Source of the DNA: Planctomycetota bacterium
Lineage (GTDB): Bacteria; Planctomycetota; UBA8108; JACQVS01
DNA: 64,000 nt
NCBI GenBank assembly: GCA_016209605.1
Contig: JACQVS010000057.1
Location: 1-64,000, forward strand
Reading direction: 5' to 3'
A program made the position numbers and the translations under genes. Positions 1 through 64,000 of this stretch are shown one piece after another; within the stretch, counting starts at the first letter, position 1, and the number at the start of each line of letters is the position of its first letter. Below the pieces are notes generated by a model. The model saw only the letters and a list, made by a program, of their open reading frames with translations. It did no database searches and was not told the origin of the DNA.

Positions 1-41
1 CCGGCCCCCATCCCCGCCCCCAGCCAGCCCACCCGCTTCAA
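1..41 (-). CDS. 5' end of a possible NAD(P)-binding dehydrogenase (partial)
   Basis: On the minus strand a GGAGG (complement of 49-53) lies 7 bases before a TTG start (complement of 39-41). The few codons before the window edge read MKRVGWLGAGMGA, which looks like the first beta strand and Gly-rich turn of a Rossmann fold, as in 3-hydroxyisobutyrate dehydrogenase-like enzymes. Only 13 codons are visible, so the family is a guess. The gene would diverge from the M24 peptidase gene. Confidence 0.35.
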   Translation of the reverse strand, partial: MKRVGWLGAGMGA

Positions 42-138
42 GAATTTCCTCCGGCCTAAACGTTCCATGGTTGATATCCTCCCGAAAATAAAAGATCATC
101 CGGTTAATTCCACTTCCGACATTATAGGCTATTTTTTT

Positions 139-165
139 CTTGGCGTCCTTGGCGTCTTGGCGGTT
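139..165. repeat. Tandem CTTGGCGTC repeat
   Basis: Two and a half copies of a 9-base unit (CTTGGCGTC, CTTGGCGTC, then TTGGCGGTT) lie in an AT-rich stretch just before the M24 peptidase gene. Repeats of this kind often flank GxxExxY genes in other genomes, and a GxxExxY relic with its own repeat lies at 1393-1636. This copy may be a leftover edge of a similar insertion. The upstream reading frame of the peptidase (67-186) runs through it and looks non-coding. Confidence 0.4.
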
Positions 166-186
166 AATACCTCTTTATTCTTTCCC

Positions 187-1383
187 ATGAGTACCTTTGA
201 CCTTCCAGCCATTCAGCAAGCCCTCGCCGAGCTCTCGCTCGACGGCTGGCTCTTTTACGGCTTCCGCGGCAGCGACCCGATCGCCCTCAAGGTGCTCGGT
301 CTCTCCGGCCGGCCGGCCGGCACCCGCCGGTGGTTTTACCTGGTGCCGCGCTCCGGCGAGCCGCGCGGGCTGGCGCACGCCATCGAACCGGCGATCCTCG
401 ATCCGCTCCCCGGCCCCAAGGGCCGCTACGCCTCGTGGCGGTCCTTGACCGAGGAGCTGCGGCAGATGCTCGCCGGCATCCGGCGGGCGGCCATGCAGTA
501 CTCGCCCGAAAACCACCTCCCGACCATTTCCCGGGTCGATGCCGGCACGGTGGAGCTGGTCCGGTCCCTGGGTGCCGAGGTGGTCTCCAGCGCCGACCTG
601 GTGCAGCGCTTTGAAGCCCGACTCTCCCCGGCGCAGGTGGACGGCCACCGCCGCGCCGCCGCCAGCTTGAGGGGCTTGATCGACGAGGTGTTCGCCCGCG
701 TGGCGCGGTCGATCCGGGCCGGCAGTCCGATGACCGAGGCGGAGCTGCAGGCCTTCGCCCTCCAGCGCCTCGAGGCGCTGGGCCTGAGCACCGACCACGG
801 CCCCATCCTCGCCGTCAACGAGCACTCCGCCGATCCGCACTTCGAGGTCCCGGCGGCCGGGTCGGCGCCGGTCCGGGAAGGCGACCTCTTGCTTTTCGAC
901 GTGTGGGCCAAGGAAAAGGCGCCGGGATCGATTTACGCCGACATCACCTGGTGCGGCTTCGCCGGCCAGGCCCCGCCGCCGGAGATGGCTCGGGTCTTCG
1001 AGGTCGTCCGCGCCGCCCGCGAGGCCGCCGTGGCGCGCTGCGCCGGGGCTTTCTCGGCGGGCGCGCCCCTTCAGGGCTGCGAGGTCGACCAGGCGGCGCG
1101 GGGGACCATCGAGGCCGCCGGCTTCGGCGACTTCTTCCCCCATCGCACCGGCCACTCCATCCACGAGGAGACCCACGGCAACGGCGCCAACCTCGATGAC
1201 CACGAAACCCACGACACCCGGCGGCTCATCCCCTGGACGCTGTTCTCGATCGAGCCGGGGATTTACCTGCCCGGCCGGTTCGGCCTCCGCAGCGAGGTGA
1301 ACGTCCTCTACGCCGGCGACCGGGCCGAGGTGACCGGCCCGCCCCACCAGCAGGAGCTGATCCCGATTTTGGCGCGGTACTGA
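187..1383 (+). CDS. M24 family metallopeptidase (Xaa-Pro peptidase-like)
   Basis: A 398-residue cytosolic two-domain protein resembling aminopeptidase P and prolidase enzymes, which cleave Xaa-Pro bonds. The N-terminal half (about 1-165) is a creatinase-like domain and the C-terminal half is the pita-bread catalytic domain. Visible metal ligands are Asp238 and Asp252 (in FDVW and ADITW), His323 in HRTGHSIH, Glu356 in SIEPGIY and Glu370 in SEVNVL. The two Asp are 14 residues apart, slightly wider than the usual spacing, because of a short insertion. The start at 187 is chosen over the first in-frame ATG at 67 because residues encoded by 67-186 are low-complexity, cover a repeat and do not match the family. 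It appears monocistronic. The substrate is not inferable. Confidence 0.85.
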   Translation: MSTFDLPAIQQALAELSLDGWLFYGFRGSDPIALKVLGLSGRPAGTRRWFYLVPRSGEPRGLAHAIEPAILDPLPGPKGRYASWRSLTEELRQMLAGIRRAAMQYSPENHLPTISRVDAGTVELVRSLGAEVVSSADLVQRFEARLSPAQVDGHRRAAASLRGLIDEVFARVARSIRAGSPMTEAELQAFALQRLEALGLSTDHGPILAVNEHSADPHFEVPAAGSAPVREGDLLLFDVWAKEKAPGSIYADITWCGFAGQAPPPEMARVFEVVRAAREAAVARCAGAFSAGAPLQGCEVDQAARGTIEAAGFGDFFPHRTGHSIHEETHGNGANLDDHETHDTRRLIPWTLFSIEPGIYLPGRFGLRSEVNVLYAGDRAEVTGPPHQQELIPILARY

Positions 1384-1392
1384 TAGAGTAGA

Positions 1393-1636
1393 TTGAACCA
1401 CGAAGGTATAAAGTTGGATTGCAATCTCAGGATCGATCTTTTGATAGCCAACCAATTGATCGTCGAACTAAAAAGCGTTGAGTGCCTCTTGCCTGTTCAT
1501 GAGGCCCAGTTGCTTACCTATTTAAGGCTGGCACAAATTAAAATCGGCTTGTTGATCAATTTCAACGTGCAGGTCTTGAAGGGCGGAATCAAACGAATCG
1601 TTCTTTAATTTCTTCGTGCCTTCGTGCCTTCGTGGT
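1393..1636 (+). pseudogene. GxxExxY protein relic flanked by inverted ACCACGAAGG repeats
   Basis: The frame 1393-1608 encodes 71 residues matching the C-terminal half of GxxExxY-family proteins: the pattern IDLLIANQLIVELKSVE, then LPVHEAQLLTYL, then GLLINFNVQ. The GxxExxY N-terminal half is missing, so this is a 5'-truncated copy. The fragment is bracketed by a perfect 10-base inverted repeat, ACCACGAAGG at 1397-1406 and CCTTCGTGGT at 1627-1636. The right copy is preceded by further CCTTCGTG-type units from 1612. GxxExxY genes are often found between such repeats; whether they are mobile as a unit is unproven. Confidence 0.7.
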
Positions 1637-1659
1637 AAAGATTTCTTTTCCTTGGCCCT

Positions 1660-4143
1660 TCAGAAAGTAAAGCCCAAGGTGAACGTGAACAGCCGCTTGC
1701 GGTCCTCCTTCTCCCGGCGGATCGCTTCCGCCCAGTAGAAATTGGCCGGGATAGGGATGCCCCAGAGCTCGAGGCGCACTTGCAGGCCGCCGCCGGCGGC
1801 CGCTCGCGCGCGGCCGGGGGAGAGCTTCGATGGCGCGGGCTCGAGGTCGCCGATATCGAAGAGGCCGAGGCCGCGCAGCTCGCGAATCACCAGGGGGAAG
1901 GAGTACTCCGCGGTGGCGGTCCAGAAGACCTCGCCGCCGACGGCGGTATTGCTTTCACGGGGGCCCAGGCCCCGGTAGTTGAACCCACGGAAGCTCTGCG
2001 GCCCGCCGAGGAAGAAGCGCTCGAAGAACGGCGCCTCATCGCCCGCCAGGCCGTCCATCCAGCCGAACCGCCCGCCGAGGTGCAGGATGTGGAGGAGGTC
2101 CGGCGAGTCGGCCGGGAGCGGCTCGCCCAGCCCGCCGGCGTTCAGGGCGGCGTTCCACCAGGCATTGAGCGGCTGGTAGACGTCGAGCCGGGTGACGCTC
2201 CGCAGGAAGCCGGTCTCCGAGCCGGTCGCCTGGGGGGAGAAGTCGAAGCGGGTGTCGGCGGAGAAGCCGGCGGGGCCGCTGTAAAAATTGCCCGCCGCCT
2301 GGCGGAAGGCCCACCGGGTGGAGGGGTAGGAGAAGAAGGCCGTGCCCCCGGCGTCCCGGACCGCCGCCGGCGCGTCGTCCTTGACCCGGTCGATCTCCAC
2401 CGCTTCCACCACCCAGGAGAGGCTGGTGGAGAAACGGCGGCCTTCATCCCACTGGCGCCGAGCCCCGAGCTCGGCGCGCCAGCGGGTCTCCTCGTAGTTG
2501 CGGTGGAGAAAATTGCTCAGGAAGCCATCGACGAAGAGGGCGTGGTAGGAGTTGTAGAGATACGGCTCCTCGAAGTGGAGGAGGAACTGCGACAGGCGGG
2601 TTCCGGGATAAGCCTCGAGCTGGAGCAACTGTCCGCCGCCGCTGAAGGGCCGCCGCCAGCCGCGCTCCCCCCCCGGCGCATCGAAGAGATCGAAGTTGCT
2701 CTGGTGGAGGCGGAAGGCCAGAAACTCCCCTTCGCCGGTCATGGCCCCGGCGCCGAGCTCCCAGAAGCCGGGCCGCTCCTTCTCCTCGACCGCCAGCTCG
2801 ACGTCCTTGATCGCCCCGCTCTCGTACAGGGGGCGCAGGGAGGGCGGAGGCGGAAAGTCCTCGGCCCCGCCCCCCTCCGCCGCCGCGGTCTCGTGGATCG
2901 CCCCTTCCACTTTTTCGAAGAAGCCCTTGGCGAAGATGCGGCCGGCGGTGCGCTGGAGCTCCTCCTCGGTGAGCGGCCCGGCGGGGAAGAGGGTGCTGGC
3001 CGAGCGCAGGACGCGGTCTCGGGTCCAGGTGTTCCCCTGGATCTCGAGCTTGCCGGCGAAGGCGTGCTCGCGCTCGTCAATGTCGAAGACGGCCGTCACC
3101 CGAGAGTCCCGGGGATCGGCATGAAACCGGTGGCGCAGCTCGATTTTCGGAACGCGGAAGGTCTGGCGCTGGTAATAGCTCGAGAGCCGCAAGCGGTCCT
3201 CCTCGAGAAGCTTGCCGTCATAGAAGCCGCCGGGCCGGGTGCGGATCTGGCGCTCGAGGCCTTCCTGGAGGGCGGGGTTGTGGCCGCGCAGGCGGACCGC
3301 CTCGAGGGAGTAGCGCGGCCCCTCTTCGACGAGCAGGTGGAGCGCCAGCTCATGGAGATCGGCGCTGTACTCCACGCCGCCGAGGGAGACCCGGGCGTCG
3401 AGAAAGCCCCGCTGGCGGTAGAGCGCGCGGATCCTCTCCAGGTCCGCCTCCAGCTCCTGGGGCCGGTAAGCGCCGCTGGAGAGAAGCCCGAAGAGCCGCC
3501 GCGGGCGCAGCTTCATGGCCTCGAGGATCCGGCCGCTGGAAAGGGCTCGATTGCCGGAGAGGTCCACCGACCGGAGGGCGGCGCGCGGCCCCTCCTCGAC
3601 CCGGTAGGCGATCTCGACGTTCTGGCCGGGGCCGCCGCCGGGATCGGGATGGACCTCCGCCTCCAGGGAGGCGAAGAGAAACCCCTCGGCATGGCAACGG
3701 GCCAGCACCTCTTCCCGATCCTTCTCCAGATCGACCGGGTTGAGCAGCGATCCCGGGCCCAGGCGCAGGCCGCCGGCGAGGTCCTCCTCGAGCAGCTTTA
3801 CCAGCCCGTAAAAAATCACCCGGCGCACCTCCGGCCGGGCCTCCACCTCGAAGTGGAGGGCCACCCGCCTTCCGGGAAGGAGGGTGAGGCGGGGAGGGGA
3901 AACCCGGGCGATGCGGTCCCACGCCAGCAGGTTCCGGAGGGCGGCGGCGATCAGATCCGGGCGGTACATCTCGCCGGGGTGGATCCGCAGGCGGGCCAGC
4001 AGCAGATCCGAGGGCATCCAGGGGACCCCGGAAAAGCTGATTTCAGCGATTTGGGCGGTTTCAGCCGCCGCGGTGGATTCCGCGCGCGGCGATGGCTGGC
4101 CCCACGGGCTGCTGAGGCTGAAAAACAAAACGAGATATTGCAT
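1660..4143 (-). CDS. bamA: BamA/Omp85-family outer-membrane assembly protein
   Basis: An 827-residue outer-membrane protein that would fold and insert beta-barrel proteins. It has a short hydrophobic N-terminus suited to export, then roughly five POTRA-like repeats (about residues 30-400) with the usual alternation of hydrophobic beta strands. The C-terminal 16-stranded barrel region carries the conserved loop-6 motif at about residues 703-720 (GGPQSFRGF, including the RGF signature). The chain ends in an aromatic residue (TLGFTF), as expected for barrel proteins recognised by the Bam machinery. The POTRA number and length also fit TamA-like proteins, so BamA is the most likely but not the only reading. 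No skp or lpxD neighbours are present, unlike the common bamA locus. Confidence 0.85.
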   Translation of the reverse strand: MQYLVLFFSLSSPWGQPSPRAESTAAAETAQIAEISFSGVPWMPSDLLLARLRIHPGEMYRPDLIAAALRNLLAWDRIARVSPPRLTLLPGRRVALHFEVEARPEVRRVIFYGLVKLLEEDLAGGLRLGPGSLLNPVDLEKDREEVLARCHAEGFLFASLEAEVHPDPGGGPGQNVEIAYRVEEGPRAALRSVDLSGNRALSSGRILEAMKLRPRRLFGLLSSGAYRPQELEADLERIRALYRQRGFLDARVSLGGVEYSADLHELALHLLVEEGPRYSLEAVRLRGHNPALQEGLERQIRTRPGGFYDGKLLEEDRLRLSSYYQRQTFRVPKIELRHRFHADPRDSRVTAVFDIDEREHAFAGKLEIQGNTWTRDRVLRSASTLFPAGPLTEEELQRTAGRIFAKGFFEKVEGAIHETAAAEGGGAEDFPPPPSLRPLYESGAIKDVELAVEEKERPGFWELGAGAMTGEGEFLAFRLHQSNFDLFDAPGGERGWRRPFSGGGQLLQLEAYPGTRLSQFLLHFEEPYLYNSYHALFVDGFLSNFLHRNYEETRWRAELGARRQWDEGRRFSTSLSWVVEAVEIDRVKDDAPAAVRDAGGTAFFSYPSTRWAFRQAAGNFYSGPAGFSADTRFDFSPQATGSETGFLRSVTRLDVYQPLNAWWNAALNAGGLGEPLPADSPDLLHILHLGGRFGWMDGLAGDEAPFFERFFLGGPQSFRGFNYRGLGPRESNTAVGGEVFWTATAEYSFPLVIRELRGLGLFDIGDLEPAPSKLSPGRARAAAGGGLQVRLELWGIPIPANFYWAEAIRREKEDRKRLFTFTLGFTF

Positions 4144-4231
4144 GGGAACGGCGGAATCCTAACACAAAAACGGCCGGGGAAGGAGGCGGCGGCAGGATCG
4201 AGGCCTGTTCCCGTAATCCGGACAGCGGCCG

Positions 4232-4306
4232 CGCGGCGCGGCGGCCCGGTGTGCCCCTGCACCCGGGGGTGACCGAGGCCGGCCGGCCCCCGATGGCCCC
4301 ATCAGT
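4232..4306 (+). pseudogene. Degenerate fragment of ispG
   Basis: This stretch aligns with 10494-10569, inside the intact ispG gene. Over 4232-4297 only four differences are seen (two transitions, one transversion and a one-base deletion). Similarity fades on both sides. The deletion destroys the frame, and no ispG start or end is nearby. It is therefore a short, fairly recent partial copy of a single-copy housekeeping gene, lying upstream of bamA and at the start of a run of other gene fragments. Confidence 0.75.
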
Positions 4307-4403
4307 ACCCGTGTCGCCCGCGACGACGCTGAGGTGAAGGACGCCCGGAAGAAGGGGAGGAGGAAGCCCCGCGAGGACTCCCTCTTCACTATTCTACGTA
4401 CGT

Positions 4404-5193
4404 TGCCCCCAATGCCGCAAGGCGAGCCTCCCCACGGCCGATGGCCCGATCGAGCTCCCCCCGGAGGTGGTCGAGCGCGTCGAGCCCGAGGCGAACAAGG
4501 TGACCATCACCCCCGAGGAAGAGCTGGCGGGAGCCTCCCGGCCGGAGGCCCCCCTGCCAGGAGCCCAGGGGGCCCCGGAACCGAAGCCTGGGCCGCGGCC
4601 TGAGCCGGCGTCGAAGACGGTCCCCAAGGCGGAGCGCGACAAGCCCAACACCGCGCTGCTCGTAAAGAAGGTGAGGCTGCAGGAGGGGGGCGTCTGCGGA
4701 AACCCTGGGTATCGCAGACGCGGGATCTGTCACGTCCATCACCTCCAGTTCCGCATGAACGGCGGGAAGACGGTGCTATCCAACACTCTCCTCCTCTGTA
4801 AATTTTGCCATGCCGCCGTACATCTCGGATTGCTCAAGATTGAAGGGAATCCCTTCTCCGGGCTGGTCTTCCGGAGGAAGAGCATCCCCACTCTGGCGGA
4901 CTTTCAGCTGGAGCTGGGGGAGCTGGCGAGCGTCCCGGAGATTCGCCTCGAGGTACGCTCCGGGATTGCCGGCCTGGGAAGGAACGGGTCCAGTCGCCGC
5001 CATTCCGCAATTGCGGACTCCGCAATTGCGGAATGGCGCGGGGCGGCGGGAGCCGAAGGCCTCCTCAAGGCCCTGATGAAGATCGGCTACTCCAAGAAGG
5101 AGGCCCTGGCGCGGCTCCAGTTCGCCCGGGAGAAGCTTGCCGCCGCCGGCGACGGCAAGGAGCCGTCGGAGCAGGAACTCCTCCTCGCGGCTA
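4404..5193 (+). pseudogene. HNH nuclease / RuvA C-terminal-like gene, 5'-truncated and fused downstream
   Basis: The frame opens with a zinc-finger-like CPQCRK at 4404, with no credible start codon before it; the first usable one is GTG at 4467. It continues through an acidic, Pro-rich linker into an HNH-like domain (HVHHLQFR at the beta-beta-alpha turn, then LLCKFCHAAVH). The first Cys pair of the HNH motif reads CGNPGY, so one expected Cys is lost. A RuvA C-terminal-like helical domain follows (LMKIGYSKKEALARLQ) to about 5193. This architecture (CxxC, HNH, RuvA-C-like) occurs in planctomycete proteins. The frame then runs directly into a PQQ-propeller fragment, which marks a deletion or rearrangement joint near 5195-5215. 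A 41-base palindrome sits in the linker. Confidence 0.6.
4998..5038. repeat. Perfect 41-base palindrome containing two TTGCGGA cores
   Basis: Arms 4998-5017 and 5019-5038 are exact reverse complements around a single C at 5018. Each arm is itself built on CCGCAATTGCGG. The arms share the nine-base core ATTCCGCAA/TTGCGGAAT with the palindrome at 9392-9423. It lies inside the HNH pseudogene frame, where it encodes a repeated Ser-Ala-Ile-Ala. Confidence 0.85.
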
Positions 5194-5214
5194 CTTCAGC
5201 CGGCGGGTTCGTGA

Positions 5215-5850
5215 CTTTTGGTTCTGGGCGCGGTCGCCGCCAATGGATCCGGCGGCTGGAGACCGGGCCCATCGCATACGGCTCGTCGCCCGCGCTGGCC
5301 GACGGCGTGTTCGGCGTGTTCCTCAACCGGCTGCACAGGCTCGATGCCGCAACCGGCGAGCTGCGGTGGACCCAGCCGCGCGTGCACAAGAACATCGCCG
5401 CGGTCCTGGCCGCCCGGCTGGCCGGTCAAAACGTCTTCGTCACGCAGTAGGGCGAGGCCATCCGGCTGTCCGACGGCAAGCTGCTGTTTCGCCCGCGCGG
5501 CATCACTAGCGGCGATCAAGGCTGGTCGCCGCCGGTGATCCTCGGCGACACCATGTACGCGAAGAGGTACGGCGTCACAGAGATCAACGTCTTCGATTTC
5601 ACCGGCTGCGAGGGAGAAGCCTGGCAGCCGAAACACGCCGCCGCCAGCCCGGCGCTCATCGGGCGGCACATCTGCGTGATGGACAATCAAGGCACGGCGC
5701 TCGTCCTCGAACCCGGCCGCGAATTCAAGGTCGCCGCCCGCAATCAGCTCGACACTCAGCTCGAAAGCCACTGGCCCATCCCGGCCCAAGAGACGATTGC
5801 CTACGCCCCGCCGATCTCGGACGGCAATTGCCTGTACAGCCACGGCGAGC
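5215..5850 (+). pseudogene. PQQ-like beta-propeller protein remnant with an in-frame stop
   Basis: The translation shows BamB/PQQ-type propeller blades (LHRLDAATGELRW, then ICVMDNQGTALVLEPG and ETIAYAPPISDGNCLY). TAG at 5448-5450 interrupts the frame, which then continues in the same phase for about 400 bases with clear propeller sequence. The 5' end is fused to the HNH/RuvA-C fragment and the 3' end runs into unrelated sequence near 5850. A signal peptide and the first blades are absent. Such proteins are normally exported structural or scaffold proteins; this copy cannot encode one. Confidence 0.7.
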
Positions 5851-5853
5851 GGA

Positions 5854-5952
5854 CCGTTCGAGACCGATGGCGGCGGCCGCTGGCGCTGCGACCTCGCGCC
5901 GCCGGATCTCGCCGGGCTCCGGCTCCGCGTCACGCATCCCGAGCACGTCTCC
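5854..5952 (+). pseudogene. Carboxypeptidase-regulatory-like domain fragment
   Basis: In a different frame from the PQQ remnant, about 33 codons read FETDGGGRWRCDLAPPDL and then LRVTHPEHVS. This is the pattern of the carboxypeptidase-like regulatory domains found in planctomycete M56-type and related envelope proteins. No start, stop or neighbouring domain belongs to it. It blends in the same frame into the DUF1553 fragment. The assignment rests on one short motif and is tentative. Confidence 0.4.
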
Positions 5953-6419
5953 GCGCCTTTCGGCGAGCGGCCGAGCGACCGGCATTTCGATCTCAAGCCC
6001 GGCATCCACGTAACCCCGCTGGTGGATTACGCCAAGTTCGATGCCGACAGCGCCGCCGGGCGCCGCCGCAGCATCTACCGGTTCCTTTTCCGCACGCTCC
6101 CCGACCCTTCATGGATGCGCTTGACTGCCCAGCCGTGGACCAGCTCATGCCGGCGCGTCACACCAGCGTCACCGTCCAGCAAGCGCTGGCGATGTGGAAC
6201 GATGCTTTCATTGCCCGCCACGCCGATCATCTTGCCGCTCGTCTCGACCTGGAGCCGGCTGACCTGGCCTCCAAGATCCAATCGGCCTACGAGTGGCTCT
6301 GGGGCCGGCCTCTCGAGGCGGAGGAGGCGCGTGACCTGGCGGACTACGCCGGCCGCCACGGCCTGGCGAACCTTTGCCGGCTTCTTTTCAATAGCAACGA
6401 GTTCATGTTCGTGAATTGA
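5953..6419 (+). pseudogene. DUF1553 (planctomycete cytochrome-type) C-terminal remnant, frameshifted
   Basis: The C-terminal part of a DUF1553 protein is recognisable: GIHVTPLVDYAKFD and SIYRFLFRTLPDP in one frame, then FMDALDCPAVDQLMPAR and SVTVQQALAMWNDAF in another. The frameshift is near 6108-6112. The second frame continues to a natural-looking end (LLFNSNEFMFVN) with TGA at 6417-6419. The large N-terminal DUF1549/cytochrome part is missing. Intact relatives are big exported proteins normally followed by a DUF1501 gene, which is what the next remnant is. The pair is therefore a decayed two-gene operon. Confidence 0.75.
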
Positions 6420-6422
6420 TCG

Positions 6423-7010
6423 ATGAGCAACCCAACGCCGGAATCCACTCGCGGCGCGTCATCCAGCTCTTCATGAACGGCGGCGCGAGCCAGATTGACC
6501 TCTTTGACCACAAGCCGGAGATTTTCAAGCGCCACGGCGAGAAGTTCGATCCCGAGGGGGCCAGAGGATTGAGGCGGCCACCAGCGAGCCCGGCAAGGTC
6601 CTCAAGCCGTCGCACCCGCTCGAGCGGCACGGCCAGTGCGGCCGCTGGGTCAGCTCCCTCCTTCCGCGCCTGGCGGAGCACGCCGACGACCTCGCTTTTT
6701 TCATGGCCATGGTTTCGAAGACCAACGTTCATGGGCCGGCCAGCTACCTCCTCAACACCGGGTTCCCGCTGCCCGGCTTCCCTTGCCTCGGCGCCTGGGT
6801 GAGCTACGCCTCGGCAGCCTGACGGACAACCTGCCGGCGTTCGTTTTGTCCAGGTCTGGAGCGGATCCGGCGGGGCGAAGGACAACTGGGACAACCACAG
6901 CAGCATTCAAAAGGAGCTTCCCACTCTCTACTCCATCGATCTCATCGATTATCACCAGGCGAGCCGCGACTTCCTGGAGATCGCAGCCAAGGGCAGGAAG
7001 GAGGTCATCG
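6423..7010 (+). pseudogene. DUF1501 gene remnant with frameshifts and internal deletion
   Basis: An ATG at 6423 follows the DUF1553 remnant directly, as in intact DUF1553-DUF1501 operons. Characteristic pieces appear in shifting frames: RRVIQLFMNGGASQIDLFD, KVLKPSHPLERHGQCGRW, FMAMVSKTNVHGPASYLL, GFPCLGAWVSYA and LTDNLPAFV. The text then jumps to VWSGSGGAKDNWDNHSSIQ, which belongs much further along in intact homologues, so a large central segment is deleted. The catalytic-like core and C-terminus are gone. At least two frameshifts and one deletion make the gene non-functional. Confidence 0.75.
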
Positions 7011-7166
7011 GTGGACGCCTCCGAGATTAAGAAGGTGCTCTCCCAGTTTGACAGCGTCCTGCAGAAATTCTCTAAAGCCCTAGCCCACGACCTCGCGAAG
7101 GACGAGCTTTTCCTGGACGAAAAGTCCCATAACTTCCATGGTCGAACGAAAGTGTCAAAGGATTGA
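7011..7166 (+). CDS. Small ORF (51 residues) translationally coupled to the sigma gene
   Basis: A GTG at 7011 is preceded by AAGGAGGT at 6999-7006, ideally placed for initiation. The 51-residue product is charged and helical (SEIKKVLSQFDSVLQKFSK, ending RTKVSKD), with no motif I recognise. Its TGA stop at 7164-7166 overlaps the TTG start of the ECF sigma gene at 7163, a classic coupling arrangement. It could be a short regulator of the sigma factor, or the last piece of the decayed DUF1501 region that supplies a ribosome entry point. The ribosome-binding site and overlap are seen; the function is unknown. Confidence 0.35.
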   Translation: MDASEIKKVLSQFDSVLQKFSKALAHDLAKDELFLDEKSHNFHGRTKVSKD

Positions 7167-7822
7167 AAGTGGAGGCGATTTCCCCCAATGATAGCAGCAA
7201 CAGCCAGCTGCTCTCTCGGGCCAGACACGGTGATCAGAAGGCCATCGGTCAGCTACTCGAAAAATACCGCGGCCGGCTCCGGCGCGTGATCCGTTTACGT
7301 CTTGACCGCCGCCTTCAGGCGCGCCTAGACCCCTCGGATATCCTCCAGGAAGCCTATCTCGATGCACTGCGCCGCCTGGACGCCTACCTCGCCAAACCCA
7401 CCATGCCCTTCTACCTCTGGCTGCGCTTCCTCGTCTGCCAGAAGTTACACGCCCTCCATGGCCATCACTTCAGTGCCAAGAAGCGAGATGCGCGCCGGGA
7501 AGTGCGGATCGTTCATGGCGCCGCGCCGGAGGCGACTTCGGAAGCCATAGCGGCTCTTGCCCTTCGCTCCACATCCACTCCTTCCGAAAAAGCGGAGCGC
7601 GCCGGCAAGCGTGCATTGATCGTGAAAGCCTTGAGCCGCATGGAGGGGATGGACCGAGAGGTGCTGGCCATGCGGCACTTCGAGGAGCTCACCAACGCCG
7701 AGACGGCGCAGGTGCTTGGCATCAAGCCTTCAGCAGCCAGCAAGCGTTACCTGCGCGCCGCCAAACGCCTCAAAGAGATCCTGAGCGGCACGGCAATCTC
7801 TCCGGAGGAGGAGGGGAGTTGA
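7163..7822 (+). CDS. ECF-type RNA polymerase sigma factor
   Basis: A 219-residue sigma-70-family protein of the planctomycete ECF type. Region 2 includes LDPSDILQEAYLDALRRLDAY (residues about 55-75) and FYLWLRFLVCQKLHALHGHH. Region 4 is a helix-turn-helix near the C-terminus (MDREVLAMRHFEELTNAETA, then SAASKRYLRAAKRLKEIL). It would direct RNA polymerase to a small regulon. The TTG at 7163 overlaps the preceding ORF stop; an in-frame GTG at 7169 is an alternative. The TGA at 7820-7822 overlaps a TTG that began a Ser/Thr kinase gene, now a stub. In intact planctomycete loci the kinase partner is thought to relay the signal, so this sigma factor may be orphaned. It is the only intact gene between 4144 and 9897. 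Confidence 0.85.
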   Translation: MKVEAISPNDSSNSQLLSRARHGDQKAIGQLLEKYRGRLRRVIRLRLDRRLQARLDPSDILQEAYLDALRRLDAYLAKPTMPFYLWLRFLVCQKLHALHGHHFSAKKRDARREVRIVHGAAPEATSEAIAALALRSTSTPSEKAERAGKRALIVKALSRMEGMDREVLAMRHFEELTNAETAQVLGIKPSAASKRYLRAAKRLKEILSGTAISPEEEGS

Positions 7823-7888
7823 ACGACTCAAGCCGCGCCGATGCCGGCTCCAGCCGCGAGCCAATCGAAAAGCTGGCGGAGGCTTTTT
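7819..7888 (+). pseudogene. 5' stub of a Ser/Thr protein kinase gene
   Basis: A TTG at 7819 overlaps the sigma stop. The first 23 codons end in SSREPIEKLAEAF, the recognisable N-terminal signature of the kinases that follow ECF sigma genes in planctomycetes. After about 7888 the expected Arg-rich continuation is absent. The DNA instead encodes, in another frame, the interior of a dockerin-type protein. The kinase frame itself runs to TGA at 8014-8016 as nonsense. The kinase gene has been cut by a deletion or recombination event. Confidence 0.6.
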
Positions 7889-9158
7889 CAACCTCCCTGT
7901 CGCTGGCCGGCAGGACATCAACCATAACGGCCGCTGGGACCAGTGCGAGCAGGACTGCAACAACAACCGACTCCCCGATGATTATGAAATCAAACTTGAT
8001 AGCGCACTGGATGTGAACGGCAACGGATATCTGGACGAGTGCGATAACCGGCCGTTCCAGAGGGGCGATGTAAACGGAGATAGTCATATTGATATTTCCG
8101 ATGGGTTCACTGTATTCTTATGGGCGTTTGAGGGTGAGCAAGTCTCTAGCTGCCTGGATTCCATGGATATTAACGACGACGGGCGAATTGATACCAGCGA
8201 CACCGCTTATCTCCTGGGCTGGTTGTTTATTGGAGATGTGGGTCCGCCGCCGGCTCCAAGCTCGGCTTCCGGCCCCGATCCCACCAGTGATGGCATTGCT
8301 TGTTTTGACTATCAACCGTCTCAAGCTCCCGTTTTGGATCTTTTTGCCCTGGGCTTGGAAGGACACCCGGTCTCAATCTCCGGCGCTCCTGGGGAGAAGA
8401 AAAGCTTCGAGGTCTTCATCACCTTGACCACCTCGAACAATCAAGGCGCCAAGGGAGCGGCGGGGTGGTCGCTCAGCATTGGAGTGGAGAACCTGAAGGT
8501 GCTCGATTTCTCCTTTGCCGGGACGCCTTATGAAAACAAGGCCGGCCTCTTCGAAGGGGAGATTGGCGTGGTCGATCCCGATTTTGACACCGGCTCCGGC
8601 CCCCATGGGGAAGGCGCTGTCGCCGCCGCCCTGCTGGATAGAGGGAAAACCCTTCCTCCCAATGGCGTCGAGAAGCTGGCCAAGCTGATCCTGGAGGCCG
8701 AAATTCCAGCGGCGGGCGACGGGCTCGCCCGGATCTTCTTAAGCGACGGCAAGCGCGGCCGGGGCCAGTCAGTCGACAACAACATCACGTTCAATTATTC
8801 CTCCTCGGCTCCGGTTCTCGGCAGCGTTTCCATCCCGCTTTCAGCCGGCGGGCGCCAGGTTCCCGGCGACTGCAATCAGGACGGCGGCCTGGACATCGCC
8901 GATGCCATCTGCCTCCTCGGCAACCTCTTTTTGGGCAATCCGCCGGCTCTCCCCTGCGGCGCTGGCCGGCCAACCGATCCCGGCAACTTGAGGCTGCTCG
9001 ACTGGCAGCCTGATGGCAAGGTCGACCTATCCGACGCCGTCTCGGCCCTCATCTTCCTTTTCCTCGGCGGGCCACACCATAGGCTGGCGATTCCGGTGAA
9101 CGAAGATAGCGGCTGCGTTTCCATGGAGGGGTGCTCGAGCAACGGTAAATGCCCCTGA
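7889..9158 (+). pseudogene. Cohesin-like/dockerin-like exported protein, N-terminus lost
   Basis: The frame ending at 9158 is open upstream of 8013 without any ATG, GTG or TTG; GTG at 8013 is the first possible start. Residues before it are already genuine protein: thrombospondin-like calcium repeats such as DINHNGRWDQCEQDC and NNNRLPDDYEI. Then come a dockerin-like pair (GDVNGDSHIDISDGFTVFLW and DINDDGRIDTSDTAYLLGWL), a cohesin-like beta domain (about 8330-8830) and a second dockerin-like pair (GDCNQDGGLDIADAICLLGN and PDGKVDLSDAVSALIF). The signal peptide and upstream domains are missing because the gene is joined to the kinase stub at about 7888. If translated from 8013 the 381-residue product would stay in the cytoplasm. 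The cohesin call is from fold pattern, not a firm match. Confidence 0.6.
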
Positions 9159-9574
9159 TCGTTGACTGATTATACCCAGCGTCCTGATTAATTGCGAACA
9201 ACCTGCGCAGTTCCACCCTCGATTTCATTACTTCCTCGTGAGTCTTTAGAATTTGGTTGCGGCCCAGGCTGCTTCAGGTCATGAGCAAGCAGAAAAGAAT
9301 TCGGCGAATGGTTTGGGCCTTCATGATCATGAACCTCCTAAATTTATTTTAATCCCTGCCGGCCCCGGGGTCCACCTCCCCGCGGCAATTCCAGCGATTC
9401 CGCAACTAGTTGCGGAATCGCTGACAGAAAAAGAGCCCTCTTCCATCGCCGACCTGGTAAAGGATATAATACCTGTCCGTCCCAGATCTAAAAATCCGGC
9501 CCAATTCGAGAGGACCGACTTGCGGAATTATGAGGCAGGAAGGTGGGGATGATTACTGGTTACCTTCAGGCGAA
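9159..9574. other. Gene-poor region between two dockerin fragments
   Basis: No complete gene is seen. A 23-codon frame from ATG at 9280 (MSKQKRIRRMVWAFMIMNLL, stop at about 9349) resembles a signal-peptide start cut off by a stop. The open frame around 9253-9552 passes through a perfect palindrome and has no recognisable domain. The stretch is AT-richer than its surroundings and is best read as decayed sequence. Confidence 0.4.
9392..9423. repeat. Perfect 32-base palindrome
   Basis: Positions 9392-9407 and 9408-9423 are exact reverse complements with no loop; the centre is ACTAGT. The flanking core ATTCCGCAA/TTGCGGAAT is the same as in the palindrome at 4998-5038. A further half copy (TTGCGGAAT) lies at about 9521-9530. 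The repeat family appears confined to the degraded 5-10 kb region of this window. Confidence 0.85.
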
Positions 9575-9752
9575 AGCCTGCCAGCAATCCGGGGATGCCA
9601 ACGACGATTCTCGACTGGACATCACCGACCCGATCCGGATCCTGAGCCACCTTTTCCAGGGGCGCGGACCCCTGCCGGAGCCTTTCGACCGCTGCGGCCT
9701 CGATCCGACGCCCGCCGGGCTTTCCTGCCAACACTACGCGCCTTGTCGCTGA
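9575..9752 (+). pseudogene. Dockerin-like C-terminal tail without its gene
   Basis: The frame encodes [20 protein letters not shown], then [20 protein letters not shown] and a Cys-containing end ([12 protein letters not shown]). This matches the last dockerin half and terminal tail of the giant proteins ending at 21000 and 50518. The preceding EF-hand-like half and the rest of the protein are missing; the open frame begins only at 9543. It is the 3' end of a deleted exported-protein gene. Confidence 0.65.
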
Positions 9753-9897
9753 ACAAATCTTTGCACAAAAATGCCGCGCACTCCGCTGCGGTTTAGTTCA
9801 AGGCCGCGAATTGATTGACCGCGGCCGGAGGCCCAACTACAATGCCTTTTTTGTCGCTCCAGGCCAAAAAGAGACGGTCAAAAAGAGACCTCGAGAC

Positions 9898-11094
9898 ATG
9901 CCCATCCAGATCCAGAGAAATCCCACCCGCGGCGTTCGCGTCGGCTCCATCCTCATCGGGGGCGGCGCTCCCATCGCCGTCCAGAGCATGTGTGCCACCA
10001 AGACCCAGGACGTCGAGGCCACCGTGGCCCAGGCGGAGGACCTTCGCCTGGCCGGGGCGGCCGTCGTCCGGGTCGCCGTTGACAGCCAGAAGGACGCCGA
10101 GGCGCTGGCGGAGATCCGCAAGCGCACCTCGGCCAACCTGGTCGTCGACCTGCAGGAGAACTACCGCATCATCACCAAGGTGGCTCCTCACGTCGACAAG
10201 GTCCGATACAATCCCGGCCACCTCTACCACCTGGAAAAGACCAAGCCGGTGGCCGACAAGGTGAAGTTCATCGCCGAGACGGCGGGGGAGAACGGCTGCG
10301 CGCTGCGGATGGGGGTCAACTGCGGCTCGGTGGACCCCGACTACAAGGCGAAGTTCCCCGGCGATGGGATCGATGCCATGGTGCGCTGCGCCCTTGACCA
10401 CTGCGAGATCCTCGACCGCCTCGGCTTCACCCGGTACGTGGTCTCCCTCAAGGACTCCGATCCGCGCAAGGTCATCGAGGGGAACCGCCGCTTCGCGGCG
10501 CGGCGGCCCGATGTGCCCCTGCACCTGGGGGTGACCGAGGCCGGCCTGCCCCCCGATGGCATCATCAAGACGCGCGTCGCCTTCGAGCAGCTCATCTCGA
10601 GCGGCATCGGAGACACCATTCGCGTGTCGCTCACCCTCCCCAACCCCAGGAAGGCGGAGGAGGTGCGGGCCGGGCACGCCATCCTCGAGGACATCTACGG
10701 CGGCCGCTTCCGCTCCGTCCCCGATCTCGGCTCCGGCTTGAACATCATCTCCTGCCCGAGCTGCTCGCGGGTGGAGAACGAGGCCTTCGTCGAGCTGGCG
10801 GAAAAGGTCCGCGAGATCACCGCCTACGCCCGGGAGCACGACATCACCATCGCCGTCATGGGCTGCCGCGTCAACGGCCCCGGCGAGACCGACGATGCGG
10901 ACCTCGGCCTGTGGTGCGGCGCCAGCTCCGTCAACTTGAAGTGCAAGGACCGCCTGATCGGCGCCTTCCCCTATGCCGCCGTCCTCGGACGGCTGGAGGA
11001 GGAGCTGAACCGCCTGATCGCTGCCGCTAATGCCGCCAGCGGCGCTGGCGGCGCAGAAGGAGGGGAAAAAGTCCCGGCCGGCCGGAAGAATTGA
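9898..11094 (+). CDS. ispG: 4-hydroxy-3-methylbut-2-enyl diphosphate synthase
   Basis: A 398-residue enzyme of the non-mevalonate isoprenoid pathway. It converts 2-C-methyl-erythritol 2,4-cyclodiphosphate to hydroxymethylbutenyl diphosphate using a 4Fe-4S cluster. The N-terminal TIM barrel begins [20 protein letters not shown] and [18 protein letters not shown]. The C-terminal cluster-binding part shows CPSCSR and, about 40 residues on, GCRVNGPGE, the usual cluster Cys positions. The length fits the two-domain bacterial form rather than the three-domain plant-like form. The ATG at 9898 is preferred to the upstream ATG at 9811, because the family starts at the Arg-rich segment shortly before VRVG. 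A 75-base degenerate copy of its middle lies at 4232-4306. Confidence 0.95.
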
Positions 11095-11131
11095 CTTCAA
11101 AAGATAAGAGCTTCGCTCGCGACCGACGTCC

Positions 11132-11683
11132 ATGCCCATGGACCACACCTCCCCGCCCATGCTGGTGCTCCAGCACTTCAAGGAGAACCTGCGCAAGTGC
11201 TCGCTCACCCATCTGCGCGGCCATCCCCGGATCGAGTTCCGCACGGTGCGGCCCGGCGGCAGGGCGCCGGAGTGGCAGGTGCGGGGAGGGATCGTGCTGC
11301 GAGTGGAGGCGCCGGCGCTCCGGGCGGCGGACCGCCGGGTTTTTGACCGCGTCCCCGGCGCCCAGCTCATTCTCGTCGACGGCAACTGGTCGAAGGTCCC
11401 CGCCTTGCTGAAGAGCTTGCAAATCACGGGCGGAGACTCCGGAGAGCTGCCCGCGGAAGCGCGGCTGCTCTTCCGGTCGCTGCCGGCCGGCATCGCCACG
11501 GCGTACCCGCGCCGCTCGAAGCGCGGCGGCGATCCCGAAAACGGCCTGGCCAGCGTCGAGGCGCTGGTGGCCGCGTTGCATCTCCTCGGATATCCAGCCC
11601 TCGACCTGCTCTTGGGCTATCACTGGGCCGGCGAGTTCCTGGAAAAGAACGCCCGGTTTTTCAGTCCAGAGTCGGCCATCTGA
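11132..11683 (+). CDS. Tsr3/DUF367-like aminocarboxypropyltransferase
   Basis: A 183-residue protein resembling Tsr3 (RLI/DUF367), which in archaea and eukaryotes transfers the aminocarboxypropyl group of S-adenosylmethionine to a pseudouridine of small-subunit rRNA. Matching elements are the N-terminal KCSLTHL, LILVDGNWSKVPALLKSL in the centre, RSLPAGIATAYPRRSK, GLASVEALVAALHLLGY, and a C-terminal segment (YHWAGEFLEKN) corresponding to the family's WG-x-x-F-L-x-x-N. It therefore looks like a bacterial member of the SPOUT-like Tsr3/DTW superfamily. The rRNA target is inference. ATG at 11138 is an alternative start. It follows ispG by 37 bases and may be co-transcribed. Confidence 0.65.
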   Translation: MPMDHTSPPMLVLQHFKENLRKCSLTHLRGHPRIEFRTVRPGGRAPEWQVRGGIVLRVEAPALRAADRRVFDRVPGAQLILVDGNWSKVPALLKSLQITGGDSGELPAEARLLFRSLPAGIATAYPRRSKRGGDPENGLASVEALVAALHLLGYPALDLLLGYHWAGEFLEKNARFFSPESAI

Positions 11684-11714
11684 TTCCTGGCTGCCGGGTC
11701 GCCTTGCGGATAAA

Positions 11715-12935
11715 ATGGCCGGTATGCCGCTCCGCCGAGGAATTCCTGCTCTGCTGGTCGGGTTGACAGCCCTGGGGTGGAACGGACTGCCCCTGCGCGG
11801 CCAGCCGGCCGCGCAGCAGCTCCTCGAAGAGGGGAAAAAGCTTTCCCGCCAGGGGAAAACGGAGGAAGCGGCGCGCCACTTGCGCCTCCTGCTCAAGGAC
11901 TTTCCCGAAGCCAGCCAGGCCCAGTCCGGGCGCGACTTGCTGGCGGAGATGGGCTACGGTTTGAACTACCGCGTCAAGCTGGAGGACCGCCGGCAGCTCT
12001 TCAAGGTGCAGGTGACCGAGGAGAAGGTGGCGCGGCAGGTCGAGGGCCTGCTGGAGGAGCTGCTCCTCTTCTTCCAGCAGACTTACGGCCCGCCGCCGCC
12101 CTTCGAATTTCACATCGTGGTTTACGATAGCCGGCCGAAGTTTCGCGCGGACTTCCCGTATCCCAGGTGGTCCCGCCGCAGCGCCTACTCGCCCATGCCC
12201 GCCGGCCCGGCTGGCGAGCAGCGGGGGAAGATCGCCGTTTACTTCGACCTCCGCAACGCCAGCCGCCAGGACGTCCTCGACCTCCTCTACGGCAGCCTCA
12301 GCCGCGAGGCCGCCCTGGGCCTTTCGACCTTCTTCGCCAGGCGCCCTTTGCCCGAGGCCCTGCGGGCCGGCCTGGCCGAATATCTCGCCGCCCGGCTCTT
12401 TCCCAACAAACTGGTCGGCCTGGCGCAGGCGCAGGAGGAGATTTTGCGCGGGGTGGCGCGCGAGAGCCTGGCGAAGGTGCAGAAGCTGGAGGACTTCAAG
12501 AAGTTCCTGCTGTCCTCGAGCCCGGAAGGGGAAGGGCACCCGGCGCTGCTCTGGTACTGGCGCGGCCGGGCCTACGGGATCATCGACTGCCTGCTCCACG
12601 GCGAGCTGGCGGAGGAAAAAAGCAAAGAGGCGAAAGCGGTGAAAAAGGGCCGGTCGGAGGCCGCGACCCCCCCGCTCGGCGGGGCGGTGCCCGAGGCCGC
12701 CGGGAAAAAACCGCCGGGCTTGGCGCGCAACGCCCAGCTGCAGTCGTGGTTGAGGGACTTCGAAGCCGTTCAAGATGCCAAGCCGGCAGCCGCGGGGAGC
12801 GACCCGCTGCAGGTTTTCGAAATCCTGCTCAAGCGCCATTTCGATCTCGGCCTCGAGCCCTTTCATCAGAGCTACTTCAACCACGTGCAGAAATATTCCC
12901 CGAAGCACCCCGATTTCGAGCATTTTTCTGAATAA
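11715..12935 (+). CDS. Secreted protein of unknown function with a TPR-like N-terminus
   Basis: A 406-residue protein with an export signal (Arg-rich start, hydrophobic ALLVGLTALGW). A short helical repeat follows (about 30-70) of the tetratricopeptide type (EEGKKLSRQGKTEEAARHLR). The middle (about 90-300) reads FEFHIVVYDSRPKFRADF and LPEALRAGLAEYLAARLF. That is a layout like the peptidase-MA/basic-secretory-protease-like proteins, but no HExxH is present, so no activity is claimed. A Lys/Ala/Gly-rich linker (about 300-340) separates a C-terminal helical part. Its TAA overlaps the first base of the palindromic element at 12935. ATG at 11724 is an alternative start. Confidence 0.6.
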   Translation: MAGMPLRRGIPALLVGLTALGWNGLPLRGQPAAQQLLEEGKKLSRQGKTEEAARHLRLLLKDFPEASQAQSGRDLLAEMGYGLNYRVKLEDRRQLFKVQVTEEKVARQVEGLLEELLLFFQQTYGPPPPFEFHIVVYDSRPKFRADFPYPRWSRRSAYSPMPAGPAGEQRGKIAVYFDLRNASRQDVLDLLYGSLSREAALGLSTFFARRPLPEALRAGLAEYLAARLFPNKLVGLAQAQEEILRGVARESLAKVQKLEDFKKFLLSSSPEGEGHPALLWYWRGRAYGIIDCLLHGELAEEKSKEAKAVKKGRSEAATPPLGGAVPEAAGKKPPGLARNAQLQSWLRDFEAVQDAKPAAAGSDPLQVFEILLKRHFDLGLEPFHQSYFNHVQKYSPKHPDFEHFSE

Positions 12936-13101
12936 GAGGCTATCCCGAAAGTCGCTTTGAGGCCCGAGGCCGAGCGAAAAGGCGCCAGGCAAGGCGGGCC
13001 GACGATGCCTTATTAGGCGGAGAAATAAGGCGAGGAGGCCCAACGCAGCATGGCGCCTTTGCAGCCGGCCGAAGCCCAAATGGATTTTTGGGATAGCCTC
13101 T
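12935..13101. mobile_element. MITE-like 167-base imperfect palindrome
   Basis: The ends form a 12-base perfect inverted repeat (AGAGGCTATCCC at 12935-12946 and its complement at 13090-13101). The pairing continues inward with interruptions: the segment with AAGGCGCC near 12980 matches its complement GGCGCCTTT near 13050. No reading frame or transposase is contained. It begins exactly at the stop codon of the upstream gene. Its size, lack of coding and terminal inverted repeats fit a miniature inverted-repeat element or long palindromic repeat; a large RNA hairpin acting as terminator is an alternative. Confidence 0.6.
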
Positions 13102-13209
13102 AAGAGTGGGAGGTAGGGAGCAGGGTTTTTCCATTGACCTCCGATGCGCTTCTTTAGAAAATAATATGTTTAAAATTCTCAAACCCCATCTAGAAACAAG
13201 GAGGAACGC

Positions 13210-14466
<1,257 letters not shown>

Positions 14467-14472
14467 TTAGAA

Positions 14473-15492
14473 ATGGCAAAGTCAATTGCATTTTTAATTT
14501 TCCCATTCCTGGGCGCGGTGGCTAGCGGAGAAAACCCAGCTCCGTCGAAATACCAACCCAGGACCAGGATCTCCATCGACAGCGGCTTCTGGATGGTGAA
14601 CGGCGCGCGCACCTATGCCGGCTCCGAGGCCGAGGGGCTGCTTTTTTACCTCAAGGCGGCCAATGCCGTCTTCGACGACCAGAATCCCCGGACCCGGCCG
14701 GCCGGCTTCGACGCCGAGGCCAACACCAGCCGGTTCATCGAAAAAATCCCCGAGTACGTGGCCAGCGGCATTCTGGCCTTCGCCCTCTCGCTCCAGGGGG
14801 GGGACTGCGGCATCAAGGGGGCGGTGTGTTCGGCCTTCAACGCCGATGGCAGCCTCCGACCGGCCGAACTGGCTCGCGTCGCCCGAGTGATCGAGGCTTG
14901 CAATGCCGCCGGGGCGGTGGCCATCCTCGGGCTCTTCAACCGCCATCAGGACCAGCTCCTGAAGGACGCGGCCGCCGTTCAGGCCGGCGTCGCCGGGGCC
15001 TGCCGGTGGGTGAAGGAGCGGGGCTACACCAACGTGCTCATCGAGGTCGCCGACCAGTACGGCAGCGAGGAGTACGACCACAAGGTCTTCAAGGATCCCC
15101 TGGGCATGCAAAAGCTCGTCGAGCTGGCCGGGAAGAACGCCCCGGGCCTCCTGGTGGGAGCCAACCGCAAGGGGGCGGGCCGCACCGATCCCCAGGTCGG
15201 CAACGCCGCCAGCTACATCTCGGTCACCTTCCTCGGCCTCCCCGAGGAGGAGATTTTCGAGCGGGTCGCCAAGCTGCGTGCTTACATCAAGCCGGTGGTC
15301 GGCACCGCCGACGACCGCTCCGGCGAGGCCGCCGCCAAGGCCGCCGACGGGGCGGTGCGGGCGCTTTACAGCTGGGGCTTCGCCTGCGAGAAGAACGAGC
15401 GCTACCCCTTCCGCTTCGAGGGGGCGAAGGATGATCCGGTGGTCTACGCCAGGCTCAAGAAGCTGACCACAAAAACTAGTGACGGTCACTAG
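14473..15492 (+). CDS. Exported TIM-barrel glycoside-hydrolase-like protein
   Basis: A 339-residue protein with a weak signal peptide (AKSIAFLIFPFLGAVASG). The rest looks like a single TIM barrel: alternating strands such as VAILGLFN, NVLIEVADQYGSEEYDH and LLVGANRKGAG. The acidic residues at the strand 4 and later strand ends (IEVADQYG) could be catalytic, as in cellulase-superfamily barrels, but I cannot assign a family. It starts 6 bases after the oxidoreductase and is very likely its operon partner, pointing to sugar processing in the periplasm. The last seven codons and the stop lie inside the palindrome at 15471-15497, so that element defines the C-terminus. Confidence 0.55.
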   Translation: MAKSIAFLIFPFLGAVASGENPAPSKYQPRTRISIDSGFWMVNGARTYAGSEAEGLLFYLKAANAVFDDQNPRTRPAGFDAEANTSRFIEKIPEYVASGILAFALSLQGGDCGIKGAVCSAFNADGSLRPAELARVARVIEACNAAGAVAILGLFNRHQDQLLKDAAAVQAGVAGACRWVKERGYTNVLIEVADQYGSEEYDHKVFKDPLGMQKLVELAGKNAPGLLVGANRKGAGRTDPQVGNAASYISVTFLGLPEEEIFERVAKLRAYIKPVVGTADDRSGEAAAKAADGAVRALYSWGFACEKNERYPFRFEGAKDDPVVYARLKKLTTKTSDGH

Positions 15493-15497
15493 TTTTT
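15471..15497. terminator. 27-base perfect palindrome followed by T-tract
   Basis: Arms 15471-15483 and 15485-15497 are exact complements around G15484, with TTTTTT at 15493-15498 on the plus strand and the matching A-tract on the other. It contains the stop codon of the upstream gene. The core (ACTAGTGACGGTCACTAGT) recurs at 28984-29008. It can serve as a bidirectional intrinsic terminator, and the sequence identity also suggests a dispersed repeat. Confidence 0.7.
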
Positions 15498-15516
15498 TGC
15501 TTTATCATCGATCCTT

Positions 15517-18500
15517 ATGTCTCTCAGCTCCCTCTGGCTCGGCGCGCTCTTCTTATGCTCCGATCCGGAATCGTTCCAGGTGGTCTTGAACGAGATCCAC
15601 TACCATCCGGCCGGCGGCGGCGACGAGGAGGAGTTTGTTGAGCTTTACCACGCCGGCACCCGGCCGGTGGATCTCTCGGGCTGGCAGTTCGTCGAGGGCA
15701 TCCAGTTCGTCTTTCCGCCTCGGACCATCCTCTACCCGGGGAGCGCTCTGGCCATCGCGGCCGACGCCGCGGCGCTGCGGCCGCGCTCGAGCCATCCCGA
15801 GGCGGTCATCGGCGATTACGCCGGCCGCCTGGGCAACGGCGGCGACCACCTCCGGCTCATCACCGCGGACCGGGTCACCGTCCTCGAGATGACCTTCACC
15901 GACGACAATCCGTGGCCCCAGGAGGCCGATGGGCTGGGTCCGTCCATGGAGCTGCGCTCGGCCCTGGATGATTACGACCTGCCGGGCTCCTGGACCGCCA
16001 GCCGGCGCTTGGGGGGCACGCCCGGCGAGGTCAATTCGACGGCGCTCCTCCTGCGCCGCGCCTACCTGATCTCCCGGGGAGCGGTCTGGAGCTACTTCAA
16101 GGGGACGCAGGAGCCGGCGGCGGGGACGGCTCAGTGGACTCAGGCCGCTTACGACGACTCCGGCTGGGCGAGCGGGGCCAGCGCCTTCGGCACGGGGGGC
16201 GCGGGACCCTTCGGCACCCCCCTGGACGACCTCCCCGGCGGCTACACTTCCATTTACTTCCGCAAAACTTTTTCGCTTCCCGCCGCCTCCCTTCCCCAGG
16301 ACCGCCTGCGCCTCGAGATCACCTACCAGGACGGCTTTGTGGCCTACGTCAACGGCCTCGAGCTCGCCCGCCGCGGCGTCGGGGGGAAGGCCGGCGAGGC
16401 CATCCCGTACGGAGCCGCGGCCCTGGCGGACTTCCCCAACGCCGCCTCGGAGGTCATCTCCTTCGCCGGCGCTGGAATGGCGGGCAGCCTGGCGCCGGAA
16501 GGGAATGTCCTCGCCGTCCAGGCCCTCAACGGCTCGCCGGGCGATGCCCAGTTCGCCTTTTCGGCGGAGCTGTTCCTCATTGAGGAGGAGGCGGCGGTCC
16601 CGCCGCCGCCGCCCGTGCCGGCGCGCCTCAGCGAGGTGAAGGGCGGCCCGGAAGGCTGGGTCGAGCTGGCCAACGACTCGAGCGAGCCCTTCGACCTCGA
16701 GGGGCTGACCATCGAGGCCCGCCCCGGATACGGCCGTCGGCACCGCTTCGATGCCCCGGCCCTCATCCCGGCGCGCGGCTTTTACGTCCTCGAAGGCGGC
16801 GGCTTTCAGGCCCTGGGGATCCCTCCCGCCATGGATCCGGCCGCCGGGGAGACGCTGGTCCTGCACCGGGATGGTCTCTGGCTGGATGCGCTCGAGTACC
16901 GTTTGCCCGATGCCGCCTTTTCCTTCGGCCGATCGAGCAGGGCCCCCTCGGCCCCCTCGGGGGGGGAGGGCGTCTGCGTCCAGCCGACCCCGGGCGCCGC
17001 CAACCAGGTGTCCCGGCAGGGCCAGATCGTCTTGAACGAGATACACTACCATCCCCAGCCGGAGAGCGGCCGGCCGGCGCCGGTCGAGTTCGTGGAGATC
17101 CACAACACCTCGGCCGAGCCGGTCGACTTGACGGGCTGGCGCTTCACGCGGGGGCTCTCCTTCTCCTTCGCCGCCGGAACCACACTCGCCGGCGGCGGCT
17201 ACCTGGTGATCGCTCCCGATCCGGCCGCCGTCCAGGCGCGCTACGGCGTGAACGGAGTCCTGGGCGGATTCGCCGGCGGGCTCAAGAACAGCGCCGAGAC
17301 CATCCAGCTGGCCGATCCGCTGGGCAACGCCGCGGACCGCGTGCGGTACGCCGACGATGGCGCCTGGCCGGCCGAGGCCGATGGGCAGGGGAAGACCCTG
17401 GAGCTCCGCCATCCCGCCCTCGACAACCGCCTGGGGCTGTCCTGGGCGGCGAGCCCCGGCGCGGGCACGCCGGGCTCGAGGAACGGAGCCTTCCAGAGCG
17501 CTCCGCCCCCCGCCCTCGGGGAGGCGGCCCACGAGCCGCTGCTCCCGGCCTCGCCGGATGCCGTTCTGGTGACCGTGCGGGCCAGCGCCGTTCCCCAGGA
17601 CCCGCTCTCCATGACCTTGCGCCACCGCCGCGAGGGGCAGGGGGGCTTCGCGTCCGCCCCGATGTTCGACGACGGCCTGCACGGCGATGGCGATCCGGCC
17701 GATGGCGTTTTCGCGGGGATCATCCCGCCGCAGCCCGACCAGTCGGTGGTGCAGTTTTACTTCGAGGCGCTGGACGGCGGGGGGCGGACGGCGGCGCTGC
17801 CGCGCAACGCCCCGCAGGAGAGCTATCTCTTCTTCGTCGATGACTCCCCGCCGCCGGAGACCCTTCCCCGCTTCCGCCTGGTCATGACCAGGGCCGACCG
17901 ACAGAATCTCGAGACCCGGTCGCCGTCGAGTAACGTCGAGCTGCCGGCGACGGTGATTTACAAGGGGCGCGCCCATTACCGCTCGGGCGTGCGCTACCGC
18001 GGGCGCTCGTCGCGGACCTACTCGGTGAAGTCCTACAAGGTCGCCTTGAACGATGAAAACCCCCTCGAAGGGGTGGCCGATCTGGCGCTCAACGGGCGCA
18101 ATATCTACCACCAGCGCATCGGCATGGACCTCTTCCGGCGCGCCGGCCTGCCCTACTCCCGCAACCAGCTGGTGCACCTGGCCTTGAACGGCGATGACCT
18201 CGGGCTGCGCATCCGCATGGAGCGGGTCGACGAAAGGTACCTCGAGTACCATTTTCCCGGCCGCGAGGGGGGAAACCTGTACCGCGGCGATTTGCAGGCA
18301 ACCTTGAATTACGTGGGAAACAATCCCGACTCCTACCGGCCTTACTATCTCAAGGAGAACAACCAGGACCTCGACGACTACTCCGACATCATCCAGCTCT
18401 GCAACGTCTTCACCAACGCCTCCGGCGCCGAATTTCCCGCCGCCATCGACCCTCTGATCGATGTCCCGGAGTGGCTGCGCTTCCTCGCCCTCCACAACGT

Positions 18501-21000
18501 CGTCAGCAACCTGGAGGGAGGCATTTATCGTGACACGGGCGACGACTACTTTATCTACCGCCGGTCCGGCGGCGGCGTCGAGCCGGACCGGTGGGTGATG
18601 ATCCCCTGGGACTTCGACGACATCTTCGGCGATGTCCAGGAGCGGGTGCCCCGGGTGACGGTGCCTTCCACCCTGCGCCTCGTCCAGAACGCGTCAACAG
18701 GCGGGCCCAGGTACTTCTGCCAGGTGCGCTCGCTGGCGGAGGATGAGTTCTCCCCCCCGGTGACCAACGCGCGCATCAACACCCTCGCCGGCCTCTTCCC
18801 GGAGGACACCCTCAACGCCCAGAAGAACTTCGTCATCAACCGCCAGGCGTACCTCCTGGGGGCGGCGCGGTCCCGTCTCACCGCCGAGTTCCGCGGCGGC
18901 GCGCTTCTTCCCAAGGGCGGCTCGTGGAAGTTCAAGAAGGGCACGGAGGCGCTGCCGGGAGGGGAAAACGGCTGGACCTCCCTGGACTTCGACGACTCCT
19001 CGTGGAACAGCGGGCTGGCCGGCTTCGGCTACGCCGCCGGGGAAAACGCCACCGTGCTCTCCGACATGCAAGGCAGCTACAGCACGGTTTACCTGCGGCG
19101 CCGGTTCACCGTGGCCGATCCGCAGGCCCTCGCCAGCTTGAACCTGCTGGTGGACTACGATGATGGATTCGTCGCTTTCTTGAACGGGGTGGAGGTGGCC
19201 CGGGCCCTTTACAACGGGCCGGCCGATCCGGTCCCTTTCAACGCCCTGGCCAGCGATTTCCGCGATCCGGGCGCGCCGCTCGCCGTCGACCTGCGGCCTT
19301 ACCTTTCCAGCCTGCGCGCCGGCGAAAACATCCTGGCGGTGGTGGGGATCAACTACGTGATCGACAGCCGCGACTTCACCATCAATCCGTGGCTCGATCC
19401 GGGGAGCGGCAACTCCTTCGGCTGCGGCGGGCTGCTCTTCACCACGGCGAGCCTGGGGGAGCTGGGCGGCAGCCTGCCGCTGTGCCAGGCCGCGGCCGTG
19501 GCGGTGAACGGCGACCTGGCCCTCTTCGGGGCGGGCAGCTGGAGCTGTCCCGTGACCTTGAGCGCGCCGGAGTCGCTTTTCCATGTGGAGGCCCTCGGCT
19601 TCGAAGGGGAGATCATCGATCAGCTCGATGTCCGCGTGATCCTGGGAACCGGCGTGCAGGCGGTGTCGCAGAACATCTCCGCCAGCGCCACATGGCCCGG
19701 CGATGGATCCCTTTACGTGGTGCCGGGGAGCATCAGCGTGGCGGCGGGGGCCGTCTTGACCATTGCCGCCGGCGCGACCGTTCTCCTGGGGCCCGGCGTC
19801 ACCTTGCGGGTCGAAGGGCGGCTGGCGGTGGAGGGGACGCCGGAGCGGCCGGTCCGCTTCAGCAGCGCTTCCTGCTCGGGGGAGTGGGGCGGGATCGCCT
19901 TCGTGAACTCCAGCGAGGGCAGCCGCCTCGCCGGCGCCCGCTTCGAGCGTTGCGCCGGGGCCATGAACGGCCAGACGGCGCTGCCGGGGAGCCTGGCGGC
20001 GGTCAACTCCAGCCTGGAGGTGGCGGGCTGCTCTTTCATCGGCCTCTCTCAGCGCGCCCTCTCGATTCAAGGCGGGAGCGCTCTGGTGGAGGACTGCCTC
20101 TTCGAGCGCCTGCCGGGGGCCATTCGCGTGGAGAACGCCAAAGCCACCGTCCGCCGCAACCAGGCGCGCGAGGTCGAGGGGCTGGCGGACGCCATTCAGG
20201 TGATCGGCGGCGCCGCCGGCGATGGAGCCATCGAGGACAACCGCATCGAACGGACCAACCGCCACGGCATCGCGCTTGACGGCTCGGCGTTCCCGGTGGC
20301 CGGCAACTGGGTGAGCGGGGCCCTGGGGCGCGGCCTCTCCCTGTCCGGGGGCGCGGCGCCGCGGCTGGAGCGCAACTTGATTTATTTCTGTGATATCGCC
20401 GTGGGCAGCGACTCCGCCGCCGATCTCGTGCTGGCGCACCACACCCTGGCCTTCAACTCCATCGCGCTGGCGCCGGCGGGGGCCTGGCAGGTGCTGGATT
20501 CGATCATCTGGGAAAACTCCAAGCTCATCTCCGAGAGCGCTCCCGGCGCGGCGAGCTTCGCGTACTCGGACATCGGCCCGGAAAACCTTCCGCCCGGAGC
20601 TGGCAATCTCAGCGGCGACCCGCTCTTCAAGGACCCGCTGCAAGCCGACTTCTCCCTCATGCGCGGCTCGCCGGCGATCGGCCGGGCCCAGGACGGCGGC
20701 GACATGGGGGCCTTCTCCTTTGACCGCAGCGGCTTCCTGCGCGGCGACGCCGACTTGAACGGCGGCGTGGAGATCGCCGATGCCGTTCAAATATTGCTAT
20801 GGCTGTTTCAGGGAGGATCGCTGGGATGCCTGGCGCCGGCGGACGCCAACTCCGACGGCGCCATCGACCTCTCCGATGCGGTGCGCCTCCTGATCCGGCT
20901 CTTCCTGGGCGGCCAGGCGGAGATTGCGCCGCCCTACCCCGAGTGCGGCCCCGACCCGGCTCCCGGCCTCTTCCCACCGTGCGAGACGGGCTGCCCGTAG
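15517..21000 (+). CDS. Giant exported LTD / CotH / beta-helix / dockerin-like protein
   Basis: An 1827-residue, probably surface-associated protein. Order: a short signal peptide; a lamin-tail domain (about 25-150, FQVVLNEIHYHP); a galactose-binding-like beta sandwich (about 190-350); a degenerate and then a second full lamin-tail domain (about 370-650, QIVLNEIHYHPQPESG); a CotH kinase-like domain (about 785-1040, with VRYRGRSSRTYSVKSYK and WVMIPWDFDDIFGD); another sandwich (about 1135-1300); and a right-handed beta helix (about 1400-1650). It ends in a dockerin-like pair (GDADLNGGVEIADAVQIL and DANSDGAIDLSDAVRLL) plus a Cys tail. CotH kinases phosphorylate spore-coat proteins in Bacillus, so it may modify secreted proteins or polymers, though this is inference. 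It stands alone between two hairpins. Confidence 0.85.
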   Translation: MSLSSLWLGALFLCSDPESFQVVLNEIHYHPAGGGDEEEFVELYHAGTRPVDLSGWQFVEGIQFVFPPRTILYPGSALAIAADAAALRPRSSHPEAVIGDYAGRLGNGGDHLRLITADRVTVLEMTFTDDNPWPQEADGLGPSMELRSALDDYDLPGSWTASRRLGGTPGEVNSTALLLRRAYLISRGAVWSYFKGTQEPAAGTAQWTQAAYDDSGWASGASAFGTGGAGPFGTPLDDLPGGYTSIYFRKTFSLPAASLPQDRLRLEITYQDGFVAYVNGLELARRGVGGKAGEAIPYGAAALADFPNAASEVISFAGAGMAGSLAPEGNVLAVQALNGSPGDAQFAFSAELFLIEEEAAVPPPPPVPARLSEVKGGPEGWVELANDSSEPFDLEGLTIEARPGYGRRHRFDAPALIPARGFYVLEGGGFQALGIPPAMDPAAGETLVLHRDGLWLDALEYRLPDAAFSFGRSSRAPSAPSGGEGVCVQPTPGAANQVSRQGQIVLNEIHYHPQPESGRPAPVEFVEIHNTSAEPVDLTGWRFTRGLSFSFAAGTTLAGGGYLVIAPDPAAVQARYGVNGVLGGFAGGLKNSAETIQLADPLGNAADRVRYADDGAWPAEADGQGKTLELRHPALDNRLGLSWAASPGAGTPGSRNGAFQSAPPPALGEAAHEPLLPASPDAVLVTVRASAVPQDPLSMTLRHRREGQGGFASAPMFDDGLHGDGDPADGVFAGIIPPQPDQSVVQFYFEALDGGGRTAALPRNAPQESYLFFVDDSPPPETLPRFRLVMTRADRQNLETRSPSSNVELPATVIYKGRAHYRSGVRYRGRSSRTYSVKSYKVALNDENPLEGVADLALNGRNIYHQRIGMDLFRRAGLPYSRNQLVHLALNGDDLGLRIRMERVDERYLEYHFPGREGGNLYRGDLQATLNYVGNNPDSYRPYYLKENNQDLDDYSDIIQLCNVFTNASGAEFPAAIDPLIDVPEWLRFLALHNVVSNLEGGIYRDTGDDYFIYRRSGGGVEPDRWVMIPWDFDDIFGDVQERVPRVTVPSTLRLVQNASTGGPRYFCQVRSLAEDEFSPPVTNARINTLAGLFPEDTLNAQKNFVINRQAYLLGAARSRLTAEFRGGALLPKGGSWKFKKGTEALPGGENGWTSLDFDDSSWNSGLAGFGYAAGENATVLSDMQGSYSTVYLRRRFTVADPQALASLNLLVDYDDGFVAFLNGVEVARALYNGPADPVPFNALASDFRDPGAPLAVDLRPYLSSLRAGENILAVVGINYVIDSRDFTINPWLDPGSGNSFGCGGLLFTTASLGELGGSLPLCQAAAVAVNGDLALFGAGSWSCPVTLSAPESLFHVEALGFEGEIIDQLDVRVILGTGVQAVSQNISASATWPGDGSLYVVPGSISVAAGAVLTIAAGATVLLGPGVTLRVEGRLAVEGTPERPVRFSSASCSGEWGGIAFVNSSEGSRLAGARFERCAGAMNGQTALPGSLAAVNSSLEVAGCSFIGLSQRALSIQGGSALVEDCLFERLPGAIRVENAKATVRRNQAREVEGLADAIQVIGGAAGDGAIEDNRIERTNRHGIALDGSAFPVAGNWVSGALGRGLSLSGGAAPRLERNLIYFCDIAVGSDSAADLVLAHHTLAFNSIALAPAGAWQVLDSIIWENSKLISESAPGAASFAYSDIGPENLPPGAGNLSGDPLFKDPLQADFSLMRGSPAIGRAQDGGDMGAFSFDRSGFLRGDADLNGGVEIADAVQILLWLFQGGSLGCLAPADANSDGAIDLSDAVRLLIRLFLGGQAEIAPPYPECGPDPAPGLFPPCETGCP

Positions 21001-21051
21001 ACAACGGCGAAGTTTCGCTGGAGCGAGGCACAGTTAAATTGAAATCCAGGG

Positions 21052-21076
21052 GAAAAGAATTGAAAAAATTCTTTTC
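21052..21076. terminator. Bidirectional hairpin between convergent genes
   Basis: GAAAAGAATT at 21052-21061 and its complement at 21067-21076 flank a five-base loop, between the stops of the giant plus-strand gene and the minus-strand lipoprotein gene. The stem is AT-rich, so its strength is uncertain, but its position between convergent stops supports a shared terminator. Confidence 0.5.
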
Positions 21077-21084
21077 TGATCCTC

Positions 21085-21552
21085 TCAGGAAGATCCCTGA
21101 GCCGCCGGCTTCACCTCGGGCTGGGCGGTCTCGGGCTCTCCCACCGACCACTCCGAGAGGACGCGGCCGCGCTGGTCCTTGAGGAGAATGTGGGACCTGG
21201 AAATGCCGCCTTTCGCGTCCGGCTTGTTCAAGGGGATGCGATCGTTGTCGAAGGGCCGGATTTCACCTTTGGGGCGGAAGGGATAATCGCGGTCCAGGAC
21301 CTGGTCTTCGTGGTCAAACGTGGTCATTTCAAAATAAATCTTGCTGAGATCGAGGGCCTCCGTGGAGCGGTTCTCCAGGAGCACCGTGACCGAGTAGCAA
21401 CCGGAGTCCCAGCGGCTGCTTCCGCCGACGATGCGACAGTCGAGGAGGCGGAAGCTCTGGCAGCCGGAGCCGGCCAGCGCTGCCGGAAGGGCGAGGGCCA
21501 GGAAAGGCGCCGAGCGAAGGAGGGCGGAATGAAAATGGAATGATTGGCTCAT
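21085..21552 (-). CDS. Small lipoprotein with one beta-sandwich domain
   Basis: A 155-residue lipoprotein: hydrophobic signal then a lipobox (ALAGSGC, Cys about residue 31). The mature part (about 40-145) is beta-rich (CYSVTVLLENRSTEALDLSK) and resembles the DUF1425/YcfL type of small envelope lipoprotein, or an immunoglobulin-like domain. The C-terminal tail is Pro/Ala-rich. An AAAGGAGC lies 4 bases before the start. It is the last of three minus-strand envelope genes. No function can be assigned. Confidence 0.6.
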   Translation of the reverse strand: MSQSFHFHSALLRSAPFLALALPAALAGSGCQSFRLLDCRIVGGSSRWDSGCYSVTVLLENRSTEALDLSKIYFEMTTFDHEDQVLDRDYPFRPKGEIRPFDNDRIPLNKPDAKGGISRSHILLKDQRGRVLSEWSVGEPETAQPEVKPAAQGSS

Positions 21553-21608
21553 GAATGCTCCTTTAAGTTCAGATCCATGGGGACCATCTTTTATTAAGGC
21601 GCCGGGGC

Positions 21609-21644
21609 CGGATAAGCAAATTTAATTCATGAATTACTTATCGG
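21609..21644 (-). promoter_or_regulatory. Hairpin with 14-base palindromic tip
   Basis: TAATTCATGAATTA at 21623-21636 is a perfect palindrome, extended by GATAAG (21611-21616) pairing with CTTATC (21637-21642). It lies after the stop of the minus-strand TPR gene and before the lipoprotein gene, where it could attenuate or protect the transcript. Confidence 0.35.
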
Positions 21645-21661
21645 ACGGTCCGGGAAGGAAC

Positions 21662-23056
21662 TTAATCCCGGCCCAAGATGGCGACGGCAACGTGGGCGGC
21701 GGGCGAGGAGTGCGCCATCTGGATCTCGAAACGGTCGCCGCCCCCGGGGAGGAGGAAAGGAATCGAGGCGACTTTGGCATCGAGCGGCTGGTAATGCTTG
21801 TCGAAGAGCATGGCGGCGACTTCGACGGGGCCGACGGGCTGGCTGGAATAGCCGGATCTGTAGATCACGTTGCCGGTGATTTTCCAGACCTTTTCCGGTC
21901 TGGACGAGTCCAGGAACAACGACCAGTTGCCGGTGAAGCAGGATTCGTTCATCGTCTGGTTGCGGATGGGATTGGGCTGCGAGTTGACAAACAACGGGAA
22001 CTTGCCGGACGAGGCGACGATCTTCAAGGTGTTTTCGAAATCGATCCCGATGGCGACCTGGCTGCCTGGAACCCATTGGCCATCTGCCTTCTTATAGCCC
22101 TGCATCCGTTCCCGCAAAGCCTGGATCTTTCCGAAGGCCTTCTGGTTGCCGGGGCTCAATCGAAGCGCATCGTCGTAGGCGCTCAGCGCTTCGTCGAAGG
22201 CCTTGGCCTTTTCCTGCTTCTCGCCGAGAGCCAGCGCCTTGTAAAAGTCGATGGTTTCTTGAGGCCGTTTCTCCTTTTGCGCCCGCTCGGGGAAATGGGA
22301 GTCCAGCAGCCGGAAAAGAGTCTGGCTGCGCTCGAATTCCTTGTTCCCCAGGGCCTTCCACGCCCGCTCCTTCATCCTGTCATAGATCGAATCCAGGAGC
22401 TGGGAAATTTCCGGGGTTCCCGGCTTCAGGCGATCCGCATCCTGGCACGCCGCCAGGGCTTCCGTCCAGGATTCGAGGTCCCGATAGCTCTGCCCCAGGC
22501 GCAGGAGGGTCTTGACCTGGATTTCCTGGGATTGCTTCTGATGCCCGGGGGCACTCAGGGGAAGGCGTCCCAGGGCTTCGAGGGCCGAGCGGCACTTGGC
22601 CAGATCGCCGGCGGCGAGGTGGCGGTCCAGTCCCGCTTTCCACTCTTCCAGGCCGAGGGACACCTCCTGGTCGTGAACGGCAAGTTTTTTTCCGCAGTCG
22701 ACGGCAATGGTGAAGGACCGCTCGGCGACGAACCAGTTCTGGTCCTTGACCGCCTGCTTGAAAACGGGAAGCTCGGTGAAGAACCGGGCTTCTCCGGTCA
22801 ATGCCTCCGCGACCCGCTGGCGGAAGAAGAGCGAGTGAATGCCGCTGAGGAGCGCGAGCGCCTGAGGATAGTCTTCGTGCCGGGACAGGCGGATGGCCTG
22901 CTGGAGGCGGACCTGCTGAAGGATCTCGCGGCAGCCCAGATAGAGCATTATGGATGAAATCACGCCGATCCAGACCCACCGGTTGCGCACCCACCGCTTG
23001 GCCTTCTGGAGGGGGCTTTCGAAGAGTAGCGGTCCGGTTCTAGGACCTGCGCTCAT
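21662..23056 (-). CDS. Membrane-anchored TPR-type protein
   Basis: A 464-residue protein with a cytoplasmic basic N-terminus (about 1-27), one membrane segment (about 28-43, WIGVISSIMLYLG) and a large periplasmic helical part. Helix pairs of tetratricopeptide type are clearest at about 180-330 (SYRDLESWTEALAACQDADR, AFDEALSAYDDALRLSPGNQ). The last 110 residues are a beta-rich domain without a recognised name. The ATG at 23056 is chosen because AGGGGAGGA precedes it well spaced; the first in-frame ATG at 23101 has no such site. It overlaps the end of the gene at 23040-24107 by 17 bases, so the two are likely translated together. A scaffold role is inference. Confidence 0.65.
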   Translation of the reverse strand: MSAGPRTGPLLFESPLQKAKRWVRNRWVWIGVISSIMLYLGCREILQQVRLQQAIRLSRHEDYPQALALLSGIHSLFFRQRVAEALTGEARFFTELPVFKQAVKDQNWFVAERSFTIAVDCGKKLAVHDQEVSLGLEEWKAGLDRHLAAGDLAKCRSALEALGRLPLSAPGHQKQSQEIQVKTLLRLGQSYRDLESWTEALAACQDADRLKPGTPEISQLLDSIYDRMKERAWKALGNKEFERSQTLFRLLDSHFPERAQKEKRPQETIDFYKALALGEKQEKAKAFDEALSAYDDALRLSPGNQKAFGKIQALRERMQGYKKADGQWVPGSQVAIGIDFENTLKIVASSGKFPLFVNSQPNPIRNQTMNESCFTGNWSLFLDSSRPEKVWKITGNVIYRSGYSSQPVGPVEVAAMLFDKHYQPLDAKVASIPFLLPGGGDRFEIQMAHSSPAAHVAVAILGRD

Positions 23057-24107
23057 GGATTTCCTCCCCTTGTACTCCATAGTAACTGATGAAATTTCCA
23101 TTCCGGTCGATCCAGAAGAAATCCTGGATTTCCCCCAGGAAAAAGGAGGTGGACTGCATCTCCTGCCTGCCGATCTTCAGCACCATGCGGAAGAGCTGGG
23201 GAGGAGTTTTTTTCTCGGCCCCCGGCGCCTCCGCGGCGCCGGCGCCGAGGGAGGAGAGCTTCCTCTTGAGGCTCTTATGGAAGGCCGGTATCGAGACCAC
23301 CAGGCGGCCCTCCATGAAATTGGGGACGAGGTAGCCGCCCTTGGGGTCGAAGCCGTCCAGGAGCGTCAATCCCGGAAGCTGGTAAATCCCGCCATGGGAA
23401 CGCATCTCCGTCATCACCAGGCGGCCATCATAATCGCCGGGCGCGGCGGCCAGCTTATCCAGCGGCTGGAAGCCCGCGTATTGGCCGCTGGCTTCACGGC
23501 CGGAAATCCAGGTCAGTTTGGCAGCGCCGCCGCGCAACGGCACCAGGCCCGACCTGATTTTTTCCAGGTACTCCTTCTGCTGAAGGGGCAAAAAAGCCGC
23601 TTGCAGCCGTTCGATCTCTTTCTCGAGGCTCGCCCGCAATTCACCCTTGACTTGAGCATCGGAGAATTGAATGAGCAGGTCGCTCAACCACTGGCGGAAC
23701 TGACTTTCCGCCTCTTCCTTGGCCGCCAGCGCCCGGGCGTAATCCGGGGCTTTCCTGATCCGCTCTTCGCCGCTGCCGACTAGTTTTTCCACTTCCTGCC
23801 GCGCCGCTGCACGGCCTGTTTTGATGCACTCCTTGCCGCGGTCAAAGAACAGCGCGCGGCGGTCCGGGGAAAGCTCTCCGGCCTTTTGCAGGCACCATTC
23901 TCCGATTCGCAACCACTCGCTGGCGGCGGCGGGTCTCGGGCTGGCCATTTGCTCATAGAGCTCCTCCGCTTGCTGATCCTTCATGGGGTCATCAGCAGGC
24001 GCCGGAGGGGAGGAGTTTTCATCTCCTTGCAGCTTGAAGATGGGCTCGGCGAGGAGGCTGAGAACCAGGCCAACCAGAATGAAGGCGGCGAGATGGGATC
24101 GTGACAT
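23040..24107 (-). CDS. Exported coiled-coil protein of unknown function
   Basis: A 355-residue protein. The N-terminal signal or anchor (SHLAAFILVGLVLSLLAEP) is followed by a low-complexity spacer and a long helical, charged segment (about 40-190, including EVEKLVGSGEERIRKAPDY and LRASLEKEIERLQAAFLPLQ), then a beta-rich C-terminal domain (about 200-350). No known family was recognised. The ATG at 24107 is preferred, as AAGGA lies 8 bases before it; in-frame ATGs at 24143 and 24128 lack this. It precedes and overlaps the TPR gene, and its C-terminal region superficially resembles the C-terminal domain of that neighbour, which hints that they work together. Confidence 0.55.
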   Translation of the reverse strand: MSRSHLAAFILVGLVLSLLAEPIFKLQGDENSSPPAPADDPMKDQQAEELYEQMASPRPAAASEWLRIGEWCLQKAGELSPDRRALFFDRGKECIKTGRAAARQEVEKLVGSGEERIRKAPDYARALAAKEEAESQFRQWLSDLLIQFSDAQVKGELRASLEKEIERLQAAFLPLQQKEYLEKIRSGLVPLRGGAAKLTWISGREASGQYAGFQPLDKLAAAPGDYDGRLVMTEMRSHGGIYQLPGLTLLDGFDPKGGYLVPNFMEGRLVVSIPAFHKSLKRKLSSLGAGAAEAPGAEKKTPPQLFRMVLKIGRQEMQSTSFFLGEIQDFFWIDRNGNFISYYGVQGEEIHERRS

Positions 24108-24271
24108 TAGAGAAGTCCTTCGATTCATTGAATCTCCGACCATGAAAAGACTACCATCGCTTATCGCCGCCGGTCGAGCGGCTCCTCGATTATCGGTTCT
24201 TGGAGAATGGCGAAGTTTTGGTAAAATGCGTGCTCGTCTCAGCCACGGAATTCAATGAAAGGAGCCCCGTC

Positions 24272-25921
24272 ATGGCGATTTACCTTGGCCTCGACTCAAG
24301 CACGCAAAGTCTGTCTGCAGTGGTCATCGAAGTATCGCCGGCCTCGGAAAAGGAAGCGGCCAACCGCCGCGTCCTCTTCGATCTCAGCCTGCAGTTGGAC
24401 GCCGAGCTTCCCCAGTACGGGACCAGGAACGGCGTGCTCCCGAGCAGCGACAGCCAGGTGGCCCATTCCTCGCCGATGCTGTGGGCGGAGGCGCTGGACC
24501 TGCTCCTCGGCCGCCTCCGCAAGGAAGGGCTGGACCTCTCGCAGGTGAGGGCCATTGCCGGATCCGGGCAGCAGCACGGCAGCGTGTACCTGGCGCCCAA
24601 GTTCCAGGAGACCATGGCCCGATTGAACAGCTCCCTGCCGCTCGCCGAGCAGATCGGCGGCCTCTTCACCCGCCCTACTTCGCCCATCTGGATGGACTCG
24701 AGCACCCACGAGGAGTGCGAGGAGCTGAACAGGTCCCTGGGCGGCCCAGCGGAGATCCTCGAGCTGACCGGTTCCCGCGCCTTTGAGCGGTTCACCGGCC
24801 CGCAGATCCGCAAATTTTACCGGGAGGATCCGCAAGCCTACTCGCGCACGGAGAAAATCCACCTGGTGAGCTCCTTCATGGCTTCCCTGCTGGCCGGAAG
24901 GCACGCTCCGGTGGATCCCGGCGATGGCGCGGGGATGAACTTGATGGACATCCGCAACAAGGAATGGGCGCTCCTCGCGCTCGCGGCCACCGCTCCAGGC
25001 TTGAAGGCCAAGCTCCCCGCCATCGCCGCCTCCTGGACGGTGGTGGGGCGGATCGCTCCTTATTTCGCCGCCCGGCACGGTTTTTCTCCGGAGGCCAAGG
25101 TGGTGGCGTGGTCGGGGGACAATCCCTGCAGCCTGGTCGGCGTCGGCCTCGTCAAGGCGGGCCAGATCGCCATTTCGCTGGGGACCAGCGACACCCTCTT
25201 CGGCTTCATGCCGGAGCTGCGGGTCGATCCTGCCGGAGAAGGGCATGTCTTCGGCGCCCCCACGGGGCATTACATGAGCTTGATTTGCTTCAAGAACGGC
25301 TCCCTGGCGCGGGAAAAGGTCCGCGACCGCCTCGGTCTCGATTGGCCGGGGTTCAACCGGGCCATCGAGTCGACGCCGCCGGGAAATGACGGCCGGGTGA
25401 TGCTCCCCTGGTTCGATCCGGAGATCACCCCTGCCGTGCTGGCGCCGGGAGTGAAGTTTTACGGCCTGGACTGGAGCGCCGGCCCGGCGCTGGCTCGAGC
25501 CGTGTTGGAGGCGCAGATGGCGGCCATGGCCCTCCACAGCCGCTGGATGGGCGTGGCTCCGAGGAGCATTTACGCCACCGGCGGAGCCTCGGCCAACCGC
25601 GTGATCTTGCAAATCATGGCCGATGTCCACGGGGCGGAGGTTTACCCCTTCAAGGTCGGAAAATCGGCCGCCCTGGGAGCCGCCCTGCGGGCCTGGCATG
25701 CCGATCTCAAGGATCAGGGGCGGGATCCTTCCTGGGAGGACATCGTGCGCGGCTTCGCGGAGCCGGACCGCGGCGGCGCCGTGCGTTGCCAGCCTCAGCT
25801 CCACGAGATGTACCGCCGCTTCATCGAACTCTACCAGGCCTGCGAAGACCACGCCCTGCGGGGCGGGCCTGAGCCCGGCCCAAAGCAGGCGGCCTTCCGG
25901 GCGCAGGTGCGGCGGGCGTGA
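24272..25921 (+). CDS. xylB: FGGY-family carbohydrate kinase, xylulokinase-like
   Basis: A 549-residue sugar kinase of the FGGY family, probably phosphorylating D-xylulose to xylulose 5-phosphate. The N-terminal domain starts with YLGLDSSTQSLSAVVIE (phosphate-1 loop) and includes the substrate-binding GSGQQHGSVY. The C-terminal ATP domain has GQIAISLGTSDTLFGF and the adenosine motif YATGGASANRVI. Its length and the DSSTQSL start are closer to the longer eukaryote-like xylulokinases than to E. coli XylB (484 residues). A GGAG precedes the ATG at 24272; the upstream in-frame start at 24200 lacks one. No xylose isomerase or transporter is adjacent, so the pathway context is open. Its isolated placement beside a porin may be chance. 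Confidence 0.8.
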   Translation: MAIYLGLDSSTQSLSAVVIEVSPASEKEAANRRVLFDLSLQLDAELPQYGTRNGVLPSSDSQVAHSSPMLWAEALDLLLGRLRKEGLDLSQVRAIAGSGQQHGSVYLAPKFQETMARLNSSLPLAEQIGGLFTRPTSPIWMDSSTHEECEELNRSLGGPAEILELTGSRAFERFTGPQIRKFYREDPQAYSRTEKIHLVSSFMASLLAGRHAPVDPGDGAGMNLMDIRNKEWALLALAATAPGLKAKLPAIAASWTVVGRIAPYFAARHGFSPEAKVVAWSGDNPCSLVGVGLVKAGQIAISLGTSDTLFGFMPELRVDPAGEGHVFGAPTGHYMSLICFKNGSLAREKVRDRLGLDWPGFNRAIESTPPGNDGRVMLPWFDPEITPAVLAPGVKFYGLDWSAGPALARAVLEAQMAAMALHSRWMGVAPRSIYATGGASANRVILQIMADVHGAEVYPFKVGKSAALGAALRAWHADLKDQGRDPSWEDIVRGFAEPDRGGAVRCQPQLHEMYRRFIELYQACEDHALRGGPEPGPKQAAFRAQVRRA

Positions 25922-26024
25922 TTACCGGAATATGCCACATTATCGGTATCTGCCATCGCCGGGATAATCCGTTGCAGGGTCAGTTAATTTTTGTTAAAAG
26001 TCGGTATGGGGAAGGGGAGAAATT

Positions 26025-27503
26025 TTGGCTAAAGCAAGGAGGAATTTGATCCGATCGAAGCGCGGCCTGAAGCATTTTTTGTTGTATGTCACGGCGGTGC
26101 TGGTTGCGAGCGGAACGTTCGCCGCCGCCCAGGAAAAAAAGGCTCCCGTGTCAAGCGCCACCAGACCGGCGGCGGAGGCAAAAGCCCCGGCGGAGGTGAA
26201 GAAGGGGGCGCCGCCGGCGGAGCCCAAGCCGGTGGTCGGCGTCGAGAAGAACCGTCCTTTCATCCAAACGCCGGATGGCAAGTTCCGCGTCGAGTTCGGC
26301 ACCACCCTGCAGCCCCGCTACACCTTCCAGGGAAGGGATGTCAACCGCGGCAACCGCGCCAGCGGCCACGACAAGAGCTTCGGCGAGCTGGAGCGGGCGC
26401 GGCTCAACATGACCGGCCACTTCTTCGATCCCCGCATCGCCTTCCGGGTGGAGTTCGACGGCCACAGCGACGGCGGCAGCGGCTCGAGCAGCTCGGCGGA
26501 GCTGGTGGAGGCCTACCTCCAGTACAAGTGGCACAACAAGGACGGCACTTACCGCAGCGCCGTCGGTGCCGGGCAGTGGAAGCCGTACTTCGGCCGCCAG
26601 GAAAAGACCTCGAGCACCAGGCAGCTCCTGGTGGACCGCTCCCTGGCCAACGAGTACTTCAACATCGACCGCAACGTCGGCATCTGGGTCGAGGGGCGCA
26701 AGGACCTTGCCAAGGAGGGCTTCTTCAACGGCATCGGCTACGAGGTCTCCCTCACCAACGGCTTTGACAGCATCAACGTCCGCCCGACGAGCAACGAGAT
26801 CGACCAGGTTCCCGCCTTCGTCGCCCATATCGACCTCGATGTCATGGGCAACCTCGGCCAGGATGCCCTGAGTTCCGGCGACCTCAATCGCTCCAGGAAT
26901 CCCAGCTTGACGGTGGGCAGCTCCTTCGCCACCGATCAAAACAACGACTCCTCCGGCGCCGCGGCCAACACCGAGTGGAAAGTGTACCAGATCGCCGAGG
27001 ACTTCGTCTTCAAGTACCAGGGATTCAGCGTGAACGGCGAGTACTTCGGGCGCTGGCTGGACTTCAAGGGGAGCGACATCGCGGGAGGCGAAGGAAAAGG
27101 ATTCGGCTCCGCCATCTTCACTTACGGCGGCTATCTGGAGGCCGGCTACATGATCGGCGACATTCTTAATTACCTCTGGGGAGTGGAGGCCTTGAAGGAG
27201 CTGCAGGTCGCCGGGAGGGCTTCGGCGATCTGGAACGAAGAAGGCCCCTCGAACGGCAACTCGGTGGAGGCCGGCGGCGGCCTCAACTACTTCATTTACC
27301 GCCACAACCTCAAGCTGAGCATGGATGTCCTTTACCTCGACATCTCGCCGGACTCGCCTCCCCAGACCGAGGAGCTGCCGGGCTTGACCGATGCCAACTC
27401 CACGCAGGGAGGCTTCCAGTTCAAATCCTTTTCCTCCAGCTCCGCCAACCTGGAGGAGTTCCAGGGGGTGATGGCCCGTTTCCAGGCGCAGGTGGCTTTC
27501 TGA
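26025..27503 (+). CDS. Phosphate-selective porin O/P-family outer-membrane porin
   Basis: A 492-residue porin. The signal peptide (basic start, then HFLLYVTAVLVASGTFAAA) is followed by an Ala/Pro/Lys-rich linker (about 40-75) and then the OprP/OprO-like barrel. Typical motifs are KFRVEFGTTLQPRYTFQG at the first strand, ERARLNMTGHFFDPRIAFRV, and GQWKPYFGRQEKTSS near the constriction. The chain ends in Phe, as barrel proteins do. The start is a TTG at 26025, with GGGGAG 5 bases upstream; the one ATG nearby is out of frame. The solute is likely an anion such as phosphate, but specificity is not proven. A hairpin with a T-tract follows the gene. Confidence 0.85.
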   Translation: MAKARRNLIRSKRGLKHFLLYVTAVLVASGTFAAAQEKKAPVSSATRPAAEAKAPAEVKKGAPPAEPKPVVGVEKNRPFIQTPDGKFRVEFGTTLQPRYTFQGRDVNRGNRASGHDKSFGELERARLNMTGHFFDPRIAFRVEFDGHSDGGSGSSSSAELVEAYLQYKWHNKDGTYRSAVGAGQWKPYFGRQEKTSSTRQLLVDRSLANEYFNIDRNVGIWVEGRKDLAKEGFFNGIGYEVSLTNGFDSINVRPTSNEIDQVPAFVAHIDLDVMGNLGQDALSSGDLNRSRNPSLTVGSSFATDQNNDSSGAAANTEWKVYQIAEDFVFKYQGFSVNGEYFGRWLDFKGSDIAGGEGKGFGSAIFTYGGYLEAGYMIGDILNYLWGVEALKELQVAGRASAIWNEEGPSNGNSVEAGGGLNYFIYRHNLKLSMDVLYLDISPDSPPQTEELPGLTDANSTQGGFQFKSFSSSSANLEEFQGVMARFQAQVAF

Positions 27504-27562
27504 GCCGGCCTGGCATCAAGCCGGCCTGAAGGCGGAGAAATTCGGAAAAAATGGCTCGTCCT

Positions 27563-27593
27563 GCCTGTATCCCAGGCGGCCCGGGCTTTTTTT
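27563..27593 (+). terminator. Intrinsic terminator candidate after the porin gene
   Basis: GCCTG (27563-27567) pairs with CAGGC (27573-27577), followed by a GC-rich stretch and TTTTTTT at 27587-27593. The stem is short but the T-run is clear, and it lies about 60 bases after the porin stop. Confidence 0.45.
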
Positions 27594-27730
27594 ATCGAAA
27601 CGAAGGGCTTTTCAAGGTAGGATGTTTTCCAGCTACAGAAGTTCTCCCCCGAAAACGAGCAAGTAAAAGGTTCATTGGGTGTCTTCTCCGGTTACCATTC
27701 AACTCCCCGATTGAGGGAAGGAGGGAACTC

Positions 27731-28984
27731 ATGTACCGCTGCCTGATCGCCACGCTGGGAAGGGATGCGCCGGGCATCAATGCCGCCATCCGCGCCGTCA
27801 CCCGCCTCGCCGGCCAGCGCCAGGGCTGGAAAGTCTTCGCCGCCAAGCGAGGCTTTCCCGGCATCTTGCAAAAAAACTTCCGCGAGATCGCCGAAAAGGA
27901 CGTTCGTTTCATCCTCGACAAGGGCGGCTCGATCCTCGGCTCGACGGTGCTGAAGATCGGCATCGATGAACATGACACCATCCGCAGGATCGGGGAGGTT
28001 TTCCGGGAATTCGACCTGGTGGTGGCCATCGGGGGGCTGGGGAGCTACTCCGTCCTCAACCAGCTCTACTCCATCGTCGACATGAAGGGAACCACCACCC
28101 ACTTCGTGCCGGCTTCGATTGAAAACGAGTTCCTGCTGGCCGGGACTCAGGGGAACGGCAACGACATTTACGCCGAGTCGATCGGCGCGGACACCGCCGC
28201 CAACACGGCCATTTCCATCATCGACCGCTTGAGGGAGCAGTCCTACTTGAACCAGACGGTCTTCCTGGTTCAGTGCGTCGGCTTGAAGAGCAACTTCCTG
28301 CCGCTGGTCGTCGGGCTGGCGTGCGGAGCCCATCGCATCTACTTGCCCGAGTTTCCGACCATTCACCCGGAGGACCTCGAGGAGATCCAGCGGCTCTTCG
28401 GCAAGCGGTTCGTTCCATACCGGATCGTCACCCGGGAGCTGGTGGGCTGGCTCAAGGAGCTTTTCTTCGACCTCAAGAAGACCCATGCCATGGTGATCAT
28501 CCCTTCGAACATCCGCGTCCTCGAGCTGGCTGACCAGGAAAGAGAGCTGCCCGGCCGCGATTACGAGCATCTGGTCCGGTCTCTGGTGGTGCCCGACTTT
28601 TCCCTCCTCCGCCTGGTCGATGACCTTTCGATCCAGTTCACGGAACATCCAGAGGTCCAGATCCGCTCCGTCATCCTGGACGACTTGCAGCGCGGCGGCC
28701 CGCCCACCATGAAAGACCGCCTGCTGGGAAGCCTTTACGGCGAGGCCGCGGTGGATGAGTACTTGAAGATCATCGGCGGCCAGGATTCGGTCCGCTACGG
28801 CGGCTTGAACCTGCTGGCCATCCGCGATGTCTATCGCGCCGCGTGGGAAAGCCATCCCCGCAACCGCATCACCCCCTTGTTTCGCGATCAGGAACCCCAG
28901 CCCGGCGGCCTCGATCCGGTCCCCTTCTACCGGCAGAACCTTGGCCTTTTGTCCGGATACCGCCAGATAGCGAAAGTCGAATAA
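27731..28984 (+). CDS. Phosphofructokinase-family homologue with altered active-site motifs
   Basis: A 417-residue protein with the phosphofructokinase fold order. Equivalent motifs are changed: the first Gly loop reads TLGRDAPGINAAIRAV (family GGDAPGMNA); residues 101-105 are GGLGS (family GGDGS or GGDDS, whose Asp handles Mg); residues 127-133 are PASIENE (family P-K-T-I-D-N-D, whose first Asp is catalytic); and the MGR substrate loop is replaced by QCVGLKSNF. Family features that remain are GADTAANTAISIID and the QRGG motif in DDLQRGGPPTMKDRLLGS. It is therefore probably inactive as a normal 6-phosphofructokinase and may be a regulatory or neofunctionalised paralogue. AAGGAGG precedes the ATG at 27731; the upstream start at 27551 is rejected. 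A palindrome begins at its stop codon. Confidence 0.75.
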   Translation: MYRCLIATLGRDAPGINAAIRAVTRLAGQRQGWKVFAAKRGFPGILQKNFREIAEKDVRFILDKGGSILGSTVLKIGIDEHDTIRRIGEVFREFDLVVAIGGLGSYSVLNQLYSIVDMKGTTTHFVPASIENEFLLAGTQGNGNDIYAESIGADTAANTAISIIDRLREQSYLNQTVFLVQCVGLKSNFLPLVVGLACGAHRIYLPEFPTIHPEDLEEIQRLFGKRFVPYRIVTRELVGWLKELFFDLKKTHAMVIIPSNIRVLELADQERELPGRDYEHLVRSLVVPDFSLLRLVDDLSIQFTEHPEVQIRSVILDDLQRGGPPTMKDRLLGSLYGEAAVDEYLKIIGGQDSVRYGGLNLLAIRDVYRAAWESHPRNRITPLFRDQEPQPGGLDPVPFYRQNLGLLSGYRQIAKVE

Positions 28985-29008
28985 AAACTAGTGACGGTCA
29001 CTGGTTTT
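28984..29008. terminator. 25-base palindrome, second copy of the ACTAGTGAC family
   Basis: Arms 28984-28995 and 28997-29008 pair around G28996 with one G-T wobble. The sequence is the same as 15472-15496 except for one base. It begins at the last base of the stop codon of the phosphofructokinase-like gene. Confidence 0.65.
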
Positions 29009-29091
29009 ACCGTCTTGATGTGAGTATCTCGGTTGGGTAACATGCTCTCGGTTCCGAATCGGTTATTTGAAATGAGGGGGATCATTTGCAA

Positions 29092-29619
29092 ATGCCAATG
29101 CCAAGGTCAACGCCATCGCTATCGAAAAAGCTGGCCATATCGGTCACGGTCAACGGGGGGGAGGTCCGCCGGGAGGTGGAGCCGCGCCTCCTGCTCCTCC
29201 ACTTCCTGCGCGACGAGCTGGGGCTCACCGGCACGCATTGCGGCTGCGAGACCTCGATTTGCGGAGCGTGCACGGTCTTTCTGGACGGCAGGGCGGTGAA
29301 GTCCTGCACGCTCCTCGCGGCGCAAGCCGACCGCCGCCAGATCACCACCATCGAGGGTTTGGCCGCCCCAGCCCATCAGCCCGGCTCGAGCGGCAAGCTC
29401 CATCCCGTTCAAGAGGGCTTTTGGGAATGCCACGGCTTGCAGTGCGGCTTTTGCACTCCCGGCATGATCATCTCCGCGGCCCAGCTGCTCGAGCGCGCCC
29501 CCAACCCCTCCGAGGAGGAAATCCGCCGGGGCCTGGAGGGGAATCTCTGCCGCTGCACCGGCTACCAGCACATCGTCGAGGCCGTCCGCTATGCGGCCAG
29601 GAAATTGGGCGGAGGGTGA
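29092..29619 (+). CDS. coxS: 2Fe-2S small subunit of a CO-dehydrogenase/xanthine-dehydrogenase-family enzyme
   Basis: A 175-residue iron-sulphur subunit that passes electrons from the molybdenum site to FAD. The N-terminal plant-type ferredoxin domain carries [19 protein letters not shown] and a further Cys at VKSCTLL. The C-terminal four-helix domain binds the second cluster with QCGFCTPGM and LCRCTGYQ. The start is uncertain: ATG at 29092, ATG at 29098 or TTG at 29086 all follow a GAGGGGG run; 29092 is chosen for spacing. It is first in an S-L-M-G operon. No maturation genes (coxD, E, F) are nearby. Confidence 0.85.
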
Positions 29620-29653
29620 GGGGAGAGACAGTCATTTAAAGAACGGTGAAATC

Positions 29654-32119
29654 ATGGCCAAGACAGCAGGCAAAAAAAGCGTCACCAGAACCGGGAAGGC
29701 ATCGGCCAAGGCCCCTCGGCGAGCCAGGCAAAGCGCCGCCAAGGCCGCTCCGCCGGCCAGTCAGAGGGTCGACTTCTTCAAGCTCGTCCCCAAGCCGCGT
29801 TTCGTGGGGAAGCCCGTGAAGCGCAAGGAAGATGTCCGCTTGATCACCGGCGCCGGACATTACGTCGATGATCTCCGCCTGGCCGACATGCTGCACGTGG
29901 AGATCCTCCGCAGCCCCCATGCCCACGCCCGCATCGTCTCCATGGAGGTCGAGGAAGCTCGGAAGGCTTCCGGCGTCGTCGGGGTGTTCGCGTACAAAGA
30001 GATCTCCTCGCTCTGCGGCGATGTGCCCCTGGCCCATCCCGGAATCCCCGATTTGAAAGTCCCTCACCATCCGGTCCTGGCCGATGGCGAGGTCAACTTC
30101 GTGGGCGAGCCCGCCGCCGCCGTCGTCGCCGAGAGCCGCTACGCCGCCCGCGACGCGGTCGATCTCATTCGGGTGGAGTACGAGCCTCTGCCGGCGGTGG
30201 TCGATCCGGAGAAGGCGCTGGCGCCGGACGCCCCCAAGGTCCATAAGGAGCTGGCCGACAACCTCTCCTTCAGCTGGGAGGTCAAGGGCGGCGACCTCGA
30301 CGAGGCTTTCAAGAAGGCGGACCGCATCATCCAGCAGCGGGTGCGGAGCCAGCGTCTCATCCCCTGCGCCCTGGAGACGCGCGGCGTCATCGCCCAGTAC
30401 CTGACGGGCGAAGAGCAGCTGACGGTGTGGACCTCGACGCAGATCCCGCACATCCTGCGGACGCAGCTTTCGGGCATGCTGAAGCTCCCCGAGAGCAAGG
30501 TGCGCGTGGTGGCGCCCGAAGTGGGCGGCGGCTTCGGCTCCAAGCTGAACGTCTACGCCGAGGAAGGGCTGCTTTCGGCCCTGGCGCGGCTCGTGGCCCC
30601 CCGCCCGGTCAAGTGGATCGAGACCCGCCGCGAAAACATGGCGGCGACCACTCACGGCCGCGACCAGATCGGCGAGCTTTCGATCGCCGCGTGCGCCGAC
30701 GGAACGGTCCTGGGCGTGAAGCACGACTGCATCGCCGACATCGGCGCCTACCACCAGCTGTTCACGGCCATCATCCCGACGCTGACCGGATTGATGCTGG
30801 CGGGCTCCTACCGCTTTCCGGCGGCGCGCACGACCCTGAAGGGAGTCTTCACCAACAAGATGCCCACGGATGCGTACCGCGGCGCCGGCCGGCCCGAAGC
30901 CACCTTCATCATCGAGCGCATCATGGACCTGGTGGCGGCCGAGTTCAACCTCGATCCGGTGGAGGTGAGGCGCAAGAACTTCGCCCGCAAGTTTCCCTTC
31001 TCCACGCCGACCGGGCTGGCCTACGACACCGGCGACTACGAGAAGGCCCTCAACCAGGCCCTCAAGCTGGCCGATTACCAGGGCCGGCGCGCCCGGCAGG
31101 CGAAGGCTCGCGACGAGGGTCGCCTGGTCGGCATCGGCTTGTCGACTTACGTGGAAATCTGCTCCATGGGCCCCTCGAAGGGGATGGCCGCGGGCGGCTG
31201 GGAATCCGCCACCGTCCGCGTCAGCCCGACCGGCAGCGTCGAGGTCCTGACTGGAACCTGCGCGCACGGCCAGGGGCAGGAGACGGTATTTGCCCAGATC
31301 ACCGCCGATGTCCTGGGCATCGAGATGGACCAGGTCAAGGTGCAGCGCGGCGACACCGGCAACGTTCCGTGGGGCGTGGGGACCTTCGGCAGCCGGGCGA
31401 CGGCGGTGGGAGGGACGGCGGTGTTCGAAGCCGCGCGCCGGGTGCTCGAGAAGATGAAAAAGGTGGCCGCGGCGGCACTGGGAGCGAGCGCCGCCCAGGC
31501 CGCCAGGGTCCAGATCAAGAACGGCAAGTTCTGGGCCGGCAAGAAGTCCCTGAGCTTTGCGGAGGTCGCCTTCCAGGCGCATCGCGGCCTGGTGATTCCG
31601 GAGGGGGAGACCCCCGGCCTCGAGGCGACTTATTTCTTCGAACCCGGTAACTTCACCTTCCCATTCGGCGCCCATATCTGCCAGGTGGAGGTGGACCGCG
31701 ACACCGGGGAGGTCTCGATCCAGGGCTACTGGGCGGTGGATGACTGCGGCAAGCCCATGAACCCTCTGCTCATCGATGGCCAGGTGCATGGCGGCATCGC
31801 TCAGGGCCTGGGCCAGGCGCTCTACGAGGAGGCGGTTTATGATGAGTCCGGGCAGCTGCTCACCGGCACCCTGATGGACTACGCCGTTCCCAAGGCCACT
31901 CATATGCCCTGGCTCCACTGCGAGAGAACCGAAACGCCCACGGACGTCAACCCGCTGGGGGTGAAGGGGGTGGGCGAGGCCGGCACCATCGGCTCGACTC
32001 CGGCCATCGTCAACGCGGTGATCGACGCCCTGCGGCCGCTCGGCATCAAGCACCTGGACATGCCCCTGCGTCCGGAAAAAGTGTGGCGGGCCATCAAAAA
32101 GGCCGCGGCGGCCCCATGA
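29654..32119 (+). CDS. coxL: Molybdopterin-binding large subunit, form II CO-dehydrogenase-like
   Basis: An 821-residue catalytic subunit of the xanthine dehydrogenase superfamily. It has the usual start of the first domain (PVKRKEDVRLITGAGHYVDD), VGGGFGSKLNVYAEE, and the active-site loop at about residue 407 reading AYRGAGR. AYRGAGR is the form II signature; genuine CO oxidisers of form I have AYxCSFR, so CO oxidation is not assured and an aldehyde or heterocyclic substrate is as likely. The C-terminal half includes GVKGVGEAGTIGS with the conserved catalytic Glu. Unusually, about 40 residues rich in Lys, Arg and Ala precede the domain. The ATG at 29654 is chosen because the longer frame from 29591 overlaps coxS. 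Confidence 0.85.
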   Translation: MAKTAGKKSVTRTGKASAKAPRRARQSAAKAAPPASQRVDFFKLVPKPRFVGKPVKRKEDVRLITGAGHYVDDLRLADMLHVEILRSPHAHARIVSMEVEEARKASGVVGVFAYKEISSLCGDVPLAHPGIPDLKVPHHPVLADGEVNFVGEPAAAVVAESRYAARDAVDLIRVEYEPLPAVVDPEKALAPDAPKVHKELADNLSFSWEVKGGDLDEAFKKADRIIQQRVRSQRLIPCALETRGVIAQYLTGEEQLTVWTSTQIPHILRTQLSGMLKLPESKVRVVAPEVGGGFGSKLNVYAEEGLLSALARLVAPRPVKWIETRRENMAATTHGRDQIGELSIAACADGTVLGVKHDCIADIGAYHQLFTAIIPTLTGLMLAGSYRFPAARTTLKGVFTNKMPTDAYRGAGRPEATFIIERIMDLVAAEFNLDPVEVRRKNFARKFPFSTPTGLAYDTGDYEKALNQALKLADYQGRRARQAKARDEGRLVGIGLSTYVEICSMGPSKGMAAGGWESATVRVSPTGSVEVLTGTCAHGQGQETVFAQITADVLGIEMDQVKVQRGDTGNVPWGVGTFGSRATAVGGTAVFEAARRVLEKMKKVAAAALGASAAQAARVQIKNGKFWAGKKSLSFAEVAFQAHRGLVIPEGETPGLEATYFFEPGNFTFPFGAHICQVEVDRDTGEVSIQGYWAVDDCGKPMNPLLIDGQVHGGIAQGLGQALYEEAVYDESGQLLTGTLMDYAVPKATHMPWLHCERTETPTDVNPLGVKGVGEAGTIGSTPAIVNAVIDALRPLGIKHLDMPLRPEKVWRAIKKAAAAP

Positions 32120-32137
32120 CCTTGGAAGGAGAGGACG

Positions 32138-32995
32138 ATGATCCCCGTCGCTTTTGATTACCACCGCCCCCGGACCCTTGAGGAAGCCGTCGACATTTTG
32201 AGGCAGTACGGCGACGAGGCCAAGGTGCTCGCCGGCGGCCACAGCTTGATCCCCGCGTTGAAGCTCCGGCTCGCCGCCCCCAAGGTGGTGGTGGACATCT
32301 CGCGGCTTCCGGGCCTCAGCGAGGTCCGGCGCTCCGGCTCCGGCCTGTCCATCGGCGCCGGCGTGACCCACCACCAGTTGATGGTGGATCCTCTCATCGC
32401 CAAGCTGTGCCCGCTCATCGCCCGCACTGCCCCCGAGATCGGCGACGTCCAGGTCCGCAACCTGGGAACGCTGGTCGGCTCGATCTGCCACGCCGATCCA
32501 GCCGCCGACTGGCCGGCGCCGCTTCTGGCGCTGGAGGCGCAAGTCGTGATCGTGGGGCCCGAAGGCGAGAGAACCCTCCACATCAACGAATTCATCGAGG
32601 GGATGCTGACCACCCGGCTGGCCGGCCACGAGATCGTCCGGGAAGTGGTCATCCCGCGGGCCTATCCGGCCAGCTGCGCTTACAAGAAGATCCGCCAGAG
32701 CGCTTCCGGCTTCGCCATCGCCGGGGTGGCCGTGCAGCTCGAAAAGAAAAACAGGAAGTGCAGCAGCATCGCCATCGGGGTGACGGGGGTTGCCCAGCGG
32801 GCGTTCCGCGCCCGCCTGATTGAAAAATCCCTCCAGGGGGCCGAGCTGGATGAAAAAACCATCGCCCAGGCCGCCAGGCAGGTGACCGAGGAAGTCAACG
32901 ATTTCCTATCCGACCTCCATGCTTCCGCCGCCTACCGCGCCGCCCTGGCGCAAGTGCTGGTTCAACGCGCCGTCCTTGCCGCTCTAGCCGCTTAA
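32138..32995 (+). CDS. coxM: FAD-binding middle subunit of the CO-dehydrogenase-like enzyme
   Basis: A 285-residue flavoprotein subunit. It shows the FAD-pyrophosphate motif KVLAGGHSLIPALKLRL near the N-terminus and the second FAD motif NLGTLVGSICHADPAADWPA (about residues 108-127). The family more often has TIGG where this protein has TLVG. The C-terminal CoxM-type domain follows to the end. GGAGAGGA lies before the ATG. It is 18 bases after coxL and 1 base before coxG, so the four genes are one transcription unit. It transfers electrons from the Fe-S subunit to an external acceptor, possibly a quinone. Confidence 0.85.
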   Translation: MIPVAFDYHRPRTLEEAVDILRQYGDEAKVLAGGHSLIPALKLRLAAPKVVVDISRLPGLSEVRRSGSGLSIGAGVTHHQLMVDPLIAKLCPLIARTAPEIGDVQVRNLGTLVGSICHADPAADWPAPLLALEAQVVIVGPEGERTLHINEFIEGMLTTRLAGHEIVREVVIPRAYPASCAYKKIRQSASGFAIAGVAVQLEKKNRKCSSIAIGVTGVAQRAFRARLIEKSLQGAELDEKTIAQAARQVTEEVNDFLSDLHASAAYRAALAQVLVQRAVLAALAA

Positions 32996-32996
32996 A

Positions 32997-33443
32997 ATGA
33001 TCGAGTTCAAAGGCAGTCATATCATTTCACGGAGCCGCCAGGAGCTCTGGCCGATCCTCCAGGATCCCGCCGTTCTGAAACGGTGCATCCCCGGCTGTGA
33101 AGAGCTGGTCCTGAACGGCGAGCACCTTTATGACGTGCGCCTCAAGGTCGGCTTCGGGATGATCAAGGGTTCGTTTCAAGGAACGGTCCAGCTCACCAAC
33201 ATGGTCGAGCCGGAGAGATACGTCCTCAACATCAAGGCCGAAGGGAGAACGGGCTTCGCCCACGGCACGACGCGGATTCAACTTCTGCCGCACCCTTCGC
33301 CGGCGGCCACGGAAATCCGCTTCGAAAGCCACCTTCAGGTCGGCGGCATGATCGCTTCCGTCGGCGCGCGCCTATGCCAGGGGGCCGCCAGGATGCTGGC
33401 CGAGCAGTTCTTCCGGGAGCTGGAGAAATGTTTAAGAAACTAG
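32997..33443 (+). CDS. coxG: CoxG-like SRPBCC-fold protein
   Basis: A 148-residue single-domain protein of the START/SRPBCC fold, similar to the CO dehydrogenase accessory CoxG. Family pattern is visible in IEFKGSHIISRSRQELWPIL, VLKRCIPGCEEL and, at the C-terminal helix, GARLCQGAARMLAEQFF. CoxG proteins are proposed to bind a lipid or menaquinone and to recruit the enzyme to the membrane. Here the long C-terminal membrane-anchoring region of some CoxG proteins is absent. Its stop (33441-33443) is inside the hairpin at 33437-33492, and the downstream gene may start within it at 33428. Confidence 0.8.
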   Translation: MIEFKGSHIISRSRQELWPILQDPAVLKRCIPGCEELVLNGEHLYDVRLKVGFGMIKGSFQGTVQLTNMVEPERYVLNIKAEGRTGFAHGTTRIQLLPHPSPAATEIRFESHLQVGGMIASVGARLCQGAARMLAEQFFRELEKCLRN

Positions 33444-36025
33444 TGAGGGCGACCATATTTTGTCTTCAAAATGTGGTCGCCCTCGCTAGTTTTTACTCAT
33501 GCGCCGGCCGCGCCGACCTGGAATTGTCAGAGCCGGCCTCCCCCGCTCAGCTCTTCGATGGCACCATCGGCGTCGATATCTTCGTCTCCGGTAAACCCGC
33601 GGCCGAGGATCTGCGCCGCGGGGTCGAGATTCGCTTCCAGGCGGCCGCTGCTGAAGATGGCCAGGGCGGGATGGCCGTGGCGCGGCTTTCCCGGCAAGCG
33701 GCCAGCGCCGCCGTGGAGATCCGCCTCTCCTTCCGGCCGCGCGCGGCGAATCCTCCGGTGATCTGGGGTCGGGCCGGCGCCAGGAGGCCCCCTGACCTCT
33801 TCTTCCTCATCGCCGGCGCCGGCCGCGCCGAGCTTGCCAACGCTTATCTGGATCCGGCCGCCGGCCGCTTGACCCGGTTCACGGTCTTGAATGACGCCGC
33901 GCGCTCCGAAGCCGCGGCGGGGGCTTTCATCGTGGCCTTCCAGCCCGCCGCCGCGGGCGCCTTCGAGGTGTGCGAGTGGATCGAAAAAGAGGATCATTTC
34001 AAAGGGCCGGCCCCGGTTTCCGGACCAGGACCTGCGGCGCCGTTTTTTGGCGGCTGGGTCTTTCCCTCGCCCGGCGATCTGGCGAAGGAAGATCTCTTCG
34101 CCGCCTGGGCGGCCGAGTTGAAGAAGCTCTACCCCCCGGAGGCTCGGCCGGTCATAGAGTTCGGCGAAGGGTGGAAGGACCATCCCTTGCCGGCGGGGGC
34201 GGCGCAGCTGGCCTCGGAAGGCTATCCGATCGGACTACACTTCGTTCCCTTCGGGACGAGCGATGCGGATATCATCCAGGGCCGGCCGCAAGCGCTGCTT
34301 CGGGATGAGCGGGGAAAGCCGGTCCGCGGCGGCGAGCTGGGAAAATGGGTCTTCGATCCGGCCGCCGCCGATGGCAGGAGCTGCATCGTGGAGTCGGCCT
34401 CCCGGTTTTTGAAGCGCCGCGGCGGCCTTGTCGCCCGGCTGCGGATCGGCAAGGCCGCGCCGGCGCTTTCCCTCTATCAACGCCACCTCCCCGGGCTGCC
34501 GGCCAGGGAGGCTTTGCGCCTGGCGCTCGAGGCCGTGCGGGAGGCGGCCGGTCCCGAGGTCCACCTCGCCGGCGATGGCGAGGCGCCCGGAGAAGCTTGC
34601 GCCTGCCTGCAATCGTCGAGCCCCAGGCTCTTTTCCTGGTATGGCGGGGACCGGCTGCGTCAAGAGGCCCTGGCGGCCCTTGAACAGTTTTCCCTCTACC
34701 TCAACGGCTGGCGGGGGGAAGCCTTGATCCTGCCGGCGGGCGGCCCTTTCAAAGGCATCGATCTTGAGGATGAAAGCGCCTTGCAAGCCCTGATCGTCTT
34801 CCGGACCCTCACCGGCAAGCCGTGGTACTTCAGCGGGCTGCCCGGAAAAACGCTGCTCGAGAAGTGGCCGGGCCTGGAGCGAGGGCTGCCGGCGGCGGCG
34901 GTCCGAGCGTTCGACCTGGACCTCGAGGCTCCGTCAAATCCCGACCCCCCGCCGCGGATCTGGATTCTCAAGGCAGGCGGCGAGGCCGCGCCGTCGCATG
35001 ACATCCTGGGTTTTTTCAACTGGGACCCCTTCGCCGCGGTCCACCTGGTCGTGCCGCTGGCCGACCTCGGCTTGAATGCCGGCATCTCCGGCCCCGCGGC
35101 CAAACGTTTCCTGGTGATGGATCGATGGGATCGCCGGATCCTGGGAACGGCGGCCGAGCAGCTCGATTTTTATCTTCCGCCGCGGTCGGCGCGGCTGGTT
35201 TCCATTCATGAAATCGGCCTCGAGCCGCGGGCCCTTTCGGGGGCTCTTCACCTGCTGGGGGAGGGGGAGACGAAGCTCGCGGCCGCTGGCGTTAACCGCG
35301 AGCCGGCTTCCCTCGATCGCCATGTGAAGAACCTCGAGCCTCGCGCGCAGTTCGAAAAATCCACGGGAGGCGTGCTTCTGGAGTGGTCCGGGCTGCCCTC
35401 CGAGGCGGCGCGGTGGATCTCCGGCTACGAGGTGTACAGGAACGGCGTGATCATCGCCAGGACGTTCGACACCCGCTTTCTCGATCTCCCCAAAGAGGAT
35501 CTCGCCGGCCAGCGCCTCCGCTATGCCGTGGGGGTGCGATCCATCGACGGGGCGCTGGCCGGGCCGGCTCTCAAGGCGGAATTCCAGCCCCCTCCCCCGG
35601 CGGACGCATTCCTCGATGAGCTGGCCCCTCTCCGCCAGGAGCAGGCCTGGGGCTTTCCGGGGAAAAATCAGGCGGCCAATGGCGGGCCGCTGCGGATCGG
35701 CGGCAAAGCCTGCCGGCGGGGGGTGGGGGTGGCGGTTCCATCCCGCCTGAGCTACGCCCTACGGGGCCGCTTCCAGCGCCTGGAAGCCAGGGCGGGGATC
35801 GATGGCGCCGCCGCCCTCGGGCTGCGGGCCGTCTTCCGGGTCGAGCTGGATGGCCAGGAAACGTTTCGCAGCCCGATCGTCCGGTACGGCGATCCGGCGG
35901 TGGAAATGGCCCTCGTCCTTGGAGAGGCGCGGGTGCTGACCTTGATCGCGGCGCCGGCCGATGGGGAAAGAACGGCCGCGGGCGAGCCGCTCGCCACCTG
36001 GGCGGAGGCCATCCTGAAAAAATAA
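33428..36025 (+). CDS. Exported alpha-galactosidase-like protein with NPCBM domain
   Basis: An 865-residue protein if started at ATG 33428. The N-terminus looks like a signal peptide (MFKKLVRATIFCLQNVVALA), most of it encoded by the hairpin at 33437-33492. After a beta domain (about 30-190) comes a TIM-barrel region (about 200-480) with a GH27/GH36-like opening (PFFGGWVFPSPGD), though the usual catalytic KxD is not obvious. A beta-sandwich and a fibronectin-like segment (about 640-710, GYEVYRNGVIIARTFDTRF) follow. The C-terminal NPCBM carbohydrate-binding domain (about 722-864) is clear (GGKACRRGVGVAVPSRLSYA). No ideal ribosome-binding site precedes any start; GTG 33443 is an alternative. A role in cleaving galactosides is inference; the barrel may be inactive. 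Confidence 0.6.
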   Translation: MFKKLVRATIFCLQNVVALASFYSCAGRADLELSEPASPAQLFDGTIGVDIFVSGKPAAEDLRRGVEIRFQAAAAEDGQGGMAVARLSRQAASAAVEIRLSFRPRAANPPVIWGRAGARRPPDLFFLIAGAGRAELANAYLDPAAGRLTRFTVLNDAARSEAAAGAFIVAFQPAAAGAFEVCEWIEKEDHFKGPAPVSGPGPAAPFFGGWVFPSPGDLAKEDLFAAWAAELKKLYPPEARPVIEFGEGWKDHPLPAGAAQLASEGYPIGLHFVPFGTSDADIIQGRPQALLRDERGKPVRGGELGKWVFDPAAADGRSCIVESASRFLKRRGGLVARLRIGKAAPALSLYQRHLPGLPAREALRLALEAVREAAGPEVHLAGDGEAPGEACACLQSSSPRLFSWYGGDRLRQEALAALEQFSLYLNGWRGEALILPAGGPFKGIDLEDESALQALIVFRTLTGKPWYFSGLPGKTLLEKWPGLERGLPAAAVRAFDLDLEAPSNPDPPPRIWILKAGGEAAPSHDILGFFNWDPFAAVHLVVPLADLGLNAGISGPAAKRFLVMDRWDRRILGTAAEQLDFYLPPRSARLVSIHEIGLEPRALSGALHLLGEGETKLAAAGVNREPASLDRHVKNLEPRAQFEKSTGGVLLEWSGLPSEAARWISGYEVYRNGVIIARTFDTRFLDLPKEDLAGQRLRYAVGVRSIDGALAGPALKAEFQPPPPADAFLDELAPLRQEQAWGFPGKNQAANGGPLRIGGKACRRGVGVAVPSRLSYALRGRFQRLEARAGIDGAAALGLRAVFRVELDGQETFRSPIVRYGDPAVEMALVLGEARVLTLIAAPADGERTAAGEPLATWAEAILKK
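33437..33492. terminator. Long hairpin (26-base arms) at the end of the cox operon
   Basis: Arms 33437-33462 and 33467-33492 pair throughout with only two G-U wobbles around a four-base loop, followed by a T-run to 33495. The outer seven bases (AAACTAG plus complement) match the palindromes at 15471 and 28984. It is a strong terminator candidate, yet it also lies within the start region of the next ORF. Confidence 0.7.
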
Positions 36026-36043
36026 TTGCCGCGATTATTTTTT
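36017..36043. terminator. Bidirectional terminator between convergent genes
   Basis: AAAAAATAAT at 36017-36026 pairs with ATTATTTTTT at 36034-36043 around a seven-base GC-rich loop. It covers the stops of the glycosidase-like gene and the macrodomain gene. A/T-tracts on both sides suit termination in both directions. Confidence 0.6.
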
Positions 36044-36568
36044 TTTGACAAATTTCTCGTAGATGTTGTAGTCTTCCGCGCTGAAGAGGACGAAGGTCAC
36101 CTTTTCCGGCAAGGCGTGCTCCTCCAGCCACGCCGCCACCGCGCTCGTGGCGATCCGCGCCGCCTCCTCCTTGGGGTAACCGTAGGCGCCGGTGGAGATG
36201 GCCGGGAAGGCAAGGGTGCGGCAGCGGTATTCTTCCGCGAGCGCGAGGCTCGAGCGGTAAGCCGAGGCAAGCAGCTCGGGCTCGCGGTGCCGGCCATCGC
36301 GGTAAACCGGGCCGACGGTATGGATGACGTGGCGCGCCGGCAGGCGGTAGCCACTGGTGATCCTGGCCTCGCCGGTGGGGCAGCCGCCCAAGCTCCGGCA
36401 CTCGGCCAGCAGCTCCGGGCCGGCGGCGCGATGGATGGCTCCATCGACGCCTCCGCCTCCCAGAAGCGTGGTGTTGGCGGCATTGACAATAGCATCGACT
36501 TGCTGGTTGACGATGTTCCCCTGCACGATCTCGATTCGAGTCAAAGTGTTCGAATTTGCAGGTATCAT
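36035..36568 (-). CDS. Macrodomain protein (O-acetyl-ADP-ribose deacetylase-like)
   Basis: A 177-residue single macrodomain of the YmdB/MacroD type, which binds ADP-ribose and removes it from proteins or hydrolyses O-acetyl-ADP-ribose. The signature [20 protein letters not shown] contains the catalytic-site Asn and Asp. The phosphate-binding loop is [17 protein letters not shown]. Full length for the family, cytosolic. It is divergently placed from the M20 peptidase gene and convergent with the glycosidase-like gene. No ADP-ribosyltransferase partner is visible nearby. Confidence 0.9.
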
Positions 36569-36649
36569 ACGGGCTTCTTTCTGGTTAAATTGTTGTGGAT
36601 GGGAATACCAGGTTCTTTACAAACATTTTAAACCTTCGAGACTAGCTTT

Positions 36650-38059
36650 ATGAATGGGTCTTTTGAATCTCGCGCTCTTATTCTCCAGGTTTCCTGGATA
36701 GCCCTTGTATCAACGTGCCTGCTTTTCCCGGGCCGCCTCCACGGCGAGGTCAACTGGGACGAGGAGGGAGACCGCGCCGTCGGCCTCCTTCAGACGTACC
36801 TTCGCATCGACACCTCGAATGCCCCCGGCGTCCCCGGCGCCACGGGGGATGTGCGCGCGGCGGTGGAATTCTTCGAGCGGCTCCTCAGGGAAGATGGCCT
36901 CGAGCCGAGGCGGCTCGTCCATCCCGAGGACCCCACCCGAACGGTGCTGCTCGGGCGGCTCAAGGGGGATGGTTCTCTCGGCAAGACCCTGCTCCTCGAG
37001 CATCACATGGATGTGGTGCCGGCCGAGGGGCAGTGGACCCATCCTCCCTTCGGCGCCGAGATCCACGATGGCTTCCTCTACGGGCGCGGCACCATGGACG
37101 ACAAGGGTCTGGGCATCCTCCATCTCCAGGCGATTCGCCTGCTCCGGCGCGAAAAGGTGCCGCTGGGACGCGACGTGGTGTTCGTCGCCACCCCCGATGA
37201 GGAGATCGGCGGCGAGAAGGGGGCCGCCTGGCTCGCCAGGAGCCATTGGGATCTCCTCGACCCCGCGCTGGTGCTGGAAGAGGGCGGCATGGGCTATGCC
37301 GGCAAGTACAACCGCGGCCTCGCCTTCGAAGTTCAAGTACAGCAAAAGCGGGTGTTCTGGCTCGAGCTGGAGGCGCGCGGCGAAGGGGGGCACGGCTCGG
37401 TGCCGAGGGAGAACGGGCTGCTGGTGCTCCACCAGGCGATCGAGCGCGTCCTTGACATGCCCCGGCCGCCGCGCCTGTCCCCTCCGGTGGCGGCGACCTA
37501 CCAGGCCCTCGCCCGCGATCCAGAGGCCGCCCGCCGCGTCATGACCGCCATCGCCACCGATCCCAGCGAGCGGGCCCGGCTCACTGACTCCTTGACCTTG
37601 ACGCAAATGGAAGGGAGCAAGAAGGTGAACTCGCAGCCGCGCGTCGCCAAGGCGGGGCTGGACATCCGACTCCTCCCCGACACCGATCCGGCGGAGTTCC
37701 TCGGGCGCTTGAAGAAGGCGATCGGCGATGAGCGCGTCGCCATCCGCGAGCTGCACCCGCGCGAGGAAGTGGGGCCGGCCTCGCCGACCGATGGGCCGGT
37801 CTACCGCGCCATCGAGGCGGCCATGGCGGTCCACTACCCCGGCGCCCTCATCCTGCCGACGATGTCGACCGGCGGCACCGACTCGCGCAACTACCGCGTC
37901 CGCGGCGTGCCCGCTTACGGATTCATCCCCTTGATCGTCCCCGAAGGGGACAACTCCCGCATCCACGATGTCGATGAGCGCGTGCGGGTGGAAGAGGTCA
38001 AGAAAGGCGTGAAGGTGTTCTTCGACCTGGTCAAGGCGCTGGCGGAGAAGCGGTCATGA
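36650..38059 (+). CDS. M20-family metallopeptidase, exported
   Basis: A 469-residue zinc peptidase of the carboxypeptidase/dipeptidase type. The N-terminal signal (about 10-35) ends in a hydrophobic stretch with HGEV at the mature start. The metal and catalytic motifs are in order: HHMDVVPAEG, GRGTMDDKGLGILHL and ATPDEEIGGEKGAAW (catalytic Glu then metal Glu). The lid domain occupies about 215-340, and the final ligand region is MSTGGTDSRNYRVRGVPAYG, where Asn stands where many relatives have His or Tyr. Likely periplasmic peptide trimming. Its stop overlaps the next start (ATGA), the first of four tightly packed genes. Confidence 0.85.
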   Translation: MNGSFESRALILQVSWIALVSTCLLFPGRLHGEVNWDEEGDRAVGLLQTYLRIDTSNAPGVPGATGDVRAAVEFFERLLREDGLEPRRLVHPEDPTRTVLLGRLKGDGSLGKTLLLEHHMDVVPAEGQWTHPPFGAEIHDGFLYGRGTMDDKGLGILHLQAIRLLRREKVPLGRDVVFVATPDEEIGGEKGAAWLARSHWDLLDPALVLEEGGMGYAGKYNRGLAFEVQVQQKRVFWLELEARGEGGHGSVPRENGLLVLHQAIERVLDMPRPPRLSPPVAATYQALARDPEAARRVMTAIATDPSERARLTDSLTLTQMEGSKKVNSQPRVAKAGLDIRLLPDTDPAEFLGRLKKAIGDERVAIRELHPREEVGPASPTDGPVYRAIEAAMAVHYPGALILPTMSTGGTDSRNYRVRGVPAYGFIPLIVPEGDNSRIHDVDERVRVEEVKKGVKVFFDLVKALAEKRS

Positions 38060-39237
38060 GGAGCGCCCGGCTCTACCAATTGCTGCTCGCGGTCTTCTGG
38101 GCGGCCGCCTTCTCCCGGGGGCCGCTCGCGCCGGCGGCCCCGCCGGTGGAAATCGCGCCGGACCTCCGCGGGGTGCGGCGGGTGGTGGCGATCGGCGACA
38201 TCCACGGCGACTACCGTAATTTCGTCCGGCTTCTCGAGGCCGCGCGCCTCGTCAGCCGCGAGCTGGCCTGGACCGGCGGCGACACCGTGCTCGTCCAGAC
38301 GGGAGATGTTTTCGACCGCGGTCCCGACTCCCGCCAGGCCATCGAGCTGCTCATGCGCCTCGAGGAAGAGGCGAAGATGGCCAGCGGCCGGGTGGTGGCG
38401 CTCCTCGGCAACCATGAGGTCTTCCAGCTGGTGGGGGACTTCCGCTACCTCCACGAGGGGGAGTGGAGGTCCTATGCCTCCGAAGAAAATTTGGGGGAGC
38501 GCCAGGCGGCCCTGAAGGAAATCGAAGCGTTTCTCGCCAAGCCCAAACCTCTCCTGCGCACCCGCTTTTACGACCGCCTGGCGCAGTGGCTGCGGATCGA
38601 GGGCCTGGAGAGGAGCTTCCCTCCGGGATATTTCCGCCATCGCAGGCTCTTCTCCCCCCAGGGGAGGTACGGCAGGTGGCTCCTCGATCACGAGCCGGTG
38701 GTGAAGATCGATGGCACCGTGTTCCTGCACGGCGGCTTGAGCCCGCGCTTCGGGAGGATCCCTTTCCGGGAGCTGCGGCGGAGGTTCAAGGAGGAGCTGC
38801 AGGAGTACTTCTCCCTGGCCGATCGGCTCATCCGCCTGGGGGTCTTCCATCCGTACCTGGGGAACGAGCACTTGATTCGCCTGGTGCAGTGGGAGATGGC
38901 GGCGCGGGCCCATGCCGACCTGAAGCCGGTCTTCCAGCGCCTCGCGGGCCTCGATGAGGGGGTGGTGTTCGCCGCCGACGGGCCGGTGTGGTACCGCGGC
39001 CTGGCGGAGCTGAGCGAAGCCGAGCTGGGGGGCGAGGTCGAGGCCATCCTCAAGGCTCAAGGGGCGAGCCGGATCGTCATCGGCCACTCCCAGCCCCAGG
39101 ACCTGCGCATTGAAAAGCGCTGCCAGGAGCGCGTGGTGCTGATCGACGTCGGCATGAATCAAGAGGTTTATCAGGGGCACCCGGAAGCCTTGGAGATCCT
39201 TGACGGCGAGGATTTGCAAGTGATCTCCCCTCGGTGA
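38056..39237 (+). CDS. Exported calcineurin-like metallophosphoesterase
   Basis: A 393-residue phosphatase with the standard PPP-type motifs: VVAIGDIHGDYRNFVRLL, VLVQTGDVFDRGPDSRQAIE and VVALLGNHEVFQL, then a late FLHGGLSPRFG and IVIGHSQPQ supplying metal His. The arrangement and the long helical insert between the third and fourth motifs match Shewanella-like protein phosphatases, which act on phosphotyrosine or phosphoserine. A short N-terminal hydrophobic stretch (LLLAVFWAAAFS) suggests export. The ATG overlaps the M20 stop by 4 bases, so translation is coupled. Confidence 0.85.
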   Translation: MRSARLYQLLLAVFWAAAFSRGPLAPAAPPVEIAPDLRGVRRVVAIGDIHGDYRNFVRLLEAARLVSRELAWTGGDTVLVQTGDVFDRGPDSRQAIELLMRLEEEAKMASGRVVALLGNHEVFQLVGDFRYLHEGEWRSYASEENLGERQAALKEIEAFLAKPKPLLRTRFYDRLAQWLRIEGLERSFPPGYFRHRRLFSPQGRYGRWLLDHEPVVKIDGTVFLHGGLSPRFGRIPFRELRRRFKEELQEYFSLADRLIRLGVFHPYLGNEHLIRLVQWEMAARAHADLKPVFQRLAGLDEGVVFAADGPVWYRGLAELSEAELGGEVEAILKAQGASRIVIGHSQPQDLRIEKRCQERVVLIDVGMNQEVYQGHPEALEILDGEDLQVISPR

Positions 39238-39258
39238 CCTCGAGGCTGTCGTGATGGC

Positions 39259-40593
39259 ATGAAATTGATCGGAAAATTCTTAATTACTGGCGGCTTTCTA
39301 ATCCTCGGCGCTTGCGATGGCGGCAGCCGGGACCGCGGCCGCTCCGGGCCGGCGGCGGCCGCCGACGCTTACCAGCAGAGCCTGGCGCCGGCGCAGCAAG
39401 CCCTGGCGCGCCATCCCCGCCATCCCCGCCTCCTTCAAGTCCTGGGGGCCATCCACCATCGCCGCGGCAAGTTCCGGGAAGCTCTCGAGTGCTACCGGCA
39501 GGCCAGGCGGGAGGATCCAGAGGCCGCGGAGCCGCTCTTCAGCCTGGCCGAGGTCCACCTGCAGCTGGGCGAGAACGCCGAGGCCATGGAGGCCTACCGG
39601 CAGGCTCTGCCCTTGCTTCCGGCCAATGAAAAAGGCCGGGCTCTCTTCGGTCTCGGCCAGGCCTGCTTCAATGCCGGCCAGTTCGGCGAGGCCGCCAGCC
39701 ACCTGCGCGCCGCCTTGGGAGCCGGCGCCGGAGGCGCGGAGGTCCACTATCAGCTCGGCAAGGCCCTCGATGCCCATTCCCGCGGCTTGAAGAGCATTCC
39801 CGGGCATGAAAAGGAGAGCGAGCAGGCGGCCCTGGAGGGCATCCAGGCCCTGGAAGCCGCCGTGGCGCAATCGCCCGCCCACGCCCAGGCGCACTTCCTC
39901 CTCGGCGGCATGTACCAGCGGCGGAATCAAATGGTGCGGGCGCGGCAGGAGCTAGAAACCTTCCGGCGCGTGAAGCCTCCCAGCGAGGCGCTCAAGGAGG
40001 AGGAGACCGCCAGGGCCGAGGTGACGTTTCTGGCGCGCTCGCTGGTCCAGATCGCCGGTGCCCTCATCGACCTCGGCGACCATGGCGAGGCGCTGGCCCT
40101 GGCCCGCGAGGCGGTCCGCGCCGACGGGAGCTTCGTCGAGGCGCGGGTGCTGGAAGGCCGGGCGCTCCTCAAGCTGGAGCGCTTCGATGAAGCCCAGCAG
40201 GCTTACCAGCAAGCCCTCGATCGGGACCGGGACCAGGCGGAGAGCCTGTGGAATATCGGAAAGATTCACCTGCGCCGGAACCGCGTTCAGGAGGCCGCGC
40301 CCCTCCTCCTCAAGGCGGTGGAAATCCGCAAGACCTTCGCCGAGGGCTGGGAGCTGCTCGTCGAGCTGTCGCAGGAACACAGCCTTTTCGCCGACCGCGC
40401 CGAGGAGTTCGCCACCAAGGCGCTGGGGCTGCGCCCGTCGCCGAAAAATTACTCCAACCTCGCCATGGTGTGCTTCAGCCAGGGAAACGCCGAGAAGTCC
40501 CGGCAGGTATTGCTGGAAGGGCTGAAGCGCTACCCCCACGAGCCGGAGCTGGAGGAAGGCCTGCGCGCGCTCCAGCAAACCCTGAAGCGATGA
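39259..40593 (+). CDS. TPR lipoprotein
   Basis: A 444-residue lipoprotein with a lipobox (FLILGAC, Cys about residue 18). Tetratricopeptide repeats run nearly end to end, for example ALARHPRHPRLLQVLGAIHH, FREALECYRQARREDPEAAE, FGEAASHLRAALGAGAG and FDEAQQAYQQALDRDRDQAE. It would be an envelope scaffold facing the periplasm. Its TGA overlaps the ATG of the CRTAC1-like gene. TPR proteins followed by FG-GAP/ASPIC proteins are a recurrent pair in Planctomycetota and Verrucomicrobiota genomes, suggesting an assembly of unknown purpose. Confidence 0.85.
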   Translation: MKLIGKFLITGGFLILGACDGGSRDRGRSGPAAAADAYQQSLAPAQQALARHPRHPRLLQVLGAIHHRRGKFREALECYRQARREDPEAAEPLFSLAEVHLQLGENAEAMEAYRQALPLLPANEKGRALFGLGQACFNAGQFGEAASHLRAALGAGAGGAEVHYQLGKALDAHSRGLKSIPGHEKESEQAALEGIQALEAAVAQSPAHAQAHFLLGGMYQRRNQMVRARQELETFRRVKPPSEALKEEETARAEVTFLARSLVQIAGALIDLGDHGEALALAREAVRADGSFVEARVLEGRALLKLERFDEAQQAYQQALDRDRDQAESLWNIGKIHLRRNRVQEAAPLLLKAVEIRKTFAEGWELLVELSQEHSLFADRAEEFATKALGLRPSPKNYSNLAMVCFSQGNAEKSRQVLLEGLKRYPHEPELEEGLRALQQTLKR

Positions 40594-42311
40594 CGATCAA
40601 GAAAAAAACGAGTCTCCATTTTTTGAGCATGCCATTGTTTCTGGCCTCGGCCCCCGTCCTGATCTGGGCTGACGACCGGCCGCCTTTCCCCGAGTTCGTC
40701 GATGCGGCCCAGGAACTCGGCGTCACGTTCGTTCACGACAGCGGCTTCGATGGCAAACGCTACCGGGTGGTGGAGACGGTGACCGGAGGCCTGGCGCTCC
40801 TCGACTTTGATAGCGATGGCTGGCTTGACCTCTATTTCACCAACGGCCGGAAGATCGAGCCTGGGGCCCAGCCGCCGCGCAACGCCCTCTTCCGCGGTCA
40901 AGGCGATGGGACCTTCAAAGAAGTTGGCGCCGCCGCCAAGGTGGATGATCCGGAGCTGAGCCTCGGCTGCGCGGTGGCGGACATCGATGGCGACGGCGAT
41001 CCGGACCTCTACGTCACCAACTGGGGGCCCAACCGCCTTTACCGCAATAACGGCGATGGGACCTTCACCGACATCGCCGCGGCGGCGGGGGTGGCCTTGA
41101 CCTCCATGGACTCCGGCTGCGTCTTTTTCGACATGGACGGCGACGGGGACCTGGACCTCTACGTCGCCTCCTACGTCATCGATGAACAGCGCGAGTATCC
41201 GCCTTGCTACGTGCGCGGCATTCCGGGCTACTGGCCCCCCCGCAACTACCCCGCCGCCCCCCATCACCTCCTCGAAAACCAGGGGAACGGCCGGTTCGCC
41301 GAGGTCTCCGCCTTATCGGGAATTCGCAACGTCGATCCGGGGCGCGGCCTGGGAACGGTGAGCGCCGATTTGAACGGCGATGGCCATCCCGACCTCTATG
41401 TCGCCAACGACACCACCGCCAACTACCTGTTCCTAGGCGACGGCAAGGGGAAGTTCACCGAGACCGGCCTGGTGAGCGGCACCGCGTACGGCGAGGAGGG
41501 GGCCGAGATGGGGAGCATGGGCATCGCGGCTCAAGACTACGATGGCGACGGCCGCCTCGACCTTTGCGTCACCAACTACCAGAACCAGCTCAACAACCTC
41601 TTCCGCGCCACGGGCAGGGACTTTTTCGAGGACAACGCCCGCCTGGCCGGAATCGCCGAGGGGAACCTGCCGGAGGTGGCGTGGGGGGTGGGTTTCGTCG
41701 ACCTTGACAACGACGGCTGGCGCGACCTCTTCATCGCCAACGGCCATTTGAATCCGGGGGCGCACGAGATAGACCAGCGCACCAGCTATCCGCAGCGCAA
41801 GCGCGCCTTCCGCAACCTCGGCAACGGCCGCTTCGAGGAGGTCTCGCGGAGCTGCGGCGCGGCGGTCGAGACGCCGCGGGTGAGCCGGGGCATCGCCTTC
41901 GGAGACCTCGACAACGACGGCGACCTCGATGCCGTGGTCTTGAACTCCGGAGGGAAGGCGGAGGTGCTGAGGAATGAGGGAGGGAAGGATAACGGCTGGT
42001 GCTTCATCCGCCTGATCGGCGCCGGGCTCAACCGCGACGCCATCGGCGCCCTGGTGGCAGTGACCGCCGGCGGGCGGACGCAGTGGGGCGTCCGCCACAG
42101 CGCCGAGAGCTACCTCTCGGCCAACGACCCGCGCCTCCACTTCGGCCTCGGCCAGGCGCGGAAGATCGACCAGATCGAGGTGCGCTGGCCGGATGGGAAG
42201 CGCGAGGCCTGGAAGGACCTGCCGGCGCGCCGCCTGATCACCCTCACCGAGGGGAAGCGGGACTTCGAGGCCAGCGAGCTGCCGGCGCGGAAGACGGCCG
42301 CCGGGAATTGA
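40590..42311 (+). CDS. CRTAC1-like protein with FG-GAP repeats and ASPIC/UnbV domain
   Basis: A 573-residue exported protein. After a signal peptide, FG-GAP/VCBS-like calcium-binding propeller repeats occur with D-x-D-x-D-G loops: FDSDGWLDLYFTN, DIDGDGDPDLYVTN, DMDGDGDLDLYVAS, DLNGDGHPDLYVAN, DYDGDGRLDLCVTN and DLDNDGWRDLFIAN. The C-terminal ASPIC/UnbV domain ends with IEVRWPDGKREAWKDLPA. Mammalian CRTAC1 is a secreted matrix protein of similar make-up; the bacterial function is unknown. The long frame upstream to 40248 is the shadow of the TPR gene. The ATG at 40590 overlaps its TGA. Confidence 0.9.
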   Translation: MTIKKKTSLHFLSMPLFLASAPVLIWADDRPPFPEFVDAAQELGVTFVHDSGFDGKRYRVVETVTGGLALLDFDSDGWLDLYFTNGRKIEPGAQPPRNALFRGQGDGTFKEVGAAAKVDDPELSLGCAVADIDGDGDPDLYVTNWGPNRLYRNNGDGTFTDIAAAAGVALTSMDSGCVFFDMDGDGDLDLYVASYVIDEQREYPPCYVRGIPGYWPPRNYPAAPHHLLENQGNGRFAEVSALSGIRNVDPGRGLGTVSADLNGDGHPDLYVANDTTANYLFLGDGKGKFTETGLVSGTAYGEEGAEMGSMGIAAQDYDGDGRLDLCVTNYQNQLNNLFRATGRDFFEDNARLAGIAEGNLPEVAWGVGFVDLDNDGWRDLFIANGHLNPGAHEIDQRTSYPQRKRAFRNLGNGRFEEVSRSCGAAVETPRVSRGIAFGDLDNDGDLDAVVLNSGGKAEVLRNEGGKDNGWCFIRLIGAGLNRDAIGALVAVTAGGRTQWGVRHSAESYLSANDPRLHFGLGQARKIDQIEVRWPDGKREAWKDLPARRLITLTEGKRDFEASELPARKTAAGN

Positions 42312-42324
42312 TCCGGGACTCAGA

Positions 42325-42432
42325 AACTTTCACGACCACACCCGCTTCACCGTCCACTGGCCGAGCGGCAAGATGTAGGTGTTCAAGCATTTGCCGGCCA
42401 GAGGGCAGATCACCATCGCCGAGCCGGCGTAA
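42325..42432 (+). pseudogene. ASPIC/UnbV C-terminal remnant
   Basis: Directly after the CRTAC1-like gene, a 36-codon frame reads HTRFTVHWPSGKM, a TAG stop (42376-42378), then VFKHLPARGQITIAEPA and TAA. This is the terminal motif of another ASPIC/UnbV protein, parallel to the end of the preceding gene but clearly diverged. It is the leftover 3' end of a second, deleted CRTAC1-like gene, showing past tandem duplication and loss. Confidence 0.6.
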
Positions 42433-42459
42433 ACTTGAGAATTTGCTGGTTCATGGATC

Positions 42460-43146
42460 ATGGGAACCGTGGTTAAAAAATTTTGGTCTTACCTGGCAAT
42501 TTCATTCGCCTGCGGGGTCCTCACCGGCGGAGCATTCACGCTGAGCAACTGGCTCCTGGTGGCGCCGCGGGGCTTGGGAAAGGCGGGGGGCATGGCGCTG
42601 TTGATGTGGATCGAGACCATCTTGCTGGTGACTTTGTTTCCGGCGCTTCTGGCCCTCCCGGCCACGCTTGGCATGCTGCTCTTCCGGCGCTGGCGCGGGA
42701 AGGGGGCCAGTTACTTCATCGCCGCCGCCGTTTTCCTGATGGTTGCCTTGCCGCTGGCGCGCCTGGCGGTTGAGGTTCGCCATGGCGCTTTCAAGGACCT
42801 CGCCATTCGCAGCGCTCCCCTCGTCAAGGCCATCCAGGACCATGAGCGCCGGCGCGGCCGGCCTCCTGAAAAGCTGGAAGCCTTGGTGCCGGAGTTCCTG
42901 CCGGCGATCCCTCGAACCGGCATGAGCGGATACCCTGAATATAAGTACTGGACCGGTGCGTCCGCCGGGTGGTGGGAGGGGAATCCGTGGATCCTCTGCG
43001 TGAGCACATCGTGTGGACCCCTCAACTGGGACAGGTTCCTGTACTTCCCCCTGCAAAATTATCCGGATCCCAATGACCGTGGAAAGGTCGACCGCTACAG
43101 CGGCTGGTTCGAGAGGATGGGGGACTGGGCGTATTTCCACGAGTAA
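42460..43146 (+). CDS. Small membrane protein with an extracytoplasmic C-terminal domain
   Basis: A 228-residue protein with three predicted membrane segments (about 9-32, 45-70 and 84-104). The C-terminal soluble part (about 105-228) reads FKDLAIRSAPLVKAIQDHER, then RPPEKLEALVPEFLPAIPRT and GWWEGNPWILCVSTSCG. That layout (helix, PEKLEALVP linker, small beta domain) recalls the globular part of type II pseudopilins, though no prepilin cleavage site is present. No function assigned. It is convergent with uxaC, with only 7 bases between the stops. Confidence 0.55.
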   Translation: MGTVVKKFWSYLAISFACGVLTGGAFTLSNWLLVAPRGLGKAGGMALLMWIETILLVTLFPALLALPATLGMLLFRRWRGKGASYFIAAAVFLMVALPLARLAVEVRHGAFKDLAIRSAPLVKAIQDHERRRGRPPEKLEALVPEFLPAIPRTGMSGYPEYKYWTGASAGWWEGNPWILCVSTSCGPLNWDRFLYFPLQNYPDPNDRGKVDRYSGWFERMGDWAYFHE

Positions 43147-43153
43147 TTCCGCC

Positions 43154-44557
43154 TCACCCCAGGCGGTAGGTTTGCTTGGCCAGGCGGTAGGAGAGGTCGA
43201 GGATCATCTCCTCGGCGTCGCTCGGGTCAAGGACGTGCTCGGCGACGAGGCCCGCCAGGTAGCTGGCATCGACCCGCCGGCAGAGGTCGTGGCGGGCGGG
43301 GATGGAGGGGAAGGCGCGGGTGTCATCGTTGAAGCCGGCGGTATTGTAAATGCCGGCCGTCTCCGTCACCGACCTCCGAAAGCGGCGCATGCCCTCGATG
43401 CTGTCGTGGAACCACCACGGCGGGCCGAGGCGGACGGCGGGATAGTGGCCGGCGAGCGGCGCGAGCTCTCTGGAATAAGTCGACTCATCGAGGGTGAAGA
43501 GGACCAGCCGGAAGTTGGGGTGGTTGCCGTACTTGTTGAGAAGCTCGTGGAGGCTTCGGGTGAACTCGGCGGCCACCGGGATGTCGCCGCCCTGGTCGGG
43601 GCCGAAGGCTTCATGAATGGCGCGGTTGTGGTTGCGGAAGGAGCCTGGATGGAGCTGCATCACCAGCCCATCGTCGCAGCTCAGCCGCGCCATTTCCATG
43701 AGCATGTGGGCGGTGAACCGGGCGGCGTCGCTCTCCGAGGCCTGGCCGGAAAGGGCGCGCTGGAAAAGGCTCTCCGCCTCGGCCGGGGCCAGCTCGTGGG
43801 TGTGGGGGCTGAAGACGCCGTGGTCGGTCGCCGTCGCGCCCATCGATCGGAAGAACTGACGGCGCGATTCGAGGGCGGCAATGAAGGTCGGGTAACTGCC
43901 GATTTCCCGTCCGGCCAGCTCTCCCAGGCGGGCGATCTCGGTCCGCCAGGCGGGATGCAGAAGGTCCGTGACTCTGTCCGGGCGGAAGGTCGGCAGCACC
44001 CTCCCCTTCCAGCCCGACTGGCGAATGACTTGATGATGGGAGAGAGGGTCGGTGGCGGCGTCGGTGGTGCAGAGGACCTCGATGCGGAAGCGCTCGAAGA
44101 GGGCGCGCGGCCGGAATTCCGGACGGGCGAGCTTCTCGGCAACCTGATCGTAAAGGCGCTGGGCGGTGCGGCCGTTCAAGGGCTCGGCGACGCCGAAAAC
44201 CTCCTCGAGCTCGTGCTTCAGCCACGCGCTCGTCGGCGTGCCGCGGAAGAGATGAAAGTGCTCGCCGAAGAGCTGCCAGATCTTCCGCCGGTCGGCCTCC
44301 GCCGGCTGGCCATCCCGCCGGGCGATCCCCAGCTTCTCGAGCGGAATCCCCTGCGAGTAGAGCATGCGGCAGACGTAGTGGTCGGGGATGATGATCAGCT
44401 CGGCGGGGTCGGGGAAGGGCGCATTTTCCGCCAGGAGGCGCGGCTCGACGTGGCCATGCGGGCAGACGAGCGGCAAGTTCCGCACCCGCTGGTACAAGGA
44501 GCGGGCAAGATCGCGGACGGCGGGATTGGGATCGAAGCCGCGGTCAGGATGGAGCAT
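43154..44557 (-). CDS. uxaC: Uronate isomerase
   Basis: A 467-residue enzyme of the amidohydrolase-like fold that interconverts glucuronate and fructuronate, or galacturonate and tagaturonate. The family N-terminus is clear (RDLARSLYQRVRNLPLVCPH, with the His-x-His metal motif as HGHVEPRLLAEN). HYVCRMLYSQGIPLEKLG and the middle VLCTTDAATDPLSHHQ match uronate isomerases. Its length equals the usual 470. Its ATG directly abuts the stop of a CBS gene (no gap), so it belongs to the minus-strand run with korAB. It suggests pectin or glucuronan breakdown, but no other uronate genes are in view. Confidence 0.9.
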   Translation of the reverse strand: MLHPDRGFDPNPAVRDLARSLYQRVRNLPLVCPHGHVEPRLLAENAPFPDPAELIIIPDHYVCRMLYSQGIPLEKLGIARRDGQPAEADRRKIWQLFGEHFHLFRGTPTSAWLKHELEEVFGVAEPLNGRTAQRLYDQVAEKLARPEFRPRALFERFRIEVLCTTDAATDPLSHHQVIRQSGWKGRVLPTFRPDRVTDLLHPAWRTEIARLGELAGREIGSYPTFIAALESRRQFFRSMGATATDHGVFSPHTHELAPAEAESLFQRALSGQASESDAARFTAHMLMEMARLSCDDGLVMQLHPGSFRNHNRAIHEAFGPDQGGDIPVAAEFTRSLHELLNKYGNHPNFRLVLFTLDESTYSRELAPLAGHYPAVRLGPPWWFHDSIEGMRRFRRSVTETAGIYNTAGFNDDTRAFPSIPARHDLCRRVDASYLAGLVAEHVLDPSDAEEMILDLSYRLAKQTYRLG

Positions 44558-45064
44558 TTATAAGGCGTTTTCGGCGATATACCGGAGAATCCCCCGGATC
44601 GACACGAATCCCACGGGATGGCCGCCGTCCAGGACCGGGACGTGGCGGTAGCCGCCCACCGCCATGAGGTGCAGGGCGTGCGCCAGGGTGTCGCCGGCGT
44701 TCAGCGCCTGGGGCTGGGGGGTCATCACCTCGCGCAAGGTAACCTTGTCGAAATCGAAGTTCTTGCCGCTGGTTTTCTGGATCAGGTCCTTTTCCGTGAA
44801 GATGCCCACCAGCCACTCATCGTCCTGCACCAGCACGCTGCCGTAGCGGAACTTTTTCATCAGCTTGACCGCCTTCGACACCGGGTCGCTAGCTTCGAGG
44901 ACGATCGGCTTGGGGGCATTGAGCTGCGAGATGGGATCCTCGAGGATCATCTCGTGCAGCCGCCCTCTTCGAGGCAACGGCATGTCCAGGTACTCGAGGC
45001 TTTCCAGGTCGGTTTCGGAGTAGTAGCTGCGCTCGTTGGAAAGATCATTTTTCGGGGTAACCAT
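44558..45064 (-). CDS. CBS-pair protein downstream of korB
   Basis: A 168-residue cytosolic protein: about 45 polar residues, then two CBS motifs forming one Bateman module (about 45-165). Recognisable parts are PISQLNAPKPIVLEASDPVS, YGSVLVQDDEWLVGIFTEKD, VMTPQPQALNAGDTLAHALH and GGYRHVPVLDGGHPVGFVSI. Such modules bind adenine nucleotides or SAM. The start at 45064 is preferred over 45124 because the family begins late. It is closely related to the CBS protein at 48239-48751 (shared MTPQP and GGYRHVPVL). Its location between korB and uxaC in one orientation suggests co-transcription. Confidence 0.8.
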   Translation of the reverse strand: MVTPKNDLSNERSYYSETDLESLEYLDMPLPRRGRLHEMILEDPISQLNAPKPIVLEASDPVSKAVKLMKKFRYGSVLVQDDEWLVGIFTEKDLIQKTSGKNFDFDKVTLREVMTPQPQALNAGDTLAHALHLMAVGGYRHVPVLDGGHPVGFVSIRGILRYIAENAL

Positions 45065-45098
45065 CGCGGACCTCGCTTTCTCGTTCCTGGCACATCTT

Positions 45099-46166
45099 TC
45101 AACCGTGCACTTCCCAGGTGTCACCGGAGGACAGGAGCGCGTTCAAATCCCCTTTCCCCAGGGCCTTGGTGGCGCTGTCAATTTGCTCGGAGAGCAGGCC
45201 TTCGTAGGTCGGTTTCGCCACCGAGCGGAAAACGCCTAGAGGCACGGGGAACTCCGGCTCTTCGAGATGGGCGATGATGTAGGCCAGAATCGGGCTGGGA
45301 GACTTTTCGTCGTGCACCAGGATCTCCGTCTCCGGAACTTCCCCGACCTTGACCCGCCGCGGCTGCACGCCGCTGGGGGTCTTCTGGAGCAGGATCGCCT
45401 GGTCACGGGCCTTGCCGAAGATGAGCGGCTTGCCGTGCTCCAGGGTGAGGGTTTTCTCGTCGCGCACGCTCTTGTCGGCGAAATGGTCGAAGGCTCCGTC
45501 GTTGAAGACGTTGCAGTTCTGGAAAATTTCCACGAAGGCCGAGCCCTTGTGCCTGGCGGCGCGCATGATGATGTCCTGCAGGCCCGCGGAGTCGGTCGCG
45601 ATGGCGCGGGCTACGAAGGTCGCCTCGGCGGCGAGAGCGATGCAAAGCGGATTGATGGGCTGCTCGAGGGTGCCGAAGGGGCTCGACTTGGTCTTCTTCC
45701 CCAGCTCGGACGTGGGGGAATACTGGCCCTTGGTGAGGCCGTAAATGCGGTTGTTGAAGAGCAGGATCTTGATGTCGAGGTTGCGCCGCAGGCAGTGGAT
45801 GAGATGGTTGCCGCCAATGCTCAACCCGTCGCCATCCCCCGTCACCACCCAGACCTGCAGGTCGGGATTGCTGATCTTGATGCCGCTGGCGATGGTGGGA
45901 GCGCGGCCATGGATGCCGTGAAAGCCGTAAGTGTCCATGTAGTATGGAAAGCGGCTGGAGCAGCCGATCCCCGAAACAAAGACGATCTTTTCCTTCGGAA
46001 TGCGCAACTCCTGGCAAATGGCGGGCATGACCTTCTGCATCTGCGCCAGGATGGAGTAGTCGCCGCAGCCCGGGCACCAGCGCACGATCTGGTCCGAGGT
46101 GAAGTCCTGGCGGGTGTAGCTCGGAAGGTCGAGAACGGCGGAACTGGCTGGTTTGGTTTCGCTCAT
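45099..46166 (-). CDS. korB: 2-oxoacid:ferredoxin oxidoreductase, beta subunit
   Basis: A 355-residue thiamine-diphosphate subunit that, with KorA, oxidatively decarboxylates a 2-oxoacid (probably 2-oxoglutarate) to the CoA ester and reduces ferredoxin. Cluster Cys and TPP motifs are visible: IVRWCPGCGDYSILAQM, SGIGCSSRFPYYMDTYGFHG (pyrophosphate region), and VVTGDGDGLSIGGNHLIHCL (Mg/TPP-binding GDG). The GHGR-like IHGRAPTIASGIK matches the KorB group. GGAAG precedes the ATG at 46166; the longer frame to 46283 crosses a hairpin and is rejected. Whether it runs forward or in reverse (CO2 fixing) cannot be told. Confidence 0.9.
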   Translation of the reverse strand: MSETKPASSAVLDLPSYTRQDFTSDQIVRWCPGCGDYSILAQMQKVMPAICQELRIPKEKIVFVSGIGCSSRFPYYMDTYGFHGIHGRAPTIASGIKISNPDLQVWVVTGDGDGLSIGGNHLIHCLRRNLDIKILLFNNRIYGLTKGQYSPTSELGKKTKSSPFGTLEQPINPLCIALAAEATFVARAIATDSAGLQDIIMRAARHKGSAFVEIFQNCNVFNDGAFDHFADKSVRDEKTLTLEHGKPLIFGKARDQAILLQKTPSGVQPRRVKVGEVPETEILVHDEKSPSPILAYIIAHLEEPEFPVPLGVFRSVAKPTYEGLLSEQIDSATKALGKGDLNALLSSGDTWEVHG

Positions 46167-46219
46167 GTTCAGTCTTCCAATGGGATCCGGTTGAATTCTT
46201 GTGCTGTTTATATTCTTCC

Positions 46220-46256
46220 TCCGGAACTTCTCCGCATTTTGCGGAGAAGTTCCGGA
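46220..46256. promoter_or_regulatory. 17-base-arm hairpin between korA and korB
   Basis: Arms 46220-46236 and 46240-46256 are perfect complements with a three-base loop (TTT). It lies in the 116-base gap between the stop of korA and the start of korB on the minus strand. No T-tract follows in the direction of transcription. It may act as an RNA stability or attenuation element balancing the two subunits. It contains the TCCGCA/TGCGGA core also seen in the palindromes at 4998 and 9392. Confidence 0.55.
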
Positions 46257-46282
46257 TAGCTCAGTTGCGGGCGAAGCCCGCA

Positions 46283-48151
46283 TTATAGCAATTCCTCGAT
46301 CTTCTTCTCGATTTCGATGATCTTGAACGGCTGGCCTTGCACCTTGTTGAGTCCGATAACGTTGATCAGGAACTTGCCGCGCAGGATGAAGCCAAGCTGG
46401 CCGAGGTTGAGCTCCGGCACCAGGACCTTCTCGTAGCGCTTGAGGACTTTTTCAAGGTTCCGGGGGAACGGGCTCAGGTAGCGCAAGTGGGCTGCCGCCA
46501 CCGGGCCGCCGCGCCGCTGGACGCGCTCCACGGCAGTGCGGATGCTCCCCGCGGTGCTTCCCCAGCCGAGGACCAGCAGCTCGCCTTCGCTGGGCCCCAG
46601 AACTTGAAGCTCGGGAATGTGATCGGCGATGCGCTGCACCTTCTCATAGCGCAGTTTGACCATCTTCTCATGATTGAGCGGATCGTAGCTGACGTTGCCG
46701 CTGCCATCTTCCTTCTCGATGCCGCCAATGCGATGCTCGAGCCCGGTGGTGCCGGGGAGAGCCCACGGCCGCGCCAGGGTCCTTTCGTCGCGAAGGTACG
46801 GCAGGAAACCCTCTTTTTCGGTGTGGAACTTCACCGGGATTCTGGGAAGGTCCTCGATTTTTGGCACCCGCCACGGCTCGGAGCCGTTGGCGATGTAGCC
46901 ATCGGAAAGGAAGAACACCGGCACCATGTAGCTGATGGCGATGCGGAAGGCTTCGATGGCCATGTCGAAGCAGTCCGCCGGGCTGCAGGGGGCGACGATG
47001 GCCACAGGGCACTCGCCGTTGCGGCCGAAATAGGCCTGGTACAGGTCAGCCTGCTCGGTTTTGGTCGGCAGTCCGGTGGATGGGCCGCCGCGCTGGATAT
47101 TGGCGATCACCACCGGCAGCTCGGTCATGACGGCGAGGCCAATGGCCTCTGACTTCAAGGCGACGCCGGGGCCGCTGGTTCCGGTAAGCCCGAGAGCGCC
47201 GCTGAAGGAAGCGCCGATCGCCGCGCCCATGGCGGCGATTTCATCCTCAGCCTGGAACGTGCGGACGCCGAAGTTGCGGAAGCGGGACAGCTCGTGGAGG
47301 ATGTCGCTTGCGGGGGTGATCGGGTACGAGCCGTAGAAGAGCGGCAAGCCGATCACGTGCGAGGCGGCGACGAATCCCAGGGCCGTGGCCTCATTGCCGG
47401 TGATGCGGCGGTACTTCCCCGGAGGCAGCTTGGCCTTCTTGACGCGGAACTGATGGTGGAAAAGCTCCACCGTTTCGGCGTAGTTGAATCCCGCTTGCAA
47501 GGCCAGTTTGTTGGCTTCCGCCATCTGGGGATTCTTTTTGCCAAATGTGACGTTGATGCGGTCGATGATGTTGTCCAGGTCGCGCTCGTAGAGCCAGCAC
47601 ACCAGGCCGAGGGTGAACATGTTCTTGCAGAGGTCGGCTTGCTTCTTGGCCAAGCCAGCCGGCTTCACCGCCTCGTAGGTGAGGTTGGTGATGGGAACCG
47701 AAAACACCTGATAGCCCTGCAGCGTCTCATCCTCCCGCGGGTCGGTGACGAGGTCGGCTTTTTTGAAGTTGATCTCGTTGAAGGCATCCTCGTTGAGGAT
47801 GACATAGCCGCCCCTGGGGAGGTCCTTGAGGTTGACTTTCAATCCGGCCGGATTCATGGCCACCAGGACATCCGGTTGATCTCCAGGCGTGTGGATGTCA
47901 TAGGAGCTGAAGTTGAGCTGGAAGCTGCTCACGCCGGGAAGAGTTCCGGCCGGGGCGCGGATTTCAGCGGGGAAGTCGGGAAAGGTGCTGATGTCATTTC
48001 CGAAGATCGCCGAGTTGTGGGTGAACATGGCGCCGGTGACCTGCATTCCATCACCGGAGTCTCCGGCAAAGCGGATGATGACATTTTCGACTTCTTGCAC
48101 CCGGGGAGGAGTGCCACTCTTTCTTGGCTCAACGGGGGTCTCAAGTGCCAT
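46283..48151 (-). CDS. korA: 2-oxoacid:ferredoxin oxidoreductase, fused gamma-alpha subunit
   Basis: A 622-residue subunit in which the gamma domain (about 18-200, beginning [20 protein letters not shown]) precedes the alpha domain (about 240-620). The alpha domain shows [37 protein letters not shown] and [20 protein letters not shown], typical of KorA of 2-oxoglutarate ferredoxin oxidoreductases. [16 protein letters not shown] is the substrate/CoA-contact motif. No ferredoxin-like delta subunit is fused or adjacent, as expected for the two-subunit type. Transcribed with korB, it lies about 87 bases downstream of a CBS-pair gene. Confidence 0.92.
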
Positions 48152-48238
48152 AAGCTCTCAAGGTTCCTCTCTTTAAGATCTCCAGTTTACCTGCTTGCTT
48201 TCAAACGTTCTTGTGCACGCTCACCTCTCCAGCGTGGC

Positions 48239-48751
48239 TCACCCGCCCTCCTGGGTCCTGATTCTCTGGTGGAGCAGGGGCGGGAGGTTGTAGATTTCCT
48301 CAGGAAAGTGCTCGGCGATGAACTCGATCAAGTCCCGCACCGAAACCAGCCCGAAGATCCGGCCATCTTTTTCCAACACCGGAACGTGGCGGTAGCCGCC
48401 CTCGGTCATGAAGCGGATGGCATCTCCGATCGTGTGATCGGGCGACAGGATTTTGGGCTGGGGGGTCATGAATTGCTCGATGGGCCGCCCCTGATCAATA
48501 GGATTGCCCGCGATCTTGTCCAGATAATCCCGCTCGGTGAAAATGCCGGCCAGCGGCCGGTTGCTTGGGCCGTTGGCAACCAAGACGCCGCCGGCCCGCG
48601 CCTGCCTCATTTTGGCGAGGACCGCCTCCAGGGGGGTCTTGCCATCGACGACCAGGGGCTCCGCCCGCTTCAAGAAACGGAGCTTTTCATTGAACAGGGC
48701 TTTTTCGGCAGAAGACGCCGGTGAATGGATGGCTGCGAAATATCTTCTCAT
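48239..48751 (-). CDS. CBS-pair protein upstream of korA
   Basis: A 170-residue protein with one Bateman module (about 35-165): LVVDGKTPLEAVLAKMRQAR, LAGIFTERDYLDKIAG, FMTPQPKILSPDHTIGDAIR and GGYRHVPVLEKDGRIFGLVS. ATG at 48751 is preferred; AGGAGA sits 8 bases before it, while the longer frame to 48937 is Arg-rich nonsense. It is a paralogue of the CBS protein at 44558-45064, and the two bracket korAB in the same orientation. This suggests that adenylate or SAM levels are read out at this enzyme, which is inference. Confidence 0.82.
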   Translation of the reverse strand: MRRYFAAIHSPASSAEKALFNEKLRFLKRAEPLVVDGKTPLEAVLAKMRQARAGGVLVANGPSNRPLAGIFTERDYLDKIAGNPIDQGRPIEQFMTPQPKILSPDHTIGDAIRFMTEGGYRHVPVLEKDGRIFGLVSVRDLIEFIAEHFPEEIYNLPPLLHQRIRTQEGG

Positions 48752-49049
48752 TTCGTATCTCCTGGACCGCGCTGACTCTTTGACGCTTTTCCAGGTCCAG
48801 CACCTCTGGGGCTTCCGGGTCCGCGATCTGGACTTGAACGGACGTGATTTTTCTTCACCTCGTTCGCCCGGATCTATTAAAGTGTAGCCTCTTGAGAGGA
48901 TCTTTGCCAGATCCTCCGCTTCAATTAAATCGACCAATTTAACCGAAAATCAGCGCAAAGAAAGAGGAATTTTGCTGATTTCAATACCCAATTCAACACC
49001 GTGACGGCACCAGAAATGGCGTCACAAAAATTACCAAAGGAGACCGAAC

Positions 49050-50387
49050 ATGTGCTTGCGAAGCTGTTGGATGAGGATCTTCTCATGGATGGGGACCTGG
49101 GGGGTTCTGGCCGCGGCGATTCCACCCGCCCTGGGGCTCGACCTGCCGCCGGTCGAGCCGGGTTTCAAGCGCCTCTTCAACGGCAAGGACCTCTCGGGGT
49201 GGAAGGTGGTGAACGGTGAGGCCAAGGCGTGGAAGGTGGAAAACGGGGAGCTGCGCGCCGCCGCCGGCGGCAACTGGCTCGCCTACCAGCAGCCGGTGGG
49301 CGATTTCATCCTTCGGCTCGATTGGCGGGTTTCCAAGGATGGCAACAGCGGCGTCTTTTTTCGAGTCCCCAACGACGCCTGCAACGATCCCTGGGTGCTG
49401 GGCTTCGAGGCGCAGATCTCCAACGCCCCGCGCGATGAAGCGCACTGCACCGGCTCGCTCTACGGCGTGGTGGCGGTCAATCCGCGGCCGGATGAGACCC
49501 ACGAGGTCTGGCACTCCTACGAGATCAGCGCCATTGGCAAGCAGGTGCGGGTCCGCATCGATGGGGTGGAATGCGTCGCCTCGAGCTACGAGAACAACGC
49601 GGAAATGGCCAAGCGGCCGCTCCAGGGCTTCATCGGACTCCAGGACTACCACGCCGGCAACGGCGGCACCATCGAGTACCGCAACATCCGCCTCTCGGAA
49701 GTCAACGCCGAGGGCCTGGCGCCGGGATTCCGGCGCCTGGTTCTTCCGGGCAAGCCCTCCGGCTGGCACAAGATCCGGTCCGGCCACGGCACCGGAGGAG
49801 ATTGGAAGCTGGTGGGGGAAACCTGGGAGGGGGAGCAGGACCCCCCGGGGAGCGGCAACGGCGGCATCCTGGTCACCGACGGCCGCTACGGCGACTTCGA
49901 GCTGGTGATCGAGGCCAATCCCGACTGGGGCTGCGACAGCGGCGTCTTCCTGCGGTCCAATCCCCGCGGCCAGTGCTACCAGATCATGGTCGACTACTAC
50001 CGCGGCGGCAACGTCGGCAGCATCTACGGAGAAGGGTGCGGCGGCTTCACCAACCGCAACTACAACCTGGACGAATCGAAGAGCGCGGTGCCGGTGGGCA
50101 GCCCGGCGGGGAACATCGCTTTTCCGATCGCCGCCGGCGAATGGCGCCGGCGCTGGAAGGACGGCGGCACGAATGAGATCCGCGCCCGCATCGCCGGCAA
50201 TCCCCCGGTGATCGAGGTTTGGCTGAACGGCGTCTACCTCACCCTCTTCCAGGATACGCAAGTCCGCCAGGAGCTGGAGGCCGACGGCAAAGGCCACCTC
50301 GGCATTCAAGTCCACGGCGGCAAGTCCTGGCCGGAAGGGGCCAAGGTGCGCTACCGCAACATCCAGGTGCGGGAGATCGAAAAGTAG
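49050..50387 (+). CDS. Exported protein with two DUF1080 (3-keto-disaccharide hydrolase-like) domains
   Basis: A 445-residue protein with a signal peptide (about 1-30) and two tandem DUF1080 beta-sandwich domains. Domain 1 (about 35-215) opens with EPGFKRLFNGKDLSGWKVVN and includes GNSGVFFRVPND and FEAQISNAPRDE. Domain 2 (about 220-440) has WGCDSGVFLRSNPRGQCYQI and ends YRNIQVREIEK. DUF1080 proteins are frequent in Planctomycetota, resemble LamG-type folds, and some hydrolyse 3-keto-glycosides, which fits the Gfo/Idh oxidoreductase at 13210. AAAGGAG precedes the ATG. The 298 bases before it (48752-49049) are AT-richer and hold no gene that I see. A second catalytic unit within one chain is unusual but known. 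Confidence 0.88.
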   Translation: MCLRSCWMRIFSWMGTWGVLAAAIPPALGLDLPPVEPGFKRLFNGKDLSGWKVVNGEAKAWKVENGELRAAAGGNWLAYQQPVGDFILRLDWRVSKDGNSGVFFRVPNDACNDPWVLGFEAQISNAPRDEAHCTGSLYGVVAVNPRPDETHEVWHSYEISAIGKQVRVRIDGVECVASSYENNAEMAKRPLQGFIGLQDYHAGNGGTIEYRNIRLSEVNAEGLAPGFRRLVLPGKPSGWHKIRSGHGTGGDWKLVGETWEGEQDPPGSGNGGILVTDGRYGDFELVIEANPDWGCDSGVFLRSNPRGQCYQIMVDYYRGGNVGSIYGEGCGGFTNRNYNLDESKSAVPVGSPAGNIAFPIAAGEWRRRWKDGGTNEIRARIAGNPPVIEVWLNGVYLTLFQDTQVRQELEADGKGHLGIQVHGGKSWPEGAKVRYRNIQVREIEK

Positions 50388-50517
50388 CGCCTGGAGAGCT
50401 CGAGCGCACAGCCTAGCGCTGGGGGTCGGGCGGAGTAACTGCAGGATCTGCGGGCTGGTCAATTCCGGGGACACGGCATAGAATTGACTTTATGAAAATA
50501 GAATTCAAGGATAAATC

Positions 50518-53500
50518 TTAGGGAGTGCATAAGGGAAAGGAATCGCAGGTCAAACTATCTGCCGTCGGATCGGAACCGCAAGCGGCAAAAGGGGCTGGCA
50601 GCGGGCGCCCGCCAAGGAGGTGTTGCAGCGTGATCACAGCATCGCCAATCGTCAAACGGCCATCGTCATTGGCATCGGCAGCTTTTGCGCATGCTGGCTT
50701 TTCACCCCGAAGGAAAAGAAAATTTAATACGGCGATGGCATCCGCTAGTTCGATCGAGCCATCGGGAACGGCATCTCCGCGCCGAAAGAGAGTCACTATC
50801 GCATCGGCCGGATCCCTCTGGTAAAGGAGGACTTTCACTTTCGCCAATGGCTGCAATTGCTCCCCCAAATAATTCGCTTCCGCTCGAATCCCTTCGTGCT
50901 CTTCCGGAGCCACCAGCTCTACAGCATGAACCGGCTGGCCGAGAACGGCAACGACCACCGGCGGATCGAAGACCACCCAGTGGCGGATATGCTCGTTGTG
51001 GCGGGCCGCGGAGTAAACCAAATGCCAGTAATCGGAAACCTCCCGGCGCTGCCCGCCGATGATGACCTCCGCGCGGGTCAAGCTCGCCGGCCCCTTGGCG
51101 TTTTGCGGCTCCGGCCGGAACCGCTCCTCTAGCCGGAAAGAGGAGCCATCCTCAAGCTCCGCTCGAATCACCCAAAGGGGGATCGCCTCAAAGGCGCAAG
51201 ATGAATAGAAGAGGTCACTGATTTCTTCCCCATTCCGAAGGCTGCCTTGAAGGAGCAAATTCTCCACAAGCAGGTCCTTCCCCAAGATCCGGGTGCGCTC
51301 CACCGGCTCGCCGTCCTGGGCCTGGTAGTCGATGAGCGAAAGGTTGAGCTGAAAGCTTTCCCCGCCCGCCAGGCGGAACTCCTGTTCGTAGGTGAAGCGA
51401 TAGGTGATCCTTCCATTGCCGTTCTGGAGCTTGGTTATTTGGAAGAGGCCATCGGCTTTTGGCGAGGCTAGCGCCGCTTGCTTTCCGATGCGAACCTCCT
51501 CAAGAAGATTCCCCGGGAACGTATCGATCTTGGTCGGCAACGGAATTCTCCCCGGAGTAAATTTCAGCACGCTTTTGAGTTCATACTCCGCGCGCGGTTC
51601 TCGCCCGATGGAAAAAGCTCCGCAAGCGGACGCGCCGGACGAAATCTCCAGCTCGAAAGTGGGGCTGGGGCCTGCGGACTCGGTTCGGAGGAACGGCCGG
51701 ACCTGCTTTACGGCGAGGGTGCCAGCGGCTTCGATCTTGAACTCGAGATCCAAAAGCACCTGCTCGCGCCGGTATTTGCCCAATTGGACGGGGAAATTCC
51801 GGTCGATGTGCCAAAGGAGGAGGCCGAACTCTTCGAGGTGGGCCTCTGATAGAATGAATTTTCCCTCTGGAAGCAGCGAAGAGCTCCTGGTGCGAATGAT
51901 GCGAGCCACTTTTCCATCCACGATCTCCAGGAGGTCCTTCTCTGCCAGAATTCCCGGATCCGGGCTGACGACGCTCGTCTCCCCGAGCTGCGCGATCACA
52001 ACATACCGGTTGTCCTCGAGGTTGGCCGGATTGCCGGTGAAGGCCACGCCGTTGGCGCTTTCATCGGTGAATGTTTGGGTGACGAGAATCCCCATGGCGG
52101 CAAGCTCCTGCGGAATGCCGTAATATTCGCGCTCCTCAAAGGCGCGGTAGTTCCACAGGCTTCCCCAGACCAGTTTCAGAGCACGGGCGATGCCACGCTC
52201 CTCGAGCTTCGTCGGATCGCAGCGCGAAGGGCCGGTGTCGCCGACATCGAGATCGTCGGCAGCGCAGGCGGTAGTGGAGTCATAGAGACCGGCGCCGTTA
52301 AACTCGAGCACATCTTCTACGTTGGAGGAGGAGCGGAACCGCACCGGAATCGAAGTGCTCCCGAAAACTTCGAATATGCGCACTGCCAGCTGCCTCACCA
52401 GGCTGTCGCTCACCTCGCCCTTGTCCTCAACATGCTTCTGGAAAGCCTTCAGAAGCTCAAACCGGCGCTGGGAATTGGTCAAAAACACCTCATTGGCAAA
52501 AAGCTCTTTCAAATAATCCTCGTATGTCACCTCTTTTTTTGGACCCAAAGCTGAAAGGATGCGGTTCGATCTCATGAACTCGAGATAGTAGCTCATGGGA
52601 ATGGCGAATCCCTTCTCCCGGTACCGGCTCCACGGGCCCTCCAGAATGCGCTGCAAGCGGGCCAGATTGGCGGCTTTCCCGCCAAAGCGGGCTTCCGGAG
52701 GCAGCCGTTCTTCCGAAAGGTCCAAATCGTCGAGGCTGTTGAGATCGCGAAACTCCGCATCGAGCGCGGGAAGCTCGGAAAGGCTCGGACGGTTGGCGGC
52801 CCACCATCTTTCGGCATCGGCTTGCGACGCTTCCCGGACCTCGTATCCGCTCTCTCTCACCTCCAAGCGCACGAGCTTCCCTTCAAGGGAGGCGAACAGC
52901 TCCAGCGCGCCGGCGACGAAGGCGTTCGGGGTGCCGCGCCTGGCGGTGCGCACCGCCACGTGGCTGAGTTCCCCTTGCGGCTCGGCGGTGATCACTCCGC
53001 CCACCACCCCCTCGATGTCGCGCGGGGCGCGCTCGAGGATGAGGATGTCCTGGAAGCTGAGGAGGCCCTTGTTATTGGCCTCGTTGAAGGTCGCCTCGCT
53101 CAAGAGGCGCACCCGCCCATAGGCGGCGGCGGTGGTGTAGGCTTCGTAGGAGCCAGAGGGTTGCAGGCCGCCGAGATAGATGGGGAAGCCGGGGTTTTGC
53201 CATTTTTGGGCGCGCTCCGCTTCCGCCGGCGATCCGGGAAAGTAAGCGATAGGCCTCAAATGGAACGACCGGCTCAACCTCTCAAAAATATCTCGGACTT
53301 CCTCCACCCGGAGCGACTCCACCAGGTCGCTGAAATCCGCATAAATATTGAAGCCGTAAATCAACCCTTTTTCGGCGACAATCCGGGAAATCGACCCGAC
53401 GAAGTATTGCCGGGTGGCCCGCCGTCCGACCAGCTTTTCATACTCCTCTGCCGTGAGAGCTGGGAAGCGGTCCGGAAAGACCTGCCTCAGGAAGTCAGGA

Positions 53501-55932
53501 TGCAAGAGAAAGCGACGGGTGTTCTGATAGAGGGTTGGAAGAAGCGCGGCGCCATCCTTCACCGGGAGGAGGAACTTGACGAACCGGTCGCCCGGCCCAG
53601 AATTGCCGGCGGAAGCAGAAAACCGGTGGAACTCGGCTGGCGTGCAAAGGGCCTCCAGGTAATCCGCCTCTTCCGTGGAGGATTTGTTCTCAAGTACGCT
53701 CAAACTGTGCCCCTCGCGATTGTTGGTAATCAGGTCGATGTCCTGGTCGCCGTCCAAGTCACCAGGAAAAACGAAGCGGAGGCCGGTTCCGGCGGCGTAA
53801 TTAAGGGGCGGCTGGAAAGCGCCGTTGCCAATGCCGAAGAGGATGGACACGTTGTTTGTAGCTTCATTTCCCGTCACCAAGTCGAGCCGGCCGTCGCCGT
53901 CAAAATCCATTGCGACGACCGAGTAAGGCGGACCCCCGGCCGGAAAGTCCTTGGGCGCTTGGAAGGCGCCGCCGCCGTTCTGCATGAATATGGTCACATT
54001 TGCTGACTCCATATTGGCAGTGGCCAGATCCAAGTTCCGGTCGCCGTTGAAATCCGCCGCGATGACATGATGAGGATTGCGGGCCATGGGAAGATCTTTT
54101 CTTACCGGGAAATTACCTTTGCCATCATTTACAAGCAGCGTCACCTTTGCGGCGGTGGAATTGGCAACCGCAAGGTCCATGTCGCCATCTTGATCCAAAT
54201 CGACAGTCGCCAAGGCAATGGGGGAGGCCTGGACCCGGTAATCCCTGGGCAATCCCGCTTTGAACGTTCCATCATTCTGGTTAAAGAGCACGGAGATGTT
54301 GTTGGAACTTTGGTTGGCGCTTGCGGCATCGAGGTCGCCGTCGCCATCGAAATCGGCGAACTGGACATTGATGGGGGCGGAACCCACCGGGAACCGCTTT
54401 GGCGGGAAAAAGGAGCCCGAGCCTTTGTTTAAGTGGATGTAGAGACTGTGGTCCAGATTGTCGACCGTCGCCGCATCGACATCCCCGTCGCCGTCGACAT
54501 CCCCAACGGCCACGGACTGGGGATGTTCACCCCCAAAAACGAAGTTCTTTGATACAACCATGTTGCCATGCCCTTCGTTTTGGAGGTAGTAAAAGCTGCC
54601 GGGATGGGTGATGGCGGCGCTGAAGTCGAGATCTCCATCGCCATCGAAATCTGCCAGACTGCCGGAATGAGGCCGGCAACCCCGCGGATCAGCGCAACCC
54701 TTTAAAGGAATTTCCCTAATGGCTATCGAGAAGGAAGGTCCTTCATCGGCGCTCCAGACGACGAAAATTTTACTGAGCCCTCCGCCGACAAAAGCCACAT
54801 CTATGGCCCGGTCGCCGTCAAAATCCCGGGCCACCATGGACTGCGGAGATCCTTGGACACCCGCGGCTGAAGAGACCCCGAACTTTCCCGCCCCATCGTT
54901 GAATCTCACCGTGATCAGGTTCGAGGTGCCTATGGCCAAATCGGGGTCGCCATCGCGATCAAAATCGGCTAGGTCATGAATGGTGCCCTTGCTGTTAGTG
55001 ACGACAGGGGGTGAGAAAGTGCCATCGCCGCCATTCAAGTAGACGGCAATGGAGCTCGGTGTCAACACCAAGAGATCCATGGCTCCATCGCTGTTGACGT
55101 CTTTGGCGGTCACGACAGGGAGGCCGGTTTGAGGAATCGGATAGCTCGCCGGCGGGCCGAAGCGTCCAGATCCATCGTTTTTAAGAACGGAAAGGTCGCG
55201 GGATGCGGAATTCGCTGTGGCCAAGTCCAAATCCTGGTCTCCGTCGAAGTCGCCGGCGGCAGCCGAGTTTGGGCTGTCGCCTACCAGAAAATCAACCGGC
55301 TGACTGAAAACTCCAGCTCCGGTGTTCTTGAGCACCGAAACGGTGTCAGTGGGGCGATTCACGGCGATGAGGTCGGGAAGCGCATCTCCCGTCACCTCAC
55401 CGATGATGACCACTCGGGTGTCGCTCGATGAAGGATAACTTGCAGGAGGATTGAAGGCGCTGTTCCCATCGTTGGCTAACACCAGGAGCTGGTCGCCATT
55501 TGCCGTGACCGCATCCAAATCGCCGTCCCCATCGAGGTCGCCGAGGGCGAAAGCATAGAGGTTTCTTCCGGCTGCAGAGCTTGTTGGCGAAGAAAAGCGC
55601 CGGTTGCCATTGTTGGTTAGCACAGAAATCACTGAATTGCCCGCAGAATCGCGGGCGGTGCCGATTAAGTCCAAGTTTCCGTCCCTATCCAAATCGCCTC
55701 CTCCCACTAACCGGGGCGCGGCCGTGAGAGAAATTTCCTGCCCTCCCGCCTCAAACCGAACCGGTACCACCTCGCATTCATCCGGAACAAGGTTGCGATT
55801 GCAGTCATCGCTTCGCCCGGCTTGAATGTCGGAGCCATCTTCAGCCTCATTGCCGTTGCAATCGGCGCCGAAAGAAACTTTGAACGCAGCGAGCGCTATC
55901 CCAATAGGAAGAATCCATTTAATCCATTCCAT
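50518..55932 (-). CDS. Giant exported FG-GAP / swivelling-His / ATP-grasp (PEP-synthase-like) / dockerin-like protein
   Basis: An 1804-residue protein with a signal peptide (about 1-22, ILPIGIALAAFKVSFGADC) and a calcium-repeat start. About 14 FG-GAP-like units form propeller(s) at about 77-760 (DLDRDGNLDLIGT, DFDGDQDLDLATAN, DVDGDGDVDAATVD). A mixed domain (about 770-960) leads to a PEP-utilising swivelling domain with GVITAEPQGELSHVAVRTAR (His about 990). A PPDK/PEP-synthase-type ATP-grasp follows (about 1078-1390: FGGKAANLARLQ, PVRFRSSSNVEDVLEFNGAG, LYDSTTAC). The C-terminus (about 1711-1804) is a dockerin-like pair and Cys tail. The order His-domain before ATP-grasp is the reverse of PEP synthase and like plant glucan, water dikinase. 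ATP supply outside the cell is a puzzle. The ATG at 55932 fits the signal peptide. Confidence 0.85.
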   Translation of the reverse strand: MEWIKWILPIGIALAAFKVSFGADCNGNEAEDGSDIQAGRSDDCNRNLVPDECEVVPVRFEAGGQEISLTAAPRLVGGGDLDRDGNLDLIGTARDSAGNSVISVLTNNGNRRFSSPTSSAAGRNLYAFALGDLDGDGDLDAVTANGDQLLVLANDGNSAFNPPASYPSSSDTRVVIIGEVTGDALPDLIAVNRPTDTVSVLKNTGAGVFSQPVDFLVGDSPNSAAAGDFDGDQDLDLATANSASRDLSVLKNDGSGRFGPPASYPIPQTGLPVVTAKDVNSDGAMDLLVLTPSSIAVYLNGGDGTFSPPVVTNSKGTIHDLADFDRDGDPDLAIGTSNLITVRFNDGAGKFGVSSAAGVQGSPQSMVARDFDGDRAIDVAFVGGGLSKIFVVWSADEGPSFSIAIREIPLKGCADPRGCRPHSGSLADFDGDGDLDFSAAITHPGSFYYLQNEGHGNMVVSKNFVFGGEHPQSVAVGDVDGDGDVDAATVDNLDHSLYIHLNKGSGSFFPPKRFPVGSAPINVQFADFDGDGDLDAASANQSSNNISVLFNQNDGTFKAGLPRDYRVQASPIALATVDLDQDGDMDLAVANSTAAKVTLLVNDGKGNFPVRKDLPMARNPHHVIAADFNGDRNLDLATANMESANVTIFMQNGGGAFQAPKDFPAGGPPYSVVAMDFDGDGRLDLVTGNEATNNVSILFGIGNGAFQPPLNYAAGTGLRFVFPGDLDGDQDIDLITNNREGHSLSVLENKSSTEEADYLEALCTPAEFHRFSASAGNSGPGDRFVKFLLPVKDGAALLPTLYQNTRRFLLHPDFLRQVFPDRFPALTAEEYEKLVGRRATRQYFVGSISRIVAEKGLIYGFNIYADFSDLVESLRVEEVRDIFERLSRSFHLRPIAYFPGSPAEAERAQKWQNPGFPIYLGGLQPSGSYEAYTTAAAYGRVRLLSEATFNEANNKGLLSFQDILILERAPRDIEGVVGGVITAEPQGELSHVAVRTARRGTPNAFVAGALELFASLEGKLVRLEVRESGYEVREASQADAERWWAANRPSLSELPALDAEFRDLNSLDDLDLSEERLPPEARFGGKAANLARLQRILEGPWSRYREKGFAIPMSYYLEFMRSNRILSALGPKKEVTYEDYLKELFANEVFLTNSQRRFELLKAFQKHVEDKGEVSDSLVRQLAVRIFEVFGSTSIPVRFRSSSNVEDVLEFNGAGLYDSTTACAADDLDVGDTGPSRCDPTKLEERGIARALKLVWGSLWNYRAFEEREYYGIPQELAAMGILVTQTFTDESANGVAFTGNPANLEDNRYVVIAQLGETSVVSPDPGILAEKDLLEIVDGKVARIIRTRSSSLLPEGKFILSEAHLEEFGLLLWHIDRNFPVQLGKYRREQVLLDLEFKIEAAGTLAVKQVRPFLRTESAGPSPTFELEISSGASACGAFSIGREPRAEYELKSVLKFTPGRIPLPTKIDTFPGNLLEEVRIGKQAALASPKADGLFQITKLQNGNGRITYRFTYEQEFRLAGGESFQLNLSLIDYQAQDGEPVERTRILGKDLLVENLLLQGSLRNGEEISDLFYSSCAFEAIPLWVIRAELEDGSSFRLEERFRPEPQNAKGPASLTRAEVIIGGQRREVSDYWHLVYSAARHNEHIRHWVVFDPPVVVAVLGQPVHAVELVAPEEHEGIRAEANYLGEQLQPLAKVKVLLYQRDPADAIVTLFRRGDAVPDGSIELADAIAVLNFLFLRGEKPACAKAADANDDGRLTIGDAVITLQHLLGGRPLPAPFAACGSDPTADSLTCDSFPLCTP

Positions 55933-56043
55933 GCGATCACCCTGATTGAAGGAATTCTCGCCACGGTAAAAGCGGGTGTCAAGAGGGTTTTCAGGTGGCA
56001 CGGCGAATCAGATCCGGGATTGAAACAAAGATGAACTGGCTTG

Positions 56044-57426
56044 CTAGCGGTTCGACTGGGCCTCTGGCAGCAGGCCGTGGTATCGGGCCAGCCAGTAGAC
56101 CAGCAGGTAGTCCATGCCGGAGTAGGTTTCATCTCCCTTGGCGTCCAGGTCCGCTTCCAGGGCGTATGGGCTGCTCTTCCAGATGAAGGAGCTCAGCGAA
56201 CGGAGGTGCAGCGGCAAGGCGGTTTGATTGCGCAGCGCCCCCTTGCGGCCGCGGAAGCAGGAGGGCTGGACGAGCGGATGGCCCTTCAAATCGACCGCCC
56301 GGACGCGCAGGTCGACAGGGAAGAGGAGGAAGGTCTCGGCCATGTCCCGCCGGAGCTGCTCGGGCGGCGCCTCGCCGGCTCGAGCCGCGTCAACGAGGTT
56401 GAAGAAGAGATTCCCCTCGTGGCGCACCCAGCCCCACAGCCGGCGGAGGCTTTTTTGATAAACCGCCTTCACCCCCGCATCGCTCTCCAGGGCGATCAAG
56501 GAGTAAAGCCCCAGCATGGCCATGTTGTCGTTGTTGTGGTTGGTGAGGCCGAGGAACTGGAACTTGTTGCAAGCGGTCGCTTCATGGTAGCCCCGGCCCA
56601 GGAGGGATCGATAGTGCCTGCCGAATCTCTCCGCGCCGTTCAGCCGGGCGGCGAGCAGCTGCCAGCCCAGGCAGAGGTCGGCGTTCGGGCCGATTGGCAC
56701 GCCGGCGATGAAACCCCTCAAGTTGCCGAAGGTGGTGGTCTCCCCATCGGCATCGACGATGCGGAGGTCATTGTCCCAGATATGGTCGGCGATGGCGGCG
56801 ACTTCCGGAGCCATCAGCTCGCGCAGCTCCGCGTCCCCGCTCCCGGCGTCAATGCCCAGGACGGTGGCGGCTACCGCGTAGCCGAAGAGGACGCCGAAGT
56901 ACTGGTCCTTGCTGACGTCGCCGCGGTAGCGATAGTTCGAGTGCGGAACCGCTCCCGACCGCCACTTTTGCGACGGCTTCTCGCCCGGCAGCTCGAGGGC
57001 GGCCGGAAAAATCGCGCGGGCGAGCAGACCGGATCTGCCGGTGACCCGATGCAGGAGGCGGAGCCCCTTGAGGACCAGGAGGACCGCCTCGCGGTCGGCC
57101 GGCGTCCGGGTGATCGAGTACTTGAAGGCGAAGGCCGCGAGCAGGCAGCCGGTCCACATGGCCTCATCGGCGAGGTTCTGGTAGCCGCCGGCTTCGCCGG
57201 GGCTGAACTCGCGGTCGGGGCGGTGGTACACGAGCACTCCCTCGGGGCTCAAGTGCCGCGACCTCAAGTGGCTTTCGATGCGGCCGATCTTCTCGGCCAG
57301 CGGGATCTTGACGTGCTCGGGGTAAGTCGGCCGCCATCGATCCCAGGGAATGGGGCCGGTCGGATAGATGCAGGAAGAGGAAAGGCTCGCGAGCAGCAAG
57401 AGAGCGGCCCTGAACAGTCGGCTCAT
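56044..57426 (-). CDS. Lipoprotein with a helical toroid-like domain
   Basis: A 460-residue lipoprotein: signal then lipobox-like SSLSSSC (Cys about residue 19). The mature part is strongly helical, in a repeating pattern typical of alpha/alpha-toroid enzymes (LADEAMWTGCLLAAFAFKY, DREAVLLVLKGLRLLHRV, RLLWGWVRHEG-like). Motifs include SKDQYFGVLFGYAVAATVLG and NKFQFLGLTNHNNDNMAMLG. It may be a glycan lyase or hydrolase-like protein, but I do not recognise a family and no catalytic residues can be named. It is transcribed away from the glycosyltransferase gene and tail-to-head with the giant dikinase-like gene. Confidence 0.55.
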   Translation of the reverse strand: MSRLFRAALLLLASLSSSCIYPTGPIPWDRWRPTYPEHVKIPLAEKIGRIESHLRSRHLSPEGVLVYHRPDREFSPGEAGGYQNLADEAMWTGCLLAAFAFKYSITRTPADREAVLLVLKGLRLLHRVTGRSGLLARAIFPAALELPGEKPSQKWRSGAVPHSNYRYRGDVSKDQYFGVLFGYAVAATVLGIDAGSGDAELRELMAPEVAAIADHIWDNDLRIVDADGETTTFGNLRGFIAGVPIGPNADLCLGWQLLAARLNGAERFGRHYRSLLGRGYHEATACNKFQFLGLTNHNNDNMAMLGLYSLIALESDAGVKAVYQKSLRRLWGWVRHEGNLFFNLVDAARAGEAPPEQLRRDMAETFLLFPVDLRVRAVDLKGHPLVQPSCFRGRKGALRNQTALPLHLRSLSSFIWKSSPYALEADLDAKGDETYSGMDYLLVYWLARYHGLLPEAQSNR

Positions 57427-57589
57427 GAAGACACCATGGTAGGGCCCGGCTGGGGATTTTCAAGCCCTCGCCAGGCAGGGAATGCAAACTGGCGACGCTT
57501 GCAGCTCGCCTTTTCCGGGTGGGGTGTTAAGATGGTTGCCGATCTCCCCGTTGGCTCGATTTCAATCCCTGAAGTGGAGAGCTCAGATT

Positions 57590-59311
57590 TTGGATCCATT
57601 CGACCGGACGATCCAAGGGGCAGACACTGTCTTCCCTCCCTTTGAACGCCCCCGTCTCATCGACTGGCTGCTGATCCTCATCCCCCTTCTGCCCCTCTTC
57701 CACAACCTGGGAGCCGGGCAGCTCAGGGGCTCGGAGGCCCGCTGGCTCTCGATCGCCCAGAGCATGCGCGAGACCGGCCGCTGGTTCGAGCCCCTCCTGA
57801 ACGGCGAGCCGTACTGGGACAAGCCGCTCCTCTCCTACTGGGTCATCGTCCTCGCCTCCTGGCCGTCCGAGGGGGTGAACGAGCTGGCGGCCCGCCTCCC
57901 CAGCGCCCTTTCGGGCGCCGTCACCGTTCTCCTGACCGGGTGGATGGCGGCGCGGCTCTTCGGCCGGCAGTTCTTCGTCGCCGCCGGCTGGATCCTGGCC
58001 ACCTCCTTCTCCTTCCTTTTCTGGGCCCGCAGCGCTTCGGCCGACTTGCTCAACCTGGCGTTCCTCACTGCGGCCCTGGCGGTTTACGTGGAGTCGTATC
58101 GGGGGATCCGCCGCTGGCACCTGCTCCTCTTCTTCGTCCTCCTCGGGCTGGGCGGGCACGCCAAGGGGCTGCCGGCCGTTTTTCTTCCCCTGGGAATCGC
58201 CGGCCTCGACCTGATCCTTTGCCGCCGGGCGGAGCTGAAGAGGTCGGCGGTTTGGATGGCGGCCGGGGCGGTCCTGGGCGGACTGGTCTATGGCCTGCCT
58301 TTTTTCCTCTCCTACCTTTCGAACGGCGACTGGCAGCTTCTCCGGCTGATGTGGAAGGAGAACTTCGTCCGCTACTTCGATGCCTTCGATCATAAAAGTG
58401 AAAACTGTCTCTACTACTCGTACATCCTGCCCTTGATGTTCATGCCGTGGTCGCTCTGGCTGCCGGGCGCCCTCGGCTGGGGGGCGAGGCGGCTCAAGTC
58501 CCATGCCGGCGCGCGTTTCGCCTTTCTCTGCTTTGCCGGCATTTTCCTCTTTTTCTCCGTCGGCCAGTCGCGGCGCAGCTATTACATCCTGCCGGCGTTT
58601 CCGTTCGCCGCCCTGCTGGCGGCGTTTTTCTGGGGGGAGATCGGCGGGCGCCTCGAGCGCGGCGAGCCGGTCCAGCGAGCCTGGCGGGCGATGCTGAAGC
58701 TGCCGGTGGGCTTGATCGCCATCCTCCTCCCCTTGGCGATCGGCTACCTCCTCGCCGGGCGGTTCATCCCGGGGATCGCCGGCGAGGTGGTGCGGATCCT
58801 GCCTTATTCTTGGCTTCTGGCGCTGGCCGGCGCCGGCGCCGGCGTCTTTTTCTATCGGGCCATTGGCGGTGGCGGGGCCTGGCGCCAGCGCTTTCTGGCC
58901 GTCGGCCTCCTGTCCGTCCTGGCGGCGGCTTACTTCTCCACCGGCGGGGTGGTTCTACAGGAGATGGGATTGACGGAAAAAGACTTTGCCAGGGAAGTTC
59001 AATCGGCCTACCCCGGCAAAAAAGTCATCTATTTCAGCCTGGGGAAGTCCCGGCTTTTCAGCTACCTGGGCCCGGGATTGAGCGTTGAAACTCCGGAGGC
59101 GGTCCTGGAGCTGGTCAGGACCTTGAAGGAGGAGCCGCTCTTCGTCTGCAATCCTCGGGGCCTCCAGAAGATGCAGGAGGGGAACCGGGTGGTGCCCCAT
59201 ATCCTCCTCCGGGCCCAAACCCGGCAGATCGGCCGGCTGGTGGAGGCCAAGGACACTTATTACCTCGTCGAGTGCGCGCTGGGGCCGGGCTTCGACCGTT
59301 CCAAGGGCTGA
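57590..59311 (+). CDS. ArnT/family-39-like membrane glycosyltransferase
   Basis: A 573-residue integral membrane protein with about 11-12 hydrophobic segments. It resembles dolichyl-phosphate-mannose-protein mannosyltransferase and ArnT enzymes, which move a sugar from a lipid carrier to a periplasmic acceptor. The first periplasmic loop carries the family pattern (GSEARWLSIAQSMRETGRWF, then LLNGEPYWDKPLLSYW), with Glu in place of the usual Asp-Glu pair. GGHAKGLPAVFLPLGIAGL and SYILPLMFMPWSLWL are further GT-C-like segments. A TTG at 57590 with GGAG upstream is chosen; the ATG at 57482 is possible but adds a non-matching 36 residues. It may decorate lipid A, pili or proteins. Confidence 0.75.
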   Translation: MDPFDRTIQGADTVFPPFERPRLIDWLLILIPLLPLFHNLGAGQLRGSEARWLSIAQSMRETGRWFEPLLNGEPYWDKPLLSYWVIVLASWPSEGVNELAARLPSALSGAVTVLLTGWMAARLFGRQFFVAAGWILATSFSFLFWARSASADLLNLAFLTAALAVYVESYRGIRRWHLLLFFVLLGLGGHAKGLPAVFLPLGIAGLDLILCRRAELKRSAVWMAAGAVLGGLVYGLPFFLSYLSNGDWQLLRLMWKENFVRYFDAFDHKSENCLYYSYILPLMFMPWSLWLPGALGWGARRLKSHAGARFAFLCFAGIFLFFSVGQSRRSYYILPAFPFAALLAAFFWGEIGGRLERGEPVQRAWRAMLKLPVGLIAILLPLAIGYLLAGRFIPGIAGEVVRILPYSWLLALAGAGAGVFFYRAIGGGGAWRQRFLAVGLLSVLAAAYFSTGGVVLQEMGLTEKDFAREVQSAYPGKKVIYFSLGKSRLFSYLGPGLSVETPEAVLELVRTLKEEPLFVCNPRGLQKMQEGNRVVPHILLRAQTRQIGRLVEAKDTYYLVECALGPGFDRSKG

Positions 59312-59332
59312 TCAGCTGGCGAGGTTCAGAGG

Positions 59333-60562
59333 TCACTTTTTCTCCCCCGCGGCCAGCTTCTCCTGGTAGTACTCTTTCCAGCGCTTCTGGGCTTCAAGGC
59401 GGGCCTTGGGAGCGGCATACGGCTCGTAGCCCAGGTCCCGATGGGTGATCCGGCGCAGGGCCTCGCCGGCATGGACGCGCACGTACTCGTCTTCATCCGC
59501 GAGCCCCTCGATGGCGATCGGCACCCCTTGCCACTCGCCGATCTCGCCGATGATCCGCATCACGGCGCGGCGAGCGAGCTGAAAGGGATGATCGGCGATC
59601 CTGGCGAGGTAGGGGAGGGCGGGCGCGCCAAGATTTTTCAAGTGGCTTTCGGCGCGCGTGCGGTTGCGCGTCCGCTGCCGGGTGAGCTCGTAAACGGCCG
59701 TTTGAATCTCCTCCTCCAGCTCGGGGGCGATGGCGGGGACGGCCTTTCCCGCCTCGACGGCGGCTGGCGGCAGCGGCACCGGCTCCGCCGCCTTGGCTTC
59801 GGGCCCGATCTTGGCTTCAGGACCCGTCACCGGAGCTCCTTCTTCCGCGAGCTCCGCGGGGACCTCCAGCTCCCCGGCGCGCGCTTCGATCCGGTCGATC
59901 GCCGAGCGCTGGATCAGCAGGCGTCCCAGGGAGCCGATCTCCACGATCAGGGGCTCGTTTTCCGGACCGGCCGCCGGATTGCCCGGGATGCGCCGGCCGT
60001 TCTTGAGGTGGATGAGATGGGTGGTAGGGATCTTGCTCGCGCCCAGGGAGGCGGGAGCGGGGCGGGCCTGGTCGCCGGCGAGCGCCTTCTCGGCCGCCGC
60101 GGCGGGCCTCCAGGAGAGGCGGATCGTCCCTTTCTCCGGCAGCTGGACTTCCAGCTGCTCGCTCCCTTCCGCCGGTCCCGGCGCCAGCCCCAGCACGGCG
60201 CCGTACTCGACCGGGCTTGGCGCCGCGGCGGCGCCACCTCTCCCGGCCCGCACCAGCACCAGATCCCTCACCATGGCGGGAATGGGCGGCCCCGCCGTCC
60301 CGGCGCTGTCGGGCGCGGCGGGATTGGGGCCAGGGCGGTCGTTTTTTTCGACCGCCGCCACTTGCCAGCGCGGAATGCTCAGGCGCGCCTTCGGGCCGAA
60401 GGTGAGCACGATTTCCTGGCCGGTCGCCAGGTCGCCCTCGATCTTGCCGTCGATCTTCGAGCCGTTTTTCAAGGTCAGGGTGTCGGCCGCGGCCGGGCGG
60501 GCCGGCAGGGATGCCAGGCAGGAAGCAATCAAGAATAAATATAACTTTTGGAAATTAACCAT
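59333..60562 (-). CDS. Exported protein with small beta repeats and HEAT-like repeats
   Basis: A 409-residue protein with a signal peptide (YLFLIASCLASLPARPAAA). The first half holds short beta motifs seen more than once, beginning LTLKNGSKIDGKIEGD and IHLKNGRRIPGN (the type found before DUF/Sm-like domains in planctomycete exported proteins). These are separated by Pro/Ala/Gly-rich linkers. The C-terminal part (about 290-400) is a set of HEAT-like helical repeats: AESHLKNLGAPALPYLARIA, LARRAVMRIIGEIGE and YVRVHAGEALRRITH. ATG at 60562 is preferred, because the longer frame to 60604 lacks a signal. A binding scaffold is likely, with the partner unknown. Confidence 0.65.
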   Translation of the reverse strand: MVNFQKLYLFLIASCLASLPARPAAADTLTLKNGSKIDGKIEGDLATGQEIVLTFGPKARLSIPRWQVAAVEKNDRPGPNPAAPDSAGTAGPPIPAMVRDLVLVRAGRGGAAAAPSPVEYGAVLGLAPGPAEGSEQLEVQLPEKGTIRLSWRPAAAAEKALAGDQARPAPASLGASKIPTTHLIHLKNGRRIPGNPAAGPENEPLIVEIGSLGRLLIQRSAIDRIEARAGELEVPAELAEEGAPVTGPEAKIGPEAKAAEPVPLPPAAVEAGKAVPAIAPELEEEIQTAVYELTRQRTRNRTRAESHLKNLGAPALPYLARIADHPFQLARRAVMRIIGEIGEWQGVPIAIEGLADEDEYVRVHAGEALRRITHRDLGYEPYAAPKARLEAQKRWKEYYQEKLAAGEKK

Positions 60563-60670
60563 GGTGCACCTCAAGCAAGCAGAACTCCTGGAACGTGGTC
60601 TCATTGGTGAATGGCCATCTCCAATTATAAGGGGTCGGCTCGGGTCAATGGAATCCCTCGGCCAGCCTTT

Positions 60671-60716
60671 TTTGACGGCCTTTTTTGACAGACTTTTTCA
60701 AGTTTGCCGGTTTATC
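60671..60716 (+). promoter_or_regulatory. Candidate promoter region of neuB
   Basis: Two T6GAC repeats (about 60670 and 60681), the second giving TTGACA at 60685-60690 in -35-like form, precede the neuB start by about 60 bases. No convincing -10 box stands at 16-18 bases, so the call is weak. The region also serves the divergent gene starting at 60562. Confidence 0.25.
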
Positions 60717-60746
60717 GGCCGATCATCAGTATGGAGGAGGTGCACG

Positions 60747-61829
60747 ATGCCCGTTTTAGAAAAAATCGAGTTACAGACGCCCGCGATCCCGGCGGGAGCA
60801 TCCCCAGCGCTGGTGATCGCCGAGGTCGGCGTCAACCACAACGGCCGCCTGGACCTGGCTTTAGCGTCGGTCGAGGCGGCTTTCCGGGCGGGCGCCAATG
60901 CCGTCAAGTTCCAGACCTTCAAGGCCGAGAGGCTGGCGGCGCCGACGGCTCCTCAGGCCGGATACCAGCGGCGGCGGCCGGATTCGAGGTCAGCGCCGGC
61001 GGCGGCCAAGGGGGGGCAGCTCGAGATGCTCAAGGCCCTGGAGCTTTCCGAGGCTGATTTCAGCCGGATCCGCGATCACTGCGAGCGGCAGGGAGTGGAG
61101 TTTCTCTCCACCCCCTTCGATCCGGAGAGCGCCGCCTTCCTCCGCGATCTCGGCGTGCGGCGGTTCAAGGTCGGCTCCGGCGACCTCACCAACGTCCCCC
61201 TCCTCAAGCGCCTGGGCGGCTTCCGCCTGCCGGTCATCCTGTCGACGGGCATGGCGGTCGACGGCGAAATCGCCGAGGCCATCGAGGCTCTGGAGGAGGC
61301 CGGCGCTCCCGAGATCACCTTGCTCCACTGCATCAGCCAGTATCCGGCGCCGCCGGAGAGCCTGCAGCTCCGGCGCATCCCCTGGCTGCGCGATCGATTC
61401 GGCAGGCCGGTGGGATACTCGGACCACTCCTTGGGCCATGAAGCCGCCTTGGGGGCCCGGGCGCTGGGGGCGATGGTCATCGAAAAGCACTTGACGCTGG
61501 ACCGATCCCTCCCCGGCCCGGACCACGCCGCCTCCGCCGATCCGGCGGAGTTCGCCGAGCTGGTGAAGCGGCTGCGGCTCCTCGAAACCATGCTGGGCGG
61601 AGGCGAGCGGGTGTTCCAGTCCGAGGAGGAGGAGATTCGCGCGGTGGCGCGGAAGAGCATCGTGGCGCTGCGTCCCATCCGGCAGGGGGAGAGGCTCGAG
61701 GAGAGGAATATCGGCATCCTGCGGCCTGGCACCGGCATCGCCCCTCGCCACTGGGAGGAAGTGCTCGGAAGGCGGGCGGCGAGAGATATCAACGCGGGAG
61801 AGCCGCTCGAGTGGCGGTGGATCGCGTGA
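60747..61829 (+). CDS. neuB: N-acetylneuraminate/legionaminate synthase family protein
   Basis: A 360-residue enzyme that condenses phosphoenolpyruvate with an N-acylated sugar to make a nonulosonic acid. The TIM barrel shows PALVIAEVGVNHNGRLDLAL, AGANAVKFQTFKAERLA, FKVGSGDLTNVPLL and VIEKHLTLDRSLPGPDHAAS (metal and catalytic positions). The C-terminal SAF/antifreeze-like domain is present (RKSIVALRPIRQGERLEERN). GGAGGAGG precedes the ATG at 60747; the far longer frame upstream is a shadow of the minus-strand gene. Which sugar (sialic, legionaminic or other) cannot be told. Overlaps neuC by 4 bases. Confidence 0.92.
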   Translation: MPVLEKIELQTPAIPAGASPALVIAEVGVNHNGRLDLALASVEAAFRAGANAVKFQTFKAERLAAPTAPQAGYQRRRPDSRSAPAAAKGGQLEMLKALELSEADFSRIRDHCERQGVEFLSTPFDPESAAFLRDLGVRRFKVGSGDLTNVPLLKRLGGFRLPVILSTGMAVDGEIAEAIEALEEAGAPEITLLHCISQYPAPPESLQLRRIPWLRDRFGRPVGYSDHSLGHEAALGARALGAMVIEKHLTLDRSLPGPDHAASADPAEFAELVKRLRLLETMLGGGERVFQSEEEEIRAVARKSIVALRPIRQGERLEERNIGILRPGTGIAPRHWEEVLGRRAARDINAGEPLEWRWIA

Positions 61830-62971
61830 GCCCGGCGGCCGCGGGCGGGCGCGTCGCCGTGGTCACCGGCACGCGGGCGGAGTTCGGCCTGCTCGAAGGG
61901 ACGATCGGCAAGTTGCGGGATAGGGGCGTCCCTTTCGATCTGGTCGTGGCCGGCATGCACCTCATCCCCGAGCTGGGTCTGACGGTGAGGGAAGTCGAGG
62001 CGCGCTTCCCCGTGGCCGCCAGGATCCCCATGCCTCCGCCGGAGGACTCGCCGCGCGGCATGGCCCATGCCGTCGCCGCGGGGCTGCGGAGCTTCTCCGA
62101 CCAGTTCTCTCTCCAGCGGCCCGCCCTGCTCCTGGTGCTGGGCGACCGCACCGAGGCGTTCGCGGCCGCGCTCGCCGCCGCGTACCTGCAGATTCCCGTG
62201 GCCCACATTCACGGCGGCGACGTGAGCGGCAATCCCATCGATGACTTCCAGCGCGATGCCATCTCGCGCCTCGCCAGCCTCCACTTTGCCGCCACGGCCC
62301 GCAGCGCCGAGCGGCTCCGCCAGTTGGGCGTACACGGCCCGGTCCAGGTGGTCGGGGCGCCGGGTCTGGACGCCATCCGCCAGCGGTCCCTCCGCGCGCG
62401 GCCGGAAGCGGCTCGGGCTCTGGGCCTGCCGGAGGAAGGGTGGCTGGTGGTCCTCCACCACCCCAACCCGGTCGAGGCCGCTGCCGCCGCCGCCGAGATG
62501 GCGGAGGTCCTCGAGGCCGCCTCGTCCCTGGCCGCCGAGAGCCGGCTCGCGGTCGCGGTCATCTATCCCAATAACGATGCCGGCTGGGGCGGGGTGGTGG
62601 CGGAGATCCGCAAGCTCGAGGGCCGTCCCGGCGTGCGGACCTTCAAGAGCTTGCCGCGTCCCGACTACCTCGATCTGCTCGCCCATGCCCGCTTGCTGCT
62701 AGGAAACTCTTCCTCCGGGATCATCGAATCGTTATCATTAGGCCTGCCGGTGGTGAACATCGGAAGCCGGCAAGCCGGACGCGAGCGCGGCGCCAACGTC
62801 ATCGACGCCGCCGCCGAGCGGGGAGCCATTCTCGCCGCCGCCAGGCGAGCTTGGGCCGACCCCGAGGTGAAAAAAGCCCTCCAGGAGCGGAAAAGCCCTT
62901 TCGGCGACGGCCAGGCCGGCGAACGGATTGCCGAGGCGATCGTTAGTTATTTAAGGACAGTCACTCGTTGA
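61826..62971 (+). CDS. neuC: UDP-N-acetylglucosamine 2-epimerase, hydrolysing
   Basis: A 381-residue GT-B-fold enzyme releasing N-acetylmannosamine (or a 6-deoxy diamino analogue) from the UDP sugar. VAVVTGTRAEFGLLEGTI is the family start. LVLGDRTEAFAAALAAAYLQ, then AHIHGGDVSGNPIDDFQRDA, form the UDP/active-site region. The C-terminal LLGNSSSGIIESLSLGLPVVNI is the nucleotide-binding strand. GTG at 61826 is chosen, as it overlaps the neuB stop (GTGA); GTG at 61811 is an alternative. The pair neuB-neuC supports one nonulosonic acid pathway. No CMP-sugar synthetase (neuA) lies in the window. Confidence 0.88.
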   Translation: MSPAAAGGRVAVVTGTRAEFGLLEGTIGKLRDRGVPFDLVVAGMHLIPELGLTVREVEARFPVAARIPMPPPEDSPRGMAHAVAAGLRSFSDQFSLQRPALLLVLGDRTEAFAAALAAAYLQIPVAHIHGGDVSGNPIDDFQRDAISRLASLHFAATARSAERLRQLGVHGPVQVVGAPGLDAIRQRSLRARPEAARALGLPEEGWLVVLHHPNPVEAAAAAAEMAEVLEAASSLAAESRLAVAVIYPNNDAGWGGVVAEIRKLEGRPGVRTFKSLPRPDYLDLLAHARLLLGNSSSGIIESLSLGLPVVNIGSRQAGRERGANVIDAAAERGAILAAARRAWADPEVKKALQERKSPFGDGQAGERIAEAIVSYLRTVTR

Positions 62972-63011
62972 CGGTCCCTGAAAAGTTCTGTCCCTAGATT
63001 TCGGAGAAAAA

Positions 63012-63641
63012 ATGATCTACCTCATCGGCGCCGGCGGGCACGGCAAGGTGGTCGCCGACACCTTCCTCCTCAACGGCTGCCTGCTGTCCGTTCTCGATGG
63101 CAATCCGGCCCTGGAGGGGAGCTCTCTCCTGGGCGTGCGCATCGAGCGGGAAGAGCGGGTGCTCTTGAGCCTCAACCACCCGGCCGATTTTTTCGTCTCC
63201 ATTGGCGATGCCGAAAGCCGCCGCAGGGTCTCTGAGCGCTGGGAGGAGCACGGCCACCGCCTGGTGCGGGCCATCCATCCCACCGCCATCGTCAGCCGCT
63301 CCGCCCTCCTCGACCTGGGGGTGTGTCTGCTCGCGGGGGTGATCGTCCAGGCCGACTGCCGCATCGGCAAGGGGGCCATCATCAACAACGGCGTCACCGT
63401 GGACCACGACACGAAGATCGGCGACTACGTCCACCTGGCGCCGGGGGTGCATCTCGCCGGCAACATCCAGGTGGGCGAGGCGAGCTGGATCGGCATCGGC
63501 AGCTCGGTGCGCGAGGGGATCGCCATCGGGCCGCGGACCATGGTGGGCGCCGGCTCGGTGGTGGTGGAAGACCTGCCGGGCGAGGTGGTGGCCTACGGCA
63601 ATCCCTGCCGGGTGGTCCGAAGCCTGGCGAGGAACGCTTGA
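63012..63641 (+). CDS. neuD: NeuD/PglD-like sugar acyltransferase
   Basis: A 209-residue transferase with an N-terminal Rossmann-like PglD domain (MIYLIGAGGHGKVVADTFLL, about 1-70) and a left-handed beta-helix of hexapeptide repeats (about 85-195), including the catalytic His in NNGVTVDHDTKIGDYVHLAP. It acetylates a sugar amine or hydroxyl from acetyl-CoA. Its position 40 bases after neuC implies it modifies the nonulosonic acid or a precursor. In legionaminic pathways a similar enzyme acts on the 4-amino group, so the symbol neuD is provisional. The C-terminal AYGNPCRVVR closes the family pattern. Confidence 0.85.
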   Translation: MIYLIGAGGHGKVVADTFLLNGCLLSVLDGNPALEGSSLLGVRIEREERVLLSLNHPADFFVSIGDAESRRRVSERWEEHGHRLVRAIHPTAIVSRSALLDLGVCLLAGVIVQADCRIGKGAIINNGVTVDHDTKIGDYVHLAPGVHLAGNIQVGEASWIGIGSSVREGIAIGPRTMVGAGSVVVEDLPGEVVAYGNPCRVVRSLARNA

Positions 63642-63650
63642 CGGTTTAGT

Positions 63651-64000
63651 TTACCACCTCAGCCGCATCCGAACCCCGCGGGCGGCCACTTCCTTCTTGA
63701 TCTGGGCGATGGTGTAGGCGCCGTAGTGCACCATGCTGGCGATCAGGGCGGCGTCGGCCGCCCCTTCGGTCAGCACCCGGTAAATGTGCTCGGGCGCGCC
63801 GGCCCCTCCCGACGCGATCACCGGGATGCCCACGGCCTTGCTGAGGCGCGAGGTGATGGTCAGCTCGTAGCCTGCCTTGGTGCCGTCGGCGTCGATGGAG
63901 TTGAGGCAGATCTCGCCGGCCCCCAGGCGCTCGGCGCGCCGGGCCCACTCGAGGGCATCGAGGCCGGTGCGCTCGCGGCCGCCCTTCACCACCACCTCGT
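63651..64000 (-). CDS. hisF: HisF-like cyclase subunit, C-terminal part (runs off the window)
   Basis: The last 116 or so residues of a HisF-type imidazole-glycerol-phosphate synthase cyclase: [20 protein letters not shown], then [15 protein letters not shown] with the general-acid Asp position, and [17 protein letters not shown] for phosphate binding, ending GVRMRLRW. The N-terminal half with the other catalytic Asp lies beyond 64000. It is convergent with neuD (stops 9 bases apart). It may be plain histidine synthesis; HisF/HisH pairs also occur in surface-sugar clusters, where they supply ammonia for an acetamidino group. The context favours neither strongly. Confidence 0.75.

Follow-up and report, generated by a model that had tools for sequence, protein, structure and literature searches.

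A propeller-bearing protein of a Planctomycetota bacterium represents a new family, predicted to be exported, within the phosphohistidine dikinase superfamily

Introduction

Can a phosphohistidine dikinase operate outside the cytoplasm? To our knowledge, the known dikinases of this superfamily act in the cytoplasm or the plastid, where ATP is plentiful. Free ATP is normally scarce outside the cytoplasm, which counts against an exported dikinase. The question is raised by a gene in the first 64,000 nucleotides of contig JACQVS010000057.1 of a Planctomycetota bacterium (this whole stretch is referred to here as the window), which a preliminary description had read as an exported protein recalling glucan, water dikinase (GWD). 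Export signals and an apparently intact active site recur in relatives from many phyla, posing the question of what the extracytoplasmic substrate would be and where its ATP would come from.

Architecture of the gene

The gene lies on the minus strand as a single open frame running from an ATG at 55932 to a TAA at 50518-50520, with no internal stops. An alternative GTG start upstream (56001) would add 23 residues, and the signal peptide comes after the ATG. The chain is arranged as follows:

50518..55932, minus: whole gene, 1804-residue exported dikinase-like protein (open frame and translation)
55864..55932, minus: predicted signal peptide, residues 1-23 (MEWIKWILPIGIALAAFKVSFGA), with a charged start, a hydrophobic core and small residues at the cut, as read by eye
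55768..55863, minus: short Cys/Asp-rich linker, DCNGNEAED...DCNRNLVPDECE; a similar linker occurs in the FG-GAP protein beside the second dikinase copy
53677..55755, minus: FG-GAP repeats with DxDxDGxxD-type calcium motifs (12 Pfam stretches)
53071..53670, minus: family-specific N-domain, residues 755-954, with K786, H811 and R841 (conservation and model)
52798..53070, minus: phosphohistidine (swivel) domain (weak GWD1_pHisD match and model)
51673..52707, minus: PPDK_N ATP-grasp domain (Pfam, residues 1082-1420, E 4e-18; Foldseek match to 5hv6)
50803..51663, minus: beta-rich C-domain, residues 1424-1710 (no Pfam family; model)
50623..50787, minus: weak dockerin-type tail (Dockerin_1 below the Pfam cut-off, residues 1719-1768, E 0.077)

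The claimed succession of signal peptide, propellers, swivelling domain, ATP-grasp and dockerin-like end in one chain is therefore real and can be given exact coordinates, with a weak match for the dockerin, and the motifs GELSHVAVR (from residue 987) and RSSSNVED (from residue 1200) sit where they had been placed. The FG-GAP_3 matches (12 stretches, E 6e-85) run to about residue 752, and the DxDxDGxxD-type motif occurs 15 times across the chain, twice within the linker that precedes the repeats. The GWD1_pHisD match (residues 972-1038, E 0.057) reaches 13.4 bits against a cut-off of 27. The structure model of residues 755-1710 has a mean pLDDT of 91.6 and a pTM of 0.72. An NCBIfam identity as a T9SS M6-like protein was rejected, the match overlying the propellers and falling far below the model's cut-off.

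FG-GAP repeats and the dikinase module are also joined in one chain in other assemblies (L068, L071, L072, L074 and L103) and, because the same fusion recurs there, it is not an assembly artefact. The same genome contains a second copy (contig C4) of 1082 residues that lacks the propellers, retains every active-site residue and is 45% identical to the window protein across the shared module; it adjoins a separate FG-GAP/dockerin gene. At this second locus (L008; 204-2918, 2955-6203 and 6286-8949) the dikinase is flanked by FG-GAP proteins, so that propeller/dockerin and dikinase parts are separate genes there and one fused chain in the window. A further combination is found in a 2242-residue Acidimicrobiales protein (L123, 2258-8983), in which cadherin-like domains are joined to the dikinase module.

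Conservation of the active site

The preliminary description would have been overturned by loss of the ATP-binding Lys, Arg or Glu residues, and no such loss was seen. In an alignment of 74 family members, which supplies the counts listed below, the relevant positions are present and conserved, and they align with residues of rifampin phosphotransferase (RPH):

52960..52962, minus: His991, predicted phosphate-carrying histidine (74/74)
52675..52677, minus: Lys1086, at the position of Lys22 in RPH and PPDK (74/74; alignment; PMC4844700)
52333..52335, minus: Arg1200, at the position of Arg117 in RPH (74/74; alignment)
52276..52278, minus: Ser1219, at the position of Thr136 in RPH (at least 95% conserved)
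51742..51744, minus: Glu1397, probably at the position of Glu297 in RPH (73/74; placed by a D-x-E pattern and partly by inference)
51697..51705, minus: Gln1410-Val-Arg1412, end of the ATP-grasp (Gln 72/74, Arg 73/74)

Arg1200 and Ser1219 are separated by 19 residues, the spacing between Arg117 and Thr136 in RPH. Replacement of Lys22 or Arg117 by Ala in RPH abolishes both rifampin resistance and phosphorylation, and Glu297 is dispensable (PMC4844700). Judged from these residues, the ATP-grasp and histidine machinery of the window protein is apparently intact, and its conservation favours activity without proving it.

A large family and its place in the superfamily

A scan of 84,980 GTDB species genomes yielded at least 529 confirmed relatives, the best 80 of which belong to Planctomycetota, Omnitrophota, Myxococcota, Verrucomicrobiota, Fibrobacterota, Bacteroidota, Spirochaetota and other groups. 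Within the phylum of the window, 14-15 of 294 genomes carry the family, and the nearest named relatives, at most 64% identical over the ATP-grasp, are found in Planctomycetota assemblies. PPDK_N was detected in all 71 members scanned, GWD1_pHisD in five of them (E<0.01) and the PEP-utilisers His domain in none. No family member was found on plasmids. A description of this exported family was not found in the open-access literature, an absence that is no proof; the relatives make up a large bacterial family, for the most part predicted to be exported and apparently undescribed.

The resemblance to GWD that had been proposed is supported. In bacterial GWD-type proteins the family profile matches collinearly across both the phosphohistidine domain and the ATP-grasp (135 bits), whereas PEP synthase (8a8e) is matched strongly over the ATP-grasp only (94 bits). 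Across the 294 genomes, GWD1_pHisD exceeds its cut-off in eight frames from four genomes. Another five matches fall short of it, and each of these, the window protein included, is a member of the exported family. On the other side, the family lacks the GWD N-terminal domain and forms its own clade: in a maximum-likelihood tree of the ATP-grasp, the exported family (100/99), GWD (100/100), PEPS and PPDK are four separate, strongly supported groups, and no nearest group is read from this tree because its root is arbitrary. None of the 294 genomes searched contains both a true GWD and a member of the exported family. The best fold match of the model in the PDB is RPH (5hv6; Foldseek TM 0.71-0.74 by target length), and it spans the ATP-grasp.

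A PPDK_N domain with its Lys, Arg and Glu and an invariant swivel histidine, the features of the superfamily that includes PPDK, PEPS, RPH and GWD, are all present, and several GWD and RPH features are absent. By sequence, the window protein is therefore placed in this superfamily but not in GWD proper: its clade stands apart and is taken here as a new, predicted exported family.

Some Planctomycetota genomes do contain GWD1-like genes (L161-L167), which combine Ig_N_CWD1, GWD1_pHisD and an ATP-grasp with permuted blocks. At L161 (1618-5094 and 5140-8841; genome G094, contig 37) such a gene lies downstream of a starch-synthase-like glycosyltransferase and adjoins a further GWD-type gene, which has a xylose-isomerase-like domain. 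This locus looks like bacterial alpha-glucan phosphorylation.

Predicted export

A cytosolic location, which would also have contradicted the preliminary description, is not what the sequence signals indicate. A simple heuristic scan for signal peptides and lipoboxes (the signal peptide of the window protein was read from the sequence) flagged an export signal in 59 of 68 assessable members, with a lipobox in 23; about five of the nine misses look exported by eye, bringing the figure to about 64/68. Four members (L107, L108, L116 and L147) have neither signal peptide nor lipobox and could be cytoplasmic forms. The same scan left six of seven bacterial GWDs unflagged, the seventh giving an internal, non-signal match. 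A cysteine pattern in the 74 aligned members agrees with these signals:

52219..52266, minus: insert delimited by Cys1223 and Cys1238, which are predicted to form a disulfide

Both cysteines are present in 36 members and both are missing in 38, a single one never occurring. This all-or-none pattern fits a disulfide made outside the cytoplasm, as support and not as proof, because both residues belong to a single insert that is passed on as one piece. The window protein and most of its relatives are thus predicted to be exported.

Family-specific domains and probable exported partners

In the 294 genomes searched, the N-domain never occurs apart from the dikinase module, and it was not detected in bacterial GWDs. 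Its model is confident (pLDDT 92.7) and has no PDB match at E<=0.001. K786, H811 and R841 are near-invariant in the family, and this domain would be the best candidate for an acceptor or docking site.

The C-domain (A8), which has no convincing Pfam match, is fused to the dikinase in Planctomycetota and Omnitrophota, is likewise fused in L102, and is encoded by its own gene, overlapping or touching that of the dikinase, in two Myxococcota (L084, 72.8 bits, E 7e-21; L089, 61.9 bits). A second candidate partner, A7, is a Cys-rich lipoprotein of about 350 residues encoded on the same strand beside the dikinase in 10 loci, mostly from Myxococcota, and has neither a convincing Pfam match nor a PDB match. 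In those 10 whole genomes there are 14 strong A7 matches (>200 bits), four of them second copies that were not used in choosing the loci, and every one is no more than about 2 kb from a dikinase; A7 is nearly single-copy in these genomes, with two further matches, weak at 28 and 26 bits, away from any dikinase. Since 14 of 14 strong matches are near a dikinase, the enzyme is likely to act together with an exported partner. No kinship between A7 and A8 was detectable on comparison. In the window, the neighbours of the dikinase gene encode a 3-keto-disaccharide hydrolase, a PMT-type glycosyltransferase and a CBS protein, with no obvious partner among them.

Genomic context

It had also been proposed that the dikinase and the large CotH protein at 15517 (15517-21000) jointly hint at extracytoplasmic phosphorylation. 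CotH matches number 32 in this 6.2 Mb genome, that protein included, and LTD/CotH neighbours occur at four dikinase loci (L079, L119, L120 and L141) against a rough chance expectation of about 4 in 72 loci, an estimate that carries over to the Verrucomicrobiota genomes concerned the figure of some 30 CotH matches per genome seen in the relatives. A functional link is thus not supported, though neither is it disproved. CotH itself is greatly expanded in this genome and in most of its closer relatives (12-62 per genome).

The genome has 99 Dockerin_1 (PF00404) matches, and the weak tail of the window protein resembles the other 98 in kind. Cohesin matches (PF00963) are few and weak, three of them in a single 858-residue frame on contig C53. 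In such a dockerin-rich, cohesin-poor genome, the cohesins may have diverged, or the tail may be used differently.

Proposed function and alternatives

The reading that we favour, with a probability of roughly 0.55, is that the window protein is an exported phosphohistidine dikinase from a new bacterial family standing beside GWD. ATP would be bound in the ATP-grasp and a phosphate transferred to His991 in the swivel domain, releasing AMP and phosphate; the His domain would then swing, and His991 would donate the phosphate to an acceptor that the N-domain holds (K786, H811, R841). The C-domain, a stand-alone gene product in some Myxococcota, may present the acceptor; in other Myxococcota a putative lipoprotein partner is found in its place. 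The FG-GAP propellers and the dockerin-type tail would tether the enzyme either to an extracellular polymer or to the cell surface. Its acceptor would most likely be an extracytoplasmic glycan or a partner protein, and cell lysis, leakage or some unusual compartment would have to supply the ATP. Glycans are not the sole candidates, as the acceptor could also be a partner or a small molecule. The wider proposition, that widespread exported phosphohistidine dikinases move ATP phosphate onto an extracytoplasmic acceptor with a dedicated exported partner and so constitute an undescribed class of bacterial phosphorylation, is put forward tentatively, at somewhat less than even odds.

A narrower form of this reading, namely a glucan-type dikinase that phosphorylates polysaccharide outside the cytoplasm, is unlikely, although GWD is the closest characterised kind by phosphohistidine domain and domain order and the propellers weakly match fungal lectins (E 0.001-0.09). 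The propellers are absent from most family members, neither Ig_N_CWD1 nor any other recognised carbohydrate-binding domain was found, and both the separate clade and the disjoint genome distribution argue against it.

Less probable again is that the protein is no phosphotransferase at all, being instead an exported protein that binds or hydrolyses ATP or is of ligase type. Not every enzyme of the fold is a kinase, as the weak family matches to the prodigiosin ligases PigC and RedH illustrate, and scavenging would be sensible because ATP outside cells is limited; the swivel histidine, invariant in 74/74, would be needless for a plain ATPase.

Phosphorylation of the partner itself (the C-domain protein or the A7 lipoprotein), as an enzyme-substrate or relay pair, is doubtful, and is given slightly less weight: the tight gene pairing and the fusion or fission of the C-domain speak for it, but an accessory or binding subunit would account for them too, and A7 and A8 are not detectably related. 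The least probable alternative, phosphorylation of a small molecule or antibiotic outside the cell as RPH does inside, has precedents in RPH, the best structural match, and in hydroxyphenylethanone kinase, both with small-molecule acceptors for this fold (PMC4844700, PMC12167813), but that match spans the ATP-grasp, and the N-domain resembles nothing in the PDB.

For the exported phosphohistidine dikinase that we favour, a near-single-copy lipoprotein partner, a separable C-domain and culturable hosts, among them the myxobacterium Hyalangium versicolor (L109) with its one lipoprotein-dikinase pair, make the family directly testable.

Comparison with known systems

PEPS and PPDK have the PPDK_N ATP-grasp in common with the window protein, but ATP-grasp and His domain follow in reverse order, the clades are separate and the PEP/pyruvate barrel is missing from the window protein. 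RPH shares the ATP-grasp fold and the positions of Lys22, Arg117 and probably Thr136 and Glu297. We know of no export signal in RPH, and its rifampin-binding domain is absent from the window protein. In RPH the His domain is C-terminal (PMC4844700), whereas here it precedes the ATP-grasp. Surface proteins of this genome that combine FG-GAP repeats with a dockerin tail resemble the window protein in export signal, propellers, Cys/Asp linker and tail, and differ from it in lacking the dikinase module. GWD differs in several respects: the window protein has no Ig_N_CWD1 (present in the bacterial GWD1-like L161) or starch-binding module, its GWD1_pHisD match stays below the Pfam cut-off, its family carries export signals and falls outside the GWD clade, and its ATP-grasp is unpermuted, whereas bacterial GWD1-like proteins place the RSxSN...GAGLYDS block after the WNERA block. 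With GWD and PWD it nevertheless shares a phosphohistidine domain immediately before the ATP-grasp and the RSSSNxED...GAGLYDS block.
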